Positions 1 to 64,000 of a stretch of 64,000 nucleotides of DNA are shown here, piece by piece. The DNA comes from Acidithiobacillus ferridurans. Its GTDB lineage: Bacteria > Pseudomonadota > Gammaproteobacteria > Acidithiobacillales > Acidithiobacillaceae. Under the pieces are notes generated by a model. The model ran no database searches, had not been told where the DNA came from, and saw only the letters and a list, made by a program, of their open reading frames with translations. Within the stretch, counting starts at the first letter, position 1. The number at the start of each line of letters is the position of its first letter. Location: contig NZ_AP018795.1 of assembly GCF_003966655.1 (NCBI RefSeq), positions 1,082,001 to 1,146,000 on the forward strand, in the 5' to 3' direction. The translations under genes and the position numbers were made by a program.

Positions 1-408
1 CCTCTGCGCGAGTTTATCCAGGACGGCGTTGACGAAGCGATGGCCTTGCTCACCACCAAAGTCCTTATCCAGTTCTATGGCTTCATTGATGATCACCCGG
101 TATGGCGTTTGCGGATAGTCCCGCAATTCGTAGGCCGCCAGACGCAGGATCGCCCGTTCGACTTCGCTGACCTCGTCGGCCCAGCGACGGTCCTGCACTT
201 CCTCGGCGATGGCCGGGTCCAGCTCGGAGGTTGCGGCACAGACTCCTTGCCAGAGGCTTTTAAAGAAAGCGACATCGGCGCCCTGCAGGCGCTCCGGATC
301 GGAGGTAAATTGCAACTCGATCTCCGCACAATGGCCCGGGTTCATCTGCCACTGGTAGAGGGCCTGAACAGCAGCTTGACGCGCCAGACGACGGCGACTG
401 ATTTTCAT
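1..408 (-). CDS. nusB: Transcription antitermination factor NusB (3' end outside window)
   Basis: NusB binds boxA RNA with ribosomal protein S10 in antitermination complexes on rRNA operons. The frame starts with ATG at 408 and stays open to base 1, giving 136 residues of a protein normally about 140 long, so only the last few codons are missing. The N-terminus MKISRRRLARQAAVQALYQW and the later YRVIINEAIELDK stretch are typical of NusB. It begins 10 bases after the ribH stop, and ribH-nusB adjacency is widespread in proteobacteria, so it is probably the last gene of the glyA-rib operon. Confidence 0.95.
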   Translation of the reverse strand, partial: MKISRRRLARQAAVQALYQWQMNPGHCAEIELQFTSDPERLQGADVAFFKSLWQGVCAATSELDPAIAEEVQDRRWADEVSEVERAILRLAAYELRDYPQTPYRVIINEAIELDKDFGGEQGHRFVNAVLDKLAQR

Positions 409-418
409 CGAGTGCTGT

Positions 419-883
419 TCAGATCTGACGCAACAACTGCACCATTTCCAGCGCAGTCATGGCAGCATCGAAGCCCTTGTTGCCTGCTTTGGTTCCGGCG
501 CGCTCGATGGCCTGCTCAATGCTGTCCGTGGTCAGCACCCCAAAAATCACCGGCACTCCCGTGTCCAAGGATACCTGGGCCACCCCCTTGGACACTTCGG
601 CCGCGACATAATCAAAATGTGGGGTACTGCCGCGGATCACTGCCCCCAGACAAAGCACGGCGTCATAATTACCGCTACGCGCCAGCTTCTGTGCGATCAG
701 CGGCATCTCATAAGCACCCGGGACATGAACGACATGAAGCTGTTCTTCTTTTGCACCGTGACGGCGCAACGCATCGATGGCACCCTGCTCCAGCTGCTGG
801 GTGATAAAGCTGTTGAAACGGCTGACCAACAGGGCAAAGCGATGCTCACCGGCCTGCAGACTGCCTTCGATATGACGAATCAT
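419..883 (-). CDS. ribH: 6,7-dimethyl-8-ribityllumazine synthase
   Basis: Condenses 5-amino-6-ribitylaminouracil with 3,4-dihydroxy-2-butanone 4-phosphate to form lumazine, the penultimate riboflavin step. The 154-residue length fits the family. Visible motifs are VPGAYEMP (about 54-61), [15 protein letters not shown] (about 80-94, phosphate and substrate binding) and GVLTT (about 114). Its ATG overlaps the stop codon of the upstream ribB-type gene by 4 bases, indicating translational coupling inside the riboflavin operon. Confidence 0.97.
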
Positions 884-2013
884 GACTCATCCTCGGGGAC
901 TTCCAGAAAGGGACGCTGGCCGACGATCTCCAGACCGAAGCCGCCGATACCACGGTATTGAAACTGACTGTCGCTGAGGACCACCGCCTGATGCACCCCC
1001 AGATCAGAGAGAATCTGGGCACCGATACCAAAGGTGCGCAGAACTCGTCCGGCGTCGCCTGCCTGACCAGGCCCCTTGGGCTTTTCAGGCAATGCGGCAA
1101 TCTCGCGCAGGAGTTCTTCGACACTCTCCTGATGGTGGAGATAGACCAGTACGCCACGACCTTCTGCAGCAATCCGCCGCAAGGCGATGACATTCGGGCT
1201 GGCTTCACCGGCGAAGAGATCATTCAGCGTTTTGCCAACCTGTACCCGTACCAGTACGGGTTCATCATGCGCTTCCAGGTCGCCAAGAACCAGGGCAAAA
1301 TGCGTTTCACGGGCGACCCAGTCACGATAAACGTGGAGTTCGAAGTCGCCATATGGGGTATGCCACGGGCCACTCGCCTCCCGCTGTACGATCCGCTCCC
1401 GTTCCAGGCGATAGCGGATCAGGTCGGCAATGGTGCCAATTTTGAGGCCATGGTCCGCAGCATAGGGGAGCAGGTCGGGCAAACGCGCCATTTCGCCGTC
1501 GGCATTGAGAATTTCGCAGATGACGCCAGCGGGTTTGCAGCCAGCCAGTCGCGCAAGGTCGACCGCTGCTTCGGTATGACCGGCGCGAACGAGTACGCCC
1601 CCGGGTTCTGCGGCCAGGGGGAAAATGTGACCGGGCATCACGATGTCCTCAGGGCCGGCGTCATCGGCAATGGCAGCCTGAACCGTCGCCGCGCGGTCGG
1701 CGGCGGAAATGCCGGTGGTGACACCGCGGGCGGCCTCAATCGAGACCGTGAACGCGGTGCTGAGGTTGGCAGTGTTATGCCCTACCATCTGCGGGAGACG
1801 CAATCGCTCGCAACGCTCACGGGTAAGCGGCAGGCACACCAGACCACGTCCCTGCGAAACCATGAAGTTGATGGCGGCGGGTGTCACAAACTCCGCCGCC
1901 ATGATCAGGTCACCTTCGTTTTCACGCCCCTCGTCGTCCATCAGAATCACCATTCGGCCGGCAGCGATGTCGGCGATGATCTCCTCTGCGGAACTTATAC
2001 TGGCACTGCTCAT
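880..2013 (-). CDS. ribB: 3,4-dihydroxy-2-butanone 4-phosphate synthase with degenerate GTP cyclohydrolase II domain (RibBX type)
   Basis: The N-terminal half (about 1-205 of 377) is an intact RibB domain, with the acidic active-site motif [18 protein letters not shown] near 25-42 and [13 protein letters not shown] later. It makes the four-carbon riboflavin precursor from ribulose 5-phosphate. The C-terminal half follows the RibA fold outline but has no zinc-binding cysteines and no RQEGRGIG motif: that region reads [16 protein letters not shown]. It is therefore unlikely to be a GTP cyclohydrolase, and a separate ribA is expected elsewhere. The start at 2013 is chosen because ATG overlaps the ribE stop (ATGA) and the following residues match RibB starts; the open frame continues upstream without homology. 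Confidence 0.93.
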
Positions 2014-2666
2014 ACCGGAAACCCTTTTGCGGCGAGTGAATCGCGATCGACTGTTGATTTTAACCCGGACCCGGGGCCTGTGGCCACCCAGCGTTCCAGA
2101 TAGCGCGCAATGAGGTCCACCTCCAGATTGACGGACTGCCCCGGCCGCCACTGCGCGGCTGTCGTCTGTGCCAAGGTGTGGGGGATGAGATTGAGCATGA
2201 ACAGGTCGCCTCGGAGCGCGTTGACGGTCAGGCTGATGCCGTCCACGCAGACGCTGCCTTTGGCGGCAACATAGCGTAGCAGGTCCGGAGGTGCGGCGAT
2301 GGCAAATACCTGCGAGCGTCCCGAGGCGCTCACTTCGCGAACCTGTCCGACACCATCCACATGGCCAGCGACCAGATGCCCTCCCAGGCGATCTGCCAGT
2401 CGCAGAGCTTTTTCCAGATTGACCGGACTGCCCACCTGAAGACGTCCAAGAATGGTTTTATCGAGGGTTTCGCGGGAGACATCGACGGCGAAGGCGTCGC
2501 GCTGGACTTCCACCACCGTCAGGCAGGCGCCGGAAACCGCAATACTGTCGCCCAACTGGACATCACTAAGATCAAGGTTCCCGGCAGCGACGGTCAGCCG
2601 TAGGTCGCCGCTCTGGGGCTGCATCCCGCGGATCTGCCCCAATGCCTGAATAATGCCAGTAAACAT
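2010..2666 (-). CDS. ribE: Riboflavin synthase alpha chain
   Basis: Dismutates two lumazine molecules to riboflavin and the pyrimidine precursor. The 218 residues contain two tandem lumazine-binding barrels: the first starts [12 protein letters not shown] and the second carries the [11 protein letters not shown] signature near residue 100, the usual internal duplication. It lies 3 bases after the ribD stop and overlaps the downstream ribB-type gene by 4 bases. Confidence 0.96.
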
Positions 2667-2669
2667 CGC

Positions 2670-3770
2670 CTATCGCTCCTGTGGACGCAATGTCCACTTG
2701 ATATCGTTGCCCAATCGGGAGCTTTGGATCACCGACCAGCGCGGCACCTCCGCGAGATCCGAATAGGGGCCGGTAGCAAGCACCGGCCGCGCATCCTGCC
2801 CGAGCAGCAGCGGTGCCACATAAAGCAGCCATTCGTCGATCAGACCAGCCGCGAACAGGGAGGCAGCGACGCCAGGCCCCGCTTCGACCAGCACCTCGTT
2901 GATCTGCCGCTCGGTCAGCATGCCCGTCACTTCCTGCCAGTCCAGTCCCTGTACCGTGCTGCCACAGATCAGCAACTCCGCACCGGCAGCGCACAGCGCC
3001 GCCCGGGCGGCAACGGGAGCATCCTGCCGGTGGAAAATCCATACCGCACCAGGTGTACCAAAAAGCGCCGCATCCGGCGGCGTGCGCAGATGGCTGTCCA
3101 CGATGACTTTCACCGGATAGCGCCGCAGGGGAGTTTCCAGGCGTGGTGCCAGGCGCGGATTGTCGGCCAGCACCGTGCCGATGCCGACAAGGATGGCACT
3201 GGCCCGTGCGCGCTCCTGCTGCACATCCGCACGCGCCGCCTCGCCCGTCAGCCATTGGCTTTGTCCGTTGGCAAGCGCCACCCGGCCGTCCAGACTCATG
3301 GCCTGCTTGAGCCGCATCCAGGGGCGGCCATGGCGCATCCGGCGCAGAAATCCAGGATTCAGGGCTTCTGCCGCCGCTTCCAGGCAGCCCTCCTCGGCCA
3401 CCACGCCGGCGGCGCGCAAACGTTCCACGCCGCGCCCCGCCACTAGAGGGTTAGGGTCGCGCATGGCAATCACCACCCGCGCGATACCCGCGGCAATCAG
3501 CGCATCCGCACAGGGCGGCGTACGGCCATAGTGACTGCAAGGCTCCAGAGTCACATAAGCCGTAGCGCCGCGCGCAGCAGCACCCGCCTCCTTCAGCGCA
3601 AGAACCTCCGCATGCGCCTCACCGGCCTGCAGATGAGCGCCCCGCCCGATGACGCGTCCGTCTTTGACCAGAACAGCACCAACACAGGGATTGGGGTGCG
3701 CGCTGTACTGGCCCTGCTTCGCAAGCACCAGAGCCTCAGCCATGAAGGCAAGATCCTGCTCAGTCGCCAC
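2670..3770 (-). CDS. ribD: Bifunctional diaminohydroxyphosphoribosylaminopyrimidine deaminase / 5-amino-6-(5-phosphoribosylamino)uracil reductase
   Basis: Carries out the second and third steps of riboflavin synthesis. The N-terminal cytidine-deaminase-like domain shows the zinc site H53-A-E55 and [11 protein letters not shown] (C78, C87). The C-terminal reductase domain runs from about residue 150, with [15 protein letters not shown] near the end. Length is 366. The chosen start is GTG at 3770, which overlaps the nrdR end by 11 bases and has a GGGGGAG ribosome site upstream; an internal ATG nine codons later is the alternative. Confidence 0.96.
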
Positions 3771-4251
3771 GATTCGGATCGTCTCCCCCGCCGGGGACCT
3801 CCGCCTCCTTCATCCGCGCAATCTCCACGCTGAACGCATCGACGTCCTCAAAGCGCCTGTAAACAGAGGCAAAACGCACATAGGCGACAGGATCGAGGTC
3901 ACGCAAAGCCTCCATCACCAGTTCGCCGATGAGGCGCGCCGGGATCTCCCGCTCACCGCGTTCGCGGATACGGCGCTGGATCATCCGCACGGCGGCATCC
4001 ACCCGCGCAGTGGCTACCGGCCTCTTGCTCAATGCCCGGGTCAGACCCCGCTGGAGTTTGTCTTCGCTGAAGGATTCGCGTCGTCCATCGGTCTTGACGA
4101 CCATGGGCAACGCCAGCTCTGCCCGTTCAAAGGTGGTGAAGCGTTGCCCGCACTCAGGACATTCGCGCCGCCGCCGTACACTTCCACCGTCATCCGCGAG
4201 GCGGGAATCCACCACGCGGGTATCGGCGTAGGCACAGAACGGACAATGCAT
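3760..4251 (-). CDS. nrdR: Transcriptional repressor NrdR
   Basis: Zinc-ribbon plus ATP-cone repressor of ribonucleotide reductase genes. The 163 residues start MHCPFC and show the four zinc cysteines C3, C6, C31 and C34, followed by an ATP-cone domain with [14 protein letters not shown]. It starts 7 bases after the glyA stop and overlaps ribD. The order glyA-nrdR-ribD is conserved in many proteobacteria. Confidence 0.97.
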
Positions 4252-4257
4252 GAATAC

Positions 4258-5501
4258 TCAGCCGTACACCGGGAACTGATGGCAGAGGGCCTCCATATCT
4301 GCACGGACCCGCTCAATGACCGCAGCATCGCTGCTCGCATCCAGGACATCCGCAATGCCGTTGCCCAGGCGATGCATTTCGGCCTCGCCAAAACCTCGCG
4401 TGGTAGCGGCCGGCGTACCAATCCGGATGCCGCTGGTAACCGCCGGGGGCGGATATCGAAGGGCACGGCATTCTTGTTGACGGTGATATTGGCCTGTCCC
4501 AGTGCCTCTTCCGCCTCCTTACCCGTGACCTTCTCGCCCAGGTTCAGCAAGAAGAGATGGTTGTCGGTACCACCCGAAACCGCGCCATAACCACGCCCCG
4601 CCAACACCTTGCTCAAGGTTTGCGCGTTATGAATGACCTGCTGCTGATAGGACTTGAACTCCGGCCGCAGCGCTTCACGGAAGGCGACGGCCTTGGCAGC
4701 GATGACATGCATCAGCGGCCCCCCCTGTAAGCCGGGGAAGATCAGGGAGTTCACTTTTTTGCCATATTGCTCCCGGCAGAGGATCAATCCGCCGCGAGGA
4801 CCGCGCAGGGTTTTGTGGGTGGTGGTGGTGACAAAATCCGCATGGGGCACGGGGCTGGGGTGCAGGCCCGTGGCCACAAGGCCGGCGATGTGCGCCATGT
4901 CCACCAGCAGATAGGCGCCGATGCTGCGGGCAATCTCGCCGATGCGGGCGAAGTCGATGACGCGAGAGTAGGCACTGGCACCGGCGACGATCATCTTCGG
5001 GCGTTCCCGCTCCGCCTGCTCCGCCATGGCGTCATAATCGATGCGGCCGTCTTCCGCGCGCACGCCATAAGCCGCCACCTGAAAAAGCTTGCCGGACACG
5101 TTCACTTTGGCGCCGTGGGTCAGGTGGCCGCCATGAGCAAGGCTCATGCCCATGATCTTGTCACCGGGCTGGAGCACGGACAAGTAAACAGCCTGATTGG
5201 CCTGCGAGCCGGAGTGCGCCTGGACATTGGCATGTTCGGCGCCAAAAAGCTCCAGCGCACGGTCCATGGCGAGCTGCTCGGCGATATCTACGTACTCGCA
5301 ACCGCCATAGTAGCGTTTACCAGGATAGCCTTCTGCGTATTTGTTGGTCAGCACCGAGCCCTGCGCGGCCATTACCATGGGGCTGGCATAGTTCTCGGAA
5401 GCGATGAGCTCGACATGATCCTCCTGACGCCGGGTTTCTTTGCGCATGGCATCCCAAAGCACGGGGTCAAAATCAGCGATGGTCAGGGTCTTGGAAAACA
5501 T
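4258..5501 (-). CDS. glyA: Serine hydroxymethyltransferase, interrupted by a 1-base frameshift
   Basis: PLP enzyme interconverting serine and glycine and supplying methylene-tetrahydrofolate. Residues 1-352 read normally, with the PLP lysine in [14 protein letters not shown] (K230). The frame then breaks at a run of five G (plus strand 4445-4449). Adding one base restores [19 protein letters not shown] and a family-typical end FPVYG with its stop at 4258-4260, giving 414 residues in total. Left unrepaired, the frame reads about 130 nonsense codons into nrdR. The gene is housekeeping and the break is in a homopolymer, so a sequencing error is more likely than real loss. Confidence 0.93.
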
Positions 5502-5538
5502 GGCGAAACTCCTTGGGCTTCAGAAAAAGCAGGCGTAA

Positions 5539-5567
5539 ACACTAATGGATGCACACGGTCACAGCAA
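5539..5567 (-). promoter_or_regulatory. Putative sigma-70 promoter of the glyA-nrdR-rib operon
   Basis: Read on the minus strand, a -35 element TTGCTG (5567-5562) is separated by 17 bases from a -10 element TAGTGT (5544-5539). The glyA ATG lies 37 bases further on and is preceded by AAGGAG. Both boxes are partial matches, so this is inferred from position and spacing. Confidence 0.4.
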
Positions 5568-5633
5568 GGGTGAAAAATTGGCATAACCCATGAATCTCTT
5601 TCATCCGGCGCCAGCGCCTGGACATGCGCCGGC

Positions 5634-6413
5634 TCAGATCTTGATACGCACCGGCTGGGGATGGCCCTGCAAAACGAACTTTGGTGCCGCCTTTTCTTTC
5701 TTGCCACGGCGTGGCCGCTGTTTGTCCGCAAAAATATCCTGATAAGCCACATAAATGACCGGTGGCCCAAGCACCCAGACCACTAGTCCGAGCCAAAGCT
5801 GAGAGAATGCGGGCATCAGCACATTGCTGATCAGAATGGCGGCCCACAGGGCAATCAGGGGGTCGCGCAACTCCGGCCGGAAAATCAGGGTCAGCGTGGT
5901 TTCTACCTCTGATTCCAGCCAGCCATGCCCTTTATGCAGTGCAAGGGCGATACCAAAAAAGGCGGGAGAGAACCAGAAGTAGGGCATGAGCGCCAGATTG
6001 GAGAAGCGCTCGCCGAATGCGAACCACCAGCCCCAGAACCCCTGCCCCAAGCCAGACCCGTCATTCCAGGGCATCTGAATTCCGGCGAGGATGGCCCCCA
6101 TCACTACCGTATCCTGGCCGAACTCGAAGATCATCCCGAATATCGCGAATACCATGCCCCATAAAACGGCCACATGGAGTGCGTGCCGGGTTTGCTGCGG
6201 GGTGTATTCCTCTCCCTCACTGCGGCCGGCGATGCGCAGACCGACCAGCAATCCAAGCGGTGCCAGCGCGTCCATAAGCCAACCCGGAAAGGGAATGGCG
6301 GCGAAGATCAGGGCCCCGGCGGCGAAGGCAAGCCATGGCTTGGGGCGCACCGCTACCAACTCGGCTCCACCTTCCACCCAGGTCATCATTCGATTCAACC
6401 AATTCCAAGCCAA
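5634..6413 (-). CDS. Integral membrane protein of unknown function
   Basis: No family recognised. The 259 residues show at least six hydrophobic segments: about 28-62 (two adjacent spans), 88-110, 140-160 and 188-228. The C-terminus is basic and cytoplasm-like (DKQRPRRGKKEKAAPK). The short N-terminus is amphipathic (MAWNWLNRMMTW). TTG at 6413 is the preferred start because GGGAG lies 7 bases upstream; an ATG at 6389 is the alternative. It stands alone between glyA and the divergent metX, and a GC-rich inverted repeat (5608-5634) just past its stop could fold in the transcript. Confidence 0.75.
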   Translation of the reverse strand: MAWNWLNRMMTWVEGGAELVAVRPKPWLAFAAGALIFAAIPFPGWLMDALAPLGLLVGLRIAGRSEGEEYTPQQTRHALHVAVLWGMVFAIFGMIFEFGQDTVVMGAILAGIQMPWNDGSGLGQGFWGWWFAFGERFSNLALMPYFWFSPAFFGIALALHKGHGWLESEVETTLTLIFRPELRDPLIALWAAILISNVLMPAFSQLWLGLVVWVLGPPVIYVAYQDIFADKQRPRRGKKEKAAPKFVLQGHPQPVRIKI

Positions 6414-6604
6414 AGCGCTGCTCCCGGACTAAGGACAAACGGCCTGCGCGCAATTCCTGTACCAGGCCGGTACAACAGGGATCAGTGTAGCCAAGAATGC
6501 GGGTCATGACAAAACACCTGCACCAGGATCTGTCCGGCACGTCTTGTAGCTGGGGGCCGGCGCGATTAGACTCTTTCAGCTCTCCCTATAAATCGAAGTG
6601 CATA

Positions 6605-7756
6605 ATGCCAGTAGAGATACCCGTCGATTCCGTTGGACTGGTGACCCCGCAGACTGTGACCTTTTCGGCACCTCTGGAGCTGGAGTGCGGGCGCTGGCTG
6701 CCCGGCTACACCCTCGCCTACGAGACCTACGGCACACTCAATGCGCAGCGGAGCAACGCCATCCTGCTCTGCCATGCCCTTTCCGGCGACCACCACGCAG
6801 CGGGCTATCACAGCATGGACGATCGCAAACCCGGCTGGTGGGAACACTTGCTGGGACCGAGAAAGGCCATGGATACGGAGCGGTTTTTCTTTGTCTGCGC
6901 CAACTTCATCGGCTCCTGCAAGGGGTCCACCGGCCCAGCCAGTACCAACCCGGAAACCGGTGCACCCTGGGGATTGGATTTTCCCATGGTCACCGTGCGC
7001 GACTGGGTGAAAACCCAGGCCGAACTGGCAGACTATCTGGGCATTGAACAGTGGGCGGCGGTTGTGGGAGGCAGCCTTGGCGGCATGCAGGTGATGCAGT
7101 GGAGCATGGATTATCCGGAGCGCCTGCGGCATGCTGTGGTCATCGCCGCCGCACCCAAGCTCACCGCCCAGAACATCGCCTTCAACGAGGTTTGCCGGCA
7201 AGCCATCATGACGGATCCGGACTTTTATAACGGCCGTTATTATGCGCACAACACCAAACCGCGTCGCGGCCTGTCGCTGGCACGCATGATCGGCCATATC
7301 ACCTATCTCTCCGACAACGCCATGCGTACCAAATTCGGCCGCGACACCCGGGGCGGCAAGGCTTTCTCCTTCGGCTTCGACGTGGATTTTGAAGTGGAGA
7401 GTTATCTGCGTTATCAGGGCTCCAGCTTTGTGGAGCGCTTTGATGCCAACAGCTACCTTTATATCACCAAGGCCTTGGACTATTTTGATCCGGCCAGCGC
7501 CTGGGGGGGCAATCTGGCCGAGGCCTTTGCCTCCACTCGGGCAAACTTTCTGGTGATTTCCTTCAGCTCGGACTGGCGCTTCTCTCCGGAACGCTCCCGC
7601 GAAATCGTGCAAGCCCTGTATACCTGTAACCGGGACGTCAGTTATGCGGAGATCGAGGCAGAGCATGGTCACGATTCTTTCCTGATGCCCATCCCCCAAT
7701 ACGTGGCAGTGCTGGGCACCTATCTGGGGCGGGTTGCTGAAGAGGTCGGCGCATGA
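6605..7756 (+). CDS. metX: Homoserine O-acetyltransferase
   Basis: Alpha/beta-hydrolase acylating homoserine in methionine synthesis. The 383 residues carry the nucleophile elbow [10 protein letters not shown] (S157), with the aspartate in SSDWRFSP and the histidine in [10 protein letters not shown] completing the triad. GSTGPAST near 108-114 is also characteristic. ATG at 6605 is chosen over an open upstream extension because homology begins there. Some family members use succinyl-CoA, which the sequence alone does not settle. It overlaps metW by 4 bases, the usual metX-metW coupling. Confidence 0.95.
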
Positions 7757-8358
7757 CCCTGCGTAAGGACCTGGCGATCATCGCCGACTGGATTGCCCCC
7801 CGGAGCCGTATCCTCGATCTGGGTTGCGGGGAAGGCGAACTGTTGGCTTACCTGCGCGCCGAAAAAGGGGTGCAGGGCTATGGCGTGGAAATCGAGGAGG
7901 CGAGGGTGGTGGCGGCCATACGCCGCGGCATACCGGTGATTCAGCAGGATCTCGATCAAGGTTTGCGTAATTTTGCCGATCAAAGCGTCGATACGGTAGT
8001 CCTTTCCCTGACCCTGCAAGCTACAACCTACCCGCGCGAACTGCTGCTGGAGATGCTGCGGGTGGGACGCGAGGTCATCGTCACTTTTCCCAACATGGGG
8101 CACTGGCACGCGCGCTGGCAACTGGGTATCCGTGGCCGCATGCCCATGACGGATGTTTTGCCCCATACGTGGTACGATACGCCGAATATCCATCTGTGTA
8201 CGATCCGCGATTTCGAGTCGCTGTGCCATGATAACGGGATTGCCGTCCATCAGCGGGTCGTGCTGAACGATCTGCGTCGCGAGACCTGGCGCAACCGCCT
8301 GTTGCCCAATCTTTTCGGCGAGGTCGCCCTCTATCGTTGCGCCCTGAAGGTGCACTGA
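7753..8358 (+). CDS. metW: Methionine biosynthesis protein MetW
   Basis: Class I SAM-dependent methyltransferase-like protein of 201 residues, with the SAM loop [12 protein letters not shown] (about 20-31) and a [11 protein letters not shown] segment. MetW accompanies MetX in many proteobacteria and is thought to support its acylation activity; its exact reaction is uncertain. ATG overlaps the metX stop (ATGA). Confidence 0.94.
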
Positions 8359-8377
8359 CCCGCTGCAGGAGAACGCC

Positions 8378-9034
8378 ATGCGACTAGAACTCATCAGCTT
8401 TCCCCTCTGCCCTTACGTGCAGCGCTCCGTCATCACCCTGCTCCACAAGCAGGTGGGCTTCACCCTCACCCACATTGATCTGGCGCATAAGCCGGAGTGG
8501 TTTCTGGCCCTGTCGCCCCTGGGCAAAGTCCCCTGCCTGAAGATCGATGAACACACCGTTCTTTTCGATTCGCAGGTCATCAATGAATATCTGGACGAAA
8601 CCATCGCCCCCGCGCTGCATCCTGCCGACCCGCTGGAGCGGGCGCAGCACCGCGCCTGGATTGCCTTCGGCAGCGAAATACTGGGCGATCAGATGCAGAT
8701 GATGGTCGCTCAGGGAGAAGAGCGTTTTACCGCCGCCAGTCGTCAGCTTTTTGATAAACTGGAGCGACTGGATAAAGCCATGGGAAACGGCGCATTCTTT
8801 GCTGGCGATGACTTCAGTCTGATAGACGCCGCATTGGCTCCCCTGTTCATGCGCATGGAAATCCTCCATACCCTGCGCCCATTGCCGCGCTGGGAATCCT
8901 TGGGCAAACTGCGACGTTTGACGGCGTTGCTCATGGAGCTGCCGGAAGTGGCGGGATCGGTAACTGCGGACTTCCCCGATCGTCTGCGCAACTATATTAG
9001 TGAGAGAGGCAGTCTGTTTTTGCGTACTGCCTGA
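8378..9034 (+). CDS. Glutathione S-transferase family protein
   Basis: The thioredoxin-fold N-domain (about 1-78) starts [20 protein letters not shown] and contains the glutathione-site signatures KVPCL and [12 protein letters not shown]. An all-helical C-domain follows (about 85-218). The CPYVQ start resembles omega or stringent-starvation-like GSTs, with a cysteine at the catalytic position. It lies 20 bases after metW with an AGGAG site. Substrate unknown. Confidence 0.9.
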
Positions 9035-9081
9035 ACCAACGCCGCACCACAAATCCGATAAAGAACAGGGGAGTAGACCAT

Positions 9082-9867
9082 ATGAGCGCACATCACGAAA
9101 ATGGGGAACAGAGTCAGGCACTGGTGCCGACCACCCACTTCGGCTACCAGGAGGTACCCGAGACGGAGAAGGAGCAACTCGTCAGGGGGGTTTTCAGCAA
9201 CGTCGCCAGCAAATATGACCTGATGAACGATCTCATGTCCCTCGGGGTCCACCGTTTGTGGAAACGCTTTACCGTAGATCTCGCCCGGCCCCGGCCGGGG
9301 CAGCGGGTACTGGATCTGGCGGGTGGTACGGGCGATCTGGCGGCCGCCATTTATCCGCGGGTGCGGCCCAACGGCTCCATCGTGGTCTCGGACATCAATC
9401 CCGAGATGCTGGCGGTGGGGGAAAGTCGGCTGGCTGACAAAGGCATCATCGCGGGAGTGGAGTTTGTCGAGGCCAACGCCGAGGATCTGCCTTTCCCTGA
9501 CCGCGAATTCGATCTGGTCACCCTGGCTTTCGGTATTCGCAATATGACCCACCCGGAAAGGGCGCTGAAAGAAATTCATCGGGTGCTGAAAACCGGTGGG
9601 CGGGTATTGATCCTCGAATTCTCCCATCCACGCTGGCCCGGTTTGCAGACCGTATATGATATGTACTCCTTCAAGTTATTGCCGCGAATTGGCGAACTGG
9701 TGGCCAAAGACCGTGAGAGCTACCAGTATCTGGTGGAATCCATCCGCCGCTTCCCCGATCAGGAAACCTTCAAAATAATGATGGAAGATGCCGGGTTGGA
9801 GCGGGTGGAGGTATTCAACCTCTCCGGCGGGATTGTCGCACTGCATCGCGGGTTCCGGATGGACTAA
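9082..9867 (+). CDS. ubiE: Demethylmenaquinone / 2-polyprenyl-6-methoxybenzoquinol methyltransferase
   Basis: C-methyltransferase of ubiquinone and menaquinone synthesis. The 261 residues carry the UbiE signature [19 protein letters not shown], the SAM loop [12 protein letters not shown], and [20 protein letters not shown]. The N-terminal 25 residues are longer than in short homologues. A GGGGAG site precedes the ATG. Confidence 0.96.
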
Positions 9868-9962
9868 TGAATGCTTTTCATCACCACGCCTAAAAATTCC
9901 CTCTTGAGCCCACCGACATGGCAGGGCATGATGGCGGCAATTTTCGCAGAGGAGTAATGCCC

Positions 9963-12317
9963 ATGACATCGGTCCACAGTCTCGGTTTTCCCCGTATCGG
10001 CCACAAGCGCGAGCTGAAGAAGGCGCTGGAAAGCTTCTGGTCCAGGGAAATTGACGAGCAGGAGTTGCAGTCCCGCGCTGCCCAGTTACGTGACCGTCAC
10101 TGGCGGATTCAACAGACCTGCGGCATGGATCTGGTACCCGTCGGTGATTTCAGCCTTTACGACCACATGCTCGACATGAGCTGCACCCTTGGTGCCATTC
10201 CGCCCCGTTACGGCTTCGCCGGCGGTCAGGTCGGTCTGGACACCTTCTTCGCCATGGCCCGCGGCTCCGCCACCCAGCCAGCCATGGAAATGACCAAGTG
10301 GTTCGATGCCAACTATCATTTCATCGTCCCCGAGTTCCACGAGGGGATGGATTTCCGCCTCAGCAGCGAGCGTCTGTTTGATCAGGTGAAAGAGGTGCAG
10401 TCCTTGGGTCTCAAGGCCAAACCCGTACTGGTCGGCCCCATCACCTATCTGTGGCTGGGCAAGGAAAAGGACCTGAAAGCAGAAGCACACCATGAAGCGC
10501 AACATCATCACGATGACAGCGCCTGTCATGGCCATGGCGCCCCGATCGGGACCGCTTGTTTTGACCGGTTGACCCTGCTGTCCAAGGTCCTGCCGGTTTA
10601 TGCCGAGATACTCGCGCGTCTGGCGGAAATGGGTGTCGAATGGGTACAGATCGACGAACCTGCCCTCGCCCTCGATCTCCCCCAGGAATGGGTCAAGGCG
10701 CTGGAATCCGCATACCAGGCACTGCACAGTCACAAGACGCCCAAGGTGCTGCTGGCGACCTATTTTGACTCCGTCGCCGACCATGCCAAAGCACTGAAGG
10801 CGCTGCCGGTGGCCGGCGTACACTTGGATCTGCGCCGTGCGCCGCAGCAATTGAACAGTTTCCTCAGCGACTATCCCGCCGACAAGGTACTCTCCCTTGG
10901 CGTCGTCGATGGCCGTAACGTCTGGCGCGCCGATCTGGACGCTGCTCTGGAACTGCTGCAACCCGCTCACAAACAACTCGGTGATCGCCTCTGGGTGGCA
11001 CCGTCCTGCAGCCTGCTGCACACTCCGGTAGACTTGGAGCAGGAGACCGAGCTGGACGCCGAACTCAAGTCCTGGCTGTCCTTCTCGGTACAGAAACTGG
11101 ACGAAGTCGCCATCATCGGACGCGCGCTGAATGAAGGCGTCGAGTCGGTGGCACAGGAACTGGCCGCCGCCCGCGCAGCCGCCGCCTCACGCAAAAGCTC
11201 GCCACGCATTCACAACCCGGCGGTCGCCCAGCGTCTGGAGGGACTGGGTCAGGATGATGGTCGGCGCAAGAGCCCTTTCCCCACCCGCGAAGCCGCGCAG
11301 CGCGCCCGTTTCAAACTGCCTGCCTTCCCCACCACCAGCATCGGCAGCTTCCCGCAGACTCCCGAGATCCGTAAAGCCCGCCTGCAGAATCGCAAGGGTG
11401 AGTTGAGCAACGCTGATTACCAGAAAGCCATGGAAGCAGAAATCGCCCTGGTGGTGAAGGAACAGGAACGTCTGGGCATCGACGTACCCGTCCACGGTGA
11501 GCCGGAACGCAATGACATGGTGGAATACTTTGGTGAGCAGCTCGCCGGTTTCGCCTTTACCCGTCATGGCTGGGTACAGAGCTATGGTTCACGCTACGTC
11601 AAACCGCCGCTGATTTTCGGCGACGTCTCCCGTCCCACTCCGATGACGGTAGCCTGGAGCAAGTACGCCCAGTCTCTCACCCAGCGGCCCATGAAGGGCA
11701 TGCTCACGGGTCCGGTGACCATTCTGCAATGGTCTTTCGTCCGCGATGACCAACCCCGGGAACGTACTGCACTACAGATCGCCCTGGCCATCCGTGATGA
11801 GGTCAAGGACCTGATCGACGCAGGCATCGGCATCATCCAGATCGACGAACCGGCCTACCGTGAGGGTTTGCCCCTCAAGCGCAAGGATTGGGGTCACTAC
11901 CTCGAGTGGGCCTCCCGCGCCTTCCGGATTTCGGCGCAGGTCGCCCCCGATGATGTCCAGATTCACACACACATGTGTTACTCGGAGTTCAACGACATTC
12001 TGCCCGCCATTGCGGCCATGGATGCCGATGTCATCACCATCGAGACTTCCCGCTCGCAGATGGAGCTGCTGGACGCCTTCGCAACCTTCAACTACCCCAA
12101 CGAAATCGGACCGGGCGTCTACGACATCCACTCCCCGCGCGTCCCCAGCGTCGAAGAGATGGTGGGTCTGATGGAGAAGGCAGTTAAAGTGGTTCCCGCC
12201 GAACGTCTCTGGATCAATCCCGACTGTGGTCTGAAAACCCGCAAGTGGGCGGAAGTCACCCCGGCACTGGAGAATATGGTCGAAGCAGCCCGTCAGGTTC
12301 GCGCCCGGCACGGTTGA
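9963..12317 (+). CDS. metE: Cobalamin-independent methionine synthase with histidine-rich insertion
   Basis: Transfers methyl from methyltetrahydrofolate triglutamate to homocysteine, the last step of methionine synthesis. The 784 residues have an N-terminal barrel (about 1-390) and a C-terminal catalytic barrel with the zinc ligands in HTHMCYSEF and [14 protein letters not shown] at 9963 is preferred to one at 9957 because AGGAG is 8 bases upstream. Oddity: after the conserved [10 protein letters not shown] an extra block (about residues 171-195) contains seven histidines and a cysteine before homology resumes at CFDRL; typical MetE is shorter here. Confidence 0.96.
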
Positions 12318-12341
12318 CATCCACCTCTGGAGCCGTGAAGA

Positions 12342-12368
12342 AGCCCTCGTTGTTCCGAGGGCTTTTTT
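12342..12368 (+). terminator. Intrinsic terminator after metE
   Basis: Perfect 8-bp stem AGCCCTCG / CGAGGGCT with a 6-base loop, followed directly by six T. It lies 25 bases after the metE stop. Confidence 0.9.
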
Positions 12369-12485
12369 ATAATCATTTCGGACCATCATTAACTAAGCAT
12401 ATGGTTATTGAACCTTGTTGTCGGCGTCATGGTCCAACTGGCGCTTTACGTCTGAATTTCAACCGATAACGAGGGAGTGACAGCC

Positions 12486-13115
12486 ATGAAAAACGACGTG
12501 ACCGATGCCATGATCAACGGCTTCAAGGCGTTCCACCGTACCTATTATGATGATCGCCCCGACCTTTTCGATTCCCTCGTGGATAATGGGCAAAGCCCGA
12601 AAGTCATGCTGGTGGGTTGCTCCGATGCCCGGGTCACCCCCACAGCCCTCTACGGCAGCGAGCCCGGGGACATTTTTGTAGTGCGCAATATCGCCAATCT
12701 CGTGCCGCCGGCGGAGCAGGATGGCCATCTCCACGGTACCAGTGCTGCAGTGGAATTCGCAGTCAGCCGCCTGGAAGTCGAACATATCATCATCAACGGC
12801 CACTCACACTGCGGCGGCATAAAAGCGCTGCTTCACGGTAGCGACGGCAAATATGTCGGCCCCTGGGTGGAGATTGCCAAAGACGCCCGGTCCGACGTGC
12901 TGCGGGAGTACGCCGATGCCAGCCCGGAAGAGCAGGCACGTGCACTGGAAAAAGCCAGCATTCTGATTTCTCTTGAAAACCTGCTGACCTTCGACAGTGT
13001 GCGCCGCCGCGTGGTGCGGGGTGAGTTGCAGTTGCATGGCTGGTACTTCGACATGGAAGAAGGCACTCTCCTCAGCTATCGTGCGGAGAAACATCAGTTC
13101 GAGCCGTTGGCCTGA
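12486..13115 (+). CDS. Beta-class carbonic anhydrase
   Basis: Interconverts CO2 and bicarbonate. The 209 residues show the beta-class zinc ligands: C45 and D47 in GCSDARVTP, and H106 and C109 in NGHSHCGG. ATG at 12486 is chosen because GAGGGAG lies 8 bases upstream; the GTG at 12477 overlaps that site. It ends 9 bases before a SulP transporter. This pairing suggests inorganic carbon uptake, as in other carbonic anhydrase/SulP modules. No signal peptide, so cytoplasmic. Confidence 0.95.
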   Translation: MKNDVTDAMINGFKAFHRTYYDDRPDLFDSLVDNGQSPKVMLVGCSDARVTPTALYGSEPGDIFVVRNIANLVPPAEQDGHLHGTSAAVEFAVSRLEVEHIIINGHSHCGGIKALLHGSDGKYVGPWVEIAKDARSDVLREYADASPEEQARALEKASILISLENLLTFDSVRRRVVRGELQLHGWYFDMEEGTLLSYRAEKHQFEPLA

Positions 13116-13124
13116 GGACACGAT

Positions 13125-14675
13125 ATGGAAAACAGCGCCAATCTTTCGCCATTCAAAAATCTGCGCACGGATGTGCCCGCTGCCGTGGTCGTCGCCCTGG
13201 TAGCGATGCCGCTCTGTCTCGGCGTAGCTCTGGCGTCAGGGACACCAATGATCGCCGGACTGATTGCGGGCGTTATGGGCGGCCTGCTGGTCCCCTTGTT
13301 CAGCCGTTCGCAACTGGCCGTCAGCGGTCCGACGCCCGCCATCGTCGCCACGGTGCTCCTGGCCATGCAGACTTTGCCGAGTTTCTCCGCCTTCCTGCTG
13401 GCGGTAGTCATTGCCGGGGGCATCCAGATCGTTCTGGGTGCCATCCGTGCCGGCGTCGTCGCATATTTTTTCCCCTCCGCGGTCATTCAGGGCATCCTTT
13501 CGGCGATCGGTATCATCATCATCCTCAAACAGTTTCCTTATGCCATCGGTTTTGACCTGGGCGAATTTGGCAATCAGGATTTCATCAGCGCCCATGGCGA
13601 GAATACCTTCACTGGTGTCATCGCTGCCCTCGCCCACCTGGAATGGGGCGCACTGCTGGTCAGCGTACTCGCCCTTTCGGTTCTCATCACTTGGGACAAG
13701 GTGGCGGTACTGCGTAAACAGACCTGGCTGTCGGGACCACTCATGGCGGTGATCTTGGGCACCCTGCTCAACACATTGTTCCTCTACGCCGTTCCAGGTC
13801 TGGCCGTCAGCGGCCATAACCTGGTCAATCTGCCGATCATCCGCTCCGTTGCGGATCTGCAGGGCATGCTGCAAATGCCGGACTGGGGGATGATCGGATC
13901 GAAAGCCGTCTGGGTGACCGCCATCGCCCTCACCTTTATCACCAGTCTGGAGAGCCTGTTATCCGTCGAGGCAACGGACAAACTGGATGTATTCAAACGA
14001 CGTACGCCCCTTGATCGCGAATTACTCGGACAAGGTGTGGCCAATATTGCCAGCGGTCTGATCGGCGGGCTTCCTGTGGCGGCGGTTATCGTGCGCAGTA
14101 CGGCCAACGTGGCTGCCGGGGCCCGCACCAAGGCAAGTGCCTTTCTGCATGGCTTGTTCCTGCTACTCGCCGTGCTGTTTCTGGCGACGTTGTTGAACCA
14201 GATTCCGCTGGCTGCCTTGGCATCCATTCTGATTTTCGTCGGCTTCAAGCTGGCCCACCCAAACATTTTCCAAAAAATGTTCAAGCTGGATAAATCCCAG
14301 TATTTACCCTTCCTCATCACCATCGTTGCCATTTTATTCACCAGCCTGATTACCGGCGTGATCATCGGCCTGCTGGCCGGGGTGTTCTTTGTCCTCAAGG
14401 CCAATTACCATAGTGCCATAGAGATTGGCCGGGAGGGCCCCGCTTATAAAATTGCCTTGAACCGGGAGGTGACATTTGTCAACAAGGCGCGACTTTCCCA
14501 CATCCTGGAACGACTGCCAAAGGGCGCAGAGGTCATACTGGATGGTGAACATGTGGGTTTCATTGATCACGATGTCCTCGAAGTGATCAGGGATTTTGAA
14601 CGCTCTGCGCCCTTGCGTGAAATCCGCCTACGGGAACAGGGCTTTGATGCGCCGGTGCTGAAGGTCCCCGTATAA
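13125..14675 (+). CDS. SulP-family anion transporter, probable bicarbonate transporter
   Basis: The 516 residues start with the SulP pattern LRTDVPAAVVVALVAMPLCLGVALASG and contain 10-12 predicted membrane spans to about residue 430, including GLIGGLPVAAVIVRS. A compact STAS-like C-terminus (about 455-516) contains VILDGEHVGFIDHDV. SulP proteins move sulfate, bicarbonate or other anions; the adjacent carbonic anhydrase makes bicarbonate the likelier cargo (inference). Its stop is 3 bases from the stop of the convergent putA. Confidence 0.9.
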   Translation: MENSANLSPFKNLRTDVPAAVVVALVAMPLCLGVALASGTPMIAGLIAGVMGGLLVPLFSRSQLAVSGPTPAIVATVLLAMQTLPSFSAFLLAVVIAGGIQIVLGAIRAGVVAYFFPSAVIQGILSAIGIIIILKQFPYAIGFDLGEFGNQDFISAHGENTFTGVIAALAHLEWGALLVSVLALSVLITWDKVAVLRKQTWLSGPLMAVILGTLLNTLFLYAVPGLAVSGHNLVNLPIIRSVADLQGMLQMPDWGMIGSKAVWVTAIALTFITSLESLLSVEATDKLDVFKRRTPLDRELLGQGVANIASGLIGGLPVAAVIVRSTANVAAGARTKASAFLHGLFLLLAVLFLATLLNQIPLAALASILIFVGFKLAHPNIFQKMFKLDKSQYLPFLITIVAILFTSLITGVIIGLLAGVFFVLKANYHSAIEIGREGPAYKIALNREVTFVNKARLSHILERLPKGAEVILDGEHVGFIDHDVLEVIRDFERSAPLREIRLREQGFDAPVLKVPV

Positions 14676-14678
14676 TGA

Positions 14679-17600
14679 TCACAGTCGACCCTGCGACAGC
14701 AATTCCGCATTGCCTCCAGCTGCCGTGGTATTGATGCTCACCGCCTGTTCCGCCACCATCCGCAACAAATAATGTGGACCACCGGCTTTCGGGCCGGTTC
14801 CACTTAACCCTTCTCCACCAAATGGTTGCACACCAACCACTGCACCAATCATGTTGCGGTTCACGTACACATTACCGCAGCGGGACCGCGCAGCAATATG
14901 TGCCGCCCGGTCATCAATCCGGGTCTGGACACCCAAAGTCAGTCCGAATCCCAAAGCGTTGATAGCATCAATCAGCGCGTCGATTTGTCCGGCTTTCCAG
15001 GTGACCACCTGCAGCACCGGACCAAATATTTCCTCGCGAACCTGACTGACATGGCTAATGGCGTAAGCACAGGGGGCCACAAAATGCAGATCCCGCTGCT
15101 GATCATCCTGCATCGTCAGCGCTACAGAAATATCCGTAGCGTGGGCATTTTCCAGCAAGGATGCGGGCCAGGCACAACGGGCCAGCAATCTTCCTCCGCC
15201 CTGCTCAATACGGGCCATTTGGGCAAGGATATTGGACTGCGCGTCGGCATCAATCACTGGTCCCACATCAGTGGCATATTCTACCGTAGGGCCAATCACC
15301 AGCTCGTGCATGGCGCCTTTCAGCATGGTCAGAATTTCTTCCGCGCATTCTTCCTGCACACATAGCAAACGCAGTGCAGAACATCTTTGTCCGGCGGAAC
15401 GAAATGCCGAGGCAATCACCGCATCCACCACCTGCTCGGCCAGAGCGGTGGAGTCCACAATCATGGCATTGATGCCTCCGGTTTCGGCAATCAAGGGCAC
15501 AATGGGGCCCTCTTTGACGGCCAGGGCCTGATGAATGTGGCGAGCAACACCCGTCGAACCGGTAAACACCACCCCGCTGGTCAGCGGATGCGCCACCAGA
15601 GCGGCACCCACGGTTTCGCCAGCACCCGGCATCAGCGCCAGCACATCGCGGGGAACACCTGCTTCCCACAGCAGTGCGACAAAAGCTTTGGCAATAGCCA
15701 TGGTCTGTTCGGCGGGCTTGGCAGCCACACTATTGCCCGTAACCAGAGCCGCTACAACCTGTCCGGCAAAAATCGCCAAGGGGAAATTCCAGGGGCTGAT
15801 ACAAACGAACACACCACGCCCCCGCAAACTCAGGGAATTGGCCTCACCGGTAGGACCGGGCAGGGCTTCCTTACGCATGAGCGTCTTGGCCTGAATGGCA
15901 TAATAACGGCAAAAATCCACAGCTTCGCGCAGTTCGGCCACAGCATCTGCCAAAGTTTTGTGCGCTTCGCGCATCACCAGAGCAATCATTGAATCCCGTC
16001 GGGTTTCCAGCAGCTCTGCCGCCTGGGTCAAAATCTCGGCGCGTCGCTCCACGGGCACCGCATCCCAGCGTGTTTGCCCGGCATGCAGCGTGCGCATCAA
16101 CGGATCCACCTCTTCCACCTGTATTTCTTCGGGGGTCTGTACCCGCAGCGCCAGGGCAGCTTCCAGAACCGGGCCGCGTTCCACAATATAAGTCATATCC
16201 ATTCCTTGACTGTTCAGTCGCAATTCACCATGCAAACGGCCGTAAATCTCTATCGGTTTGGGCAGTGCCACTTCTTCAGCCCGCCAGAGCGGGCTGACCA
16301 GCAAATCTTCGGCTGCCACATGCTGATTGGCCAGCTGATGAATAAAAGACGTGTTGGCCCCATTTTCGAGAAGGCGGCGCACCAGGTAGGCGAGCAGATC
16401 CCGATGACGGCCTACCGGGGCATATATCCGCAAGTGCTGAATGCGGGCGTGGCGTAAAACTTCCCGGTAAATCCCTTCTCCCATACCATGCAGGCGCTGC
16501 ATCTCAAAACGGGCATCGGGTTGCTGATCCGCCAATTGCAAAACCGCGGCAATGGTCGCTGCGTTGTGGGTGGCAAATTGCGGATAGACCAGAGCCTGTG
16601 GACCATTCGCCTCTTCAAGGAGACGCGCTGCAGCGGCCAGATAACTGATATCGGTATGATGTTTATGGGTGAACACCGGATAACCGGACAAACCCATTTC
16701 CTGGGCTCTCTTGATTTCCATATCCCAGTAAGCACCCTTGACCAGACGCAACATCAAACGGCTCTGGTTGCGACGCGTCCGGGCCAGAACTTCATCAATG
16801 GCAGCATCCGCCCGGCTCTGATACGCCTGCACGGCAATACCCATCCCGTCCCAGCCTGCACAAGTCGCATGCCCGGCAATATGCTGTTGCAAGGCATCCA
16901 GCAAATCGAGCTGCAACTCAAGGCGATCACTTTCTTCTGCATCCAGCGTCAGATTCAGGCGTCCCTGGGCGGCCAACTCGGCCAGTTGCTGCAGCTTGGG
17001 GAAAAGTTCTCTCCAAAGACGGGCGCGCTGGGCTTCTTCGAAGCGCGGGTGTAATGCTGACAGTTTGATGGAGATACCATCGCGTTCCCGAGGACCTCCA
17101 TTACCGGTTTGCGTGGCGAGTGCTCTCAATGCGGATTCATAAGAAGCCGCGTAGCGGGTCGCATCGGCACTATTGCGGGCACCCTCTCCGAGCATATCGT
17201 AGGAATAACATAGTGCGGGCTGTTTTTTCCGGGCCTCTGCGGAGCGCCGGCGCGCCTCGCCAAGATCCTGTCCGAGTACAAACTGCCGACCTAGCAGCGC
17301 AATGGCACGCACCACAGCCGTCACTACGGTATTCATACCAAGTCTTTGCACCAGACTGCGCGTTTCTTTTTCGGCGAGCAGACGGCGAGATAAAATCAGC
17401 ACGCGACCGGAAATCTGGGTGATCCAGGACTGTTTTTCTTCACCGGCAAAGCGCGCTCTGCCCAACTGGTCCGCCGCCAGCAGCGCTGCGGTGCCGGTAT
17501 CGGGCACCCGCAGCAGGGCCTCGGCCAGACGCATCAAGGCCAAGCCTTCGGCACTGGTGATGGGGTATTCCCGCAACAGCGATTCCAACGCCCAGAACGG

Positions 17601-17810
17601 GGCTGGCTGCTTGCGTACCGCCTCCACCCAGGGCCGCGCCTGATCAATGACATTCAGCCAGTTCAGCTTGCCGTTGAGCGCCGACAGCAACGCCTCAACC
17701 TGCTGATTTTCATCCCGGTACGGGGGCGGCAGTGTCACATTGTTCCGAATAAAATCCGGGGAATCAGCAGGTTCACCGGGTAAAACTGATTGTAAACGGG
17801 TTTGAGACAT
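14679..17810 (-). CDS. putA: Bifunctional proline dehydrogenase / L-glutamate gamma-semialdehyde dehydrogenase
   Basis: Oxidises proline to glutamate. At 1043 residues it has the FAD proline dehydrogenase barrel (about 170-480, with LMLRLVKGAYWDME and the R-rich end RIYAPVGRHRDLLAYLVRRLLENG) and the aldehyde dehydrogenase domain (about 560-1020, with FTGSTGVARHI and catalytic cysteine in RSAGQRCSALRLL). It begins MSQTRLQS with no ribbon-helix-helix domain, so it should be enzymatic only, unlike the E. coli trifunctional form. Transcribed away from the decayed region at 17888-21223. Confidence 0.95.
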   Translation of the reverse strand: MSQTRLQSVLPGEPADSPDFIRNNVTLPPPYRDENQQVEALLSALNGKLNWLNVIDQARPWVEAVRKQPAPFWALESLLREYPITSAEGLALMRLAEALLRVPDTGTAALLAADQLGRARFAGEEKQSWITQISGRVLILSRRLLAEKETRSLVQRLGMNTVVTAVVRAIALLGRQFVLGQDLGEARRRSAEARKKQPALCYSYDMLGEGARNSADATRYAASYESALRALATQTGNGGPRERDGISIKLSALHPRFEEAQRARLWRELFPKLQQLAELAAQGRLNLTLDAEESDRLELQLDLLDALQQHIAGHATCAGWDGMGIAVQAYQSRADAAIDEVLARTRRNQSRLMLRLVKGAYWDMEIKRAQEMGLSGYPVFTHKHHTDISYLAAAARLLEEANGPQALVYPQFATHNAATIAAVLQLADQQPDARFEMQRLHGMGEGIYREVLRHARIQHLRIYAPVGRHRDLLAYLVRRLLENGANTSFIHQLANQHVAAEDLLVSPLWRAEEVALPKPIEIYGRLHGELRLNSQGMDMTYIVERGPVLEAALALRVQTPEEIQVEEVDPLMRTLHAGQTRWDAVPVERRAEILTQAAELLETRRDSMIALVMREAHKTLADAVAELREAVDFCRYYAIQAKTLMRKEALPGPTGEANSLSLRGRGVFVCISPWNFPLAIFAGQVVAALVTGNSVAAKPAEQTMAIAKAFVALLWEAGVPRDVLALMPGAGETVGAALVAHPLTSGVVFTGSTGVARHIHQALAVKEGPIVPLIAETGGINAMIVDSTALAEQVVDAVIASAFRSAGQRCSALRLLCVQEECAEEILTMLKGAMHELVIGPTVEYATDVGPVIDADAQSNILAQMARIEQGGGRLLARCAWPASLLENAHATDISVALTMQDDQQRDLHFVAPCAYAISHVSQVREEIFGPVLQVVTWKAGQIDALIDAINALGFGLTLGVQTRIDDRAAHIAARSRCGNVYVNRNMIGAVVGVQPFGGEGLSGTGPKAGGPHYLLRMVAEQAVSINTTAAGGNAELLSQGRL

Positions 17811-17887
17811 TCCGATAAGGCTCCTTGCAGCAGGTAATCGGGTTCATGATCAGCCTGTGCCTACCTCCTTTTTTTCACCTGCGGGTT

Positions 17888-17986
17888 TTATGCGCCTTGT
17901 GGTACTACCAGGGCCGTGGACGCCAGAAACTGCCGGCAGCGTTCCAAGCCTTCCGCTGCGCCTTCGGTGACGGTTACTCGTGGCAC
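17888..17986 (-). pseudogene. RelE/ParE-type toxin, N-terminal remnant
   Basis: A GTG-started frame overlapping the end of the upstream antitoxin fragment by 13 bases encodes 32 residues, PRVTVTEGAAEGLERCRQFL and a few more, then a stop at 17888-17890. This matches the start of RelE/ParE toxins of about 95-100 residues; the remaining two thirds is missing. The antitoxin-toxin order and overlap are those of an intact module, so this is the 5' stump of the toxin gene. Confidence 0.65.
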
Positions 17987-18162
17987 TCAGGAATAGCCTT
18001 TTCGTCATCAGTATCCCAGGAGCTCAACCAGGCGCGCACTTCCTGGCCGGTCAGGTGTCGGCCGGTTTCCTTGTAGGCCGTCCATGAGGCCAAGGCTTCC
18101 TGCTTGAAGCGCTCGCGAGATTCCTCGCGCTCGACGTAACGCTTTCCTATCTCCGAGTCCAT
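17974..18162 (-). pseudogene. Ribbon-helix-helix antitoxin, C-terminal part (decayed TA module)
   Basis: The 62 residues from about position 9 (RYVEREESRERFKQEALASW onward, including TGRHLTGQEVRAWL and ending IPECHE) match the C-terminal two thirds of a common type II antitoxin usually about 90 residues long. The N-terminal DNA-binding ribbon is absent. The first residues MDSEIGK do not belong to this family and resemble the DSELG-type start of HsdS specificity subunits, suggesting a deletion joined hsdS to the antitoxin gene. Confidence 0.6.
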
Positions 18163-18245
18163 CCAGGCCGGCGCACTGAAATTATCTTACCGTATCGCAT
18201 AAGTCCTTATTTTACGAAGCACCGCGCTCTAAGTCATGTAAATTT

Positions 18246-19868
18246 TCAGTCCGCCGACGGTAACAGCGGCATACCGAGTTCTTTGAGGAAAGCGTTGTGT
18301 TTCGCCGTCGCGATCTGGATCGCCCGCTCGATGTCCACCAGGCGCGCATGGGTCGCCGCGAGGTCGATTTCCTCCTCGGCCACCGCCGTGCTGATGTAGC
18401 GGGAGATATTCAGGTTAAAGTCGTTCTTCTCGATCTCCGCCATGTCCACGCGGCGGGCGTAGCGCAGTTCTTCCTTGCGGAACTGGTAGGTATCGACAAT
18501 CCGCTTGATATGTTCCTTGCTCAATTGGTTCTGGCGCTTGCCTTTCACGAAATGCTCGGCGGCGTTGATGAACAGCACGTCGTCGGGCTTCTTGCACTTT
18601 TTCAGCACGAGGACGCAAACCGGAATACCGGTGGAATAGAACAGGTTCGCTGGCAAGTCGATGACGGTGTCGATGTGGCCGTCTTTCAGCAGCTTGGTGC
18701 GGATGCGTTCCTCCGCCCCTCCCCGGAATAGCACCCCGTGGGGCAGGATGATCGCCATCACGCCTTCGTCTTTCAGGAAATGAAAGCCGTGCAGCAAAAA
18801 GGCGAAGTCGGCAGCGGATTTCGGCGCGAGGCCGTGGCTTTTGAAACGCACGTCGTCGGCCAGCGCGTCGGTGGGCTCCCAGCGGTAGCTGAAGGGCGGA
18901 TTGGCGACGATGGCGTCGAAGCTCGGCTTCTTCGCCGGGTTCTGCTCGCGCAGCATGTCCCACTCGTTGAGCAGGGTGTCGCCGTGGAAGATCTCGAACT
19001 CCGTGTCTTTCACCCCGTGCAGCAGCATGTTCATGCGCGCGAGGTTGTAGGTGGTGATGTTCTTTTCCTGGCCGTAGATTTTGCCGATGGTGCCGCCCGC
19101 CTTGGCCACCCTCTTGCGCACGTTCAGCAGCAGCGAGCCGGAGCCGCAGGCGAAGTCCATCACGCTCTCCAGCCGTTTTTTGGTGCCGGTTTTCGGTTCC
19201 TGACTGTCCAGCGTGACGATGGCGGAGAGGATGTCGGAAATCTGCTGCGGCGTATAGAACTCGCCCGCCTTCTTGCCCGACCCAGCGGCAAACTGGCCGA
19301 TCAGGTATTCATAGGCATCGCCCAGCGCGTCGATGTTCGTGGAAAACTCCGCCAGCCCTTCGGCGATTTTCTGGATGATGGTGCAGAGCTTGGCGTTGCG
19401 GTCGGTGTAGGTCTTGCCCAGCTTGGGCGAACTCAGGTCGATCTCGGAGAACAGGCCCTGAAAGGTGCTCTCGAAGGATTCCGTCTCGATGTATTTGAAG
19501 CCCGCCTGCAGCGTGTTGAGCAGCTCCGCGTTTTGCGTGCGGGCCAGGTTGGCGATGCTGTTCCAGAGGTGCTGTGGCTCAATAACGTAATGCACCTTGC
19601 GGCGCATCTGCTTCTCGAAGGCCGGAATGTCGTCCGCGTTGTTGGCGTACCAGAGCGCCAGCGGCACCTTGCGCGTGTCTTTGCCCACATCGGGGTAATC
19701 CTTGCCCAGTTCCTTCTTCGCCGCCGTCTCGTAGTTGTCGGAGAGGTAGCGCAGAAAGAGAAAAGACAGCATGTAGTCGCGGAAGTCGTCCGCATCCATC
19801 GCCCCGCGCAGTTGGTCGGCGATGCTCCAGAGGGTATTGCCCAGTTGTTTTTGGTTGGTTTCGGTCAT
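18246..19868 (-). CDS. hsdM: Type I restriction-modification system methyltransferase subunit HsdM
   Basis: N6-adenine methyltransferase subunit. The 540 residues have the helical N-domain (about 1-140, LGNTLWSIADQLRGAMD), SAM motif I FACGSGSLLLNV and catalytic motif NPPF in DAIVANPPFSYRW. ATG at 19868 overlaps the stop of a small upstream remnant. The gene looks complete and ends FLKELGMPLLPSAD. No hsdS follows and hsdR is truncated, so with no specificity subunit it is probably inactive unless one is supplied elsewhere. Confidence 0.95.
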   Translation of the reverse strand: MTETNQKQLGNTLWSIADQLRGAMDADDFRDYMLSFLFLRYLSDNYETAAKKELGKDYPDVGKDTRKVPLALWYANNADDIPAFEKQMRRKVHYVIEPQHLWNSIANLARTQNAELLNTLQAGFKYIETESFESTFQGLFSEIDLSSPKLGKTYTDRNAKLCTIIQKIAEGLAEFSTNIDALGDAYEYLIGQFAAGSGKKAGEFYTPQQISDILSAIVTLDSQEPKTGTKKRLESVMDFACGSGSLLLNVRKRVAKAGGTIGKIYGQEKNITTYNLARMNMLLHGVKDTEFEIFHGDTLLNEWDMLREQNPAKKPSFDAIVANPPFSYRWEPTDALADDVRFKSHGLAPKSAADFAFLLHGFHFLKDEGVMAIILPHGVLFRGGAEERIRTKLLKDGHIDTVIDLPANLFYSTGIPVCVLVLKKCKKPDDVLFINAAEHFVKGKRQNQLSKEHIKRIVDTYQFRKEELRYARRVDMAEIEKNDFNLNISRYISTAVAEEEIDLAATHARLVDIERAIQIATAKHNAFLKELGMPLLPSAD

Positions 19869-19975
19869 GGTTTGAGCGTTTTCTCGGTGTTTGCCTGTTG
19901 GGCGGCCCGCCGCAACGCCCCCAGGGATGCGCGCAGGTCGGGGTCTTTGGCATTGGAAATGTCTTTGGTGCTCAT
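19865..19975 (-). pseudogene. Truncated small antitoxin-like protein between zeta remnant and hsdM
   Basis: A 36-residue frame starting MSTKDISNAKDPDLRASLGA resembles the N-terminus of 55-65-residue proteins that accompany zeta-toxin-like kinases. It ends abruptly with NTEKTLKP in place of the family C-terminus, and its TGA overlaps the hsdM ATG. Its ATG overlaps the stop of the upstream fusion. Probably cut short by the deletion that brought hsdM close. Family assignment is from memory of sequence patterns. Confidence 0.5.
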
Positions 19976-20298
19976 CGGTTTTCTCCCCATTGCAAGAGGG
20001 TCGGCTCTTCGCCGACATTGTCATATTCTGCCCAGGTATCCACAGCGGCCTTGTAGGCTTGATCGAGGTTGCGCCGTCCGGCAGAAAAACGGCGGCGGAT
20101 CACCGCCTCGTCAATGTGGTGCCCGCCTTGGCGCACCCGATAGCCCACGGCCAGAATGGCGTCGAGGTTGTAGAGCTTGGTGAGGTAGTTTTTGCCGTCG
20201 GCCGCAGTTACCGAGGATTCCTCGGTAACTGGTTTCTCCTCTAGTTCGCCATCCGTAAAAATGTTCTTGAGGTGCAACCCCACGTTGTCCGTGCTCAC
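19972..20298 (-). pseudogene. In-frame fusion remnant: RhuM-like fragment joined to zeta-toxin C-terminus
   Basis: The 108-residue frame opens with GTG. Residues 1-54 (STDNVGLHLKNIF, LYNLDAILAVGYRVR) match the middle of RhuM-type virulence proteins; the preceding ELFDVSTDN part is only partly left in the DNA upstream. From about residue 55, QGGHHIDEAVIRRRFSAGRR and DTWAEYDN match the C-terminus of zeta-toxin/UDP-GlcNAc kinase-like proteins. The switch occurs at YRVR, a tetrapeptide compatible with both. Neither half carries its full domain, so no activity is expected. Confidence 0.6.
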
Positions 20299-20299
20299 G

Positions 20300-21223
20300 T
20301 CAAAGAGCTTTGCCGCTGCCGGTGGTGTGCCAGATGTAGCCGTTGCCGTTATCTTCGTCGATGCACTGGATCATGTGCTGCACGGCATAGACTTGGTAGG
20401 GCCGCATCATCATGAGCTTTTGCTCACCGGCGAGCAGCACCATGTAGCGGCTGATGGTCTGGCCAAGCTCGCACTTTTTCAGGAAGCGTTCGGCGAAGGC
20501 GTCGAGCTGGGTGATCTTGCGGTTGTCCTCGTCCGCGAATTCATAGACGGGCAGAAAGCGCTCGTCGGCATTGAAAGCGAAGTGGCGGGCGTTGTTGTTG
20601 GCGAAGTAGTAGGTCCGGTCGCCGTTGCTGACGATGAACAACTGCATGAAACAGAGCAGCGTCTTGGTGTAGCCGTTGCCGGGGTCGTGCTTGTATTCGA
20701 CGATCTGCTCCATGGCCCGGCGCGGATGGACACCCAGGGTCTTCAGCTCGATCTGCACGCAGGGCACGCCGTTGATGAGCAGGATGACGTCGTAGCGGTG
20801 GTGGCTGTAGTCGGTATTGATGCGCAGCTGGTGGATGACCTCGAAGGTGTTCTTGCACCAGTCCTTGAGGTTGACCAATGTGTAGTTGAGCGGCGTGCCG
20901 TCGTCGCGGGTGAAGGCATTGATGCTGCGTAGGGTCCTGGCGGCGGTAAAGACATCCGGGGTGACGATTTCTTCCAGCAGGCGGGCGAACTCGGCATCGG
21001 TGAGACGGACGCGGTTGAGCGCCTCGAATTTCTCGCGGAAGTTTTGCTCCAGCGCGGCGCGGTCATGAATATCGTCGCGATAGTCGTATTTGAGGTTTTG
21101 CAGGGTGCCGATGAAGCCGTATTCGATGGTGTCCTCGCGGACGGCGGAATGCGGGCGATCAGCGGGCCGACTGTAGGTGCCTGGAGCGTTGATTTGTTTC
21201 CGGGTGCGGTCTTCCGGTTTCAT
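20300..21223 (-). pseudogene. hsdR: Type I restriction endonuclease subunit HsdR, truncated after the Walker A motif
   Basis: Residues 1-307 are a clear HsdR N-terminal nuclease domain with the PD-(D/E)xK residues D145, E159 and K161 in RYDVILL...QIELK. The reading ends HTTGSGKAL, in the middle of the helicase Walker A motif, where intact HsdR continues with GSGKT for another 600-700 residues. The next bases encode, in another frame, LFDVSTDN of a RhuM-like protein. The motor domains are gone, so restriction activity is lost. The start ATG at 21223 fits family starts. Confidence 0.85.
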
Positions 21224-21390
21224 GCGTTCTCCAGCGACATGTTTTGGTGCATTCTACGCTGTTGGGCTTATAGGACAAAATTTTACCGCTTTCCGTTAAG
21301 TGGTGAGTCGCTTGCGTGACGGGATGCTGGCATTGCCAGCTCGCCCCGTCTGTGCCAAGGTCTATTCCTCCAACAGTTCCGAGTGCTTCC

Positions 21391-21828
21391 ATGCATATCT
21401 GGGTCGATGCCGACGCCTGCCCCAATGTCATCAAGGAAATTCTGTTTCGCGCCAGTACGCGTCTGAAACTGCCCCTGACTCTGGTCGCCAATCAGCCCCT
21501 GCGCGTGCCCCACACTGCTCATATTCGCAGTGTGGTAGTGCCGGGAGGCTTTGATGTGGCCGACGATGAAATCGTGCGCTGCATTGAAGCGGGCGATCTG
21601 GTCATCACCGCCGATATTCCCCTAGCCGCTGCTGTGCTGAAAAAAAATGGCCATGCCCTCAGCCCGCGCGGCGAGCGGTATTCCCCCGAAACCATCCGCG
21701 AGCGCCTGCGGATACGGGATATGATGGAGCAACTTCGAGATTCCGGCGTCCGTACCGGCGGTCCCGCCACCCTGAGTCAAGCCGACCGGCAGGCCTTTGC
21801 CAACGCTCTGGATTTCCTCTTGCGTTAA
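21391..21828 (+). CDS. YaiI/YqxD (UPF0178) family protein
   Basis: The 145 residues begin [20 protein letters not shown], with a PIN/NYN-like acidic motif (DADACP), then [29 protein letters not shown] and NPRG-like SPRGERYS. The family is widespread and resembles nucleases of the NYN fold; its role is not established. ATG at 21391 is the homology start; the frame is open for 75 bases before it. Confidence 0.93.
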
Positions 21829-21897
21829 TAGACTGATAACGCTATCCTTGCGAACTTTTCCGGGCAGTCCCGGCGAAACCCTTGTTGGAGGTCTGTG

Positions 21898-22209
21898 ATG
21901 TACGCGGTCATTGAAAATGGTGGCAAGCAGTATCGGGTGACAGTGGGCGACAAGCTCCGGCTCGAAAAGATGGAAGTAGAGCCGGGAGCCGAACTTGCAC
22001 TGGACCGTGTGCTCATGGTCGGCGTTGGTGAGGACGTCCAGGTAGGACGACCTCTGGTGGAAGGTGCCGCAGTGAAAGCCACCGTACTCAGCCAGGGCCG
22101 CGCGAAAAAGGTACATATTTTCAAGATGCGTCGGCGCAAGCACTACCGTAAGCAGCAGGGCCATCGTCAGTACTTTACCGAAGTCCGCATTACCGGCATT
22201 GAAGCCTAA
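21898..22209 (+). CDS. rplU: 50S ribosomal protein L21
   Basis: The 103 residues start [14 protein letters not shown] and include [13 protein letters not shown]-type basic residues near the end, typical of L21, which binds 23S rRNA with L20. GGAGG lies upstream of the ATG. rplU-rpmA-obgE order is standard. Confidence 0.98.
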
Positions 22210-22220
22210 GGAGCACAATC

Positions 22221-24784
<2,564 letters not shown>

Positions 24785-24788
<4 letters not shown>

Positions 24789-25261
24789 TTCGTACCGGCT
24801 CCCGGGGCATCGTCGTCCCTTAGTGAACAAATCCCCACGTCCTGCATGCCAAGACAGGTACCATAGAGATAGAGGCTGTGGTCGCTGATAAAAAAGCCCT
24901 GGTTCGCAGCGAGCTCCCGCTGCCGGGCCTCCAGCATCTCATCGAAAAACTCCAGCACCTTACCACAGGCGGTACACACCATATGATCGTGGTGGCCGGT
25001 TTCATTGAGCTCAAAGACCGCCTTATCGCCCTCGAAGTGGTGCCTTCGCACCAATCCGGCCATTTCAAACTGTGTAAGCACTCGATAGACCGTCGCCAGG
25101 CCCACTTCTTCACCGGTCTCCAGCAACAGCCGGTAAATTTCCTCGGCCGTAAGATGCCGTGCGTCGCTGTCCTCAAAAATGCGGAGTATCTTCAGCCGCG
25201 GCAAGGTCGCCTTGAGACCGGCGCGTTTCAATTCATCGCTGTTCATTCGTTCGTCGATCAT
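24785..25261 (-). CDS. fur: Ferric uptake regulator Fur
   Basis: Iron-responsive repressor. The 158 residues show the winged helix LKRAGLKATLPRLKILRIF and GLATVYRVLTQFEMAGLV, the metal site HHDHMVC, and CTACGKV, with a closing NHSLYLYG-type segment (SDHSLYLYGTC). The C-terminal CxxC of some Furs is relaxed to CLGMQDVGIC. ATG at 25261 is used; a second ATG five codons later is possible. Divergent from bamE, a common gammaproteobacterial arrangement. No convincing Fur box was seen between them. Confidence 0.95.
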
Positions 25262-25327
25262 TCGCTCGTAGCAATAGCCATGCGTAATGGTTTAGGATAG
25301 TTGCACCTGACGCCCAAGACAAGGACC

Positions 25328-25675
25328 ATGAGAAGCTTCCGCCTGATTATTCTGCTTACTTTCTGTGCCCTACCGCTCGGCGCCTGCAGCATTTACCGCG
25401 TCAGTGTGCAACAGGGCAATGTCATCACCGCCAAGGAGCTGGCTGAACTACACCCGGGAATGGATGAGCTGCAGGTGCGCGCCATCCTTGGCTCGCCACT
25501 CCTGCAGGACCCGTGGCATCCCCATCAGTGGGTGTATGCCTACAGCTTCAAACCGGCCTATGGCAATACGGAGGTCCGCAAGGTGCTGGTGCTTTTTGAC
25601 AAGGACGACAAGCTGACCGGCGTGCAGGGAGACGTACGGAGCACCACGCCGACGACAGCGGCCACTGCGTCTTAG
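25328..25675 (+). CDS. bamE: Outer membrane protein assembly factor BamE (lipoprotein)
   Basis: Small lipoprotein of the BAM complex. The 115 residues have a signal peptide ending in the lipobox LPLGAC (lipid-modified C20), then the BamE core with AKELAELHPGMDELQVRAIL and a QWVYAYSF strand. ATG at 25328 is chosen because it gives a standard signal peptide. It overlaps the convergent ratA end by 4 bases. Confidence 0.93.
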   Translation: MRSFRLIILLTFCALPLGACSIYRVSVQQGNVITAKELAELHPGMDELQVRAILGSPLLQDPWHPHQWVYAYSFKPAYGNTEVRKVLVLFDKDDKLTGVQGDVRSTTPTTAATAS

Positions 25676-26157
25676 GGATGGCCGGAGTGCGGGGCGTCCC
25701 CAGGTTCTTGTGCCCCCAACGCGCGCGGCTGGCCATATACGGCCCGCGCACGTTGAGCGAAGCGTTGCACCATGGTTTCCGCCGCCTGCTTGAATATGGG
25801 TTCTAGAAACGCACCCAACAACCGGGACGCGAACTCAAAACGCATATCCAGGGTTACTTTGGTACCCCTGGCGTCCGGTTCCAGTTGCCAGAGCCCTTCC
25901 AGAAAGCGGAAGGGACCATTGACCAGCCGCACCTCCGCCATCTTGGGCCGCTGATAACGATTTTTGGTGGTGAAGGATTTGCCAAAAGCGCCGTGGGAGA
26001 TGGTGATCTCGGCAACCACTTCATCCTCCTTCGACTGGATGATCCGGGTTCGCCCACACCAGGGTAAAAATTGCGGATAGGCGCGGATATCCTCTATCAG
26101 GGCAAAAATCTGCGCCGCGCTGTAAGGCAGCACGGCGGTCTTACAAATATGATGCAT
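25672..26157 (-). CDS. ratA: RatA/COQ10-type START-domain protein
   Basis: The 161 residues show the family start KTAVLPYSAAQIFALIEDIRAYPQFLPWC and the single SRPBCC hydrophobic-pocket domain. Homologues are described both as ribosome association toxin RatA and as COQ10-like ubiquinone-binding chaperones; the sequence does not discriminate. It sits between bamE and smpB, the conserved neighbourhood, although rnfH is absent here and a phospholipase D-like gene separates it from smpB. Confidence 0.9.
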   Translation of the reverse strand: MHHICKTAVLPYSAAQIFALIEDIRAYPQFLPWCGRTRIIQSKEDEVVAEITISHGAFGKSFTTKNRYQRPKMAEVRLVNGPFRFLEGLWQLEPDARGTKVTLDMRFEFASRLLGAFLEPIFKQAAETMVQRFAQRARAVYGQPRALGAQEPGDAPHSGHP

Positions 26158-26166
26158 GAAATCCTC

Positions 26167-27336
26167 TCAATATCGGCGCTGCCCCAGCGCGCGCGCCTGC
26201 ACCCAACGATCTATCTGTACCAAAAACCATTCCACGACCCGCCGCCAGCGGGGCCGTTTGCGCCAGGGCTCCGGGTCGATGTTCCGCGCCTGGGCGAATT
26301 CACGTAAAAACAGGGTATGCAGCAACAGCGCCGCGAGGGGAGCGCGCAGCTCCAGGTTCAGTTCATGATTGAACCACAGGCTCAGAAAATCGAGATTCGC
26401 GGAGCCGATGGATGCCCAGGAATCATCCACCAGCAGATATTTCGCATGCAGAAAGGCACCCTCATATTCGTATATATGCACTCCTCTGCGCATCAGCTTT
26501 TGATAGTACGCCTGAATCCCAAATCGCAAAAGCGGGTGATCGGTGATTCTGCCGGCGAGCAGAAGCCTGACGTCGACACCCCGTTGAACGGCATGATATA
26601 CCGCCCGCAGGACGATAGGATCGGGATTGAAATAGGGGGTAGCGATCCAGATACTGCGATGCGCCGCACGGATGGCGGCGAGCAGACGGCGACGCACCGC
26701 CAGATTTTTCGGCGGCGCCCCCTCTACGAAACGGCCAAAACCCCACCACAAGGTATCGGAGGGGAAAGATGCCGCCATGCCCGGCGACGGAAGCGACTCG
26801 GGGCGATGACGAAAAAAAATCTGGCGACCTTGTTCCGCCAAGTGACCACGACAGGCAAAGAGCGTCTCACGATAGGGCACGGTACCGGGAACGCCGGTGA
26901 GCCAGTCATCCGCAATCGCGAAACCACCGACCGCAACCCACTTACCATCCACCACGACGATGCGCCGGTGGCTGCGTCGCAGCCTTTTTTCCAGCCCTTT
27001 GGTTTGCAGGTGATGGTACCAGTGTAACCGGGCACCAGCGGCGCGCAACTCAGCCGCCCAGGCGCCCGGAAAGCCGCGGCTGCCCACAGCGTCCAGGGTG
27101 ATATAGACCTCTACCCCAGCCGCCGCCTTGTCGCAGAGGATACGCACGACACGCCGGGGCCAGTCGCCTCCGGCAAAAATATAGTTCTCAAAGAGAATCT
27201 CGTTGTGCGCGTCGCGCAGGCACTGCTCCAGCCATTCGGCGATAGCAGGCATCTCGCTCAGCAGCACGGCTGCGGGAATGGGCTCCCAGCGTCTTTGGCG
27301 ATGCGCCGCGAAATGGTCGGGCAACAGCTTCGGCAC
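26167..27336 (-). CDS. Cardiolipin synthase-like phospholipase D family protein
   Basis: The 389 residues have two PLD repeats. The second HKD motif is intact (HAKYLLVDD near 295, followed by GSANLD). The first reads HRRIVVVDG (H123, R125, D130), with arginine where the motif has lysine. Homologues of the ClsB type make cardiolipin from phosphatidylglycerol and another phospholipid. Starts with GTG at 27336. The HxR change might reduce activity; related proteins would need comparing. Confidence 0.85.
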
Positions 27337-27404
27337 GTCTTCAGGCTCCGCTATGGTGCATGCTGGTTACCTTCCACAGGAACAACGACAAAGTCAATGC
27401 CACC

Positions 27405-27434
27405 TTTCTGCGCGCTGGCCTTTTCCCGTACAAT
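27405..27434 (+). promoter_or_regulatory. Possible sigma-70 promoter of smpB
   Basis: A good -10 box TACAAT (27429-27434) is preceded 18 bases upstream by TTTCTG, a weak -35. It lies 29 bases before the smpB ATG, which has GGGAGG nearby. Confidence 0.35.
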
Positions 27435-27463
27435 ACGCGACTGACCGGCACGGGAGGTGCAGG

Positions 27464-27925
27464 ATGAGCAGCACAATCGCCCTCAATCGCGAGGCGAAAC
27501 ATGATTACTTCATTGAAGAGCGCTTTGAGGCCGGCATGGTCTTGGAGGGCTGGGAGGTGAAGTCCCTGCGTGCCAATCGGCTCACTCTCAAAGACAGTTA
27601 TATCATCGTCAAAAATGCGGAACTCTGGTTGCTGGGCGCGCACATCAGTCCACTGCTTACCGCCAGCACTCATATAAACCCTGACCCGACACGTACCCGC
27701 AAGCTGCTGATGCACAGGGAACAGATCAATCGCATGATCGGTAGTGTCGAGCGCAAGGGCTTTACGATCGTGCCCCTGGCCATGTACTGGAAGCAGGGCC
27801 GTGCCAAAGTGGAAATCGCACTGGTGAAGGGCAAACAGGAGCACGACAAACGTGCCACGGTCAAAGACCGGGAGTGGCAGCGGGACAGGGCGCGCATCAT
27901 GAAGGGCGGAGCGCGGGATGTCTGA
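27464..27925 (+). CDS. smpB: SsrA-binding protein SmpB
   Basis: Partner of tmRNA in trans-translation. The 153 residues include [31 protein letters not shown] and the basic tail [13 protein letters not shown]-type ([20 protein letters not shown]). ATG at 27464 is the homology start. It overlaps the next gene by 8 bases. No ssrA gene was seen nearby. Confidence 0.96.
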
Positions 27926-29588
27926 ACGGCGTCAGGGGACTTTTCTCTTTCAGGCGCTGATTCTGTTCCTTTTTGCCTTCTGGCTGTTGGCCTTTCATAC
28001 CGGAAATTCCAGCCTCTGGGACATCGATGAGCCCAATAATGCCCAGGCGCTGAAAGAAATGATGGTGCATCACAACCTGGTGGTCCCCACCTTCAACGCC
28101 GCGCTGCGTCCCGACAAGCCCATCCTCAATTACTGGTTGATGTGGGCCGGGGTACACGTGCTGGGAATGAACAGTTGGGGCCTGCGTATCGGCTCGGTGG
28201 CGATGGGGGCGCTGCTGGTATTCTATCTGGCGCTGGCTTTGCGTCGCCCCTATGGGGAGCAGACTGCGCTGCTGGCCGGACTACTGGCTGCCACAGCCCT
28301 CCATAGCCAGATCATCTTCCGGGCCGCAGTACCGGATCCTCTGTTGATTCTCTTTGTCACTATCACACTGGTTTCCTACCTGCGGGGTTATCTTTACCCG
28401 GAAAAAGCGAAGCGTGACTATCTGATCGCCTACGCAGCGATGGGGTTGGCGACCCTGGCCAAAGGCCCCATAGGCTTCCTCCTGCCTGGCCTTGTCATTG
28501 TGGTTTTCCTGCTGCTGCGCCGGGAACTGCCGGATCTTTGGCGCCGCGGCCGCCTGGCGTGGGGTATCCCACTGTTTTTGGTCGTCACCCTACCCTGGTA
28601 TCTGGCGGTGGGTATAGAGACCCATTGGGCCTGGGATCGCCTGTTCATTGACCAGCAGAACATCGATCGCTACGCCGCCGCCATGCAGGGTCATTCGGGT
28701 CCGATTTACTATTATCTCTTCACCATAGCGCTGGCGCTGCTGCCCTGGACGATTTTTCTGCCGCAAACCATTGCGGAAATCTGGCAGAGACGGGCAACGC
28801 TGCTGCAACAGGCACCCGCTGATACCTTCATGCTGGTCTGGGCCGTTATCTGGGTCGCTTTTTTCAGCCTCGGCGCCACCAAGCTCCCCAATTACGTCTG
28901 GGAAGCCTACCCCCCGCTCTTCGTCCTTATCGCGGCGCGCCTTTACCGGGCGTTGAACGGGACGGAGCCCCTCGGTCGTCGCGGTGTCGTCCTGTCCCTC
29001 GTGGCATTATTGCTGGTGGGTGTCATCCTGGCGGCCCTGGGGGCCTGGCTGGTACCGGAAAAAATTCCGCCCCTGGGCAGCATGGCCTATCTGGGCCTGC
29101 CCTATATCGCCGCGGCAATGCTCGGTCTGCTCTTCGCCTGGCGAGGCCTGCTGCTGCCGATCATCAGCAGTCTCGGAGCAGGCGCGGTAGCCCTCACGGC
29201 CTGCCTGGTATTGCTGGCCATGCCCGCCCTGAATGTCTTGAAACCCTCGGTGACCATGGGTCGCATGATCCGCGCGAGTGTCGGCGCACGACCCTACGCC
29301 ATCGCGACCTGGCAGTGGTTTGAGCCCAGTTTTCTTTTTTATGCCGGGCGTGGCGCCATGCGCGTGCATCAGTTGAAAAACCCGCAGGCGATCCGGCGCG
29401 TCGTTGCCGATGGCCACGGCACCGCCTATCTCGCCCTGCCGACCCGCGATATACCGGCCCTGCGGACAGGCTTACCCGGAGCGTTGCATGTACAGGAACT
29501 CTACTCGGGTTATGAACTCTATAGTCGGCAGCATATCGCCCTGTTACGCATCGAGTCCCCCATATCTCAGGAGAAAAACGGATCATGA
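27918..29588 (+). CDS. ArnT-like glycosyltransferase family 39 membrane protein
   Basis: GT-C fold transferase of 556 residues with about 12 membrane spans. The first periplasmic loop carries the acidic catalytic pattern [16 protein letters not shown] (about 33-48), then [12 protein letters not shown] and an [11 protein letters not shown] motif, as in enzymes moving sugars such as aminoarabinose from undecaprenyl phosphate to lipid A. The donor and acceptor are not shown by the sequence. It overlaps smpB and the downstream DsbG-like gene. Confidence 0.88.
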
Positions 29589-30196
29589 CGATTGTTCACG
29601 CAATTCAGACCCTGGCTCGTTCGCTGGCGATTGGCGGGGTCATCCTGACCACGGGCGTCGGCATCGCCCAGGGGGCGACAGCGGCCGCCGATCATGATCT
29701 CGACTACTGGCAAGCCCTGAGCCACACCCACTACATCGAAGAAGGCAGCAAGGGGCCCATCCTCTATGATTTTCTGGATCCCAACTGTCCCTATTGCCAT
29801 CAGACTTATGTCTGGCTGCAAAATCCCGTTGATGGTGGACAATTGCGCGTGCGCTTCGTCATCGTCGGTTTCCTGTCGCCTAGCAGCAAGGGCAAGGCTG
29901 CGGCCATTCTCGCGGCACCCGAACCTCTGGCCGCCCTCCGGCGGACGGAAAAAGGTTTTGCCATGACCCAAAACGGTCCGGAAGGCGGCATCAAGCCTGC
30001 CGACGCCGCAGTAATCGCCAATGTGCAGAAGCAACTTCAATTCAACCAGTCCCGTCTCGATGGCAAAGAATCTGAACTTTTTGGGATGGAAGGTGCCGCG
30101 GTGCCTTTTCTGGTCTACCAGCGGGGCAAAAAAATCCATTACCTTTTAGGCCCGCCCGACAACGCACAATGGAAAGACCTGCTCGACGCTTCATGA
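29585..30196 (+). CDS. DsbG/DsbC-like periplasmic thiol-disulfide protein (single-domain)
   Basis: The 203 residues have a signal peptide (about 1-35) and a thioredoxin-fold domain with the active site NCPYC (C68, C71) and a cis-proline in GAAVPFLVY. CPYC and the spacing resemble DsbG, but the N-terminal dimerisation domain is missing, so it is probably monomeric. ATG overlaps the transferase stop, and its own stop overlaps dsbB, suggesting DsbB re-oxidises it. Confidence 0.85.
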   Translation: MTIVHAIQTLARSLAIGGVILTTGVGIAQGATAAADHDLDYWQALSHTHYIEEGSKGPILYDFLDPNCPYCHQTYVWLQNPVDGGQLRVRFVIVGFLSPSSKGKAAAILAAPEPLAALRRTEKGFAMTQNGPEGGIKPADAAVIANVQKQLQFNQSRLDGKESELFGMEGAAVPFLVYQRGKKIHYLLGPPDNAQWKDLLDAS

Positions 30197-30705
30197 GCCC
30201 AGCGAGGCTGTCCGGCCTGATTGCGGTGCTGGTGGCGGGCGCGGCGGCCGGTGCCTTTGTCCTGGTCCTCTGGCTGCAATTCGCACGAGGCTACGAACCG
30301 TGCAGTCTCTGTGTGTATCAGCGCCTGGCCAATATCGCCGTGCTGCTCATCGTCGTGATGGGATTTTTCTGGACGAGGGTGGCACGGCGCGGATTGTGGA
30401 TGCTGGCCAGTGCCTATGCCCTGGCGGGCGCAGGGCTTGCCGGCTGGCAATGGCATCTCAGCGCGATCGCAAGCCACGCACCCGAGGCATGCGCAGCGGT
30501 GAGTATCTTCCGGAGTGGGCGCAGTTTCGGGCCTTGGGGCAAAGAGGCAGCCTCGGTCTTCTCGGGACAGGGCTCCTGTGCCGCCGCCGGAGCCCGCACC
30601 CTGGCTGGATGGCCCGTTACGCACTGGAGTCTGGTCTTTTTCCTCACCTGCGCCGTACTGCTGTGGCTTGCCCAATGGCTTTGCGGACGGCAGGACAGGC
30701 GTTAG
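30193..30705 (+). CDS. dsbB: Disulfide bond formation protein DsbB
   Basis: Quinone-coupled inner-membrane oxidase of periplasmic dithiol proteins. The 170 residues have four membrane spans, the first cysteine pair C37/C40 in EPCSLCVYQR and the second periplasmic pair C100 and C129. ATG at 30193 overlaps the DsbG-like stop (ATGA). Confidence 0.93.
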   Translation: MSPARLSGLIAVLVAGAAAGAFVLVLWLQFARGYEPCSLCVYQRLANIAVLLIVVMGFFWTRVARRGLWMLASAYALAGAGLAGWQWHLSAIASHAPEACAAVSIFRSGRSFGPWGKEAASVFSGQGSCAAAGARTLAGWPVTHWSLVFFLTCAVLLWLAQWLCGRQDRR

Positions 30706-30738
30706 GCCTCGACCACAGAAACAGGGTTTCCGACTTCT

Positions 30739-31872
30739 TCAGTTTGGCCATCGCCAGTCACGACGCAGGGTTTCCAGTACGTCAAGCGCCCGACCCGTGT
30801 CCAGGGCGAGCGCATTCACATGCCCCATTTTACGCCGCGGTCTAGCCTCCTTTTTCCCGTACAGGTGGGGCTTGAGCTGGGGATGACGCAGCAGCGCATC
30901 CCAGTCCGGGCTACCCCTATCCCAGAGATCACCCAGCAAGTTCATCATCACCACGGGGCTGATCAGGCGGGTATCCCCGAGAGGCAGACCGCAGAGGGTC
31001 CGCACCTGTTGGTCGAACTGGCTGTGCACACAGGCGTCCACGGTAAAATGACCACTGTTATGAGGACGGGGCGCCATCTCGTTCACCAACAGTTGGCCCG
31101 CGCCATCCACAAAAAATTCGACCGCCAACACACCGACATAATCCAGCGCCCCGGCAATCCGAGCGGCGCTGTATCGCGCCCGTTCCTGCAGCGGCTCGAC
31201 GGCACGGGCGGGTACGATGCTGAGGTCGAGAACGCCCCGATAATGGATATTTTCGGCCATCGGGTAGAACACCATCATGCCATCGCTGGTGCGTGCCAGA
31301 ATGATGGAAAGCTCCTGAGCCAGCGCAACGCGCCCTTCCAGCACCGCTTCCGTCTCTCCCAGTGATGCCCAGGCGGCAGCCAGGTCTGCTGCGGAAGCCA
31401 CATCGATCTGCCCCTTGCCGTCATAACCGAGACGCGCAGTCTTGAGAATGGCTGGAAAGGGCACATTTGCCGCTGCCGCTGCCAGGTCGGCGGCGCTGCG
31501 CAGCAGTGCGAAAGGCGCAACAGCCAGATTCAGGTCGCGGAAAAAGGCCTTTTCCCGTGCCCGATCCTGGGCAATGGCCACCGCCGCGACGCCGGGGTGC
31601 ATCGGTACCTCCCGGGCGACACGCTCCAAGGCAGCCAGCGGAACATTCTCAAATTCCGTAGTAACCGCCGCACAGGTACCCGTCAACTCCCGTAATGCGT
31701 GGATATCGTCATAGGCCGCGCAGAGATGGCGGTCTGCCACCGCGGCGGCGGGACAATCCGGATCGGGGTCCAGTACCCATACGCTGTAGCCGACGCGCCG
31801 GGCGGCGAGGGCAAACATCTGACCGAGTTGTCCGCCGCCGAGCATACCGAGAGTGGCGCCGGGCAGGATCAA
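30739..31872 (-). CDS. purK: 5-(carboxyamino)imidazole ribonucleotide synthase
   Basis: ATP-grasp enzyme making N5-CAIR in purine synthesis. The 377 residues start [19 protein letters not shown] and include [41 protein letters not shown] and the terminal MGHVNAL. TTG at 31872 is the best start: it overlaps the purE stop as TTGA and begins where homology begins; no earlier in-frame start is supported. Confidence 0.94.
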
Positions 31873-32366
31873 AGGCCGGTCTCCGGCAAGGTCATGGCCA
31901 TCACTGCAGTCTCCTGGCGCGCGCGAAAATCCAAGAGGCGCAGGGCCAGCGCGGCATCGGCACCAGCCAGCATCGCGGCAGCAAACAGGGCAGCATTGGC
32001 AGCACCCGCCGCGCCGATGGCAAAGGTGGCCACCGGCACCCCCTTTGGCATCTGCACGATAGACAATAGAGAATCCAGGCCTTGCAGATGCCGGGAAGGC
32101 ACCGGCACGCCGAGCACCGGCACGATGGTCTTGGCCGCCAGCATACCGGGCAGGTGCGCAGCGCCGCCAGCGCCGGCAATGATGCATCGCAACCCCCGCG
32201 GCGCGGCACCAGCCGCATAGTCAAAAAGGAGGTCCGGCGTGCGGTGTGCGGATACGACACGCTGTTCGCAGGGAATGGCCATCGCCTGCAGATGTTCCAC
32301 CGCGGCGCGCATCACTTCCCAGTCACTTTCGCTGCCCATCACCACACCGACTACCGGTTGTTCCAT
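31869..32366 (-). CDS. purE: 5-(carboxyamino)imidazole ribonucleotide mutase
   Basis: Converts N5-CAIR to CAIR. The 165 residues show [23 protein letters not shown], and [13 protein letters not shown] with the catalytic histidine, then [13 protein letters not shown] at 32366 is the homology start. Overlaps purK by 4 bases and is divergent from trmB. Confidence 0.96.
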
Positions 32367-32403
32367 ACCTGCCCCTCTACGCCCTGACCCCAAACGGGTT
32401 ATA

Positions 32404-33096
32404 ATGCCTGTCATGGAAGGAGCGCTCAAGACCAGCCATCGGGCCATCCGCAGTTTCGTGCTGCGCCAGGGCCGCATCACCGCTGCCCAGACCCGGGCAG
32501 TTGCGGAATATTTGCCGGCCCGACAGATAGATGCCCATGCCGAGTGGCGGGATCCCTGGGATAACCAAAGACCGCTCTTGCTGGAAATAGGCTTTGGCAA
32601 CGGTGAGCACCTGGCCGCCATTGCCGCGCAACGGCCGACCTGGGGCTGCATCGGCATCGAGGTGCATACACCCGGCGTGGGGTCCCTGCTGCTGCAACTG
32701 GTGGAGGCCGGAACCGATAACGTCCGGATCGTCCACGACGATGCCGTCACATGGCTGAAGGCGCTGCCGGACGCTCTTCTGCGCTGCATCATCATTCAGT
32801 TTCCTGATCCATGGCCTAAAAAACGGCAACAAAAACGGCGCCTTATCCAGCCGGATTTTGCTGCAGTGTTGTGTCGCCTGCTGCAGCCCGGAGGCGAACT
32901 GCAACTGGCCACGGACTGGGCGGACTATGCTGGGCAGATGCTCACCGTGCTCAACGCCACCCCAGGCCTGCAAAATGCGTCTCCCGACAATGGCTATGTC
33001 TTCCGCCCCGACAACCGCATTCTGACCCGATTTGAGCGGCGCGGGCAGCGACTGGGGCATACAGTTTATGACCTCTGCTATCGGCGCATCCCGTGA
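32404..33096 (+). CDS. trmB: tRNA (guanine-N7-)-methyltransferase
   Basis: Methylates G46 of tRNAs. The 230 residues contain [13 protein letters not shown], the SAM motif [22 protein letters not shown] and the family signature [23 protein letters not shown] at 32404 or 32413 could be the start. The stop overlaps the GTG start of the FNR-like regulator. Confidence 0.96.
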
Positions 33097-33794
33097 CTGC
33101 CAAGCGCTCCGACTGTGTGCATTGCCTCATGCGCGGACGAAGCATTTTTGCCGGGTTGAGCAGGGACGAAGTCTGCGAACTCGGTATGGACGTCCAGGAT
33201 ATCCACGTCCCGACGGGAACGTCGATCTATCACGAGGGCGGCCCTGCGCAATATGCCTATACGCTTCGTCAGGGCGGCATCAAGCTGGTCAAGAGTCTGC
33301 CCAATGGTCACGCGCAAATCGTTCGCCTGCTCAACCACGGCGACCTCCTGGGTTTTGAAGGATTGCGTAGCGAGCGGCATCGTCATAGTGCCATTACCTT
33401 GACCGGCACCGATCTCTGCCGCCTGGAACTGAGGGCACTGGATGCGCTTTCCCAGCGTCTCCCAGCGGTGCGTGAAGCCATTTTCGCGCGCTGGCAGCAG
33501 GCACTGCAGGAAGCTGAAGACCGCATTGTCGAACTGGGTGCCAAAAAGGCCGATGCTCGGCTGGCCACATTCCTCTGCCAATGGGTCAGCGCCTACCCGC
33601 AACAGCGTGCGGCGCCTTTCCCCCTCACCCGTCAGGACCTGGGGGAGTTTCTCGGCCTTTCCACCGAGCACGTCAGCCGCATCATGGCGGACCTGAAACG
33701 CCATGGGCTGCTCCACGAACACAAGGGGCAAATCGAAATTCCTGATCCCCAAAACCTACTCCTGTACGCGAGCAGCGACGGCACCCGCGCCTGA
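33093..33794 (+). CDS. Crp/Fnr-family transcription regulator (FNR-type DNA reading head)
   Basis: The 233 residues have a cyclic-nucleotide-binding-like beta-roll (about 20-140), a dimer helix (about 125-150) and a winged helix with LTRQDLGEFLGLSTEHVSRI. E192, S195 and R196 match the FNR recognition pattern ExxSR, predicting TTGA(C/T)-N4-(G/A)TCAA sites; such a site lies 33 bases downstream. The N-terminus has only C8 and C11 (DCVHC), plus C28 and C109, not the regular four-cysteine FNR cluster spacing, so the sensed signal is open. Starts with GTG overlapping trmB. Confidence 0.9.
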   Translation: MTAKRSDCVHCLMRGRSIFAGLSRDEVCELGMDVQDIHVPTGTSIYHEGGPAQYAYTLRQGGIKLVKSLPNGHAQIVRLLNHGDLLGFEGLRSERHRHSAITLTGTDLCRLELRALDALSQRLPAVREAIFARWQQALQEAEDRIVELGAKKADARLATFLCQWVSAYPQQRAAPFPLTRQDLGEFLGLSTEHVSRIMADLKRHGLLHEHKGQIEIPDPQNLLLYASSDGTRA

Positions 33795-33827
33795 GCCTCC
33801 CCTGTTAGTTAACCAAATCTGTCAATT

Positions 33828-33841
33828 TTGACAATTGTCAA
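33828..33841 (+). promoter_or_regulatory. FNR-type palindromic operator upstream of persulfide dioxygenase gene
   Basis: TTGACAATTGTCAA is a perfect 14-bp palindrome; a further half-site TGTCAA lies at 33820-33825. A -10-like TATGGT sits at 33864-33869, so a start site near 33876 would place the palindrome centre at about -41.5, the class II FNR activation position. The regulator gene is immediately upstream. Confidence 0.7.
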
Positions 33842-33934
33842 TGCAGACACTCTTTCTACGCCTTATGGTGAGAGTATGGGCGTCTCAGAACACAGGATGA
33901 TGCTCCGACACCATTGCCGACAAGGGGTGATAGC

Positions 33935-34624
33935 ATGTTTTTCAGACAGCTTCTTGAAACCGAAACCAGCACCTATACCTACATCCTGGGGGACCCGACC
34001 TGGCACGAGGCCGTGGTTATCGACCCGGTTCTGGAAACCATCGATGAGATACTGCGCATACTTGATCGGGAATCCATGCGACTAGCATACGTGCTCGATA
34101 CCCATGTCCACGCCGACCACGTTACCGGCGCCAGCGCACTGCGTGCGCACACCGGTGCGCAGGTCGTGATCAGCCGCCGAGCTGCCGCGCCCTGTGCAGA
34201 CGTACCGGTGGATGATAACGATTTTATCGTGCTGGGTGATGACGTCATACGGGTCATTAGCACGCCCGGCCACACTCCGGGATGCGCTAGTTACCGTTGG
34301 CGCGACCGGGTCTTCACGGGCGACGCACTATTGATCGGGGGCTGTGGCCGCACGGATTTTCAGGGTGGCGATGCTGGGGCGCTCTATGACAGCATCACCG
34401 GGAAGATCTTCACACTGCGCGACGAGACCCTGGTCTATCCTGGCCACGACTATGCCGGTCGCCACGTCAGTTGCGTCGGCGAGGAAAAGCGTATGAACCG
34501 TCGCCTGGCGGGTAAAAGCCGGGAGGAGTTCATCGCCATCATGGCGGAACTCCACTTGTCAAAACCGAAGAAAATTCATGTTGCCGTGCCCGCCAACCAG
34601 CGCTGTGGAGCGCTCAATATATGA
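33935..34624 (+). CDS. Persulfide dioxygenase-like metallo-beta-lactamase fold protein (ETHE1 family)
   Basis: The 229 residues show LDTHVHADHVTGA (HxHxDH iron site), STPGHTPGCASY, FTGDALLIGGCGRTDFQGG and YPGHDYAG, all characteristic of ETHE1/sulfur dioxygenases, which oxidise glutathione persulfide to sulfite. ATG at 33935 follows an AAGGGG site. It leads a cluster with an unknown protein and an SQR-like flavoprotein, so sulfide or elemental sulfur oxidation or detoxification is the likely setting. Confidence 0.92.
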   Translation: MFFRQLLETETSTYTYILGDPTWHEAVVIDPVLETIDEILRILDRESMRLAYVLDTHVHADHVTGASALRAHTGAQVVISRRAAAPCADVPVDDNDFIVLGDDVIRVISTPGHTPGCASYRWRDRVFTGDALLIGGCGRTDFQGGDAGALYDSITGKIFTLRDETLVYPGHDYAGRHVSCVGEEKRMNRRLAGKSREEFIAIMAELHLSKPKKIHVAVPANQRCGALNI

Positions 34625-34637
34625 GGAGTACTTAAAG

Positions 34638-35255
34638 ATGAGCAAAAAAAATACCGTGCACGGGGTGCTGGCAGGCATGAGACGTGGTGGCGGCGGCGGA
34701 GGTCGCGGACGCGGGCAGGGCGGCATTCGTTTCGGGAATGAGCCGGGCATGCGGCCTGCCGGCATGAGCCTGGCCGACGAGGAAGCTATGGAACAGCGGA
34801 TGCTGGTGAGCACCGGGAACACGGACAAAAGGGCACGCCATCAGCACGATCAGGAGGTCTTCCATACCCTGCTTCGCCATCACGACCAGATTCAGCGTGA
34901 ATTGACCCGGCTTCCCGATGGCATACGTTCGCTGACGACTTCCGCCAACCCGGAGATCGTCAGCCTGCTGCACGACCATGTTCCGGCCATGCACCACCGG
35001 TTGGAAGAAAACTTTGGATTGCGCTTCTGGGATCCAGCATTTCCGGAAATTTTCGCGCAGCGCGAAAAAGTACAAATGGAAGTAACCCTGGTACCCAATG
35101 GAGTTCTTGTGGAAGAGACCAGCGAGGATCCCAACGTGGTGACCCTCATTCAAGCCCACGGCATCGTCGTCAGCCTCTTCGTGCAACGCGGCTTTGCCCA
35201 GGCCCAGGAGGTCAGCCCCTTGCCAGACAACTATCAGCGTGTACTGGGTGGCTGA
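34638..35255 (+). CDS. Conserved protein of unknown function with Gly/Arg-rich N-terminus
   Basis: The 205 residues have a disordered head with an RGG-like stretch (MRRGGGGGGRGRGQGG, about 14-29), then a compact domain (about 65-195) rich in histidines: H68, H70, H76, H81, H82, H112, H114, H119, H120 and H174. Recurrent patterns are FHTLLRHHDQI, LHDHVPAMHHRL, RFWDPAFPEIF and VVTLIQAHGIVVSLFVQRG. I recall similar uncharacterised bacterial proteins but no named function. A GAGGAG site lies 9 bases upstream. Position between dioxygenase and SQR suggests a sulfur role; the histidines could bind metal or haem (inference). Confidence 0.8.
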   Translation: MSKKNTVHGVLAGMRRGGGGGGRGRGQGGIRFGNEPGMRPAGMSLADEEAMEQRMLVSTGNTDKRARHQHDQEVFHTLLRHHDQIQRELTRLPDGIRSLTTSANPEIVSLLHDHVPAMHHRLEENFGLRFWDPAFPEIFAQREKVQMEVTLVPNGVLVEETSEDPNVVTLIQAHGIVVSLFVQRGFAQAQEVSPLPDNYQRVLGG

Positions 35256-35379
35256 GCAGTCTGCCGGAGGGGCAACGGCGTCCGGCCTGCCGGGCGCCCT
35301 GCCAGGCGGATGCAGTATACTGTGTGAACGGGGCCGATTGCGGCTTCCTTCCACGTTTTCTGCTACTGAGGAATAGCAT

Positions 35380-36507
35380 ATGACCCAAGTGACCATTATC
35401 GGCGCAGGCTTTGGTGGCCTGACGGCCGTCCGCCACCTGCGCCGCCGGATGCCCGACGCGGAAATCACCGTCATCGCACCCAGGGCGGAGTTCGTTTACT
35501 ACCCCAGCCTGATCTGGATTCCCACCGGGCTGCGGCAAGGCGAGAATCTGCGGATTCCCTTGGACCGTTTCTTTCAGCGCCAACGGGTGGAGTTTCATCA
35601 GGGTCGCGTCACTGGCCTGCGCGACGGTGGCCGTACCGTCATCACCGACCACGGTGAAGTGCGGAACGACGCGCTCATCATTGCCAGCGGCGGTCGCGGT
35701 ATCCGTAAGCTACCGGGCATCGAGCACAGTTTCGCTATCTGCGACGGCATCGATGCCGCCGAAAACATCCGAGACCGCTTGGCGCTGATGGACAAAGGTA
35801 CCATTGCCTTCGGTTTCGCCGGCAACCCCCTGGAGCCAACCGCCGTACGCGGTGGTCCGGTCTTTGAACTGCTCTTTGGAATCGACACTTACCTTCGTCA
35901 GATCGATAAGCGCGGACAAATCGAATTGGTATTTTTCAATCCGATGACCGAACCGGGTAACCGGCTGGGTCCGAAGGCGGTGGAAGGACTGCTCGCGGAA
36001 ATGCAGCGGCGCGATATTCGCACCCATCTTGGTCATAAAATCAGTGGGTTCTCGGTAAACAAAGTGATGACCGAAGGCGGCGACATTGCCGCGGACCTGA
36101 TCCTGTTCATGCCCGGCATGACCGGCCCGGACTGGGCAGCCAACAGCGGTTTGCCCCTCTCTGCCGGTGGCTTTTTTCAGTCCGACCTGCACTGCACGGT
36201 TCCCGACCATCCGGGCGTCTTTGTCATTGGTGACGGGGGGTCCTACGCGGGCAGCCCGGACTGGCTACCCAAGCAGGGCCACATGGCGGACCTGCAGGCC
36301 GGGACCGCCGTGCATAACCTGCTCCTGCATCTGCAAGGGAAGGCGGCAGACAACACCTTCCGCAGCGAGTTGATCTGCATTGTCGACACCCTGGACAGCG
36401 GCATCATGGTCTATCGCAGCCCCAATCATGCCAGCATCCTGCCAAATTCGCTCTGGCATGCGGCCAAGGTCGCCTTTGAGTGGCGTTATCTGCTGCATTA
36501 CCGCTGA
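35380..36507 (+). CDS. Sulfide:quinone oxidoreductase-like FAD flavoprotein
   Basis: The 375 residues have the N-terminal FAD loop GAGFGGLTAVRHL (8-20), FVYYPSLIWIPTG, and the C-terminal FAD segment VFVIGDGGSY...LPKQGHMADLQAG. Cysteines are C121, C272 and C333. C121 and C333 (LICIVDTLDSG) fit two of the three catalytic SQR cysteines, but the middle one is replaced in the NPLEPTAVRGGPVFELLF segment. This makes it an SQR relative (type uncertain), or a flavocytochrome-c-like oxidoreductase. Downstream of the persulfide dioxygenase. Confidence 0.87.
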   Translation: MTQVTIIGAGFGGLTAVRHLRRRMPDAEITVIAPRAEFVYYPSLIWIPTGLRQGENLRIPLDRFFQRQRVEFHQGRVTGLRDGGRTVITDHGEVRNDALIIASGGRGIRKLPGIEHSFAICDGIDAAENIRDRLALMDKGTIAFGFAGNPLEPTAVRGGPVFELLFGIDTYLRQIDKRGQIELVFFNPMTEPGNRLGPKAVEGLLAEMQRRDIRTHLGHKISGFSVNKVMTEGGDIAADLILFMPGMTGPDWAANSGLPLSAGGFFQSDLHCTVPDHPGVFVIGDGGSYAGSPDWLPKQGHMADLQAGTAVHNLLLHLQGKAADNTFRSELICIVDTLDSGIMVYRSPNHASILPNSLWHAAKVAFEWRYLLHYR

Positions 36508-36545
36508 GCCAGCGCAATGCGGCCCCGACAACGCGCGGCGGGGCT

Positions 36546-37717
36546 TCAGCGCTCCTGTCCGGGCGCACTATAATGCCGCCCTTTCCACGCTCCGCCCCGG
36601 CCGCCGTAATGACGGCGGGCGGAATCCAGCGTCATGAGTGTATAGAACAGTGCCGCAATGGGCAGACTGAACGCCCGGAGGGGGTTCAGCGCGTAAAGCC
36701 GCAAAGTGGGCACATAGGCCGTCAGCATCAGCAGACAGGCGAGCAGCGTGGGCATCGCCAGCCAGACATTTTCGGTCCAAAGTCCATACAGCAGCCCTCC
36801 TACCGGCCCGGCATAGAGAAAAGTCATCACCAACGTTGCTCCGAGCAGCCGCCAGGGGCTGAACCGCAGTTGCACGTAGGCGGAGCGAGCTACCATCCGC
36901 CATATTTCGCCAAGTTGGCGGTAATCCCGCAGACTATGGCTCTCCGTCCCCAAACCCAGCCAGATCGCGCCATGGGGCTTCAGCAATGCTGCCAGCGTGC
37001 AGTCATCGATGCGTGCGGCACGCATGGCGGCGAACCCGCCGACCTTTTCGAGTGCCTCCCGACGCAGCAGCATACACCCCCCGCCGCACCGGCCAGAGTA
37101 CGGTGTGGGTCGTTGACCCAGGGAAAGGGATACAGCATCTGGAAGAAGAAGATGAAGGGCGGAATCAGAAGACGCTCCCAAAAACCGCGGCAGGAGAGCA
37201 TCACCATCAGCGAGACCAGTGACAAATCCCGATCCTCTATCCGGGTGACGAGGCGCCGCAAGACATCCGGCCCATGCACGATATCTCCGTCGGTGAACCA
37301 GAGAAGCGGCACCGGGCCGGCCGCGGTCACCCCCTGGTCCATGGCCCAGACCTTACCCGCCCAGTTTTCCGGCAGCGGCGCGCCAGTCAGCACCTCCAGA
37401 CGGGAGGAGGCATCCATCTGCCGCGCCGCCTCCCGTGCGCACTTTGCGGTGCCGTCCGTACTCTGGTCATCCACCACGATGACCCGCAAGACGCCGGGGT
37501 AATCCTGTCTCAGCAGGGCCGTTACGCAAGCACCAATACCCTCTGCTTCATTACGCGCAGGCACTACGGCGGTGACTTCTGGCCAGCTTCGCCGTGGGTT
37601 GCTTTCGCGGGGTGGAAGACGCTGATCTGCCCGCCAGAAAGCGCCCCGCCCGAGGAACAGCACCAGCCAGGCCACCAGAACGGCCCATGCGGCCGGTAAC
37701 AGCCACACGTCGCTCAA
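36546..37717 (-). CDS. hpnB: Hopanoid-associated glycosyltransferase HpnB, interrupted by a 1-base frameshift
   Basis: Family 2 glycosyltransferase with N-terminal membrane anchor (WLLPAAWAVLVAWLVLFLGRG), the nucleotide-sugar domain (VTAVVPARNEAEGIG, VVDDQSTDGT, FTDGDIVHGPD) and C-terminal membrane spans. The frame breaks at a run of six C (plus strand 37077-37082). One extra base joins AGAAGG to CMLLRREALEKVGGF and gives about 390 residues, the family length. TTG at 37717 overlaps the pilU stop as TTGA; a GTG three codons later is also possible. Probably a sequencing error rather than a pseudogene. Confidence 0.85.
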
Positions 37718-38856
37718 GACTGAATACGCCACTGCCCTTCCGCAGAGGTGGCGGCCCCAGGATCGGCCATGCCCGAACGCATACACGCCTGTTTGATGGC
37801 GAGGCGCAGATCGTTCTGCGAATCGGCCGCGCGCAGGGCATCGTCATATTCCACCAGTCCATCCATAAACAACTGCAACAGGCTCTGATCAAACGTCTGC
37901 ATACCGACGTCGTTCGTTCGCGACATGGCGTCCTTCAGCAGACTCACTTCACCCTTGTAGATCAGATCGGCAATGGCCGGGGTATTGATCAGCACCTCCA
38001 TGGCAGCGATTCGTCCGCTCTGCCCCTTGACCGGCAACAGGCGCTGTGAGACCACGGCACGCAAATTGAGTGAAAGATCCATGAGCAACTGTTTTTTACG
38101 ATCTTCCGGGAAAAAATTGATGATCCGTTCAATGGCCTGATTGGCATTGTTCGCGTGGAGGGTGGACATACACAGGTGCCCGGTTTCGGCATAAGCGATG
38201 GCATGATCCATGGTGTCCCGGCTGCGCACTTCGCCGATCAGGATGACATCCGGCGCTTCCCGCAACGCATTCTCCAGCGCCCGCTCATAATTCAGGGTAT
38301 CGATGCCCACTTCGCGCTGATTGACGATGGACTTCGCATTCCGGTGCAGAAATTCGATTGGATCCTCAATGGTGAGGATATGACCCGCCGCATTCTGGTT
38401 GCGATACTGGACCATCGACGCCAGGGAGGTGCTTTTCCCGGAACCGGTAGAACCGACGAAGAGCACCAGCCCCCGCGACGTCATGGCCAGATCTTTCAGT
38501 ATCGGCGGCAGCCTGAGCTGCTCCAGGCTGGGAATCTGGGTCTTGATGGCGCGCAGGACAAAGCTCAGTTCACCACGCTGGAAAAACCCGTTGACCCGGA
38601 AACGCCCCACCTCGGGCACGGAAATGGCCATGTTGATTTCTTTCTCGTGCTGGAACTCCTGTAAGCGCTCCATCCCCAGAATTTCCTTGGCCAGATTCAG
38701 CACCTGACCCGGTTTCAGCATTTCTGTCCCCAGCGGAACCGTCCGCCCGTCGACTTTCATGACCGGTGGCGAGCCCACGGTGAGGTACAGGTCCGAGCCG
38801 TTTTTTTCCACCATCAGGACCAGCAAGTCATCCAGTACAGACTGAAGTTTAGACAT
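37714..38856 (-). CDS. pilU: Type IV pilus retraction ATPase PilU
   Basis: Hexameric AAA-type ATPase supporting pilus retraction. The 380 residues contain Walker A FVGSTGSGKSTSL, the Asp box TIEDPIEFLH, Walker B DVILIGEVRS and the His box TGHLCMSTLHANN. The PilU-like features are the NFFPEDRKKQLLMDLSLN segment and the extended C-terminus with LRLAIKQ. GAGGAGG precedes the ATG. An insertion sequence lies between it and pilT. Confidence 0.93.
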   Translation of the reverse strand: MSKLQSVLDDLLVLMVEKNGSDLYLTVGSPPVMKVDGRTVPLGTEMLKPGQVLNLAKEILGMERLQEFQHEKEINMAISVPEVGRFRVNGFFQRGELSFVLRAIKTQIPSLEQLRLPPILKDLAMTSRGLVLFVGSTGSGKSTSLASMVQYRNQNAAGHILTIEDPIEFLHRNAKSIVNQREVGIDTLNYERALENALREAPDVILIGEVRSRDTMDHAIAYAETGHLCMSTLHANNANQAIERIINFFPEDRKKQLLMDLSLNLRAVVSQRLLPVKGQSGRIAAMEVLINTPAIADLIYKGEVSLLKDAMSRTNDVGMQTFDQSLLQLFMDGLVEYDDALRAADSQNDLRLAIKQACMRSGMADPGAATSAEGQWRIQS

Positions 38857-38919
38857 GCAGCCTCCTCGCCAGCTTCTATGTGTGGCGATATGGCGTAGTA
38901 AATGTGGAGCAGGATTGAG

Positions 38920-40242
38920 TCAGGCGACCTTTTTGCGGGGTGGGTCATCGGTATCGGCCCAAAAGGCGGGGGCGGGGCACTGGAATTTCCCGGACTTCGG
39001 GTCGTAGCCCTTCCAGAATGGAACCCGCAGAAATTGCAGATGAAGCCATTGGGCCATGAGTCCTGCGGTGACAGGAGTAGCGATACGCCAGGGCGCTACT
39101 GCAGTCATGGGGAAATCTTCGGATAGGGTTTCGGCGAGGAGTTGCACCATGGACCAAGCGATGCAGCGGATTTGCATCCAGCGTTCCAAGACGGTGCGTT
39201 TTTGCTGCCAGAGGTTATGGATGCCCCACCAGCGTTTGAGATTGTGGAAGATCGGTTCGATCTGCCAGCGGTTGCTGTAGAGGACGACGATTTCGCTGGC
39301 GGTGAGATCCGTCTCGGAAGCGAGATAGAGGCGGGTGGGAGACCACCGATGATGCTTTTCATCGTAGATCGCACTCCATACGGCACGGACCGGATGGCCG
39401 TTCAGGAATCGTGCATTGGCGATGATGGATTGAAGACGGACCTTCTGCCGTTTCCCATAGAGATCCAGAGAGACGATCTCGGTGGGCAGCGCAGCCATGT
39501 CTTCCACGGTGTACTTGTTTCCATATATCCGAGGACGCCCGCGTTGGGATGTCCTCGGCGGTGGGTCGCGGAGCAGTACAGTATCTTTGCGCACCTGGCC
39601 GATGAACTGGCCTGCCGGCTGCAGGCCGTGCTGACGCAACAGGGGCAAGAGCAGGCGCCGCCGCATGAACCAAGCATCGGTGAGCAACCGGACGGGTACG
39701 GGGATGTGGGGTATAAAGGCGCGCAGCAATGCTCCGGCGATTTTCAGCTTGTGGGTGTTGCCGGTACTGGGCACCAGGCGCAAGCGGATGGGAAAGGAAA
39801 TGGCTTTGCCGGAACGGGTACGCAGGGTCAACGCCAGACCCACCCAATTCTGGGCGAGGACATAACTGGGGCGGTTGTGCTTATGACTGTGGTCGAAGCG
39901 GATGGCCGCGCCTGGGGCCTTGGTAGAGTGCCGCAGGACCATCGTGTCGTCGACGACTAACTCGACGATCAGGGGCTTGGGCAAGGACTGCAGGAGCCAG
40001 CGTACCTGGGTTATGGCCAACGCCTGTGTACGCAAGGACGCACGCTCCAGGAGTTTGTAATAGGTGGTCCAGTGGCAGCGGAGGGAGATGCTGCTGAGGG
40101 CGCGGGTGACCCAGCCTTCGGGCGAGATCAGGCAACCGCAAAGCAGCTCCACAAAACTGCGCCGCGAGCGGGGCGGCACGACCGTCAGAAAGTAGGAAAT
40201 CCACTCCGAGAGGCGGAGGGCAACGAGACGATGAAAGGGCAT
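38920..40242 (-). CDS. IS4-like DDE transposase
   Basis: The 440 residues have the DDE layout: first aspartates in LVVDDTMVLRHS (about 97), a second in LLTDAWFMRR (about 188), and the YREK-like box YSNRWQIEPIFHNLKRWW (about 325-342) with the catalytic glutamate. The N-terminus is a helical DNA-binding region. It looks intact, so the element may be mobile. Minus strand, same direction as pilT and pilU. Confidence 0.92.
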   Translation of the reverse strand: MPFHRLVALRLSEWISYFLTVVPPRSRRSFVELLCGCLISPEGWVTRALSSISLRCHWTTYYKLLERASLRTQALAITQVRWLLQSLPKPLIVELVVDDTMVLRHSTKAPGAAIRFDHSHKHNRPSYVLAQNWVGLALTLRTRSGKAISFPIRLRLVPSTGNTHKLKIAGALLRAFIPHIPVPVRLLTDAWFMRRRLLLPLLRQHGLQPAGQFIGQVRKDTVLLRDPPPRTSQRGRPRIYGNKYTVEDMAALPTEIVSLDLYGKRQKVRLQSIIANARFLNGHPVRAVWSAIYDEKHHRWSPTRLYLASETDLTASEIVVLYSNRWQIEPIFHNLKRWWGIHNLWQQKRTVLERWMQIRCIAWSMVQLLAETLSEDFPMTAVAPWRIATPVTAGLMAQWLHLQFLRVPFWKGYDPKSGKFQCPAPAFWADTDDPPRKKVA

Positions 40243-40278
40243 GACAGTGATTCCGAGAAGCCTAAAACGCTTCTCATT

Positions 40279-40306
40279 GGCCGACCCTTTTTTACAAGGG
40301 TCGGCC
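40279..40306 (-). promoter_or_regulatory. Hairpin upstream of the transposase start
   Basis: A perfect 11-bp stem GGCCGACCCTT / AAGGGTCGGCC with a 6-base loop ends 37 bases before the transposase ATG. It is not followed by T residues on the minus strand. Such hairpins at insertion sequence ends can limit transposase expression from outside transcription; this role is inferred. Confidence 0.5.
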
Positions 40307-40350
40307 GCACGGCACTATCACTGTGTCAAGCACTTTCGTAGCAAAAATAG

Positions 40351-40371
40351 AAAAAACCCGGCGGAGCCGGG
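40351..40371 (-). terminator. Intrinsic terminator after pilT
   Basis: On the minus strand, CCCGGC-TCC-GCCGGG is followed directly by six T. It lies 41 bases past the pilT stop and belongs to the pilT unit rather than the insertion sequence. Confidence 0.85.
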
Positions 40372-40411
40372 CTGTATGTCTAAACTTCAGCAGTACAGAC
40401 ATAAATTATCC

Positions 40412-41460
40412 TCAGGCCACGTTCATGAAGCTGTCTTTGTTCTGTACCCGGCGCAGCGCATCTTCGCGAGTCACCTTGTGGGCACGCACCAGGTCGGCAA
40501 GACATTGGTCCAGGGTTTGCATGCCCTGATTTTGCCCGGTCTGGATCACCGAGTACATCTGCGCAACCTTGTTCTCACGAATCAGGTTGCGGATAGCCGG
40601 GGTGGCGATCATGATTTCGTGGGCGGCGACCCTTCCCTTGCCGTCGGCCGTTTTGAGCAAAGTCTGGGAAATGACCGCGCGCAGGGATTCGGACAGCATG
40701 GCGCGGACCATATCCTTTTCCCCCCGGGAAAGGAATCGACAATACGGTCGATGGTTTTTGGTGCGGAACTGGTATGCAGCGTCGCAAACACGATATGGCC
40801 GGTCTCTGCCGCGGTAAGCGCCAGGCGCATGGTCTCCAGATCACGTAACTCGCCCACCAGGATGATATCGGGATCTTCACGTAAAGCCGAGCGCAGGGCG
40901 TTTTCAAAGGAGTGGGTGCTGGCACCCACCTCGCGCTGGTTGATCAGGCACTTCTTGGGGGTGTGCAGAAATTCGATAGGATCTTCAATGGTAATGATGT
41001 GGTCGGCGCGATTCGCATTGATATGATCTACCATCGCCGCCAGCGTCGTTGACTTACCCGATCCGGTCGGCCCCGTGACCAATACCAGTCCGCGCGGCAC
41101 GTTGATGATCTCCTTGAAAGAACTGGGCGCATGGAGGTCTTCCAGTGTCAGCACACTCGCAGGAATCGTCCGGAACGCCGCAGCCGGTCCGCGGTCCTGG
41201 TTGAAGGCGTTAACCCGGAAACGCGCCACACCCGGCAGTTCATAGGCAAAGTCGATTTCCAGGTTCTCCTCATACCCCTTCCGCTGGAAATCGTTCATGA
41301 TGTCGTAAATCATGCTGTGTACGGTTTTGCTGTCCTGCGCCTCCACATTCAGCGGACGGATGTCGCCGTTGATCCGCAGCATCGGCGCCAGACCTGCCGA
41401 GATATGGGTGTCCGATGCGTTGTTTTTTACCGCGAAGGCGAGCAGTTCTGAAATATCCAT
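40412..41460 (-). CDS. pilT: Type IV pilus twitching motility ATPase PilT, interrupted by a 1-base frameshift
   Basis: Pilus retraction ATPase. Residues 1-246 read MDISELLAFAVKNNASDTHI, with Walker A VTGPTGSGKSTTL, TIEDPIEFLHTPKK, DIILVGELRDLET and TGHIVFATLHTSSA. The frame breaks after DSFPGG at a run of six C (plus strand 40720-40725). One extra base gives GGEKDMVRAMLSESLRAV and runs to the normal end near 40412, about 349 residues in total. Probably an assembly error. Divergent from yggS. Confidence 0.92.
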
Positions 41461-41561
41461 CGTGCGGCTCCCGACATGAACGCCCCATGATTTGGGGCCA
41501 AAGGCTATTGGGCGTTACTATAGTCGACCTTGACCATTTCGCCCACGTCTGCCGGAGACTG

Positions 41562-42230
41562 ATGTCCATCGCTGAACGCCTGGCCCATGTGCAATGGGAG
41601 ATTGCCGATCACCCGCCGCAGTGCCTGCTGGCTGCAAGCAAGCACGTTACGGCGGCGACACTGCGTGACGCCTATGCCCTCGGACTTCGCCACTTCGGCG
41701 AAAACTTCCTGCAGGAGGCGCTGGACAAACAGACGGCACTGAGAGATCTGGATGGCATCATCTGGCATTTCATAGGTCGCATCCAGCGCAACAAGACCGC
41801 ACTAATAGCCCAGCATTTCGACTGGGTGGAAAGTGTGGACCGCCCACTCATCGCGGAACGGCTCCATGCCGCCCGCGCCGGCATGGAGCCGTTGAATGTG
41901 CTGATCGAAGTCGCCATCAGTGGGGAGGAAACCAAGGGCGGCTGCGCGCCAGAAGAGGTTCCGGAATTGGCCCTCGTCATTTCCCGGTTGTCCCGTTTAC
42001 GGCTCCGCGGCCTGATGGCCCTGGTCCACCCGCAACCGGAGCCGGCAGAGGCCGACTTCCGCCGGATGGCAGAACTTTTTCTCGCGCTGCGGCAAACCCA
42101 GGTCCATGCCGATCTGGATACCCTCTCCATGGGCACTTCGGCGGATTACCTCCAGGCCCTGCAGCAGGGTGCCACAGAAATCCGTCTTGGTACCATCCTC
42201 TTCGGAGCCCGTGCCCAGGAGCCCTTATGA
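41562..42230 (+). CDS. YggS family pyridoxal phosphate homeostasis protein
   Basis: Single-domain PLP-binding barrel of 222 residues with the lysine in LLAASKHVTAATL (about 23), HFGENFLQEALDK, WHFIGRIQRNK and SMGTSADYLQAL, all family marks. It buffers PLP in the cell rather than catalysing a known reaction. ATG at 41562 is the homology start. First gene of a tight run ending with bioB. Confidence 0.94.
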   Translation: MSIAERLAHVQWEIADHPPQCLLAASKHVTAATLRDAYALGLRHFGENFLQEALDKQTALRDLDGIIWHFIGRIQRNKTALIAQHFDWVESVDRPLIAERLHAARAGMEPLNVLIEVAISGEETKGGCAPEEVPELALVISRLSRLRLRGLMALVHPQPEPAEADFRRMAELFLALRQTQVHADLDTLSMGTSADYLQALQQGATEIRLGTILFGARAQEPL

Positions 42231-43054
42231 TACCTCAGAATATTGTCTTCATTGGTGCCGGCAATATGGCTCGCGCCCTTATCGCCGGTCTGCGGCGTCA
42301 GGGCATTGCAGGCGAGCAGATTCAGGTTCACGCCCCCAGCAGTGCACACCGTGACGCACTTGCCGAAGAGTTCGGCATCCGCAGCCTGGCGGCAACGGCG
42401 CAAAGTCTGCCTGCCAACAGCGTGGTCATCTACGCAGCCAAACCCAAGCAGATATCCGCAGTGCTCGCGCTGTGGCGGCAGGCTTTCGCCGATGCCGGCG
42501 TGCTCTTCCTCTCTGTGGCTGCCGGCATCGGCAGCGCACGCATTGCCGCCGAACTAAACCCCGGGAGCGCCATCGTGCGCGGCATGCCCAACACCCCGGC
42601 GCAAGTCGGCGCCGGAGCGACGGCGCTGTATGCCCGCGATTCGGTGAGCGCCGCGCAACGCCAGACTGCCGGGTTTATCATGTCCGCCGTGGGCCAGATT
42701 TACTGGTTAAGCGATGAATCACTGATGGACGCCGTTACGGCACTATCCGGAAGCGGCCCTGCCTATGTCCTGCTGTTCCTGGAAGCCCTTGAAGATGCCG
42801 CCGTGCTGCAGGGCCTGGACCGTGTCACTGCGCGCGCCCTCGCCCTGCAGACGGTGCTCGGCACCGCACAGATGGCGGCTGCCAGCGCCCTCAGTCCGAC
42901 CGAGTTACGCCATCAGGTCACCAGTCCGGGGGGCACCACGGCGGCGGGTTTGGCGGTCTGGGAAGAGCACCTGCGGCCACTGGCGCAGCGGGCCCTAGCC
43001 GCCGCGGCGGAGCGCAGCCGCGCCCTAGGCAGCCCCGAAAAGGATATATCATGA
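42227..43054 (+). CDS. proC: Pyrroline-5-carboxylate reductase
   Basis: Last step of proline synthesis. The 275 residues have the NAD(P)-binding start IVFIGAGNMARALIAGL, VRGMPNTPAQVGAGATA and the C-terminal ALSGSGPAYVLLFLEAL and RHQVTSPGGTTAAGL-type motifs. ATG overlaps the yggS stop, and its own stop overlaps yggT. Confidence 0.96.
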   Translation: MIPQNIVFIGAGNMARALIAGLRRQGIAGEQIQVHAPSSAHRDALAEEFGIRSLAATAQSLPANSVVIYAAKPKQISAVLALWRQAFADAGVLFLSVAAGIGSARIAAELNPGSAIVRGMPNTPAQVGAGATALYARDSVSAAQRQTAGFIMSAVGQIYWLSDESLMDAVTALSGSGPAYVLLFLEALEDAAVLQGLDRVTARALALQTVLGTAQMAAASALSPTELRHQVTSPGGTTAAGLAVWEEHLRPLAQRALAAAAERSRALGSPEKDIS

Positions 43055-43329
43055 CCGAACTGAGCATTATGGCGGCGCGCCTTACCAGTCTCATTCTGAC
43101 CTTGCTGTTCTGGGCAATTCTCATCCGTGCCATATTGTCCTGGGTACAGCCCGATCCACGCAATCCGGTCATACAGTTTCTGGATCGGCTGACCGGACCC
43201 ATTCTCTATCCCCTACAGCGGATCATCCCGCCCATCGGCGGATTCGACCTCAGTCCGCTGGCAGCGCTGCTGATCATCGAAGTGCTCAAGGGGCTGCTGG
43301 TTCATGCCATCCTCAATCTGGGCGGGTAA
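43051..43329 (+). CDS. YggT family membrane protein
   Basis: 92 residues with two membrane spans, the first RLTSLILTLLFWAILIRAIL, followed by SWVQPDPRNPVIQFLDRLTGPIL, the YggT signature, then a second span near 68-88. This is the single-repeat form; many relatives have two repeats. Function not established. ATG overlaps the proC stop. Confidence 0.9.
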   Translation: MTELSIMAARLTSLILTLLFWAILIRAILSWVQPDPRNPVIQFLDRLTGPILYPLQRIIPPIGGFDLSPLAALLIIEVLKGLLVHAILNLGG

Positions 43330-43353
43330 CCCCATTACGACGGACTGCAGCAC

Positions 43354-43704
43354 ATGACTTCCTCAGAAACACGCCCCCCATATCTGCGGGCAGACGGTGA
43401 CGACCTGTATGTACGCGTCCACGTACAGCCGGGTGCCAAGATCGATGCCATCGGCGGATGCCACGGCGATGCCCTCAAAATTCGCCTGCGTGCCCGGCCC
43501 GTGGATGGCGCTGCCAATACTGCCCTTTCGGCTTTGCTCTGTGCTACCCTGCGCCTGAAAAGACAGCAGATCACTTTGGTGCAGGGGGAGAGCGCGCGGG
43601 ACAAAGTGCTCAGGATCAGCGCAGCGCCCACACACGTGCAGACTCAACTCAGAAAATATGCCGAATCCGCCCACTCACCTGCTCTCGACAGGGAAGACCG
43701 ATGA
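43354..43704 (+). CDS. DUF167 (YggU) family protein
   Basis: 116 residues with the family core [33 protein letters not shown] and [13 protein letters not shown]. Small alpha/beta protein of unknown role, commonly next to yggT. Its stop overlaps the bioB ATG. Confidence 0.92.
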
Positions 43705-44651
43705 ACCACAGCGCAGCACTGCCGACTCTCGATGCCATCCTCGAAATCTATGCCAGCCCCTTCAACGATCTGATTTATGAGGCGCAACAGGTGCATCGGC
43801 TACACTTTGATCCAAATGCCATCCAGTGCTCCACCCTCCTCTCCATCAAGACCGGCGGTTGCCCCGAGGATTGTGGCTACTGCTCCCAGAGCGTCCATCA
43901 CCAGACGGCCCTCCAGGCCGAACCGCTGATGGATCTTGAACAGGTGCGTGCCGCCGCGCGGGAGGCCAAAGCCAATGGGGCCCAACGCCTGTGCATGGGG
44001 GCTGCCTGGCGCTCGCCCCACGACCGGGATATCGAAAAAGTAGCCGCCATGATCGGCGTGGTCAAGGAGTATGGCCTGGAAAGCTGCGTGACGCTGGGGA
44101 TGCTCAAACCGGGGCAAGCGGAACGCTTACAGCATGCTGGCCTCGACTACTACAACCACAATCTCGATACCTCCCCCGAGTTTTATGGTGAAGTCATCCA
44201 CACCCGCAGTTATCAGGACCGCCTCGACACCCTGGAAGCGGTGCGTGACGCCGGTATCCGGATTTGCAGCGGCGGCATCCTCGGCATGGGAGAGTCCCGC
44301 CGGGACCGGGCGCGGATGCTGCAAGTGCTCGCGCAGTTGCCCCAGGCTCCGGAGAGTATCCCCATCAACGCCCTGGTGCCCATTCCCGGCACCCCGCTGG
44401 AGGCTGCGGAGCCGATTGACGGCTTTGAATTCGTGCGCACCGTCGCGGTCGCCAGAATCCTCTTCCCCAAGGCCTACGTACGGCTTTCGGCAGGGCGCGA
44501 AGCCATGAGCGACGAATTACAGGCGCTCGCCTTTCTGGCCGGTGCCAACAGCATTTTTCTTGGGGATCGCCTGCTGACGACAGGGAATGCCAGCACCGGA
44601 CATGATCAGGCCTTGTTCAACCGACTGGGCCTGCACCGCAGCGCGGACTGA
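43701..44651 (+). CDS. bioB: Biotin synthase
   Basis: Radical SAM enzyme inserting sulfur into dethiobiotin. The 316 residues show the radical SAM cluster motif [10 protein letters not shown], preceded by [12 protein letters not shown], and the [2Fe-2S] ligands [15 protein letters not shown] and the later R/C positions. ATG at 43701 overlaps the yggU stop. It is separated from the other bio genes at 55013-58516 in this window. Confidence 0.96.
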
Positions 44652-44696
44652 CGGTCGGCGACAGGGGCCAGCCGGACGGACCGACCCCGGTGTAGC

Positions 44697-45263
44697 TCAG
44701 GAGTGGTCACCAAAAGACAGGGGGATGGCGTAGGTCAGCAGCACCTCATCCTCGCCGGGATCCTCGTTGGCGATATATGCATTGGAAATGTGGGCGATCT
44801 TGATTCCCAAGCGCGACTGATCGGCAAACTGATAAGCCAGACTCAACTCCAGACGAAACTGGAAGGTGCCGTCCAGATATTTGCCGCGCCCCTGATTATA
44901 TCCGCCCATGCCGAGCACCGGCGTCAGTACCCAGTGATCCCAGGCAATATCCGAGTAAAAGCCGGTGTAGCCCATGAAACCGCCGTTGGTATTGGCGACG
45001 ATACCCCATAGCGCGCCGATGCCGAACAACTTGGAGGCAGACTGGTATTCCAGATCGATCTCCGGAAGGGTTGCATTACCCCGATGTCCAGGACCGGGCT
45101 CGACGCCAGCCGCGTTAAAGGCGCCGATACCGGCGTCGAAATACGCAGGTCCGCCCTGGACCACATGCAAGCCTGCGCCTTCTGCCCAGGCTGGCCCGGC
45201 TGCCAGCAGAGCCAATGCCGTCACACCCAGGATCCTCGCCAGGATTTTACTACCGTCCTTCAT
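44697..45263 (-). CDS. PagL-like lipid A 3-O-deacylase (acyloxyacyl hydrolase family)
   Basis: 188 residues with a signal peptide cleaved after about GPAWA (residue 27), then an outer-membrane beta-barrel pattern. The C-terminal IKIAHISNAYIANEDPGEDEVLL has the histidine, serine and glutamate arrangement of PagL catalysis (H-x-S-N, then N.DPGE). PagL removes the 3-position acyl chain from lipid A. Assignment rests on this motif and fold pattern. Convergent with bioB. Confidence 0.75.
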   Translation of the reverse strand: MKDGSKILARILGVTALALLAAGPAWAEGAGLHVVQGGPAYFDAGIGAFNAAGVEPGPGHRGNATLPEIDLEYQSASKLFGIGALWGIVANTNGGFMGYTGFYSDIAWDHWVLTPVLGMGGYNQGRGKYLDGTFQFRLELSLAYQFADQSRLGIKIAHISNAYIANEDPGEDEVLLTYAIPLSFGDHS

Positions 45264-45323
45264 GACTGCTCCTTAGTAAAGATGTGTCGGCCGCCTTGCC
45301 GACAGGAATCGTTTGCGTTATGG

Positions 45324-45343
45324 TATCAACCGAACGGTCAGTA
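45324..45343 (+). promoter_or_regulatory. Putative TetR-family operator upstream of the membrane fusion protein
   Basis: TATCAACCGAACGGTCAGTA contains the imperfect palindrome ACCG-AA-CGGT. It matches 13 of 20 positions with the element upstream of the tetR gene at 48141-48160, including CGGTCA-TA. It lies 157 bases before the HlyD-type gene. Confidence 0.5.
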
Positions 45344-45499
45344 TGCGTTCGCTCAGCGCGCATGTCAAAAAAGCCTGATGGACCTGAGCCGCGCATATAC
45401 TGTGCGCAAAACCCATTGTAAGCAGGGGTTGCGCATGAGTCGACCGTCGAAACAGGTCCGGAGAGTCGCCCGGCTGCTGGGATTCAACAAGGGACACAT

Positions 45500-46513
45500 A
45501 TGCGCTGGCTCAAACGCCTTTTGGTTCTGGTCATCATCGTCGTGGTTGCCTTTGGCGCCTATGCATACTTCCAGATTTCTGATTACTATCCCAACACCGA
45601 CGATGCCTATCTGCATGCCCATGTCGTGAACATCGCACCGCGGGTTACGGGACATATTGTCGCCATTTATGTGCATGATAATCAGGTCGTGCAGGCTGGA
45701 CAGCCCCTGCTCCAGGTGGATCCGCGGGCCTACGTCTACGACGTGCAGAAAGCCGAGGCCGAACTGACCCAGGCGGAACGGCAGACGGCCGCCATTCAGG
45801 CCAATATTGCCGGAGCGCGCGCCAATATCAGCGCCGACCAGGTCAATTACCAGAATGCCCGGCACAACGCCCAACGCGCGGCAGCGCTGGCGGCACAGAA
45901 ATATCTATCCGCGCAACAGGCGGATAACGAAATGACCGCGGCGAAAAGTGCCGGGGCGCGCCTGACCGCCGATCAGGCGGCCCTGGCGGAGACACAGGCA
46001 CAGCAAGTCCTCAATGGTGCCCGCATCGCCGCCGCCAAGGCCGCCCTGCGCACAGCCCGGCTCTATCTGTCTGAAACCACGCTCTACGCGCCCATCGCGG
46101 GAGTCGTCAGCAAAGTGGATAAAATCCATGTGGGCGACGTGGTCAATGTCAATCAAGACCTGTTCCCCCTGATCGGCAATGCGGAATACTGGGTCGAGGC
46201 CAACTACAAGGAAACCGATCTTAGCCGGGTACACCCGGGACAGAGTGCGAAAATCACTGTGGACATGTACCCCGACCATCGCTTCAAGGGAAGGGTGATA
46301 AGCCTGAGCGGCGGTGCCGGAAACGCCTTCTCCCTGCTGCCCCCGGAAAATGCTACGGGTAACTGGGTGAAGGTGACACAGCGGGTACCGGTGCGCGTGC
46401 TCATCACCAATCCGGACCCCAGGTTCCCGCTACGGATCGGTACCAGCGCGTCGGTAACGGTGGATACGGGCGGAGCACCGGGCTGGGTCAAGGCGCTGCG
46501 ACCGATCTTCTGA
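45500..46513 (+). CDS. HlyD/EmrA-family membrane fusion protein
   Basis: Periplasmic adaptor of a drug or metabolite efflux pump. 337 residues: N-terminal membrane anchor (about 6-27), lipoyl-like motif HVVNIAPRVTGHIVAIYVHDNQVV, a coiled-coil hairpin (about 80-190), GVVSKVDKIHVGDVVN and a C-terminal barrel. No pump or outer-membrane partner is next to it: the following gene is convergent. The 236-base region before it holds a TetR-type operator and only two short unconvincing frames. Confidence 0.9.
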   Translation: MRWLKRLLVLVIIVVVAFGAYAYFQISDYYPNTDDAYLHAHVVNIAPRVTGHIVAIYVHDNQVVQAGQPLLQVDPRAYVYDVQKAEAELTQAERQTAAIQANIAGARANISADQVNYQNARHNAQRAAALAAQKYLSAQQADNEMTAAKSAGARLTADQAALAETQAQQVLNGARIAAAKAALRTARLYLSETTLYAPIAGVVSKVDKIHVGDVVNVNQDLFPLIGNAEYWVEANYKETDLSRVHPGQSAKITVDMYPDHRFKGRVISLSGGAGNAFSLLPPENATGNWVKVTQRVPVRVLITNPDPRFPLRIGTSASVTVDTGGAPGWVKALRPIF

Positions 46514-46576
46514 GGCCCCGGCGTTACCGGCCGTGCCGGCGAGATCTGCACCAACGCACGCGCAGGTGACCCAGGT

Positions 46577-48090
<1,514 letters not shown>

Positions 48091-48140
48091 GAAACCGTCT
48101 CCCGCCCCCAATCTGCATGTGATGGCCACACTTGCGCGGC

Positions 48141-48160
48141 ACCCGACCAATCGGTCAATA
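48141..48160 (-). promoter_or_regulatory. Putative TetR autoregulatory operator
   Basis: ACCCGACCAATCGGTCAATA (plus strand) contains GACC-N4-GGTC and lies 51 bases before the tetR ATG. It resembles the element at 45324-45343 and typical TetR-family sites. Confidence 0.5.
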
Positions 48161-48281
48161 TTGAGGACAGTGTAGCATCACCCGTGGCAGTTGTCCCTCT
48201 GTGGGCACGGGTGGAAGCTGTCCACCATCCGCCTGCAATTTGCTATTCTAGGGGCTGGAAATTCTAGCAAGGGAACTACGC

Positions 48282-49219
48282 ATGTTTACCCATACTCCCA
48301 GCCAGGGAGACCTGTCTTTTTCTTTGTTGTTGCGGGCGCTTCGCGGCATTACTTTATGGCAGCCCATTCTGGTATACGTGATCGCGGTTTTCCTGGGTAT
48401 GGTTGGTCTGGAATTTTTCGCACAATGGCCGGGGGGTGGGCAGGTACCACCATCGGGATGGTCATTTTGCTGATCAGTTTTGGTGTCGGCTATCTGGGCT
48501 CCGGTGGCGTATTGCTGCACGAGGCGCGCGGCGACCCGCTGCCCGGAATAATCAAAAGCCTCCGCTTCGGCATACGGGCGCTGCCACGTCTGCTGGGATT
48601 ACTGATTATCGAAAGTCTTCTGCTTCTCGGCATTTTTGTGGTGGAGGTATTGGCGTTTCTCGCCTGCAAGATACCCGGGGTGGGCGCGATACTGTTCGTC
48701 CCGATTTTCCCTGCCATCATGCTGCTAAACGCCGTTGTTTTTGTCCTCGCCATTATTGTCTTCAACCTTTCCGGACCGGCGTTGTGGCACGGCGAAGGCG
48801 TGGGCAAGTCACTTCGTCATACCATTGCCATCGCCCGTAATAAACCCGGTTCCATCCTGCTGATGATGTTGTTGCTCGCCGCCCTGGCGACCAGCATGGG
48901 AATTATCATTGCAATGATTCTCTATATTGGATATGGCATGACATTAACGGCGGCTACCCCGGTGCTGGCTGACGAAATCAGCCGCAGTGCGGACATGTTC
49001 TGGCAAATGCTGGGAGCATTGTCGGGAGACAGGGTTTTTGGCAGCGGAATGCCTGTACCGGCGATGGCGGCAAATACCTCCTTGTATAACGCTGGACTCA
49101 GCATGGGAATGGGCTTGGCCGGCGCACTGGTATTCATTCTCCCCAATGTGGTGTTTCTGCTGGGTATGGCACACATTTATGTTGAGGCTCTCGAACTGGT
49201 AGCACCGGAGGATGTCTAA
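48282..49219 (+). CDS. Multi-span membrane protein of unknown function, interrupted by a 1-base frameshift
   Basis: Starts MFTHTPSQGDLSFSLLLRAL; the first span reads PILVYVIAVFLGMVGLEFFA. The frame breaks at six G (48431-48436): one added base turns AQWPGGGQ into AQWPGGWAGTTIGMVILLI and continues to the stop at 49217-49219, about 312 residues with roughly six spans. No family recognised. It overlaps the next small gene by 8 bases and is divergent from tetR. An extended -10 (TGCTATTCT) lies just upstream. Confidence 0.75.
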
Positions 49220-49523
49220 TTTCCCTATGAAAAAATGGATACGCCAACTGGAACTTGAAAGAAACCGCTGCCAGAGTTGTGGCATGCCGCTGCAGTTTGA
49301 TCCCGAAGGTGGGGGAACGGAAGCCGATGGTAGCCACAGCAACTGTTACTGCAGCTATTGCTATGCCGGAGGTCAATTCCGGGAGCCGGAACTGGCGCTG
49401 GATGCCATGCAGCACCGTGTCCGGCAATTGATGCGCCAACGTAATGCGCCATGGTACGTCCGAGCTTACATGGCGCATCGCGTGCCGACACTGGCTCGCT
49501 GGCGGGGATGCAAAAAGCGTTAG
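49212..49523 (+). CDS. Putative zinc ribbon protein
   Basis: 103 residues with C20-x2-C23 (RCQSCGMPL) and C45-x-C47-x2-C50 (CYCSYC), the pattern of the putative zinc ribbon domain seen in small stand-alone proteins. A basic tail follows. Function unknown. ATG overlaps the end of the upstream membrane protein gene. Confidence 0.82.
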   Translation: MSNFPMKKWIRQLELERNRCQSCGMPLQFDPEGGGTEADGSHSNCYCSYCYAGGQFREPELALDAMQHRVRQLMRQRNAPWYVRAYMAHRVPTLARWRGCKKR

Positions 49524-49547
49524 AAAACGCCGCCGCGCCCTATATAA

Positions 49548-49580
49548 AGAAGCCCCCGCCGCTCAGCGCCGGGGGCTTCT
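49548..49580 (-). terminator. Terminator shared by convergent genes at 49212 and 49608
   Basis: An 11-bp perfect stem AGAAGCCCCCG / CGGGGGCTTCT with an 11-base loop. On the minus strand it is followed by a T-rich stretch (TTTATATAG), on the plus strand not, so it mainly serves the coiled-coil gene. Confidence 0.8.
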
Positions 49581-49607
49581 GTAGGTGAAAAACCGATCGG
49601 ACCAGAA

Positions 49608-49976
49608 TTAAATCGCGGAACGGGGACGACGACCGCGACGGGGTTTCAGCTCCTGCATGAGCGCATCACCGCGGTGGTTCAGTTCACCCAGCAGATGGTC
49701 ATTACTACCCACGCGGTCACGCACTTCGGCAACAGCCGCCAGAATCTGGGCGGGTTCCCAATCAGGTACCAGACGGGAAATACGGTCCATCAATGACCGC
49801 CGTTGTGCTTCCCGCTCACGACGGGCGCGCGGGTTTTCCTGCAGGCTCCGCTTCTGCTGTTCGATTTTTGCCAACTGTTCACGCAGTCGCATTTCCGTCT
49901 GGCGCTGCTTCTCCTCCAAATCCGCGAGACGCTCCTCCGAACTACGACGGTGACGCTTTTTTACTTGTGCTTCCAT
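49608..49976 (-). CDS. Small basic coiled-coil protein of unknown function
   Basis: 122 residues. The first 65 are highly charged and helical (RSSEERLADLEEKQRQTEMR), predicted coiled coil; the C-terminus is basic (LKPRRGRRPRSAI). No domain recognised; the composition would suit nucleic acid binding. It has its own terminator and a leader with GGAGCGATAGC before the ATG. Confidence 0.7.
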   Translation of the reverse strand: MEAQVKKRHRRSSEERLADLEEKQRQTEMRLREQLAKIEQQKRSLQENPRARREREAQRRSLMDRISRLVPDWEPAQILAAVAEVRDRVGSNDHLLGELNHRGDALMQELKPRRGRRPRSAI

Positions 49977-50038
49977 ATGCTATCGCTCCTCTAAGTCAGG
50001 TTAACTTGGCAGAACCCCTCGCCAATTTAATAATTATG

Positions 50039-51055
50039 TCAGCTTGTTTTTGCTTTGGCAAATACAAACGCATCTGCATAAATGTGTTCCGGATTCAATC
50101 CGGCTCCCTGTAAAGCGGCGCTTAAGGAAAACACCATGTCCGGGTGCCCACAAATATAGGCGTCGAGCAGGCTCGCGTCCGGAAAGTCATGGATCACTTG
50201 TGCCGTAACATAGCCGGTTGCTCCGGACCAGGAAGCATCGGGACGGGATACTATCCTGGTTACCTGAAAATGGTCATGACGTGCCTGCCATTCCCTCAGC
50301 AAATCCTGATAATAAAAATCCTCCGGATGGCGCACACCCCAATAAAAATGGATCGGACGTATGCAGCCCTGCGCAAAGAGCGACTCGAGCATCGCCTTGA
50401 TGGGTGCAAAACCGGTGCCGGTAGCGACCATCAGTAAAGGGCGGGTGGATTCCTGACGAATAAAAAAAGTGCCCAATGGTCCCTCGAAACGCAAGATGTC
50501 CTTTTCCTTCATCGCACTGAATACATGCCCGGTAAAGACACCGCCAGGCACTCTTTTGATGTGCAGCTCCAGGAGCGCATCTTCACCGGGTATGTTGGCG
50601 AGGGAAAAACCCCGTCTGCCACCGTCTTTCAGGAGAATGTCGATATACTGTCCAGGGAGAAACTGGAGACGCTCCGTAGTCGGAATTTTTAGAAAAACCG
50701 CGCGCACATCGGGTGCCAAATCGACGATTCTTGCTACCCGTGACGGCAGTGTTTTAATCTGGATATCCTTGGTGGCCCCGATCTCCCGGACTTCTATCGT
50801 CACGTCGGACAGGGGTATTGCCTGGCAGAAGAGCGCCAGGCCCGCATCCTTCTCGGCGGCCGACAAAATCTTTTCCTCCACCTTCCCGTAATCTACTTCT
50901 CCACTGAGAATACGTCCCTTGCAGGTCGCACAGGTACCATTGCGACAACCGTAGGGGATATGAAAACCATGCCGCAGAGCGGCCTCCAGGATGGTTTCAT
51001 CTCTGTCGCAATCCATCTCGTGGCCGCTCGGTTCAATGCGCAGGCGGTAAGTCAT
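50039..51055 (-). CDS. 2Fe-2S ferredoxin / NAD(P)H-flavin reductase fusion (CDP-glucoseen reductase-like)
   Basis: 338 residues: N-terminal plant-type ferredoxin domain with cluster cysteines in GCRNGTCATCKG and LFCQA, then an FAD domain (LPGQYIDILLKDGGRRGFSLAN) and NAD domain (LLMVATGTGFAPIKAML, AYICGHPDM). Homologues supply electrons to oxygenases or deoxysugar enzymes; the partner is not evident here. ATG at 51055 is chosen for AAGGA 8 bases upstream, over GTG at 51061. Confidence 0.9.
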   Translation of the reverse strand: MTYRLRIEPSGHEMDCDRDETILEAALRHGFHIPYGCRNGTCATCKGRILSGEVDYGKVEEKILSAAEKDAGLALFCQAIPLSDVTIEVREIGATKDIQIKTLPSRVARIVDLAPDVRAVFLKIPTTERLQFLPGQYIDILLKDGGRRGFSLANIPGEDALLELHIKRVPGGVFTGHVFSAMKEKDILRFEGPLGTFFIRQESTRPLLMVATGTGFAPIKAMLESLFAQGCIRPIHFYWGVRHPEDFYYQDLLREWQARHDHFQVTRIVSRPDASWSGATGYVTAQVIHDFPDASLLDAYICGHPDMVFSLSAALQGAGLNPEHIYADAFVFAKAKTS

Positions 51056-51129
51056 GAGCACATCCTTTCGTAACGATTAAAAATGTTTCGGCGGGCATTC
51101 TAGCAGATGCGCGGCGTGATGGCCGCGCT

Positions 51130-51735
51130 TCACGGATACTCCCGGTTGAGATCGTAGCGATTCACGATCCGGCAGAACAATTCCGCCGTCTGGCGCGCAT
51201 CATAGAGTGCCGAATGGGCTTGGGTATGATCCCAGTCCAGACCGGCTGCCAGGGCGGCCTTGGCCAGCACGGTCTCACCATAGGCCAATCCGGCCAGACT
51301 AACGGTGTCGAAGGTACTGAAAAGATGAAAGGGATTGTTTTTGACGCCGGTCCGTTTTTCTGCTGCCTTGATAAAGGACAGGTCAAAAGCGGCATTGTGC
51401 CCCACGAGAATGGCACGTCGGCATTGAGCCACCTTTACAGCAGTGCGCACCGGCCTGAAAATTCCGCGCAGGGCTTCCTCCTCGGAAACAGCGCCGCGCA
51501 GTGCCTGAAAGGGATCAATACCGGTAAACGCCAGTGCTGCCGGGTCAAGCACCGCGCCGGCAAAGGGCTGGACCTGAAAGTGGTGGGTGGCTACGGGCCG
51601 CAACTGCCCCACTTCGCCACCGATGATGATCGCAGCCACTTCCAGCAACGCATTACGTTCAGAGTCAAATCCTGCCGTTTCCACATCGACTACTACCGGC
51701 AAAAAGCCGCGAAACCGTCCGGCCAAAGCCGCCAT
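51130..51735 (-). CDS. rnt: Ribonuclease T
   Basis: DEDDh 3'-5' exoribonuclease trimming tRNA ends. 201 residues with Exo [23 protein letters not shown], Exo [14 protein letters not shown] and Exo [16 protein letters not shown] (catalytic histidine HTQAH). The length and [12 protein letters not shown] match RNase T rather than DNA polymerase epsilon subunit. ATG is 7 bases after the upstream fetB stop. Confidence 0.92.
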
Positions 51736-51741
51736 CAGAAG

Positions 51742-52521
51742 TTACTCCTCCATCTGTTGTGAAAAAACCAGCGCACGCGGTGCAGCCAGCAAAACCGCGG
51801 TGGAAACACTCAAGGTAACAGCGGCTGTCAACATCACCATTACCACCAATTGCATGGATACTGCGGCAAGGGGCGCCATACCCGCGAGAATCATTCCTGC
51901 GGTAATTCCTGGAATATGGATCATACCGACGCTTTTCAGGCTGTCTATCGTCGGAATCAGGGAACTGCGCACCACCATACTATACAGGCTGCGCATCGAT
52001 TGACGGTGCGTGGCACCAAGCGCCAGCATGGCCAGCAACAACGCCTCACGCTGGTCCACCTCGCTGCGCAAACGGTTGAGTGCCAGCGATACGGCGTTCA
52101 TTGCATTGCCGATAATCATGCCGCCAATGGGGACCAATGATTCGCCGCGCCAGAAAACCAATCCGGAAAGGAGCATCCAAGCGAGGGTGACCGCAGTCGC
52201 CACCGTGATGCTGATCACCCCGATCCAATAGGCGTGCGGGATACCGGCACCGCGCTTACGATTGAAACGACCGGCCATCAGGATCATGGCTATCAGAAAG
52301 AGTACCAGAAAAAACGGCTGATGCTGGCGGAACAGCCAACCCAGCAAAAACCCCATGATCCCCAACTGAATCGTCGCCCGGGCCGCCGACCACAGAAGTT
52401 CTTTGCCCACCCCCAGCTTTTGCCAGGCCGACAAGGCCCAGGCACTGCCGAGGAGGCCGGTCACCCCCGCCATGGTCCACGGTGAAAAGGTGCTGAAAAT
52501 GTCCGGTGCGGCACTGTTCAT
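51742..52521 (-). CDS. fetB: Iron export ABC transporter permease (FetB / UPF0014 family)
   Basis: 259 residues with six to seven membrane spans and the family patterns RATIQLGIMGFLLGWLF, PIGGMIIGNAMNAVSLALNR, and IPGITAGMILAGMAP. FetB works with ATPase FetA in iron export and peroxide tolerance; no fetA is adjacent. ATG overlaps the bpt stop. Confidence 0.88.
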   Translation of the reverse strand: MNSAAPDIFSTFSPWTMAGVTGLLGSAWALSAWQKLGVGKELLWSAARATIQLGIMGFLLGWLFRQHQPFFLVLFLIAMILMAGRFNRKRGAGIPHAYWIGVISITVATAVTLAWMLLSGLVFWRGESLVPIGGMIIGNAMNAVSLALNRLRSEVDQREALLLAMLALGATHRQSMRSLYSMVVRSSLIPTIDSLKSVGMIHIPGITAGMILAGMAPLAAVSMQLVVMVMLTAAVTLSVSTAVLLAAPRALVFSQQMEE

Positions 52522-53228
52522 CCGCGTTTGAACGCCTCTGTCAGCAATCGCCAGTCGCCCGCCACAAAACCCTCCAGGGGGCGAAAGCGCTTTTTATAGT
52601 CCATTTTGGGGCTGTTGGCGACCCAATAGCCCAGATAAAGATAGGGAAGGCCCAACTTCCTGGTCCATTCAATCTGGCTGAGGATAGCAAAAATACCCAG
52701 GCCGCGTTGCGGCAGATCTGGGGTATAAAAGGTGTAAACCGCAGAGACGCCACCGCCGAGCACGTCCACCAGTGCCACCGCCAACGGGTGTCCTTCCTGC
52801 TCAAAGACCAGGAGGCGGGCATCCACGCCGCCGTTCTCGACGATCATTTCCCGGTACAGGCGATCCGCATGCTCGTCCATGCCACCCCCTGGGTGCCGCG
52901 AACACTGATACTCGGCGAAGAGACGTGCGTGGGCGGCTTCCCAGTGGGGGGGTTGTTCCCGTATCCGTATATCCTGATTGCATGCCCAGGTGCGCCGCTG
53001 GCCACGATCTGGCCGGAACTCCGCAACGGGGATGCGCACGGAAATGCAGGCATCGCACTGCGGGCACATCGGGCGGTAGGCCACCGGACCATTGCGCCGG
53101 AATCCTTTCTGCAGAAGTTGGTCATATTGGGCGCTGCCCACCATCTCCCGAGGATCGCTGAGCACCAGGAGTTCTTCCTGATCCGGCAGGTAAGGGCACT
53201 TCTGCAAGGCGGACAAATAAAAGGCCAT
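52518..53228 (-). CDS. bpt: Aspartate/glutamate leucyltransferase
   Basis: Transfers leucine from tRNA to N-terminal Asp or Glu (N-end rule). 236 residues with CPYLPDQEE, GFRRNGPVAYRPMCPQCDACISVRIPV, VYTFYTPDLPQRGLG and YLGYWVANSPKMDYKKRF, all family marks. It follows aat by 2 bases and overlaps fetB. Confidence 0.95.
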   Translation of the reverse strand: MAFYLSALQKCPYLPDQEELLVLSDPREMVGSAQYDQLLQKGFRRNGPVAYRPMCPQCDACISVRIPVAEFRPDRGQRRTWACNQDIRIREQPPHWEAAHARLFAEYQCSRHPGGGMDEHADRLYREMIVENGGVDARLLVFEQEGHPLAVALVDVLGGGVSAVYTFYTPDLPQRGLGIFAILSQIEWTRKLGLPYLYLGYWVANSPKMDYKKRFRPLEGFVAGDWRLLTEAFKRG

Positions 53229-53230
53229 GA

Positions 53231-53956
53231 TTAAAACATCCCGGGCAGCGGTAACAAGATGTTCCAGTCTGCATGCGTATGCTGGGTGCGCAGATCAGCA
53301 ACGGCGCGCAGGAAATCACGGCGGGGTATTTCCCGCGCGCCCATGCTCTGCAGGTGCGGGGTGATGAACTGGGTATCGATCAGGCCAAAGCCCCAGTGCT
53401 GAAGATGACGCGCCAGTAGAACAAGAGCCAGCCTGGAGGCGTCGGGCACCCGACTGAACATGGACTCCCCGAAAAAAAGTCCACCGAGGGCTACGCCGTA
53501 AAGCCCCCCGACCAGGCGGTCCTGCTGATAGACTTCCAGGGAATGTGCTGCTCCGGCCGCGAACAGATCCAGGTAGGCGGCCCGTACCGCCGGAGTAATC
53601 CAGGTATCTCCCTGCCCTGGGCGCGGCGCTGCGCAAGCGTCGATGACACCGGCAAAATCGCTGTCCATGCGATATTGCCAGTCACGGTTACGGGCGGATT
53701 TGCGCAGACTGCGACTGACGTGTATCGCCGGGGGCTCCAGAATACCGCGGGGATCAGGTGACCACCAGAGAATGGGGTCTTCTTCACCGAACCAGGGAAA
53801 GATGCCGTGGGCATAGGCCCGGAGCAAGCGCTCCCTGGACAAATCGCCACCGATGGCGACTAGGTTGCCGTCGGCCTGCTCCGGGTCGGGGAAGGGGGCT
53901 GACCGGTCATGGCGTTGCAGGAGGACCGGACGGACGCCCTCAGGGCGCAACTGCAC
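53231..53956 (-). CDS. aat: Leucyl/phenylalanyl-tRNA--protein transferase
   Basis: Adds Leu or Phe to N-terminal Lys or Arg for ClpS/ClpAP degradation. 241 residues with FPDPEQADGNLVAIGGDLS, GIFPWFGEEDPILWWSPDPR, GLYGVALGGLFFGESMFS and LIDTQFITPHLQSMGA. GTG at 53956 is the available start and may be slightly long. Forms an N-end-rule pair with bpt. Confidence 0.95.
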   Translation of the reverse strand: MQLRPEGVRPVLLQRHDRSAPFPDPEQADGNLVAIGGDLSRERLLRAYAHGIFPWFGEEDPILWWSPDPRGILEPPAIHVSRSLRKSARNRDWQYRMDSDFAGVIDACAAPRPGQGDTWITPAVRAAYLDLFAAGAAHSLEVYQQDRLVGGLYGVALGGLFFGESMFSRVPDASRLALVLLARHLQHWGFGLIDTQFITPHLQSMGAREIPRRDFLRAVADLRTQHTHADWNILLPLPGMF

Positions 53957-54002
53957 TGCCTCCTGGTTGCATCAAAGACCAATTCCTCCATCGCGTTACC
54001 AA

Positions 54003-54899
54003 CTACTGGTAACTATAACCGTTTTGCAATGCCCGCAGAGCTGCCACCCGCGCCTCCAGACTGGGATGGGTGGCAAACCAGCCGCGCCAGCTTCCGGAAA
54101 TGTAGGCCGTCGCCATGGGATCACGCACCACATCATGCACCACATGCAGGGCTTCCGCGCCCCGCTGCAGTTTTTGCAGGGCCGAGATCATCGGGGCCAC
54201 GCCCACCTGCTCGGCGGCAAAACGATCCGCAGCGAATTCCCGACGGCGCGAAAACCAAGTGATGGGAATCAGCGCCAGGAAAGACAGGCCGATCTGCAGC
54301 ACTATGGATACCGCAAAAGCAACCATGGGCCGGTCATCAAACTGCCGCGCGGCAAGCATGGACAACCAGAATACAAACGTATTCATCAGCCCCTGCAGCA
54401 AGGTGGTACTCACCATGTCGCCATTGTATACGTGCCCCATCTCATGGGCCAGTACCGCCCGCACCTCATTGTCGCCGAGGAGATTGACCAGACCGCTGCT
54501 GACCGCCACCATGCTGTGGTTGCGCCCCGGTCCGGTGGCGAAGGCGTTGGGCTCATCATTCCAGTACACCCAGACTTCCGGCATGCGAATACCCAAACGA
54601 TTGGCAAGCTGTGCCACTGAATCGTATACCAGTTGCTCCTTGGCCGATTGCGGCGCATCGATGCGTTGCATCTGCAGGCCCGCGCGCGCCAGATGTTTCG
54701 ACATCAACAGCGAAACAAAGGCACCGCCGAAACCGATCAGCAGCGCCCAGAGCAGGTCCGCGCCACTCACCGATCCGCGGAGGTCGACACCGAAGATCGG
54801 CAAAATGAAGTTGACTAGAATAGTAAAACTGATCGACAGGCTGACGAATATCAGCAGATTCGTCACCACCAACAGCAGTATGCTCTTGAATGATTTCAT
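54003..54899 (-). CDS. htpX: Protease HtpX
   Basis: Zinc metalloprotease of the inner membrane acting on misfolded membrane proteins. 298 residues with N-terminal spans (LLLVVTNLLIFVSLSISF), the zinc motif LAHEMGHVYNGDMV and later EFAADRFAAE with the third ligand. ATG at 54899 is chosen over an ATG three codons upstream by homology. Heat-shock promoter not evident. Confidence 0.94.
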   Translation of the reverse strand: MKSFKSILLLVVTNLLIFVSLSISFTILVNFILPIFGVDLRGSVSGADLLWALLIGFGGAFVSLLMSKHLARAGLQMQRIDAPQSAKEQLVYDSVAQLANRLGIRMPEVWVYWNDEPNAFATGPGRNHSMVAVSSGLVNLLGDNEVRAVLAHEMGHVYNGDMVSTTLLQGLMNTFVFWLSMLAARQFDDRPMVAFAVSIVLQIGLSFLALIPITWFSRRREFAADRFAAEQVGVAPMISALQKLQRGAEALHVVHDVVRDPMATAYISGSWRGWFATHPSLEARVAALRALQNGYSYQ

Positions 54900-55012
54900 G
54901 ACACGCACGCTCCATCAGAATACACCGACCTTACCGCGACGACTGAATTTCCACCCTGACATCGCGGCCGCTTGCCTTTTGTTTTTTATGACAATGCAGA
55001 AGCAGTCTAACA

Positions 55013-55717
55013 TCAAGACAGGACATCAGGAAGGGACAGGCAAGGGCTCAGGATGGCGGGAGACCAGTGTGGCATGTAAGGCAACGCCCCCAGACATGGC
55101 GCCGCCAGCCGCCCTTGCAAGGTCTCCAGTGTGCCCACCGCGACTGCGGGATTCAGGGTGTTTGCTACCCACCCGGCCAAGCGCAGTCCCCGTGCGCGGA
55201 TGGCTTCGACACTCAGCAGCGTGTGGTTGATGGCACCGAGTCGCAAGCCCACCACCAACAGCACAGGAAATTGCAGATCCCCGGCCAGTTCGGCAACACC
55301 CCAGTCATCGCCCAATGGGGAAAGAAAACCACCGGCGCCCTCCACCAGCACACAATCCATCGCTGCGGATTGCATCCGGACGAAAGCCGCTACCCGCTCA
55401 CGCTCGACGGTGACACCCGCCTGACGTGCCGCCCAGTGGGGCGCCACTGGCGGCTCGAAAGCGTAGAGACCCGTTTCGGCAACACTGCGCGGGGGCTGGC
55501 TGGCGGCGCGCAAGATTTCCACATCCTCCCAGGTACCGTCGGCCTCGACTCCCGAAACAATGGGTTTGAGGGCTGCCACCAGCATTCCGTGCTGTGCACA
55601 TTTGTGGGCGAGGGCAGCGGTGACAGCGGTTTTGCCGACGCCCGTATCGGTACCGGTAACCAATAGTCCTCGCAGTGGACCCGCATGCCGACGCGGCGCA
55701 GGATGCTCCCCGGTCAT
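55013..55717 (-). CDS. bioD: ATP-dependent dethiobiotin synthetase
   Basis: Closes the ureido ring of dethiobiotin. 234 residues with the P-loop VTGTDTGVGKTAVTAAL near 21-37, ALKPIVSG, and VEGAGGFLSPL. The N-terminal extension of about 18 residues is longer than in E. coli. Last gene of bioF-H-C-D; overlaps bioC by 4 bases. Confidence 0.94.
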   Translation of the reverse strand: MTGEHPAPRRHAGPLRGLLVTGTDTGVGKTAVTAALAHKCAQHGMLVAALKPIVSGVEADGTWEDVEILRAASQPPRSVAETGLYAFEPPVAPHWAARQAGVTVERERVAAFVRMQSAAMDCVLVEGAGGFLSPLGDDWGVAELAGDLQFPVLLVVGLRLGAINHTLLSVEAIRARGLRLAGWVANTLNPAVAVGTLETLQGRLAAPCLGALPYMPHWSPAILSPCLSLPDVLS

Positions 55718-56595
55718 GGACGGCGTCGCAGCCGCGTGAGAGGAAAAACGATACCGCCGTCTTCACGCGGGGATGCGTGGGGGCCCCCGCCCCAAGCATG
55801 TCCATAGACGACTTCATAGGTGGCAGGCAGGCGGCCGTCGGCGCGAAAACCCTCGTAGGCCTGCCGCAGTGCCTGCAGGCGACGGGGGGTGAGCAAACCG
55901 CGGGCGCGACCTGCGGCGGCATTGGTGGCACCGATATTCCGCAGATCCCGCAGGAGATCGTCTACCGCCGCATAGGTGAGCTGATAATGTTCCACATCCA
56001 GGACCGGCATTTCGTAGCCCTGACGCACCAAGGCATCGCCAATATCATGCATGTCGATGAAGTGACTGACATGGGACTGGTCGTCTACCGCCGCAAAGGC
56101 GTGACGCAGTTCTTTGAGGGTGTCCGGACCGAGGGTGCTGAACATGAGCAGGCCGCCGGGACGCAGCACCCGCGCAAACTCGCGTAACACCTGATCCAGA
56201 TCATTGCACCACTGCATGGACATATTGGCGTAGAGCAGGTCGATGCTGGCCGTCGCCAGTGGCAAATCTTCCGCGTCGCCCTGGCAGAAATACTGGCGCT
56301 GACGCCAGCCTTTACGACGCCGGGCCTGCTGTAACATGTTCGACGCCAGATCCAGGGCGAGCAGTCGTGCACGGGGATAACGGCGATTGAGACGGCGGCT
56401 TTGCAAGCCGGTACCACTGCCCATATCGAGTATCCATTGGGGTTCCAGCTTGACGAGGTCCAGTCGCTCGATGAGCTGCGCGCCGACCTGATCCTGCAGG
56501 ACGGCACTGGTCTCATACCCGGCCGCTGCCTGCTCGAAAGCCCGCCGCACGGCGCGTTTTTCCATGAAAAAGGACGGATTGCCGGAACTCACCAC
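55714..56595 (-). CDS. bioC: Malonyl-[acyl-carrier protein] O-methyltransferase
   Basis: Methylates malonyl-ACP to open pimeloyl synthesis. 293 residues: RAFEQAAAGYETSAVLQDQV, the SAM loop LDMGSGTGLQSR, DLASNMLQQAR and FSTLGPDTLKELRHAF, the last being strongly BioC-like. Starts with GTG at 56595 sharing one base with the bioH TAG. Confidence 0.93.
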   Translation of the reverse strand: MVSSGNPSFFMEKRAVRRAFEQAAAGYETSAVLQDQVGAQLIERLDLVKLEPQWILDMGSGTGLQSRRLNRRYPRARLLALDLASNMLQQARRRKGWRQRQYFCQGDAEDLPLATASIDLLYANMSMQWCNDLDQVLREFARVLRPGGLLMFSTLGPDTLKELRHAFAAVDDQSHVSHFIDMHDIGDALVRQGYEMPVLDVEHYQLTYAAVDDLLRDLRNIGATNAAAGRARGLLTPRRLQALRQAYEGFRADGRLPATYEVVYGHAWGGGPHASPREDGGIVFPLTRLRRRP

Positions 56596-57350
56596 TAGGT
56601 CTCCAGCAGCGCGTTGGCGCAGGCTTCGGGCTGAGACAGAAAAGGGGCGTGACCAGCCTGTTCCAGGAGGGTAAACCGGCTGCCGGCCAGATGCTGGTGG
56701 AGATATTCACCGGCGCCGACGGGCACGATCCGATCCTGTCGCCCATGCACGATATGCACCGGTATGGGTATTCTCCTCAGCTGGCTGCGCAAATCCACCT
56801 CCCGCAGCAGGCCCAGCCCATCGGCAAGACAAACCTGATCCGGCATGGGCCAGGCGCCGAGGCCCTCCAGAGCGCGGCGTCCTTGTGGATCGTTCAACAC
56901 TTGCAGGGCGAGGAAGCGCCGCCGGGTACCCTGGGGATCTTCGCGCAGGCGTTGCGCGAAATCCTCCAGAGTCGCGGCAGGGATGGCCGGAGACCAGTCG
57001 GGGCGCTGGCAAAAGGCGGGGGAACTGGAGATCAGCACCAGTCCCGCCAATAATTCAGGGTGCTGCAAGGCGATACCCAGGGCCAACAAGCCCCCGAGGG
57101 ACCAGCCGAGCAACAGAGGCTTGGGGGCCTCCTGAGCAAGCATCTGGCGGAGACTCTCCAGACTGGCGGACCAAGCCAGACCGGAGGGCGCACAGGGCGT
57201 CTGCCCGTGACCGGGGAGATCGTAGCTGATGCAGGTGAAATGGACATCCAGAAGGGGCCGCCAGGAAGCGAAGACCCGGCTTTCCATCCCCCAGCCATGG
57301 AGCAGCACCAGCGGACGTCCCTGACCACTGACCTGACGCGCCCAGTTCAT
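56595..57350 (-). CDS. bioH: Pimeloyl-[acyl-carrier protein] methyl ester esterase
   Basis: Alpha/beta hydrolase removing the methyl ester from pimeloyl-ACP. 251 residues with LVLLHGWGMESRVF, nucleophile elbow LGWSLGGLLAL (S near 84), aspartate in HGRQDRIVP and histidine in QAGHAPFLSQP. ATG overlaps the bioF stop. Confidence 0.92.
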   Translation of the reverse strand: MNWARQVSGQGRPLVLLHGWGMESRVFASWRPLLDVHFTCISYDLPGHGQTPCAPSGLAWSASLESLRQMLAQEAPKPLLLGWSLGGLLALGIALQHPELLAGLVLISSSPAFCQRPDWSPAIPAATLEDFAQRLREDPQGTRRRFLALQVLNDPQGRRALEGLGAWPMPDQVCLADGLGLLREVDLRSQLRRIPIPVHIVHGRQDRIVPVGAGEYLHQHLAGSRFTLLEQAGHAPFLSQPEACANALLET

Positions 57351-58516
57351 AGGACCTCCCGGAGCGCGGTAGCCAGAAGCTCGATATCATCCCGACTGTG
57401 CGCCGCACTGAGGGTGATGCGCAGCCTGGCACTACCGGCAGGCACCGTCGGTGGCCGTACTGGCGGACAGTAAAGGCCGGCACGGCGCAATTGGGCGCTG
57501 ACCGTCAGCGCCCGTCGCGCATCGCCCAGCAGGAGACCCTGAATAGGTGTCTCGCTGGCCAACCAGGGGGCATCGGGCACTTGCGCACGCAGATGCTGCC
57601 GGTGCTGCGTCAGGCGCTCGCGCCGGGCATCCCCATTCCGCAAAAGGTCGAGCGCGGCGAGGGCGGCGGCCGCCAGGGCGGAGGGCAGGGCGGTATGGTA
57701 GATGAAGCTACGGGCGCGATTACGTAGGAGATCCACCAAGTCCTGACTCCCCGCCACGAAGGCGCCGTAAACACCGAAGGCCTTACCCAGCGTGCCCATG
57801 ATGGCGTCTACCCCATGGACGTCCATGTTCCAGTGCGCCACGGTGCCTTGCCCCTCCGTCCCCAGCACTCCAAAGGCATGGGCCTCGTCGAGAATGATCC
57901 CTGCGCCATACCGTTGTGCCAGGGTGGCGAGTTCAGGAAGCGGGGCGATGTCACCATCCATGCTGAACACCCCGTCCGTAATGATCCAGGGCTGCCCCCG
58001 GCCGCCGCGTTCCAACCATTGCGCCAGATGGGTCATGTCGCCATGCCGGTAGCGATGCAGGCGCGCGCCGGAGAGACGCACCCCGTCCACCAGAGAGGCG
58101 TGGTTGAGGCGGTCGGCGTAGACACGATCACCGCGTCCGACCAGCGTGGAGATGACCCCCAGATTGGCCAGATAGCCGCTACCAAAGAGCAGCACCGCCT
58201 CCACTCCCAGCCAGCGGGCCAGGGCGTCCGCCAGCGCGGCATGGGCGGGCCGCTCGCCACCGAGCAAGGGCGCGGCACCAGCCCCTACCCCACTCTGCCG
58301 AATCTCGGCGATGGCGGCATCACGTAAGGCCGGCTCTGCGCTCAGGCCCAGATAATCATTACTGGCGAAGGACAGGAGCGGTTCGCCCTGCGCCCCCACA
58401 AAAGTGGGCGGCCCGCGCTCCGGCGCAGGGTGCAGGACCTGCACCTCCCGCCAGAGGTCGTGCGCACGCAAGGCAGACAATTCAGCGCGCCATGATTCTT
58501 CCCGTTTGCTATGCAT
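57347..58516 (-). CDS. bioF: 8-amino-7-oxononanoate synthase
   Basis: PLP enzyme condensing pimeloyl-ACP with alanine. 389 residues with FASNDYLGLSAEPAL, GVGAGAAPLLGGERPAHAAL, ILDEAHAFGVLGTEGQG and the PLP lysine in IMGTLGKAFGVYGAFV. ATG at 58516 lies only 5 bases downstream of a consensus-like -10 box, so its mRNA is predicted leaderless. Confidence 0.95.
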   Translation of the reverse strand: MHSKREESWRAELSALRAHDLWREVQVLHPAPERGPPTFVGAQGEPLLSFASNDYLGLSAEPALRDAAIAEIRQSGVGAGAAPLLGGERPAHAALADALARWLGVEAVLLFGSGYLANLGVISTLVGRGDRVYADRLNHASLVDGVRLSGARLHRYRHGDMTHLAQWLERGGRGQPWIITDGVFSMDGDIAPLPELATLAQRYGAGIILDEAHAFGVLGTEGQGTVAHWNMDVHGVDAIMGTLGKAFGVYGAFVAGSQDLVDLLRNRARSFIYHTALPSALAAAALAALDLLRNGDARRERLTQHRQHLRAQVPDAPWLASETPIQGLLLGDARRALTVSAQLRRAGLYCPPVRPPTVPAGSARLRITLSAAHSRDDIELLATALREVL

Positions 58517-58519
58517 AGC
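58508..58519. promoter_or_regulatory. 12-bp perfect palindrome over the bioF start codon
   Basis: GCTATGCATAGC is its own reverse complement and covers both the bioF ATG and the predicted transcription start. It could be an operator or chance. Confidence 0.35.
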
Positions 58520-58521
58520 TT

Positions 58522-58550
58522 CTTATAGGGAGGGGCCTGTGCCTTGTCAA
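58522..58550 (-). promoter_or_regulatory. Sigma-70 promoter of the bioFHCD operon
   Basis: On the minus strand TTGACA (58550-58545) is separated by 17 bases from TATAAG (58527-58522): perfect -35, near-perfect -10 and optimal spacing. The predicted start site is at or next to the bioF ATG. Confidence 0.75.
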
Positions 58551-59341
58551 TGGAGTGCTGGAGCGGGAGAATCGTAGCCGGTGATAACACTCGCCCTGCC
58601 AGATGGCTAAACAACCCAAGGAACTTCTTGCAACGGATTCTTCCACACCTGTCCCGGCTATATGACGCAGCGGGGCGTTTTAACCACTGGCTCTTCCCGG
58701 AACGCTGTCGTGCCTGCGGTGCGCCTGGCGCTCCGCTCTGCGCCGACTGCTTCGGCGACTGGCCGCGTCTGCCCGCCGAGCGTTGCAGCTATTGCGCGCT
58801 ACCTTTGCTGGACAATGGGGACTGCCCGGTCTGCTCGGTGGAAGCCCCCGCCTATGACCATGTCTATACCCCGTTTATCTATGCCGAACCCCTGAACACC
58901 GCCATCATCGCGTGGAAGTTTCAGCAGCGTCTGGACTGGACCAGACCTCTGGCCGACGCCTGGGCCAGTGCCTGGGGCGAATATCCGCCGTCCCGCCCGG
59001 AAGCGCTGCTGCCCGTGCCCCTGCATCGCCGGCGCCTGCGCGAACGCGGTTACAACCAGTCCATGCTGCTCGCCCGCCACTGGGGCAAACGCTGGAGAAT
59101 CCCGGTCATCCCTGGTGCGTTATGGCGGCGCCGCAGTACCGGCCATCAGCTTGGACTGAGCGCGGCCACCCGGCGGGAGAACCTGGATGCAGCCTTTGCC
59201 CTGCGTGCCAGCGTACCGGACCATGTCGCCATCGTCGACGATGTACTGACGACCGGCACCACCGCCGCCCGGATTGCCAGCACCCTGCGGGATGCCGGTG
59301 TACAGCGCATCGACGTCTGGGTGCTCGCCCGTGCCCTCTGA
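58544..59341 (+). CDS. ComF family protein
   Basis: Phosphoribosyltransferase-fold protein related to competence protein ComF. From about residue 53: zinc-finger cysteines FPERCRACGAP, CADC, CSYC and CPVC, then LLPVPLHRRRLRERGYNQS and the PRPP loop VAIVDDVLTTGTTAA. The start is uncertain: TTG at 58544 has AGGGAGGGG upstream, but relatives begin close to the first cysteines, and TTG at 58628 would also fit. Divergent from bioF, overlapping its promoter. Confidence 0.88.
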   Translation: MSMECWSGRIVAGDNTRPARWLNNPRNFLQRILPHLSRLYDAAGRFNHWLFPERCRACGAPGAPLCADCFGDWPRLPAERCSYCALPLLDNGDCPVCSVEAPAYDHVYTPFIYAEPLNTAIIAWKFQQRLDWTRPLADAWASAWGEYPPSRPEALLPVPLHRRRLRERGYNQSMLLARHWGKRWRIPVIPGALWRRRSTGHQLGLSAATRRENLDAAFALRASVPDHVAIVDDVLTTGTTAARIASTLRDAGVQRIDVWVLARAL

Positions 59342-59351
59342 GAGTCCATGG

Positions 59352-59866
59352 ATGCTTGAGTCATTTTTGCACGTCATCCTGTATGAGCCGGAGATACCCC
59401 CAATACCGGCAATATCATCCGCCTCTGCGCCAACACCGGAGCCACCCTGCATCTCGTCGAGCCCTTGGGTTTCGCCTGGGACGACCGCCGCCTGCGCCGC
59501 GCCGGGCTGGATTACCACGAGTTCGCGCAAGTGCATCGCCATGCGGACTGGGCGAGCTGCCGGGCATTTTTAGGCGATGCGCGCGTCTTTGCATTCAGCA
59601 CCAAGGGAACGCAGTTCTATCACGACGTTGCGTACCAGCCCGGCGACGCGCTGCTTTTCGGCCCGGAGACCCGCGGCTTGCCTGCCGACCTCCTGAACAG
59701 TCTGCCCGCCACGCAGGTACTGCGCCTGCCCATGCGCCCCGGCCAGCGCAGCCTGAATCTGTCCAACGCCTGTGCTGTCGCGGTCTTCGAGGCCTGGCGG
59801 CAGATGGACTATTGCGGCGGTCTACGTTCACCCCGGGGCACGGGATCAGATGGTATCCTGTGGTAA
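59352..59866 (+). CDS. trmL: tRNA (cytidine(34)-2'-O)-methyltransferase, interrupted by a 1-base frameshift
   Basis: SPOUT methyltransferase for the wobble base of tRNA-Leu. MLESFLHVILYEPEIPP is followed by a break at five C (59397-59401). One extra base gives PNTGNIIRLCANTGATLHLV and joins LGFAWDDRRLRRAGLDYHEF, FGPETRGLPADLL and RSLNLSNACAVAVFEAWRQ, about 171 residues. The match on both sides of the break is strong, so an assembly error is likely. Confidence 0.9.
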
Positions 59867-59910
59867 ACTGATCGGTCCGAGACACCAAAAGCTCATAACA
59901 GGGGGAATCC

Positions 59911-62019
59911 ATGGCGCGTACACGTATCGCTGCGCTCCGTCTCGACGGCGAGCATGCAGAGCAAAAACGGGAAGAGATTCGCAGGACCTTTCACGAGACT
60001 TTTTCGCTGTATGAACAGCTTTTCGATCACCTGGCAGAACCGGCGGCGTGGTATGAGAAGGCCATTCCCCTGCGTCATCCCCTGATCTTCTATTTCGGCC
60101 ATAGCGCCACCTTCTATGTAAACAAACTCCAGGTAGCCGGTCTGATCGGACGGCGTCTCGATTCGCGTTTAGAGTCCGTTTTTGCGGTCGGCGTCGATGA
60201 AATGTCCTGGGACGACCTGGACGAAACCCATTATGACTGGCCCTCCGTCGATGACGTCCGTCAGTACCGGCAGCGGGTGCGGGAACTGGTGGACGGTCTG
60301 ATCGGCGAGATGCCCCTGTCCCTGCCCATCACCTGGGATTCGCCGTGGTGGGTGATCCTCATGGGAATGGAGCATGAAAACATCCATCTGGAGACCAGTT
60401 CGGTGCTCATACGGCAATTGCCCCTGTCCCGCGTCCGCCCCGTAGAAGCCTTCCGTCCCTGGACCCCCGCAGGGGCCGCGCCGGATAATATCCTGCAGGC
60501 CGTAGCGGGCGGCGCCGTCCGTCTGGGCAAAGAACGCGCCGATCCCCGTTATGGCTGGGATAATGAATATGGCCTTCATCAGGCGGCACTACAGCCCTTT
60601 CATGCCTCCCGCTTTTTGGTGAGCAATCAGGAGTTTCTGGCTTTCGTGGAGCAGGATGGCTACAGCGACAGCCGCTGGTGGACCGCGGAGGGCGATCGCT
60701 GGCGCCGCTTCAGCCAGGCCCGGCACCCGACTTTCTGGGTCCCGGATCAGGACAGCTGGCGGCTGCGCCTGATCGCGGAGGAGCGCCCCATGCCGTGGAA
60801 CTGGCCGGTGGAGGTGAACGCACTGGAAGCCGACGCCTTCTGCCGCTGGAAATCGGCCGGGACCCGTCAGAGCCTGCGCCTGCCCAGCGAGGATGAGTGG
60901 CGGCGTCTGCGTGAGCTCAGTGGACTGGCGGACTGTGATGCCTGGGATGACGCGGTGCCTGGCAATATCGGGCTCGCCGCCGGCTGCTCGCCCTGCCCCG
61001 TAGATCAATTCAAACAGGGAGATTTCTACGATGTGGTCGGCAACGTCTGGCAATGGACCGCGACGCCCATCTATCCCTTTCCCGGTTTCGAGGTGCATCC
61101 GGTTTATGATGACTTCACGGTGCCCACCTTCGACCAGCAGCACAATCTTTTCAAGGGCGGCTCATTCATCAGCCTCGGCAACGAAATGCAGCGAGAGGCT
61201 CGCTACGCCTTCCGCCGCCATTTCTTCCAGCACGCGGGATTCCGTTATGTGGCCTCGCCCAATGCACTGCCTGAGGTACCGGTCTATGAGAGTGACGCCC
61301 TGGTCTCTCAATACGCGGAATTTCACTATGGGCGCGAGTACTATGGGGTGGCCAATTTTGCGGTAGAGGTCGTGGGAATCGCGGTGGAGGCTATGGCCGG
61401 CAAGCCGTTACGTCGCGCTTTGGACATCGGTTGTGCCGTAGGCCGCGGTAGTTTTGAACTGGCAAGGCACTGCCCCGAAGTCACCGGCCTCGACTTCTCC
61501 GCACGCTTCATCAGCGTCGGCGTGCAACTGCGCGAGCGCGGGCACTTCTCCTACACGCTGACTGAAGAGGGTGAACTGCAAAGCTATCAAACGGCGGATC
61601 TCGCCACCCTGGGGCTAACCGGGGCTGCAAACCGGGTCCACTTCTTTCAGGCCGACGCCTGCAATCTGAAGCCCCTGTACAAGGATTATGATCTGGTGGT
61701 GGCGGCCAACCTCATCGACCGCTTGCACCACCCCCGCAAATTTCTGGAGGACATCGCCGACCGCATCCTTCCCGGCGGTTTGCTGGTCATCACGTCGCCC
61801 TACACCTGGTTGGAAGAATACACCGCGCGGTCGGAGTGGCTCGGCGGTTTCAAACGAGATGGAGAGAATCTGAGCACCTTCGACGCCCTGCGGGAAATTT
61901 TGTCCGGGCCATTCCGTCTACGCGATGGCAGTCCGCAGGATCTGCCCTTCGTCATCCGCGAAACGGCGCGCAAATATCAGCACAGCATCGCGCAGGTGAC
62001 CATCTGGGAGCGCTTATGA
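59911..62019 (+). CDS. ovoA: 5-histidylcysteine sulfoxide synthase / 4-mercaptohistidine N1-methyltransferase (OvoA)
   Basis: First and last enzyme of ovothiol A synthesis. 702 residues: DinB-like iron-binding N-domain with H64 (YFGHSATF) and HxxxHxE (H155, H159, E161 in MEHENIHLE); formylglycine-generating-enzyme-like domain (about 190-450) with VVGNVWQWTATPIY, HNLFKGGSF and FRRHFFQHAGFRYV; and a C-terminal SAM methyltransferase from about 500 with LDIGCAVGRGSFEL. The C-terminal methyltransferase distinguishes OvoA from EgtB. Overlaps a PLP lyase gene by 4 bases. Confidence 0.9.
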   Translation: MARTRIAALRLDGEHAEQKREEIRRTFHETFSLYEQLFDHLAEPAAWYEKAIPLRHPLIFYFGHSATFYVNKLQVAGLIGRRLDSRLESVFAVGVDEMSWDDLDETHYDWPSVDDVRQYRQRVRELVDGLIGEMPLSLPITWDSPWWVILMGMEHENIHLETSSVLIRQLPLSRVRPVEAFRPWTPAGAAPDNILQAVAGGAVRLGKERADPRYGWDNEYGLHQAALQPFHASRFLVSNQEFLAFVEQDGYSDSRWWTAEGDRWRRFSQARHPTFWVPDQDSWRLRLIAEERPMPWNWPVEVNALEADAFCRWKSAGTRQSLRLPSEDEWRRLRELSGLADCDAWDDAVPGNIGLAAGCSPCPVDQFKQGDFYDVVGNVWQWTATPIYPFPGFEVHPVYDDFTVPTFDQQHNLFKGGSFISLGNEMQREARYAFRRHFFQHAGFRYVASPNALPEVPVYESDALVSQYAEFHYGREYYGVANFAVEVVGIAVEAMAGKPLRRALDIGCAVGRGSFELARHCPEVTGLDFSARFISVGVQLRERGHFSYTLTEEGELQSYQTADLATLGLTGAANRVHFFQADACNLKPLYKDYDLVVAANLIDRLHHPRKFLEDIADRILPGGLLVITSPYTWLEEYTARSEWLGGFKRDGENLSTFDALREILSGPFRLRDGSPQDLPFVIRETARKYQHSIAQVTIWERL

Positions 62020-63173
62020 GCGCGGAACGGGGCGGCGTCGACTTCGACCGGGTCATTCCACGACGCGGAACTGGATGCCTCAAATGGGATGGTGCCGCAG
62101 AACGCTTTGGCGCTGAAGTGCTGCCCATGTGGGTGGCGGACATGGATTTCGCCGCACCGGACACGGTCATCACCGCTTTGCAGGAACGCCTGAATCACCC
62201 CATTTTCGGTTATCCGGGCAATGAAGGGACCATGTTGCAGGCCGCCGCCGACTGGCTGGCCAGACGCCATGACTGGCGGCCGGAAAGCGACGCGATCGCC
62301 TGCATCAGCGGTGTCGTTCCCGCCCTTTACGCAGCCGTACGGGCCTTCACCCAGCCGGGCGAAGCGATCATCGTCATGCCGCCCATTTATCCGCCGTTCA
62401 TGACTGCAGTGGAGGACAACGGGCGGAAATTGCTGCTGGCCCCGCTGATCGCGGATGACACCGGCCATTACCGCATGAACTGGGATGCCCTGGAAATCGC
62501 CGTCCAGCGGGCGAAACTGTTGATCCTCTGCTCGCCCCACAACCCGGTGGGGCGGGTCTGGACACCGGAAGAACTGCAACGACTGGGCACACTGTGCGCC
62601 GATGCCGACTGCGTGGTGGTCAGCGATGAAATCCATGCCGACCTCAGTCAGCATCCGCACAGCCCTTTCCCCAGCCGCTTCCCGCGCTCGATCCTCCTGA
62701 CCTCTGCCGGCAAAAGCTTCAATCTGGCGGGACTGGGCGGCGGGGTCAGCGTCATCCCCGACGCTGGGCTGCGTCGTACCTTTCTGACCGAGGTCCGGCG
62801 CAGTCAGATTCAGCACACCAACCTCTTCGCGCTGACCGCCATGACCGGCGTCTGGCGGCACGGCGCGGAATGGCAGTCCGCGTTGCGCGGTTATCTGGCG
62901 GACAACGCCCGTTTCATCAGCGAATACCTGATGCGGGAGCTACCCGAGGTCGGCTATCGGCAACCGGAGTTCGGGTACCTCGCCTGGCTGGACGTGCATC
63001 ATTACGGCAACGACGAGACGCTGGCGCGGCGTCTGCTGCAAGCAGGTCTCGGCCTCAATCCCGGGCCCAGTTTCGGGCCGGGTGGTGAGGGTTTCTTGCG
63101 ACTGAACTTCGCCACCCCCCGAAGCATCCTGGAAGAAGGGCTGGGGCACTTGCGACAGGCCTTGCACCGCTAG
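62016..63173 (+). CDS. ovoB: PLP-dependent C-S lyase, MalY/PatB type, probable OvoB
   Basis: Fold-type I aminotransferase family. 385 residues with VLPMWVADMDFAAPDTVI, SPHNPVGRVWTPEEL, VSDEIHADL and the PLP lysine in TSAGKSFNLAGL (K233). By sequence it is a cystathionine beta-lyase-like enzyme. Translational coupling to ovoA (ATGA) suggests it is the sulfoxide lyase OvoB that releases 4-mercaptohistidine from the histidylcysteine sulfoxide. Function inferred from context. Confidence 0.82.
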   Translation: MSAERGGVDFDRVIPRRGTGCLKWDGAAERFGAEVLPMWVADMDFAAPDTVITALQERLNHPIFGYPGNEGTMLQAAADWLARRHDWRPESDAIACISGVVPALYAAVRAFTQPGEAIIVMPPIYPPFMTAVEDNGRKLLLAPLIADDTGHYRMNWDALEIAVQRAKLLILCSPHNPVGRVWTPEELQRLGTLCADADCVVVSDEIHADLSQHPHSPFPSRFPRSILLTSAGKSFNLAGLGGGVSVIPDAGLRRTFLTEVRRSQIQHTNLFALTAMTGVWRHGAEWQSALRGYLADNARFISEYLMRELPEVGYRQPEFGYLAWLDVHHYGNDETLARRLLQAGLGLNPGPSFGPGGEGFLRLNFATPRSILEEGLGHLRQALHR

Positions 63174-63273
63174 TCCCGGAGAACTTTCCACAGGAAACCG
63201 CCCCGACGACGGTATCGGAACGGCTTGCCCTACCCTACAATACGTTCCACCGAGCGGAGGAGACCAGAGAGAA

Positions 63274-64000
63274 GTGACAGAGGTGCAGGGTAACCTGAAG
63301 CAAAAAGCAGTGGCCACGCTGGCAGCGGGCATTCTGCGCGGGGCGGGGCACCTGCCGCGGCGTTGGCGGGCAGCTCTGGGCGCAATGCTCGGTGATGTGG
63401 TGCGGCTCAGTATGAGCCGGGTGCGCAAGGTGGTGGATGCCAACCTCGCCATTGCTTTCCCCATGATGAGTCTGGCCCAGCGGCTTACTCTGCGGCGCGC
63501 GCACTTCCGGGCACTGGGCCAGGCGGCCCTGGAGCTGGGACCATTGTGGTACTGGCCCTTGCCCCGCGCCCTCGGCCTGATCCGCGAAGTGCGTGGGGAC
63601 GATCTGGTGGACGCCGCTTTAGCCAAAGGACATGGGGTGATTCTCTTCACCGCGCACCTCGGGGCCTGGGAAGCCGCGGTGCTCTACATCGGGCAACGCT
63701 GGCCGGTAACCGTACTCTACATGGAAACCCGCAATCCGGCCGTCAACGCCCGCATTGTGGCTGGGCGCGGGCGCAGTGGCGCGCAATTGGTCCCCAAGGA
63801 GGGAGGTATCCGCCCCCTGCTCCACGCACTGCATCAGGGAGAGGCCATCGGTATACTTCCGGATCAGAACGTCGATCCGCGCGAAGGGGATTACGTCCCG
63901 TTCTTCGGCCGTCCTGCCTGCACCACACCTTTGCTGGGCCGGCTGGCGGCGCGGCGCGGAAGCCCGGTGTTCGGACTCTTCGCCTATCGGTTACCGGGTG
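63274..64000 (+). CDS. Lipid A lauroyl/myristoyl acyltransferase family protein (LpxL-type; 3' end outside window)
   Basis: The frame opens with GTG at 63274 (GGAGGAG upstream) and stays open to the window end, 242 residues. It shows VRKVVDANLAIAFP, the HxxxxE acyltransferase motif in LFTAHLGAWEAA, and GILPDQNVDPREGDYVPFFG, matching LpxL/HtrB late acyltransferases at the inner membrane. Family membership is clear; which acyl chain it adds is not. Confidence 0.88.
   Translation, partial: MTEVQGNLKQKAVATLAAGILRGAGHLPRRWRAALGAMLGDVVRLSMSRVRKVVDANLAIAFPMMSLAQRLTLRRAHFRALGQAALELGPLWYWPLPRALGLIREVRGDDLVDAALAKGHGVILFTAHLGAWEAAVLYIGQRWPVTVLYMETRNPAVNARIVAGRGRSGAQLVPKEGGIRPLLHALHQGEAIGILPDQNVDPREGDYVPFFGRPACTTPLLGRLAARRGSPVFGLFAYRLPG

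Follow-up and report, generated by a model that had tools for sequence, protein, structure and literature searches.

In Acidithiobacillus, a small gene lies between the genes of a persulfide dioxygenase (PDO) and an SQR-like enzyme, in a cluster with the order fnr-pdo-ORF-sqr. What does this gene encode? The other members of such clusters have each been studied. In A. ferrooxidans, AFE_0270 has been called FNR (PMC6659574), and AFE_0269 and AFE_0267 are sdo and sqr, respectively (PMC7984328). When AFE_0267 was overexpressed, sulfur oxidation improved solely in the absence of oxygen; its product is described there as an SQR that is seemingly active only under anaerobic conditions (PMC12016491). 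Because AFE_0269 is sdo and AFE_0267 is sqr, the gene considered here presumably corresponds, by gene order, to AFE_0268 of A. ferrooxidans ATCC 23270. In A. caldus, the sqr-like A5904_0792 is downstream of sdo2, A5904_0790 (PMC5584763), and A5904_0791 would be the remaining slot for a counterpart. Unlike their published neighbours in the same cluster, AFE_0268 and A5904_0791 are not named in the main text of any of the ten papers found to carry one of six neighbouring locus tags.

We analysed the locus in a 64,000-nucleotide stretch of the A. ferridurans genome (NZ_AP018795.1), hereafter the window. The ORF is real and lies exactly where a preliminary description had located it (Table 1). It starts 13 bp past the stop of pdo, and the first base of a likely ribosome-binding site is the last base of that stop. 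Its placement between a persulfide dioxygenase and an SQR-like enzyme was also confirmed, with an MBL-fold enzyme on the 5' side and a Pyr_redox_2-type FAD enzyme on the 3' side. Specific NCBIfam models scored below cut-off for both; they are called PDO and SQR here from gene order and from identity with the studied loci. Beyond sqr, a glycosyltransferase-like gene (36564-37786, minus strand) looks frameshifted, with two frames in the window and one 408-aa frame in genome G006 (locus L053). A PilT-like ATPase gene (40415-41460, minus strand) is broken over two frames near 40714-40723; its L053 counterpart has 349 aa. A transposase-like ORF (38920-40242, minus strand), IS4-type by eye, lies between two PilT/PilU-like genes.

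Table 1 Features of the fnr-pdo-ORF-sqr cluster, in window coordinates
Feature	Position	Strand	Basis
FNR-type regulator, 94% identical to that of G006; FNR-AF (AFE_0270) from gene order	33093..33794	+	
Palindromic FNR box TTGACAATTGTCAA in the fnr-pdo gap, matching the consensus exactly	33828..33841	+	
Persulfide dioxygenase, MBL fold, named by gene order; start possibly 33914	33929..34624	+	
AGGAG, likely ribosome-binding site, 9 nt 5' of ATG	34624..34628	+	sequence
CDS under study, 205 aa, leaderless branch of an uncurated His/Met family	34638..35255	+	
Head rich in Gly and Arg (residues 1-60) with a computed pI of 11.3; modelled as mostly disordered, details unconserved	34638..34817	+	
First repeat of the core (residues 80-125)	34875..35012	+	hhalign, AF2 models
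His114-x3-Met118, invariant in the true relatives examined	34977..34991	+	
Second repeat of the core (residues 140-190)	35055..35207	+	hhalign, AF2 models
His174, invariant in the true relatives examined; repeat-2 equivalent of His114	35157..35159	+	
SQR-like FAD oxidoreductase, Pyr_redox_2-type, 99% identity to the G006 copy; by order AFE_0267	35380..36507	+	

The protein contains 11 His (positions 8, 68, 70, 76, 81, 82, 112, 114, 119, 120 and 174), 8 Met and no Cys, and the three histidine motifs first singled out in it are all present. The glycine/arginine-rich head that had caught attention exists as well. Its reading as an RGG box that may bind RNA did not hold: repeated RGG motifs would be expected, a single one is found, the head differs among close species, and residues 1-44 have pLDDT below 50 in the AF2 model of the full-length protein. 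That reading was rejected.

Searches of Pfam, NCBIfam and PDB sequences with the protein and with a 16-row alignment of the family (A1) gave weak chance hits only and no curated family. Copper-chaperone profiles from Pfam and NCBIfam matched neither the window protein nor any of the 16 members of A1. PADLOC returned a single chance hit (E 0.0068). No phage record matched the window protein, and no viral contig was found with three exported relatives (see below) as queries. The idea of an undescribed component is thus upheld in the sense that the family is absent from the libraries searched. The AF2 model of the core, built from eight relatives (mean pLDDT 87.6, pTM 0.81), shows a helix, a beta hairpin and a helix, twice, with no barrel in its secondary structure. 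Foldseek found no PDB fold at E≤0.001, and the best VIA-align match in the PDB has Z 5.3 and an rmsd of 3.2 over 74 aligned residues; this absence of a confident match is no evidence for a new fold. The core is a tandem duplication. hhalign aligned its two units over 46 columns with a probability of 98 and a score of 57.2, compared with a mean of 9.0 and a maximum of 18.5 in 200 column shuffles.

None of the 75 true rows of the family alignment departs from His114, Met118 and His174; 49 of these rows are non-redundant (less than 85% mutual identity). The two histidines sit at one equivalent position of the two repeats. The branches of the family (see below) were compared over 50 rows of less than 85% identity, 12 leaderless and 38 others. 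His114 is kept in 12/12 and 38/38, and Met118 and His174 are each kept in 12/12 and 37/38; all departures come from one false row, L135. This row, from genome G921 and counted among the 38, matched with E 5e-5 over 54 positions within a 693-residue asparagine synthase-like frame. It was rejected as a relative and dropped before the hhalign duplication, leader-hydropathy and tree analyses. All 12 leaderless rows share His68, His70, His82 and His112; among the other 38, His82 is kept in 14 and replaced by Phe in 20, and His112 is kept in 3. The histidines are therefore conserved. Together with the conserved methionine, they could form the metal or haem site proposed in the preliminary description.

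The leader separates two branches. Hydropathy was scored over the last 70 residues preceding the core. In 26 leaderless rows, duplicates included, the top 14-residue value lies between -2.0 and 1.0 and no Met follows Gly185. In the other rows, the top value is mostly 1.4 to 2.9 and the tail holds at least two Met. Among these exported relatives, L009, L087, L132 and L133 score lower (-0.1 to 1.0) because long linkers push their leader outside the scored 70 residues. In the tree, a single branch with 100/100 support unites the leaderless rows. This branch is predicted to be cytoplasmic, and it is the missing leader peptide that assigns the window protein to that compartment. Leaderless copies occur in 19 of the 29 genomes of the Acidithiobacillaceae, and four close relatives lie outside the family.

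The exported branch keeps a different company. There are 18 long matches of the exported type in the Acidithiobacillaceae, and 15 loci were fetched (G008:C56, G016 near 103 kb and G021 near 2.00 Mb were left out). The exported relative directly follows a CusA-type gene in 10 of these 15, on the same strand and at a spacing of -31 to 22 bp from longest-ORF starts. In nine of the ten the preceding CusC-CusB-CusA-like genes are complete, and in L080 CusA is truncated. L075 has a CusA remnant; L074, L076, L082 and L083 have no CusA. At L070, the sole locus tested with profiles, CusA (TIGR00914) and the CusB/adaptor family (TIGR01730) scored above cut-off, and the CusB and TolC models below it. cusCBA and cusCBA-like clusters are listed for A. 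ferrivorans (PMC7463520). A metal-sensing repressor of the PF02583 family follows the exported relative in L069, L071 and L072 (two profile-tested, L072 assigned by clustering); its best NCBIfam model is the copper-sensing RicR, below cut-off. G000 and G006 have no exported paralogue. In L078 (6974-7723), a DsrE-like gene and a TusA gene are located immediately downstream of the exported relative and its CusCBA-type genes.

Plasmids give a similar picture. Twelve plasmid records matched and 11 relatives were opened (NZ_LT703506 and NZ_OY970457 were left out). Nine of the 11, all except L009 and L013, have genes annotated for metal resistance or as metalloregulators within 6 kb, compared with one of six stretches taken elsewhere on the same plasmids. 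Several plasmids carry related cassettes and the loci are related too, so that locus and plasmid counts are not independent. Some of these contexts point to arsenic, mercury or cadmium instead of copper. In L012 and L144, on Acidithiobacillus and Acidiphilium plasmids, the exported relative is found beside merA, an MBL-fold gene, ArsR and an RND permease; the MBL-fold gene of L012 is 31% identical to the window PDO.

Could the conserved residues serve something other than a metal? Arg87, Gly95, Phe139, Asp164 and Gly185 are strongly conserved too and there is no confident fold match, as might be expected of a non-metal enzyme or a structural protein in which these residues would be catalytic or structural. 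The exported branch, with its Met- and His-rich linkers and its pump and metal-resistance neighbours, argues otherwise, and we consider such a function very unlikely.

More widely, relatives were found in 6 of 398 sampled genomes of the phylum, the window's own included, in 18 of 149 in the family of G341 and in 5 of 300 in the order of G569; in the phylum of G568, 2 of 199 matched, one of them falsely. The G341 family was placed with Rhodobacterales through one shared plasmid (L010/L115). Among its 22 loci, whose neighbours were judged by eye (17 of them gene by gene), pdo and sqr come after an exported copy in L084 and L118, where a Crp-type gene is also close by, arsenic-type genes lie near L115 and L116, and the rest have no consistent neighbour. 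Within the Acidithiobacillaceae, exported copies lie beside a PDO-like gene in L080 and L082. In L082 (5958-7600), the exported relative and the PDO-like frame are followed by a truncated leaderless copy of 78 aa. The survey of neighbourhoods therefore cuts both ways for the sulfur context initially proposed: most relatives, taken over the whole family of proteins, lie outside it, and a secondary link to sulfide stands in these four loci.

Within the cytoplasmic branch, the steadiest partner is FNR. It is directly upstream or one gene away in all 19 loci of the Acidithiobacillaceae, window included (L001-L003 duplicate the contigs of L052, L019 and L054 and were counted once; the L019 FNR, cut by the contig end, was counted). 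The sulfur genes, the context proposed at first, are less constant: PDO is adjacent in 11 of the 19, SQR in 13 (the L058 SQR, in two pieces, was scored as present) and both in 10, and the order pdo-gene-sqr is retained in those 10. An FNR orthologue (at least 56% identity) is found in exactly the 19 of 29 genomes that carry the leaderless gene (hypergeometric p 5e-8, kinship and linkage ignored). PDO at 62% identity or above is missing from six genomes carrying the gene, and SQR (at least 61%, near full length) is present in five genomes without it. Outside the family, the FNR neighbour is kept in Sulfuriferula (L005 and L006); none was seen in the stretches examined of L004 (Sulfoacidibacillus) and L007 (Chromatiales).

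Two genomes without the gene, G012 (L160) and G014 (L158), retain the flanking neighbours on both sides and sqr at the same site. Nothing of fnr is left beyond residues 1-36, and neither pdo nor the gene is present. The same deletion is seen on one contig (L159) of G011, whose assembly is 5% contaminated and carries an intact locus as well. Thus, a single block comprising fnr, pdo and the gene was lost. This means that the co-occurrence with FNR is partly due to linkage, and that sqr is independent of the gene.

These observations bear on two alternatives. The position 13 bp after pdo and before sqr, the conserved order in 10 of 19 loci and the exported copies near pdo, sqr or PDO-like genes would suit a dedicated component of sulfide oxidation, for example a carrier or an iron-loading factor for PDO, or a partner of SQR. 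With no Cys in 205 residues, a thiol-based persulfide carrier of the TusA, DsrE or rhodanese type is ruled out. Since PDO and SQR are not adjacent in 8 and 6 of the 19 loci, respectively, and SQR persists both in the five genomes lacking the gene and after the block loss in G012 and G014, the other versions of this role are also distinctly unlikely. The second alternative is a protein partner or modulator of FNR, which might protect or read its [4Fe-4S] cluster. The shared distribution over 19 of 29 genomes, with fnr always adjoining or one gene off, speaks for it. The one-block loss in G012 and G014 needs no functional tie, L004 and L007 do without an FNR neighbour, and G010 has a second FNR(53%)-PDO pair with no copy of the gene on its contig. 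We find a role as FNR partner improbable.

The tie to FNR may be regulatory. The palindrome TTGACAATTGTCAA between fnr and pdo is the sole exact match to TTGAYNNNNRTCAA within the window; with one mismatch allowed, the window has three sites, which is not above chance (mean 4.4). A box with at most one mismatch lies between fnr and the next gene, pdo or the counterpart of the window gene, in 20 of 21 distinct FNR loci, the exception being L059. Twelve of these 20 boxes are exact, and they are all the exact sites in these loci. Boxes with one mismatch also occur elsewhere (18 of the 27 listed, duplicates included). In G012 and G014, no box at up to one mismatch remains in the 5.5 to 6.0 kb fetched. 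Across the genome there are 13 exact palindromes, versus 3 for a reversed control; 8 of the 13 lie inside crude ORFs. Three others precede genes of a molybdopterin oxidoreductase, a prismane-type protein and a globin, which are kinds of genes known to be under FNR control. No sigma-70-type promoter was found on the plus strand, and sites from the promoter and terminator scan were no commoner than in shuffles. In the A. ferrooxidans study, no site of the FNR type is reported ahead of fnr (PMC6659574); the box described here lies downstream of fnr. The conservation of the box between fnr and the next gene suggests that the gene is under FNR control. The box before sdo may already be predicted by Osorio et al. 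(2009), whom PMC6659574 cites for FNR sites.

A putatively FNR-dependent protein with conserved His and Met, which are classical haem ligands, might also bind haem. His114, Met118 and His174 would then ligate haem b, and the protein would sense or scavenge O2, NO or H2S as part of the FNR response. Cytochrome bd genes are indeed found near the cytoplasmic branch: cydA and cydB adjoin fnr in L056 (where they were tested with profiles), L060, L063 and L066, and cydA is near in L068. The exported relatives, which accompany metal-efflux and metal-resistance genes, fit this less well, and their Met-rich linkers would be better suited to Cu(I) or Ag(I). That the protein binds haem or responds to a gas is in our opinion rather unlikely.

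We tentatively favour an FNR-controlled cytoplasmic protein that binds a soft metal, probably copper, at low oxygen; this is quite possible while falling short of an even chance. Binding of a soft metal is suggested by the invariant His and Met residues, together with the pumps and metal-resistance genes around the exported branch. The protein is small and free of Cys and would be soluble, with a core of two alpha-beta-beta-alpha units. A soft metal ion, probably Cu(I), would be held by His114, Met118 and His174 with the help of the additional histidines of this branch. Expression would be driven by the FNR-box promoter behind fnr, in many species jointly with that of the PDO and SQR genes. 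When oxygen is low, copper would be present as Cu(I) and sulfide is being oxidized; the protein may then buffer the metal or pass it on, and iron and iron-sulfur proteins would thereby be protected. The exported relatives would be the periplasmic counterpart beside CusCBA-type pumps. A broader scenario can be drawn, in which a family with a His/Met site arose by duplication, a periplasmic branch came to serve Cus-type efflux and a cytoplasmic branch was captured by FNR, so that FNR and the protein would form a module coupling oxygen, copper and sulfide stress and guarding the FNR iron-sulfur cluster. We hold this scenario to be unlikely; the block deletion counts against it, as it does against the FNR partner.

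A. ferrooxidans and its relatives are used for copper bioleaching. Through the conserved FNR box, the timing of the protein's synthesis can be tested directly, and through the invariant His and Met residues its ligand. Because Cus-type and other metal-resistance genes also adjoin members of the family, knowing its function would help to understand metal resistance in general.

Two kinds of known proteins invite comparison. The sulfur carriers TusA, DsrE and rhodanese are likewise small and encoded near sulfur-oxidation genes; unlike them, the window protein has neither a Cys nor a family match. CusF, the periplasmic Cu/Ag chaperone of CusCFBA systems, resembles the exported relatives, which are also small and Met-rich and often adjoin CusCBA-type genes. 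CusF is a small beta-barrel, whereas the present family has a duplicated alpha/beta unit in its predicted fold, and the window protein further differs from CusF in being leaderless and linked to FNR.
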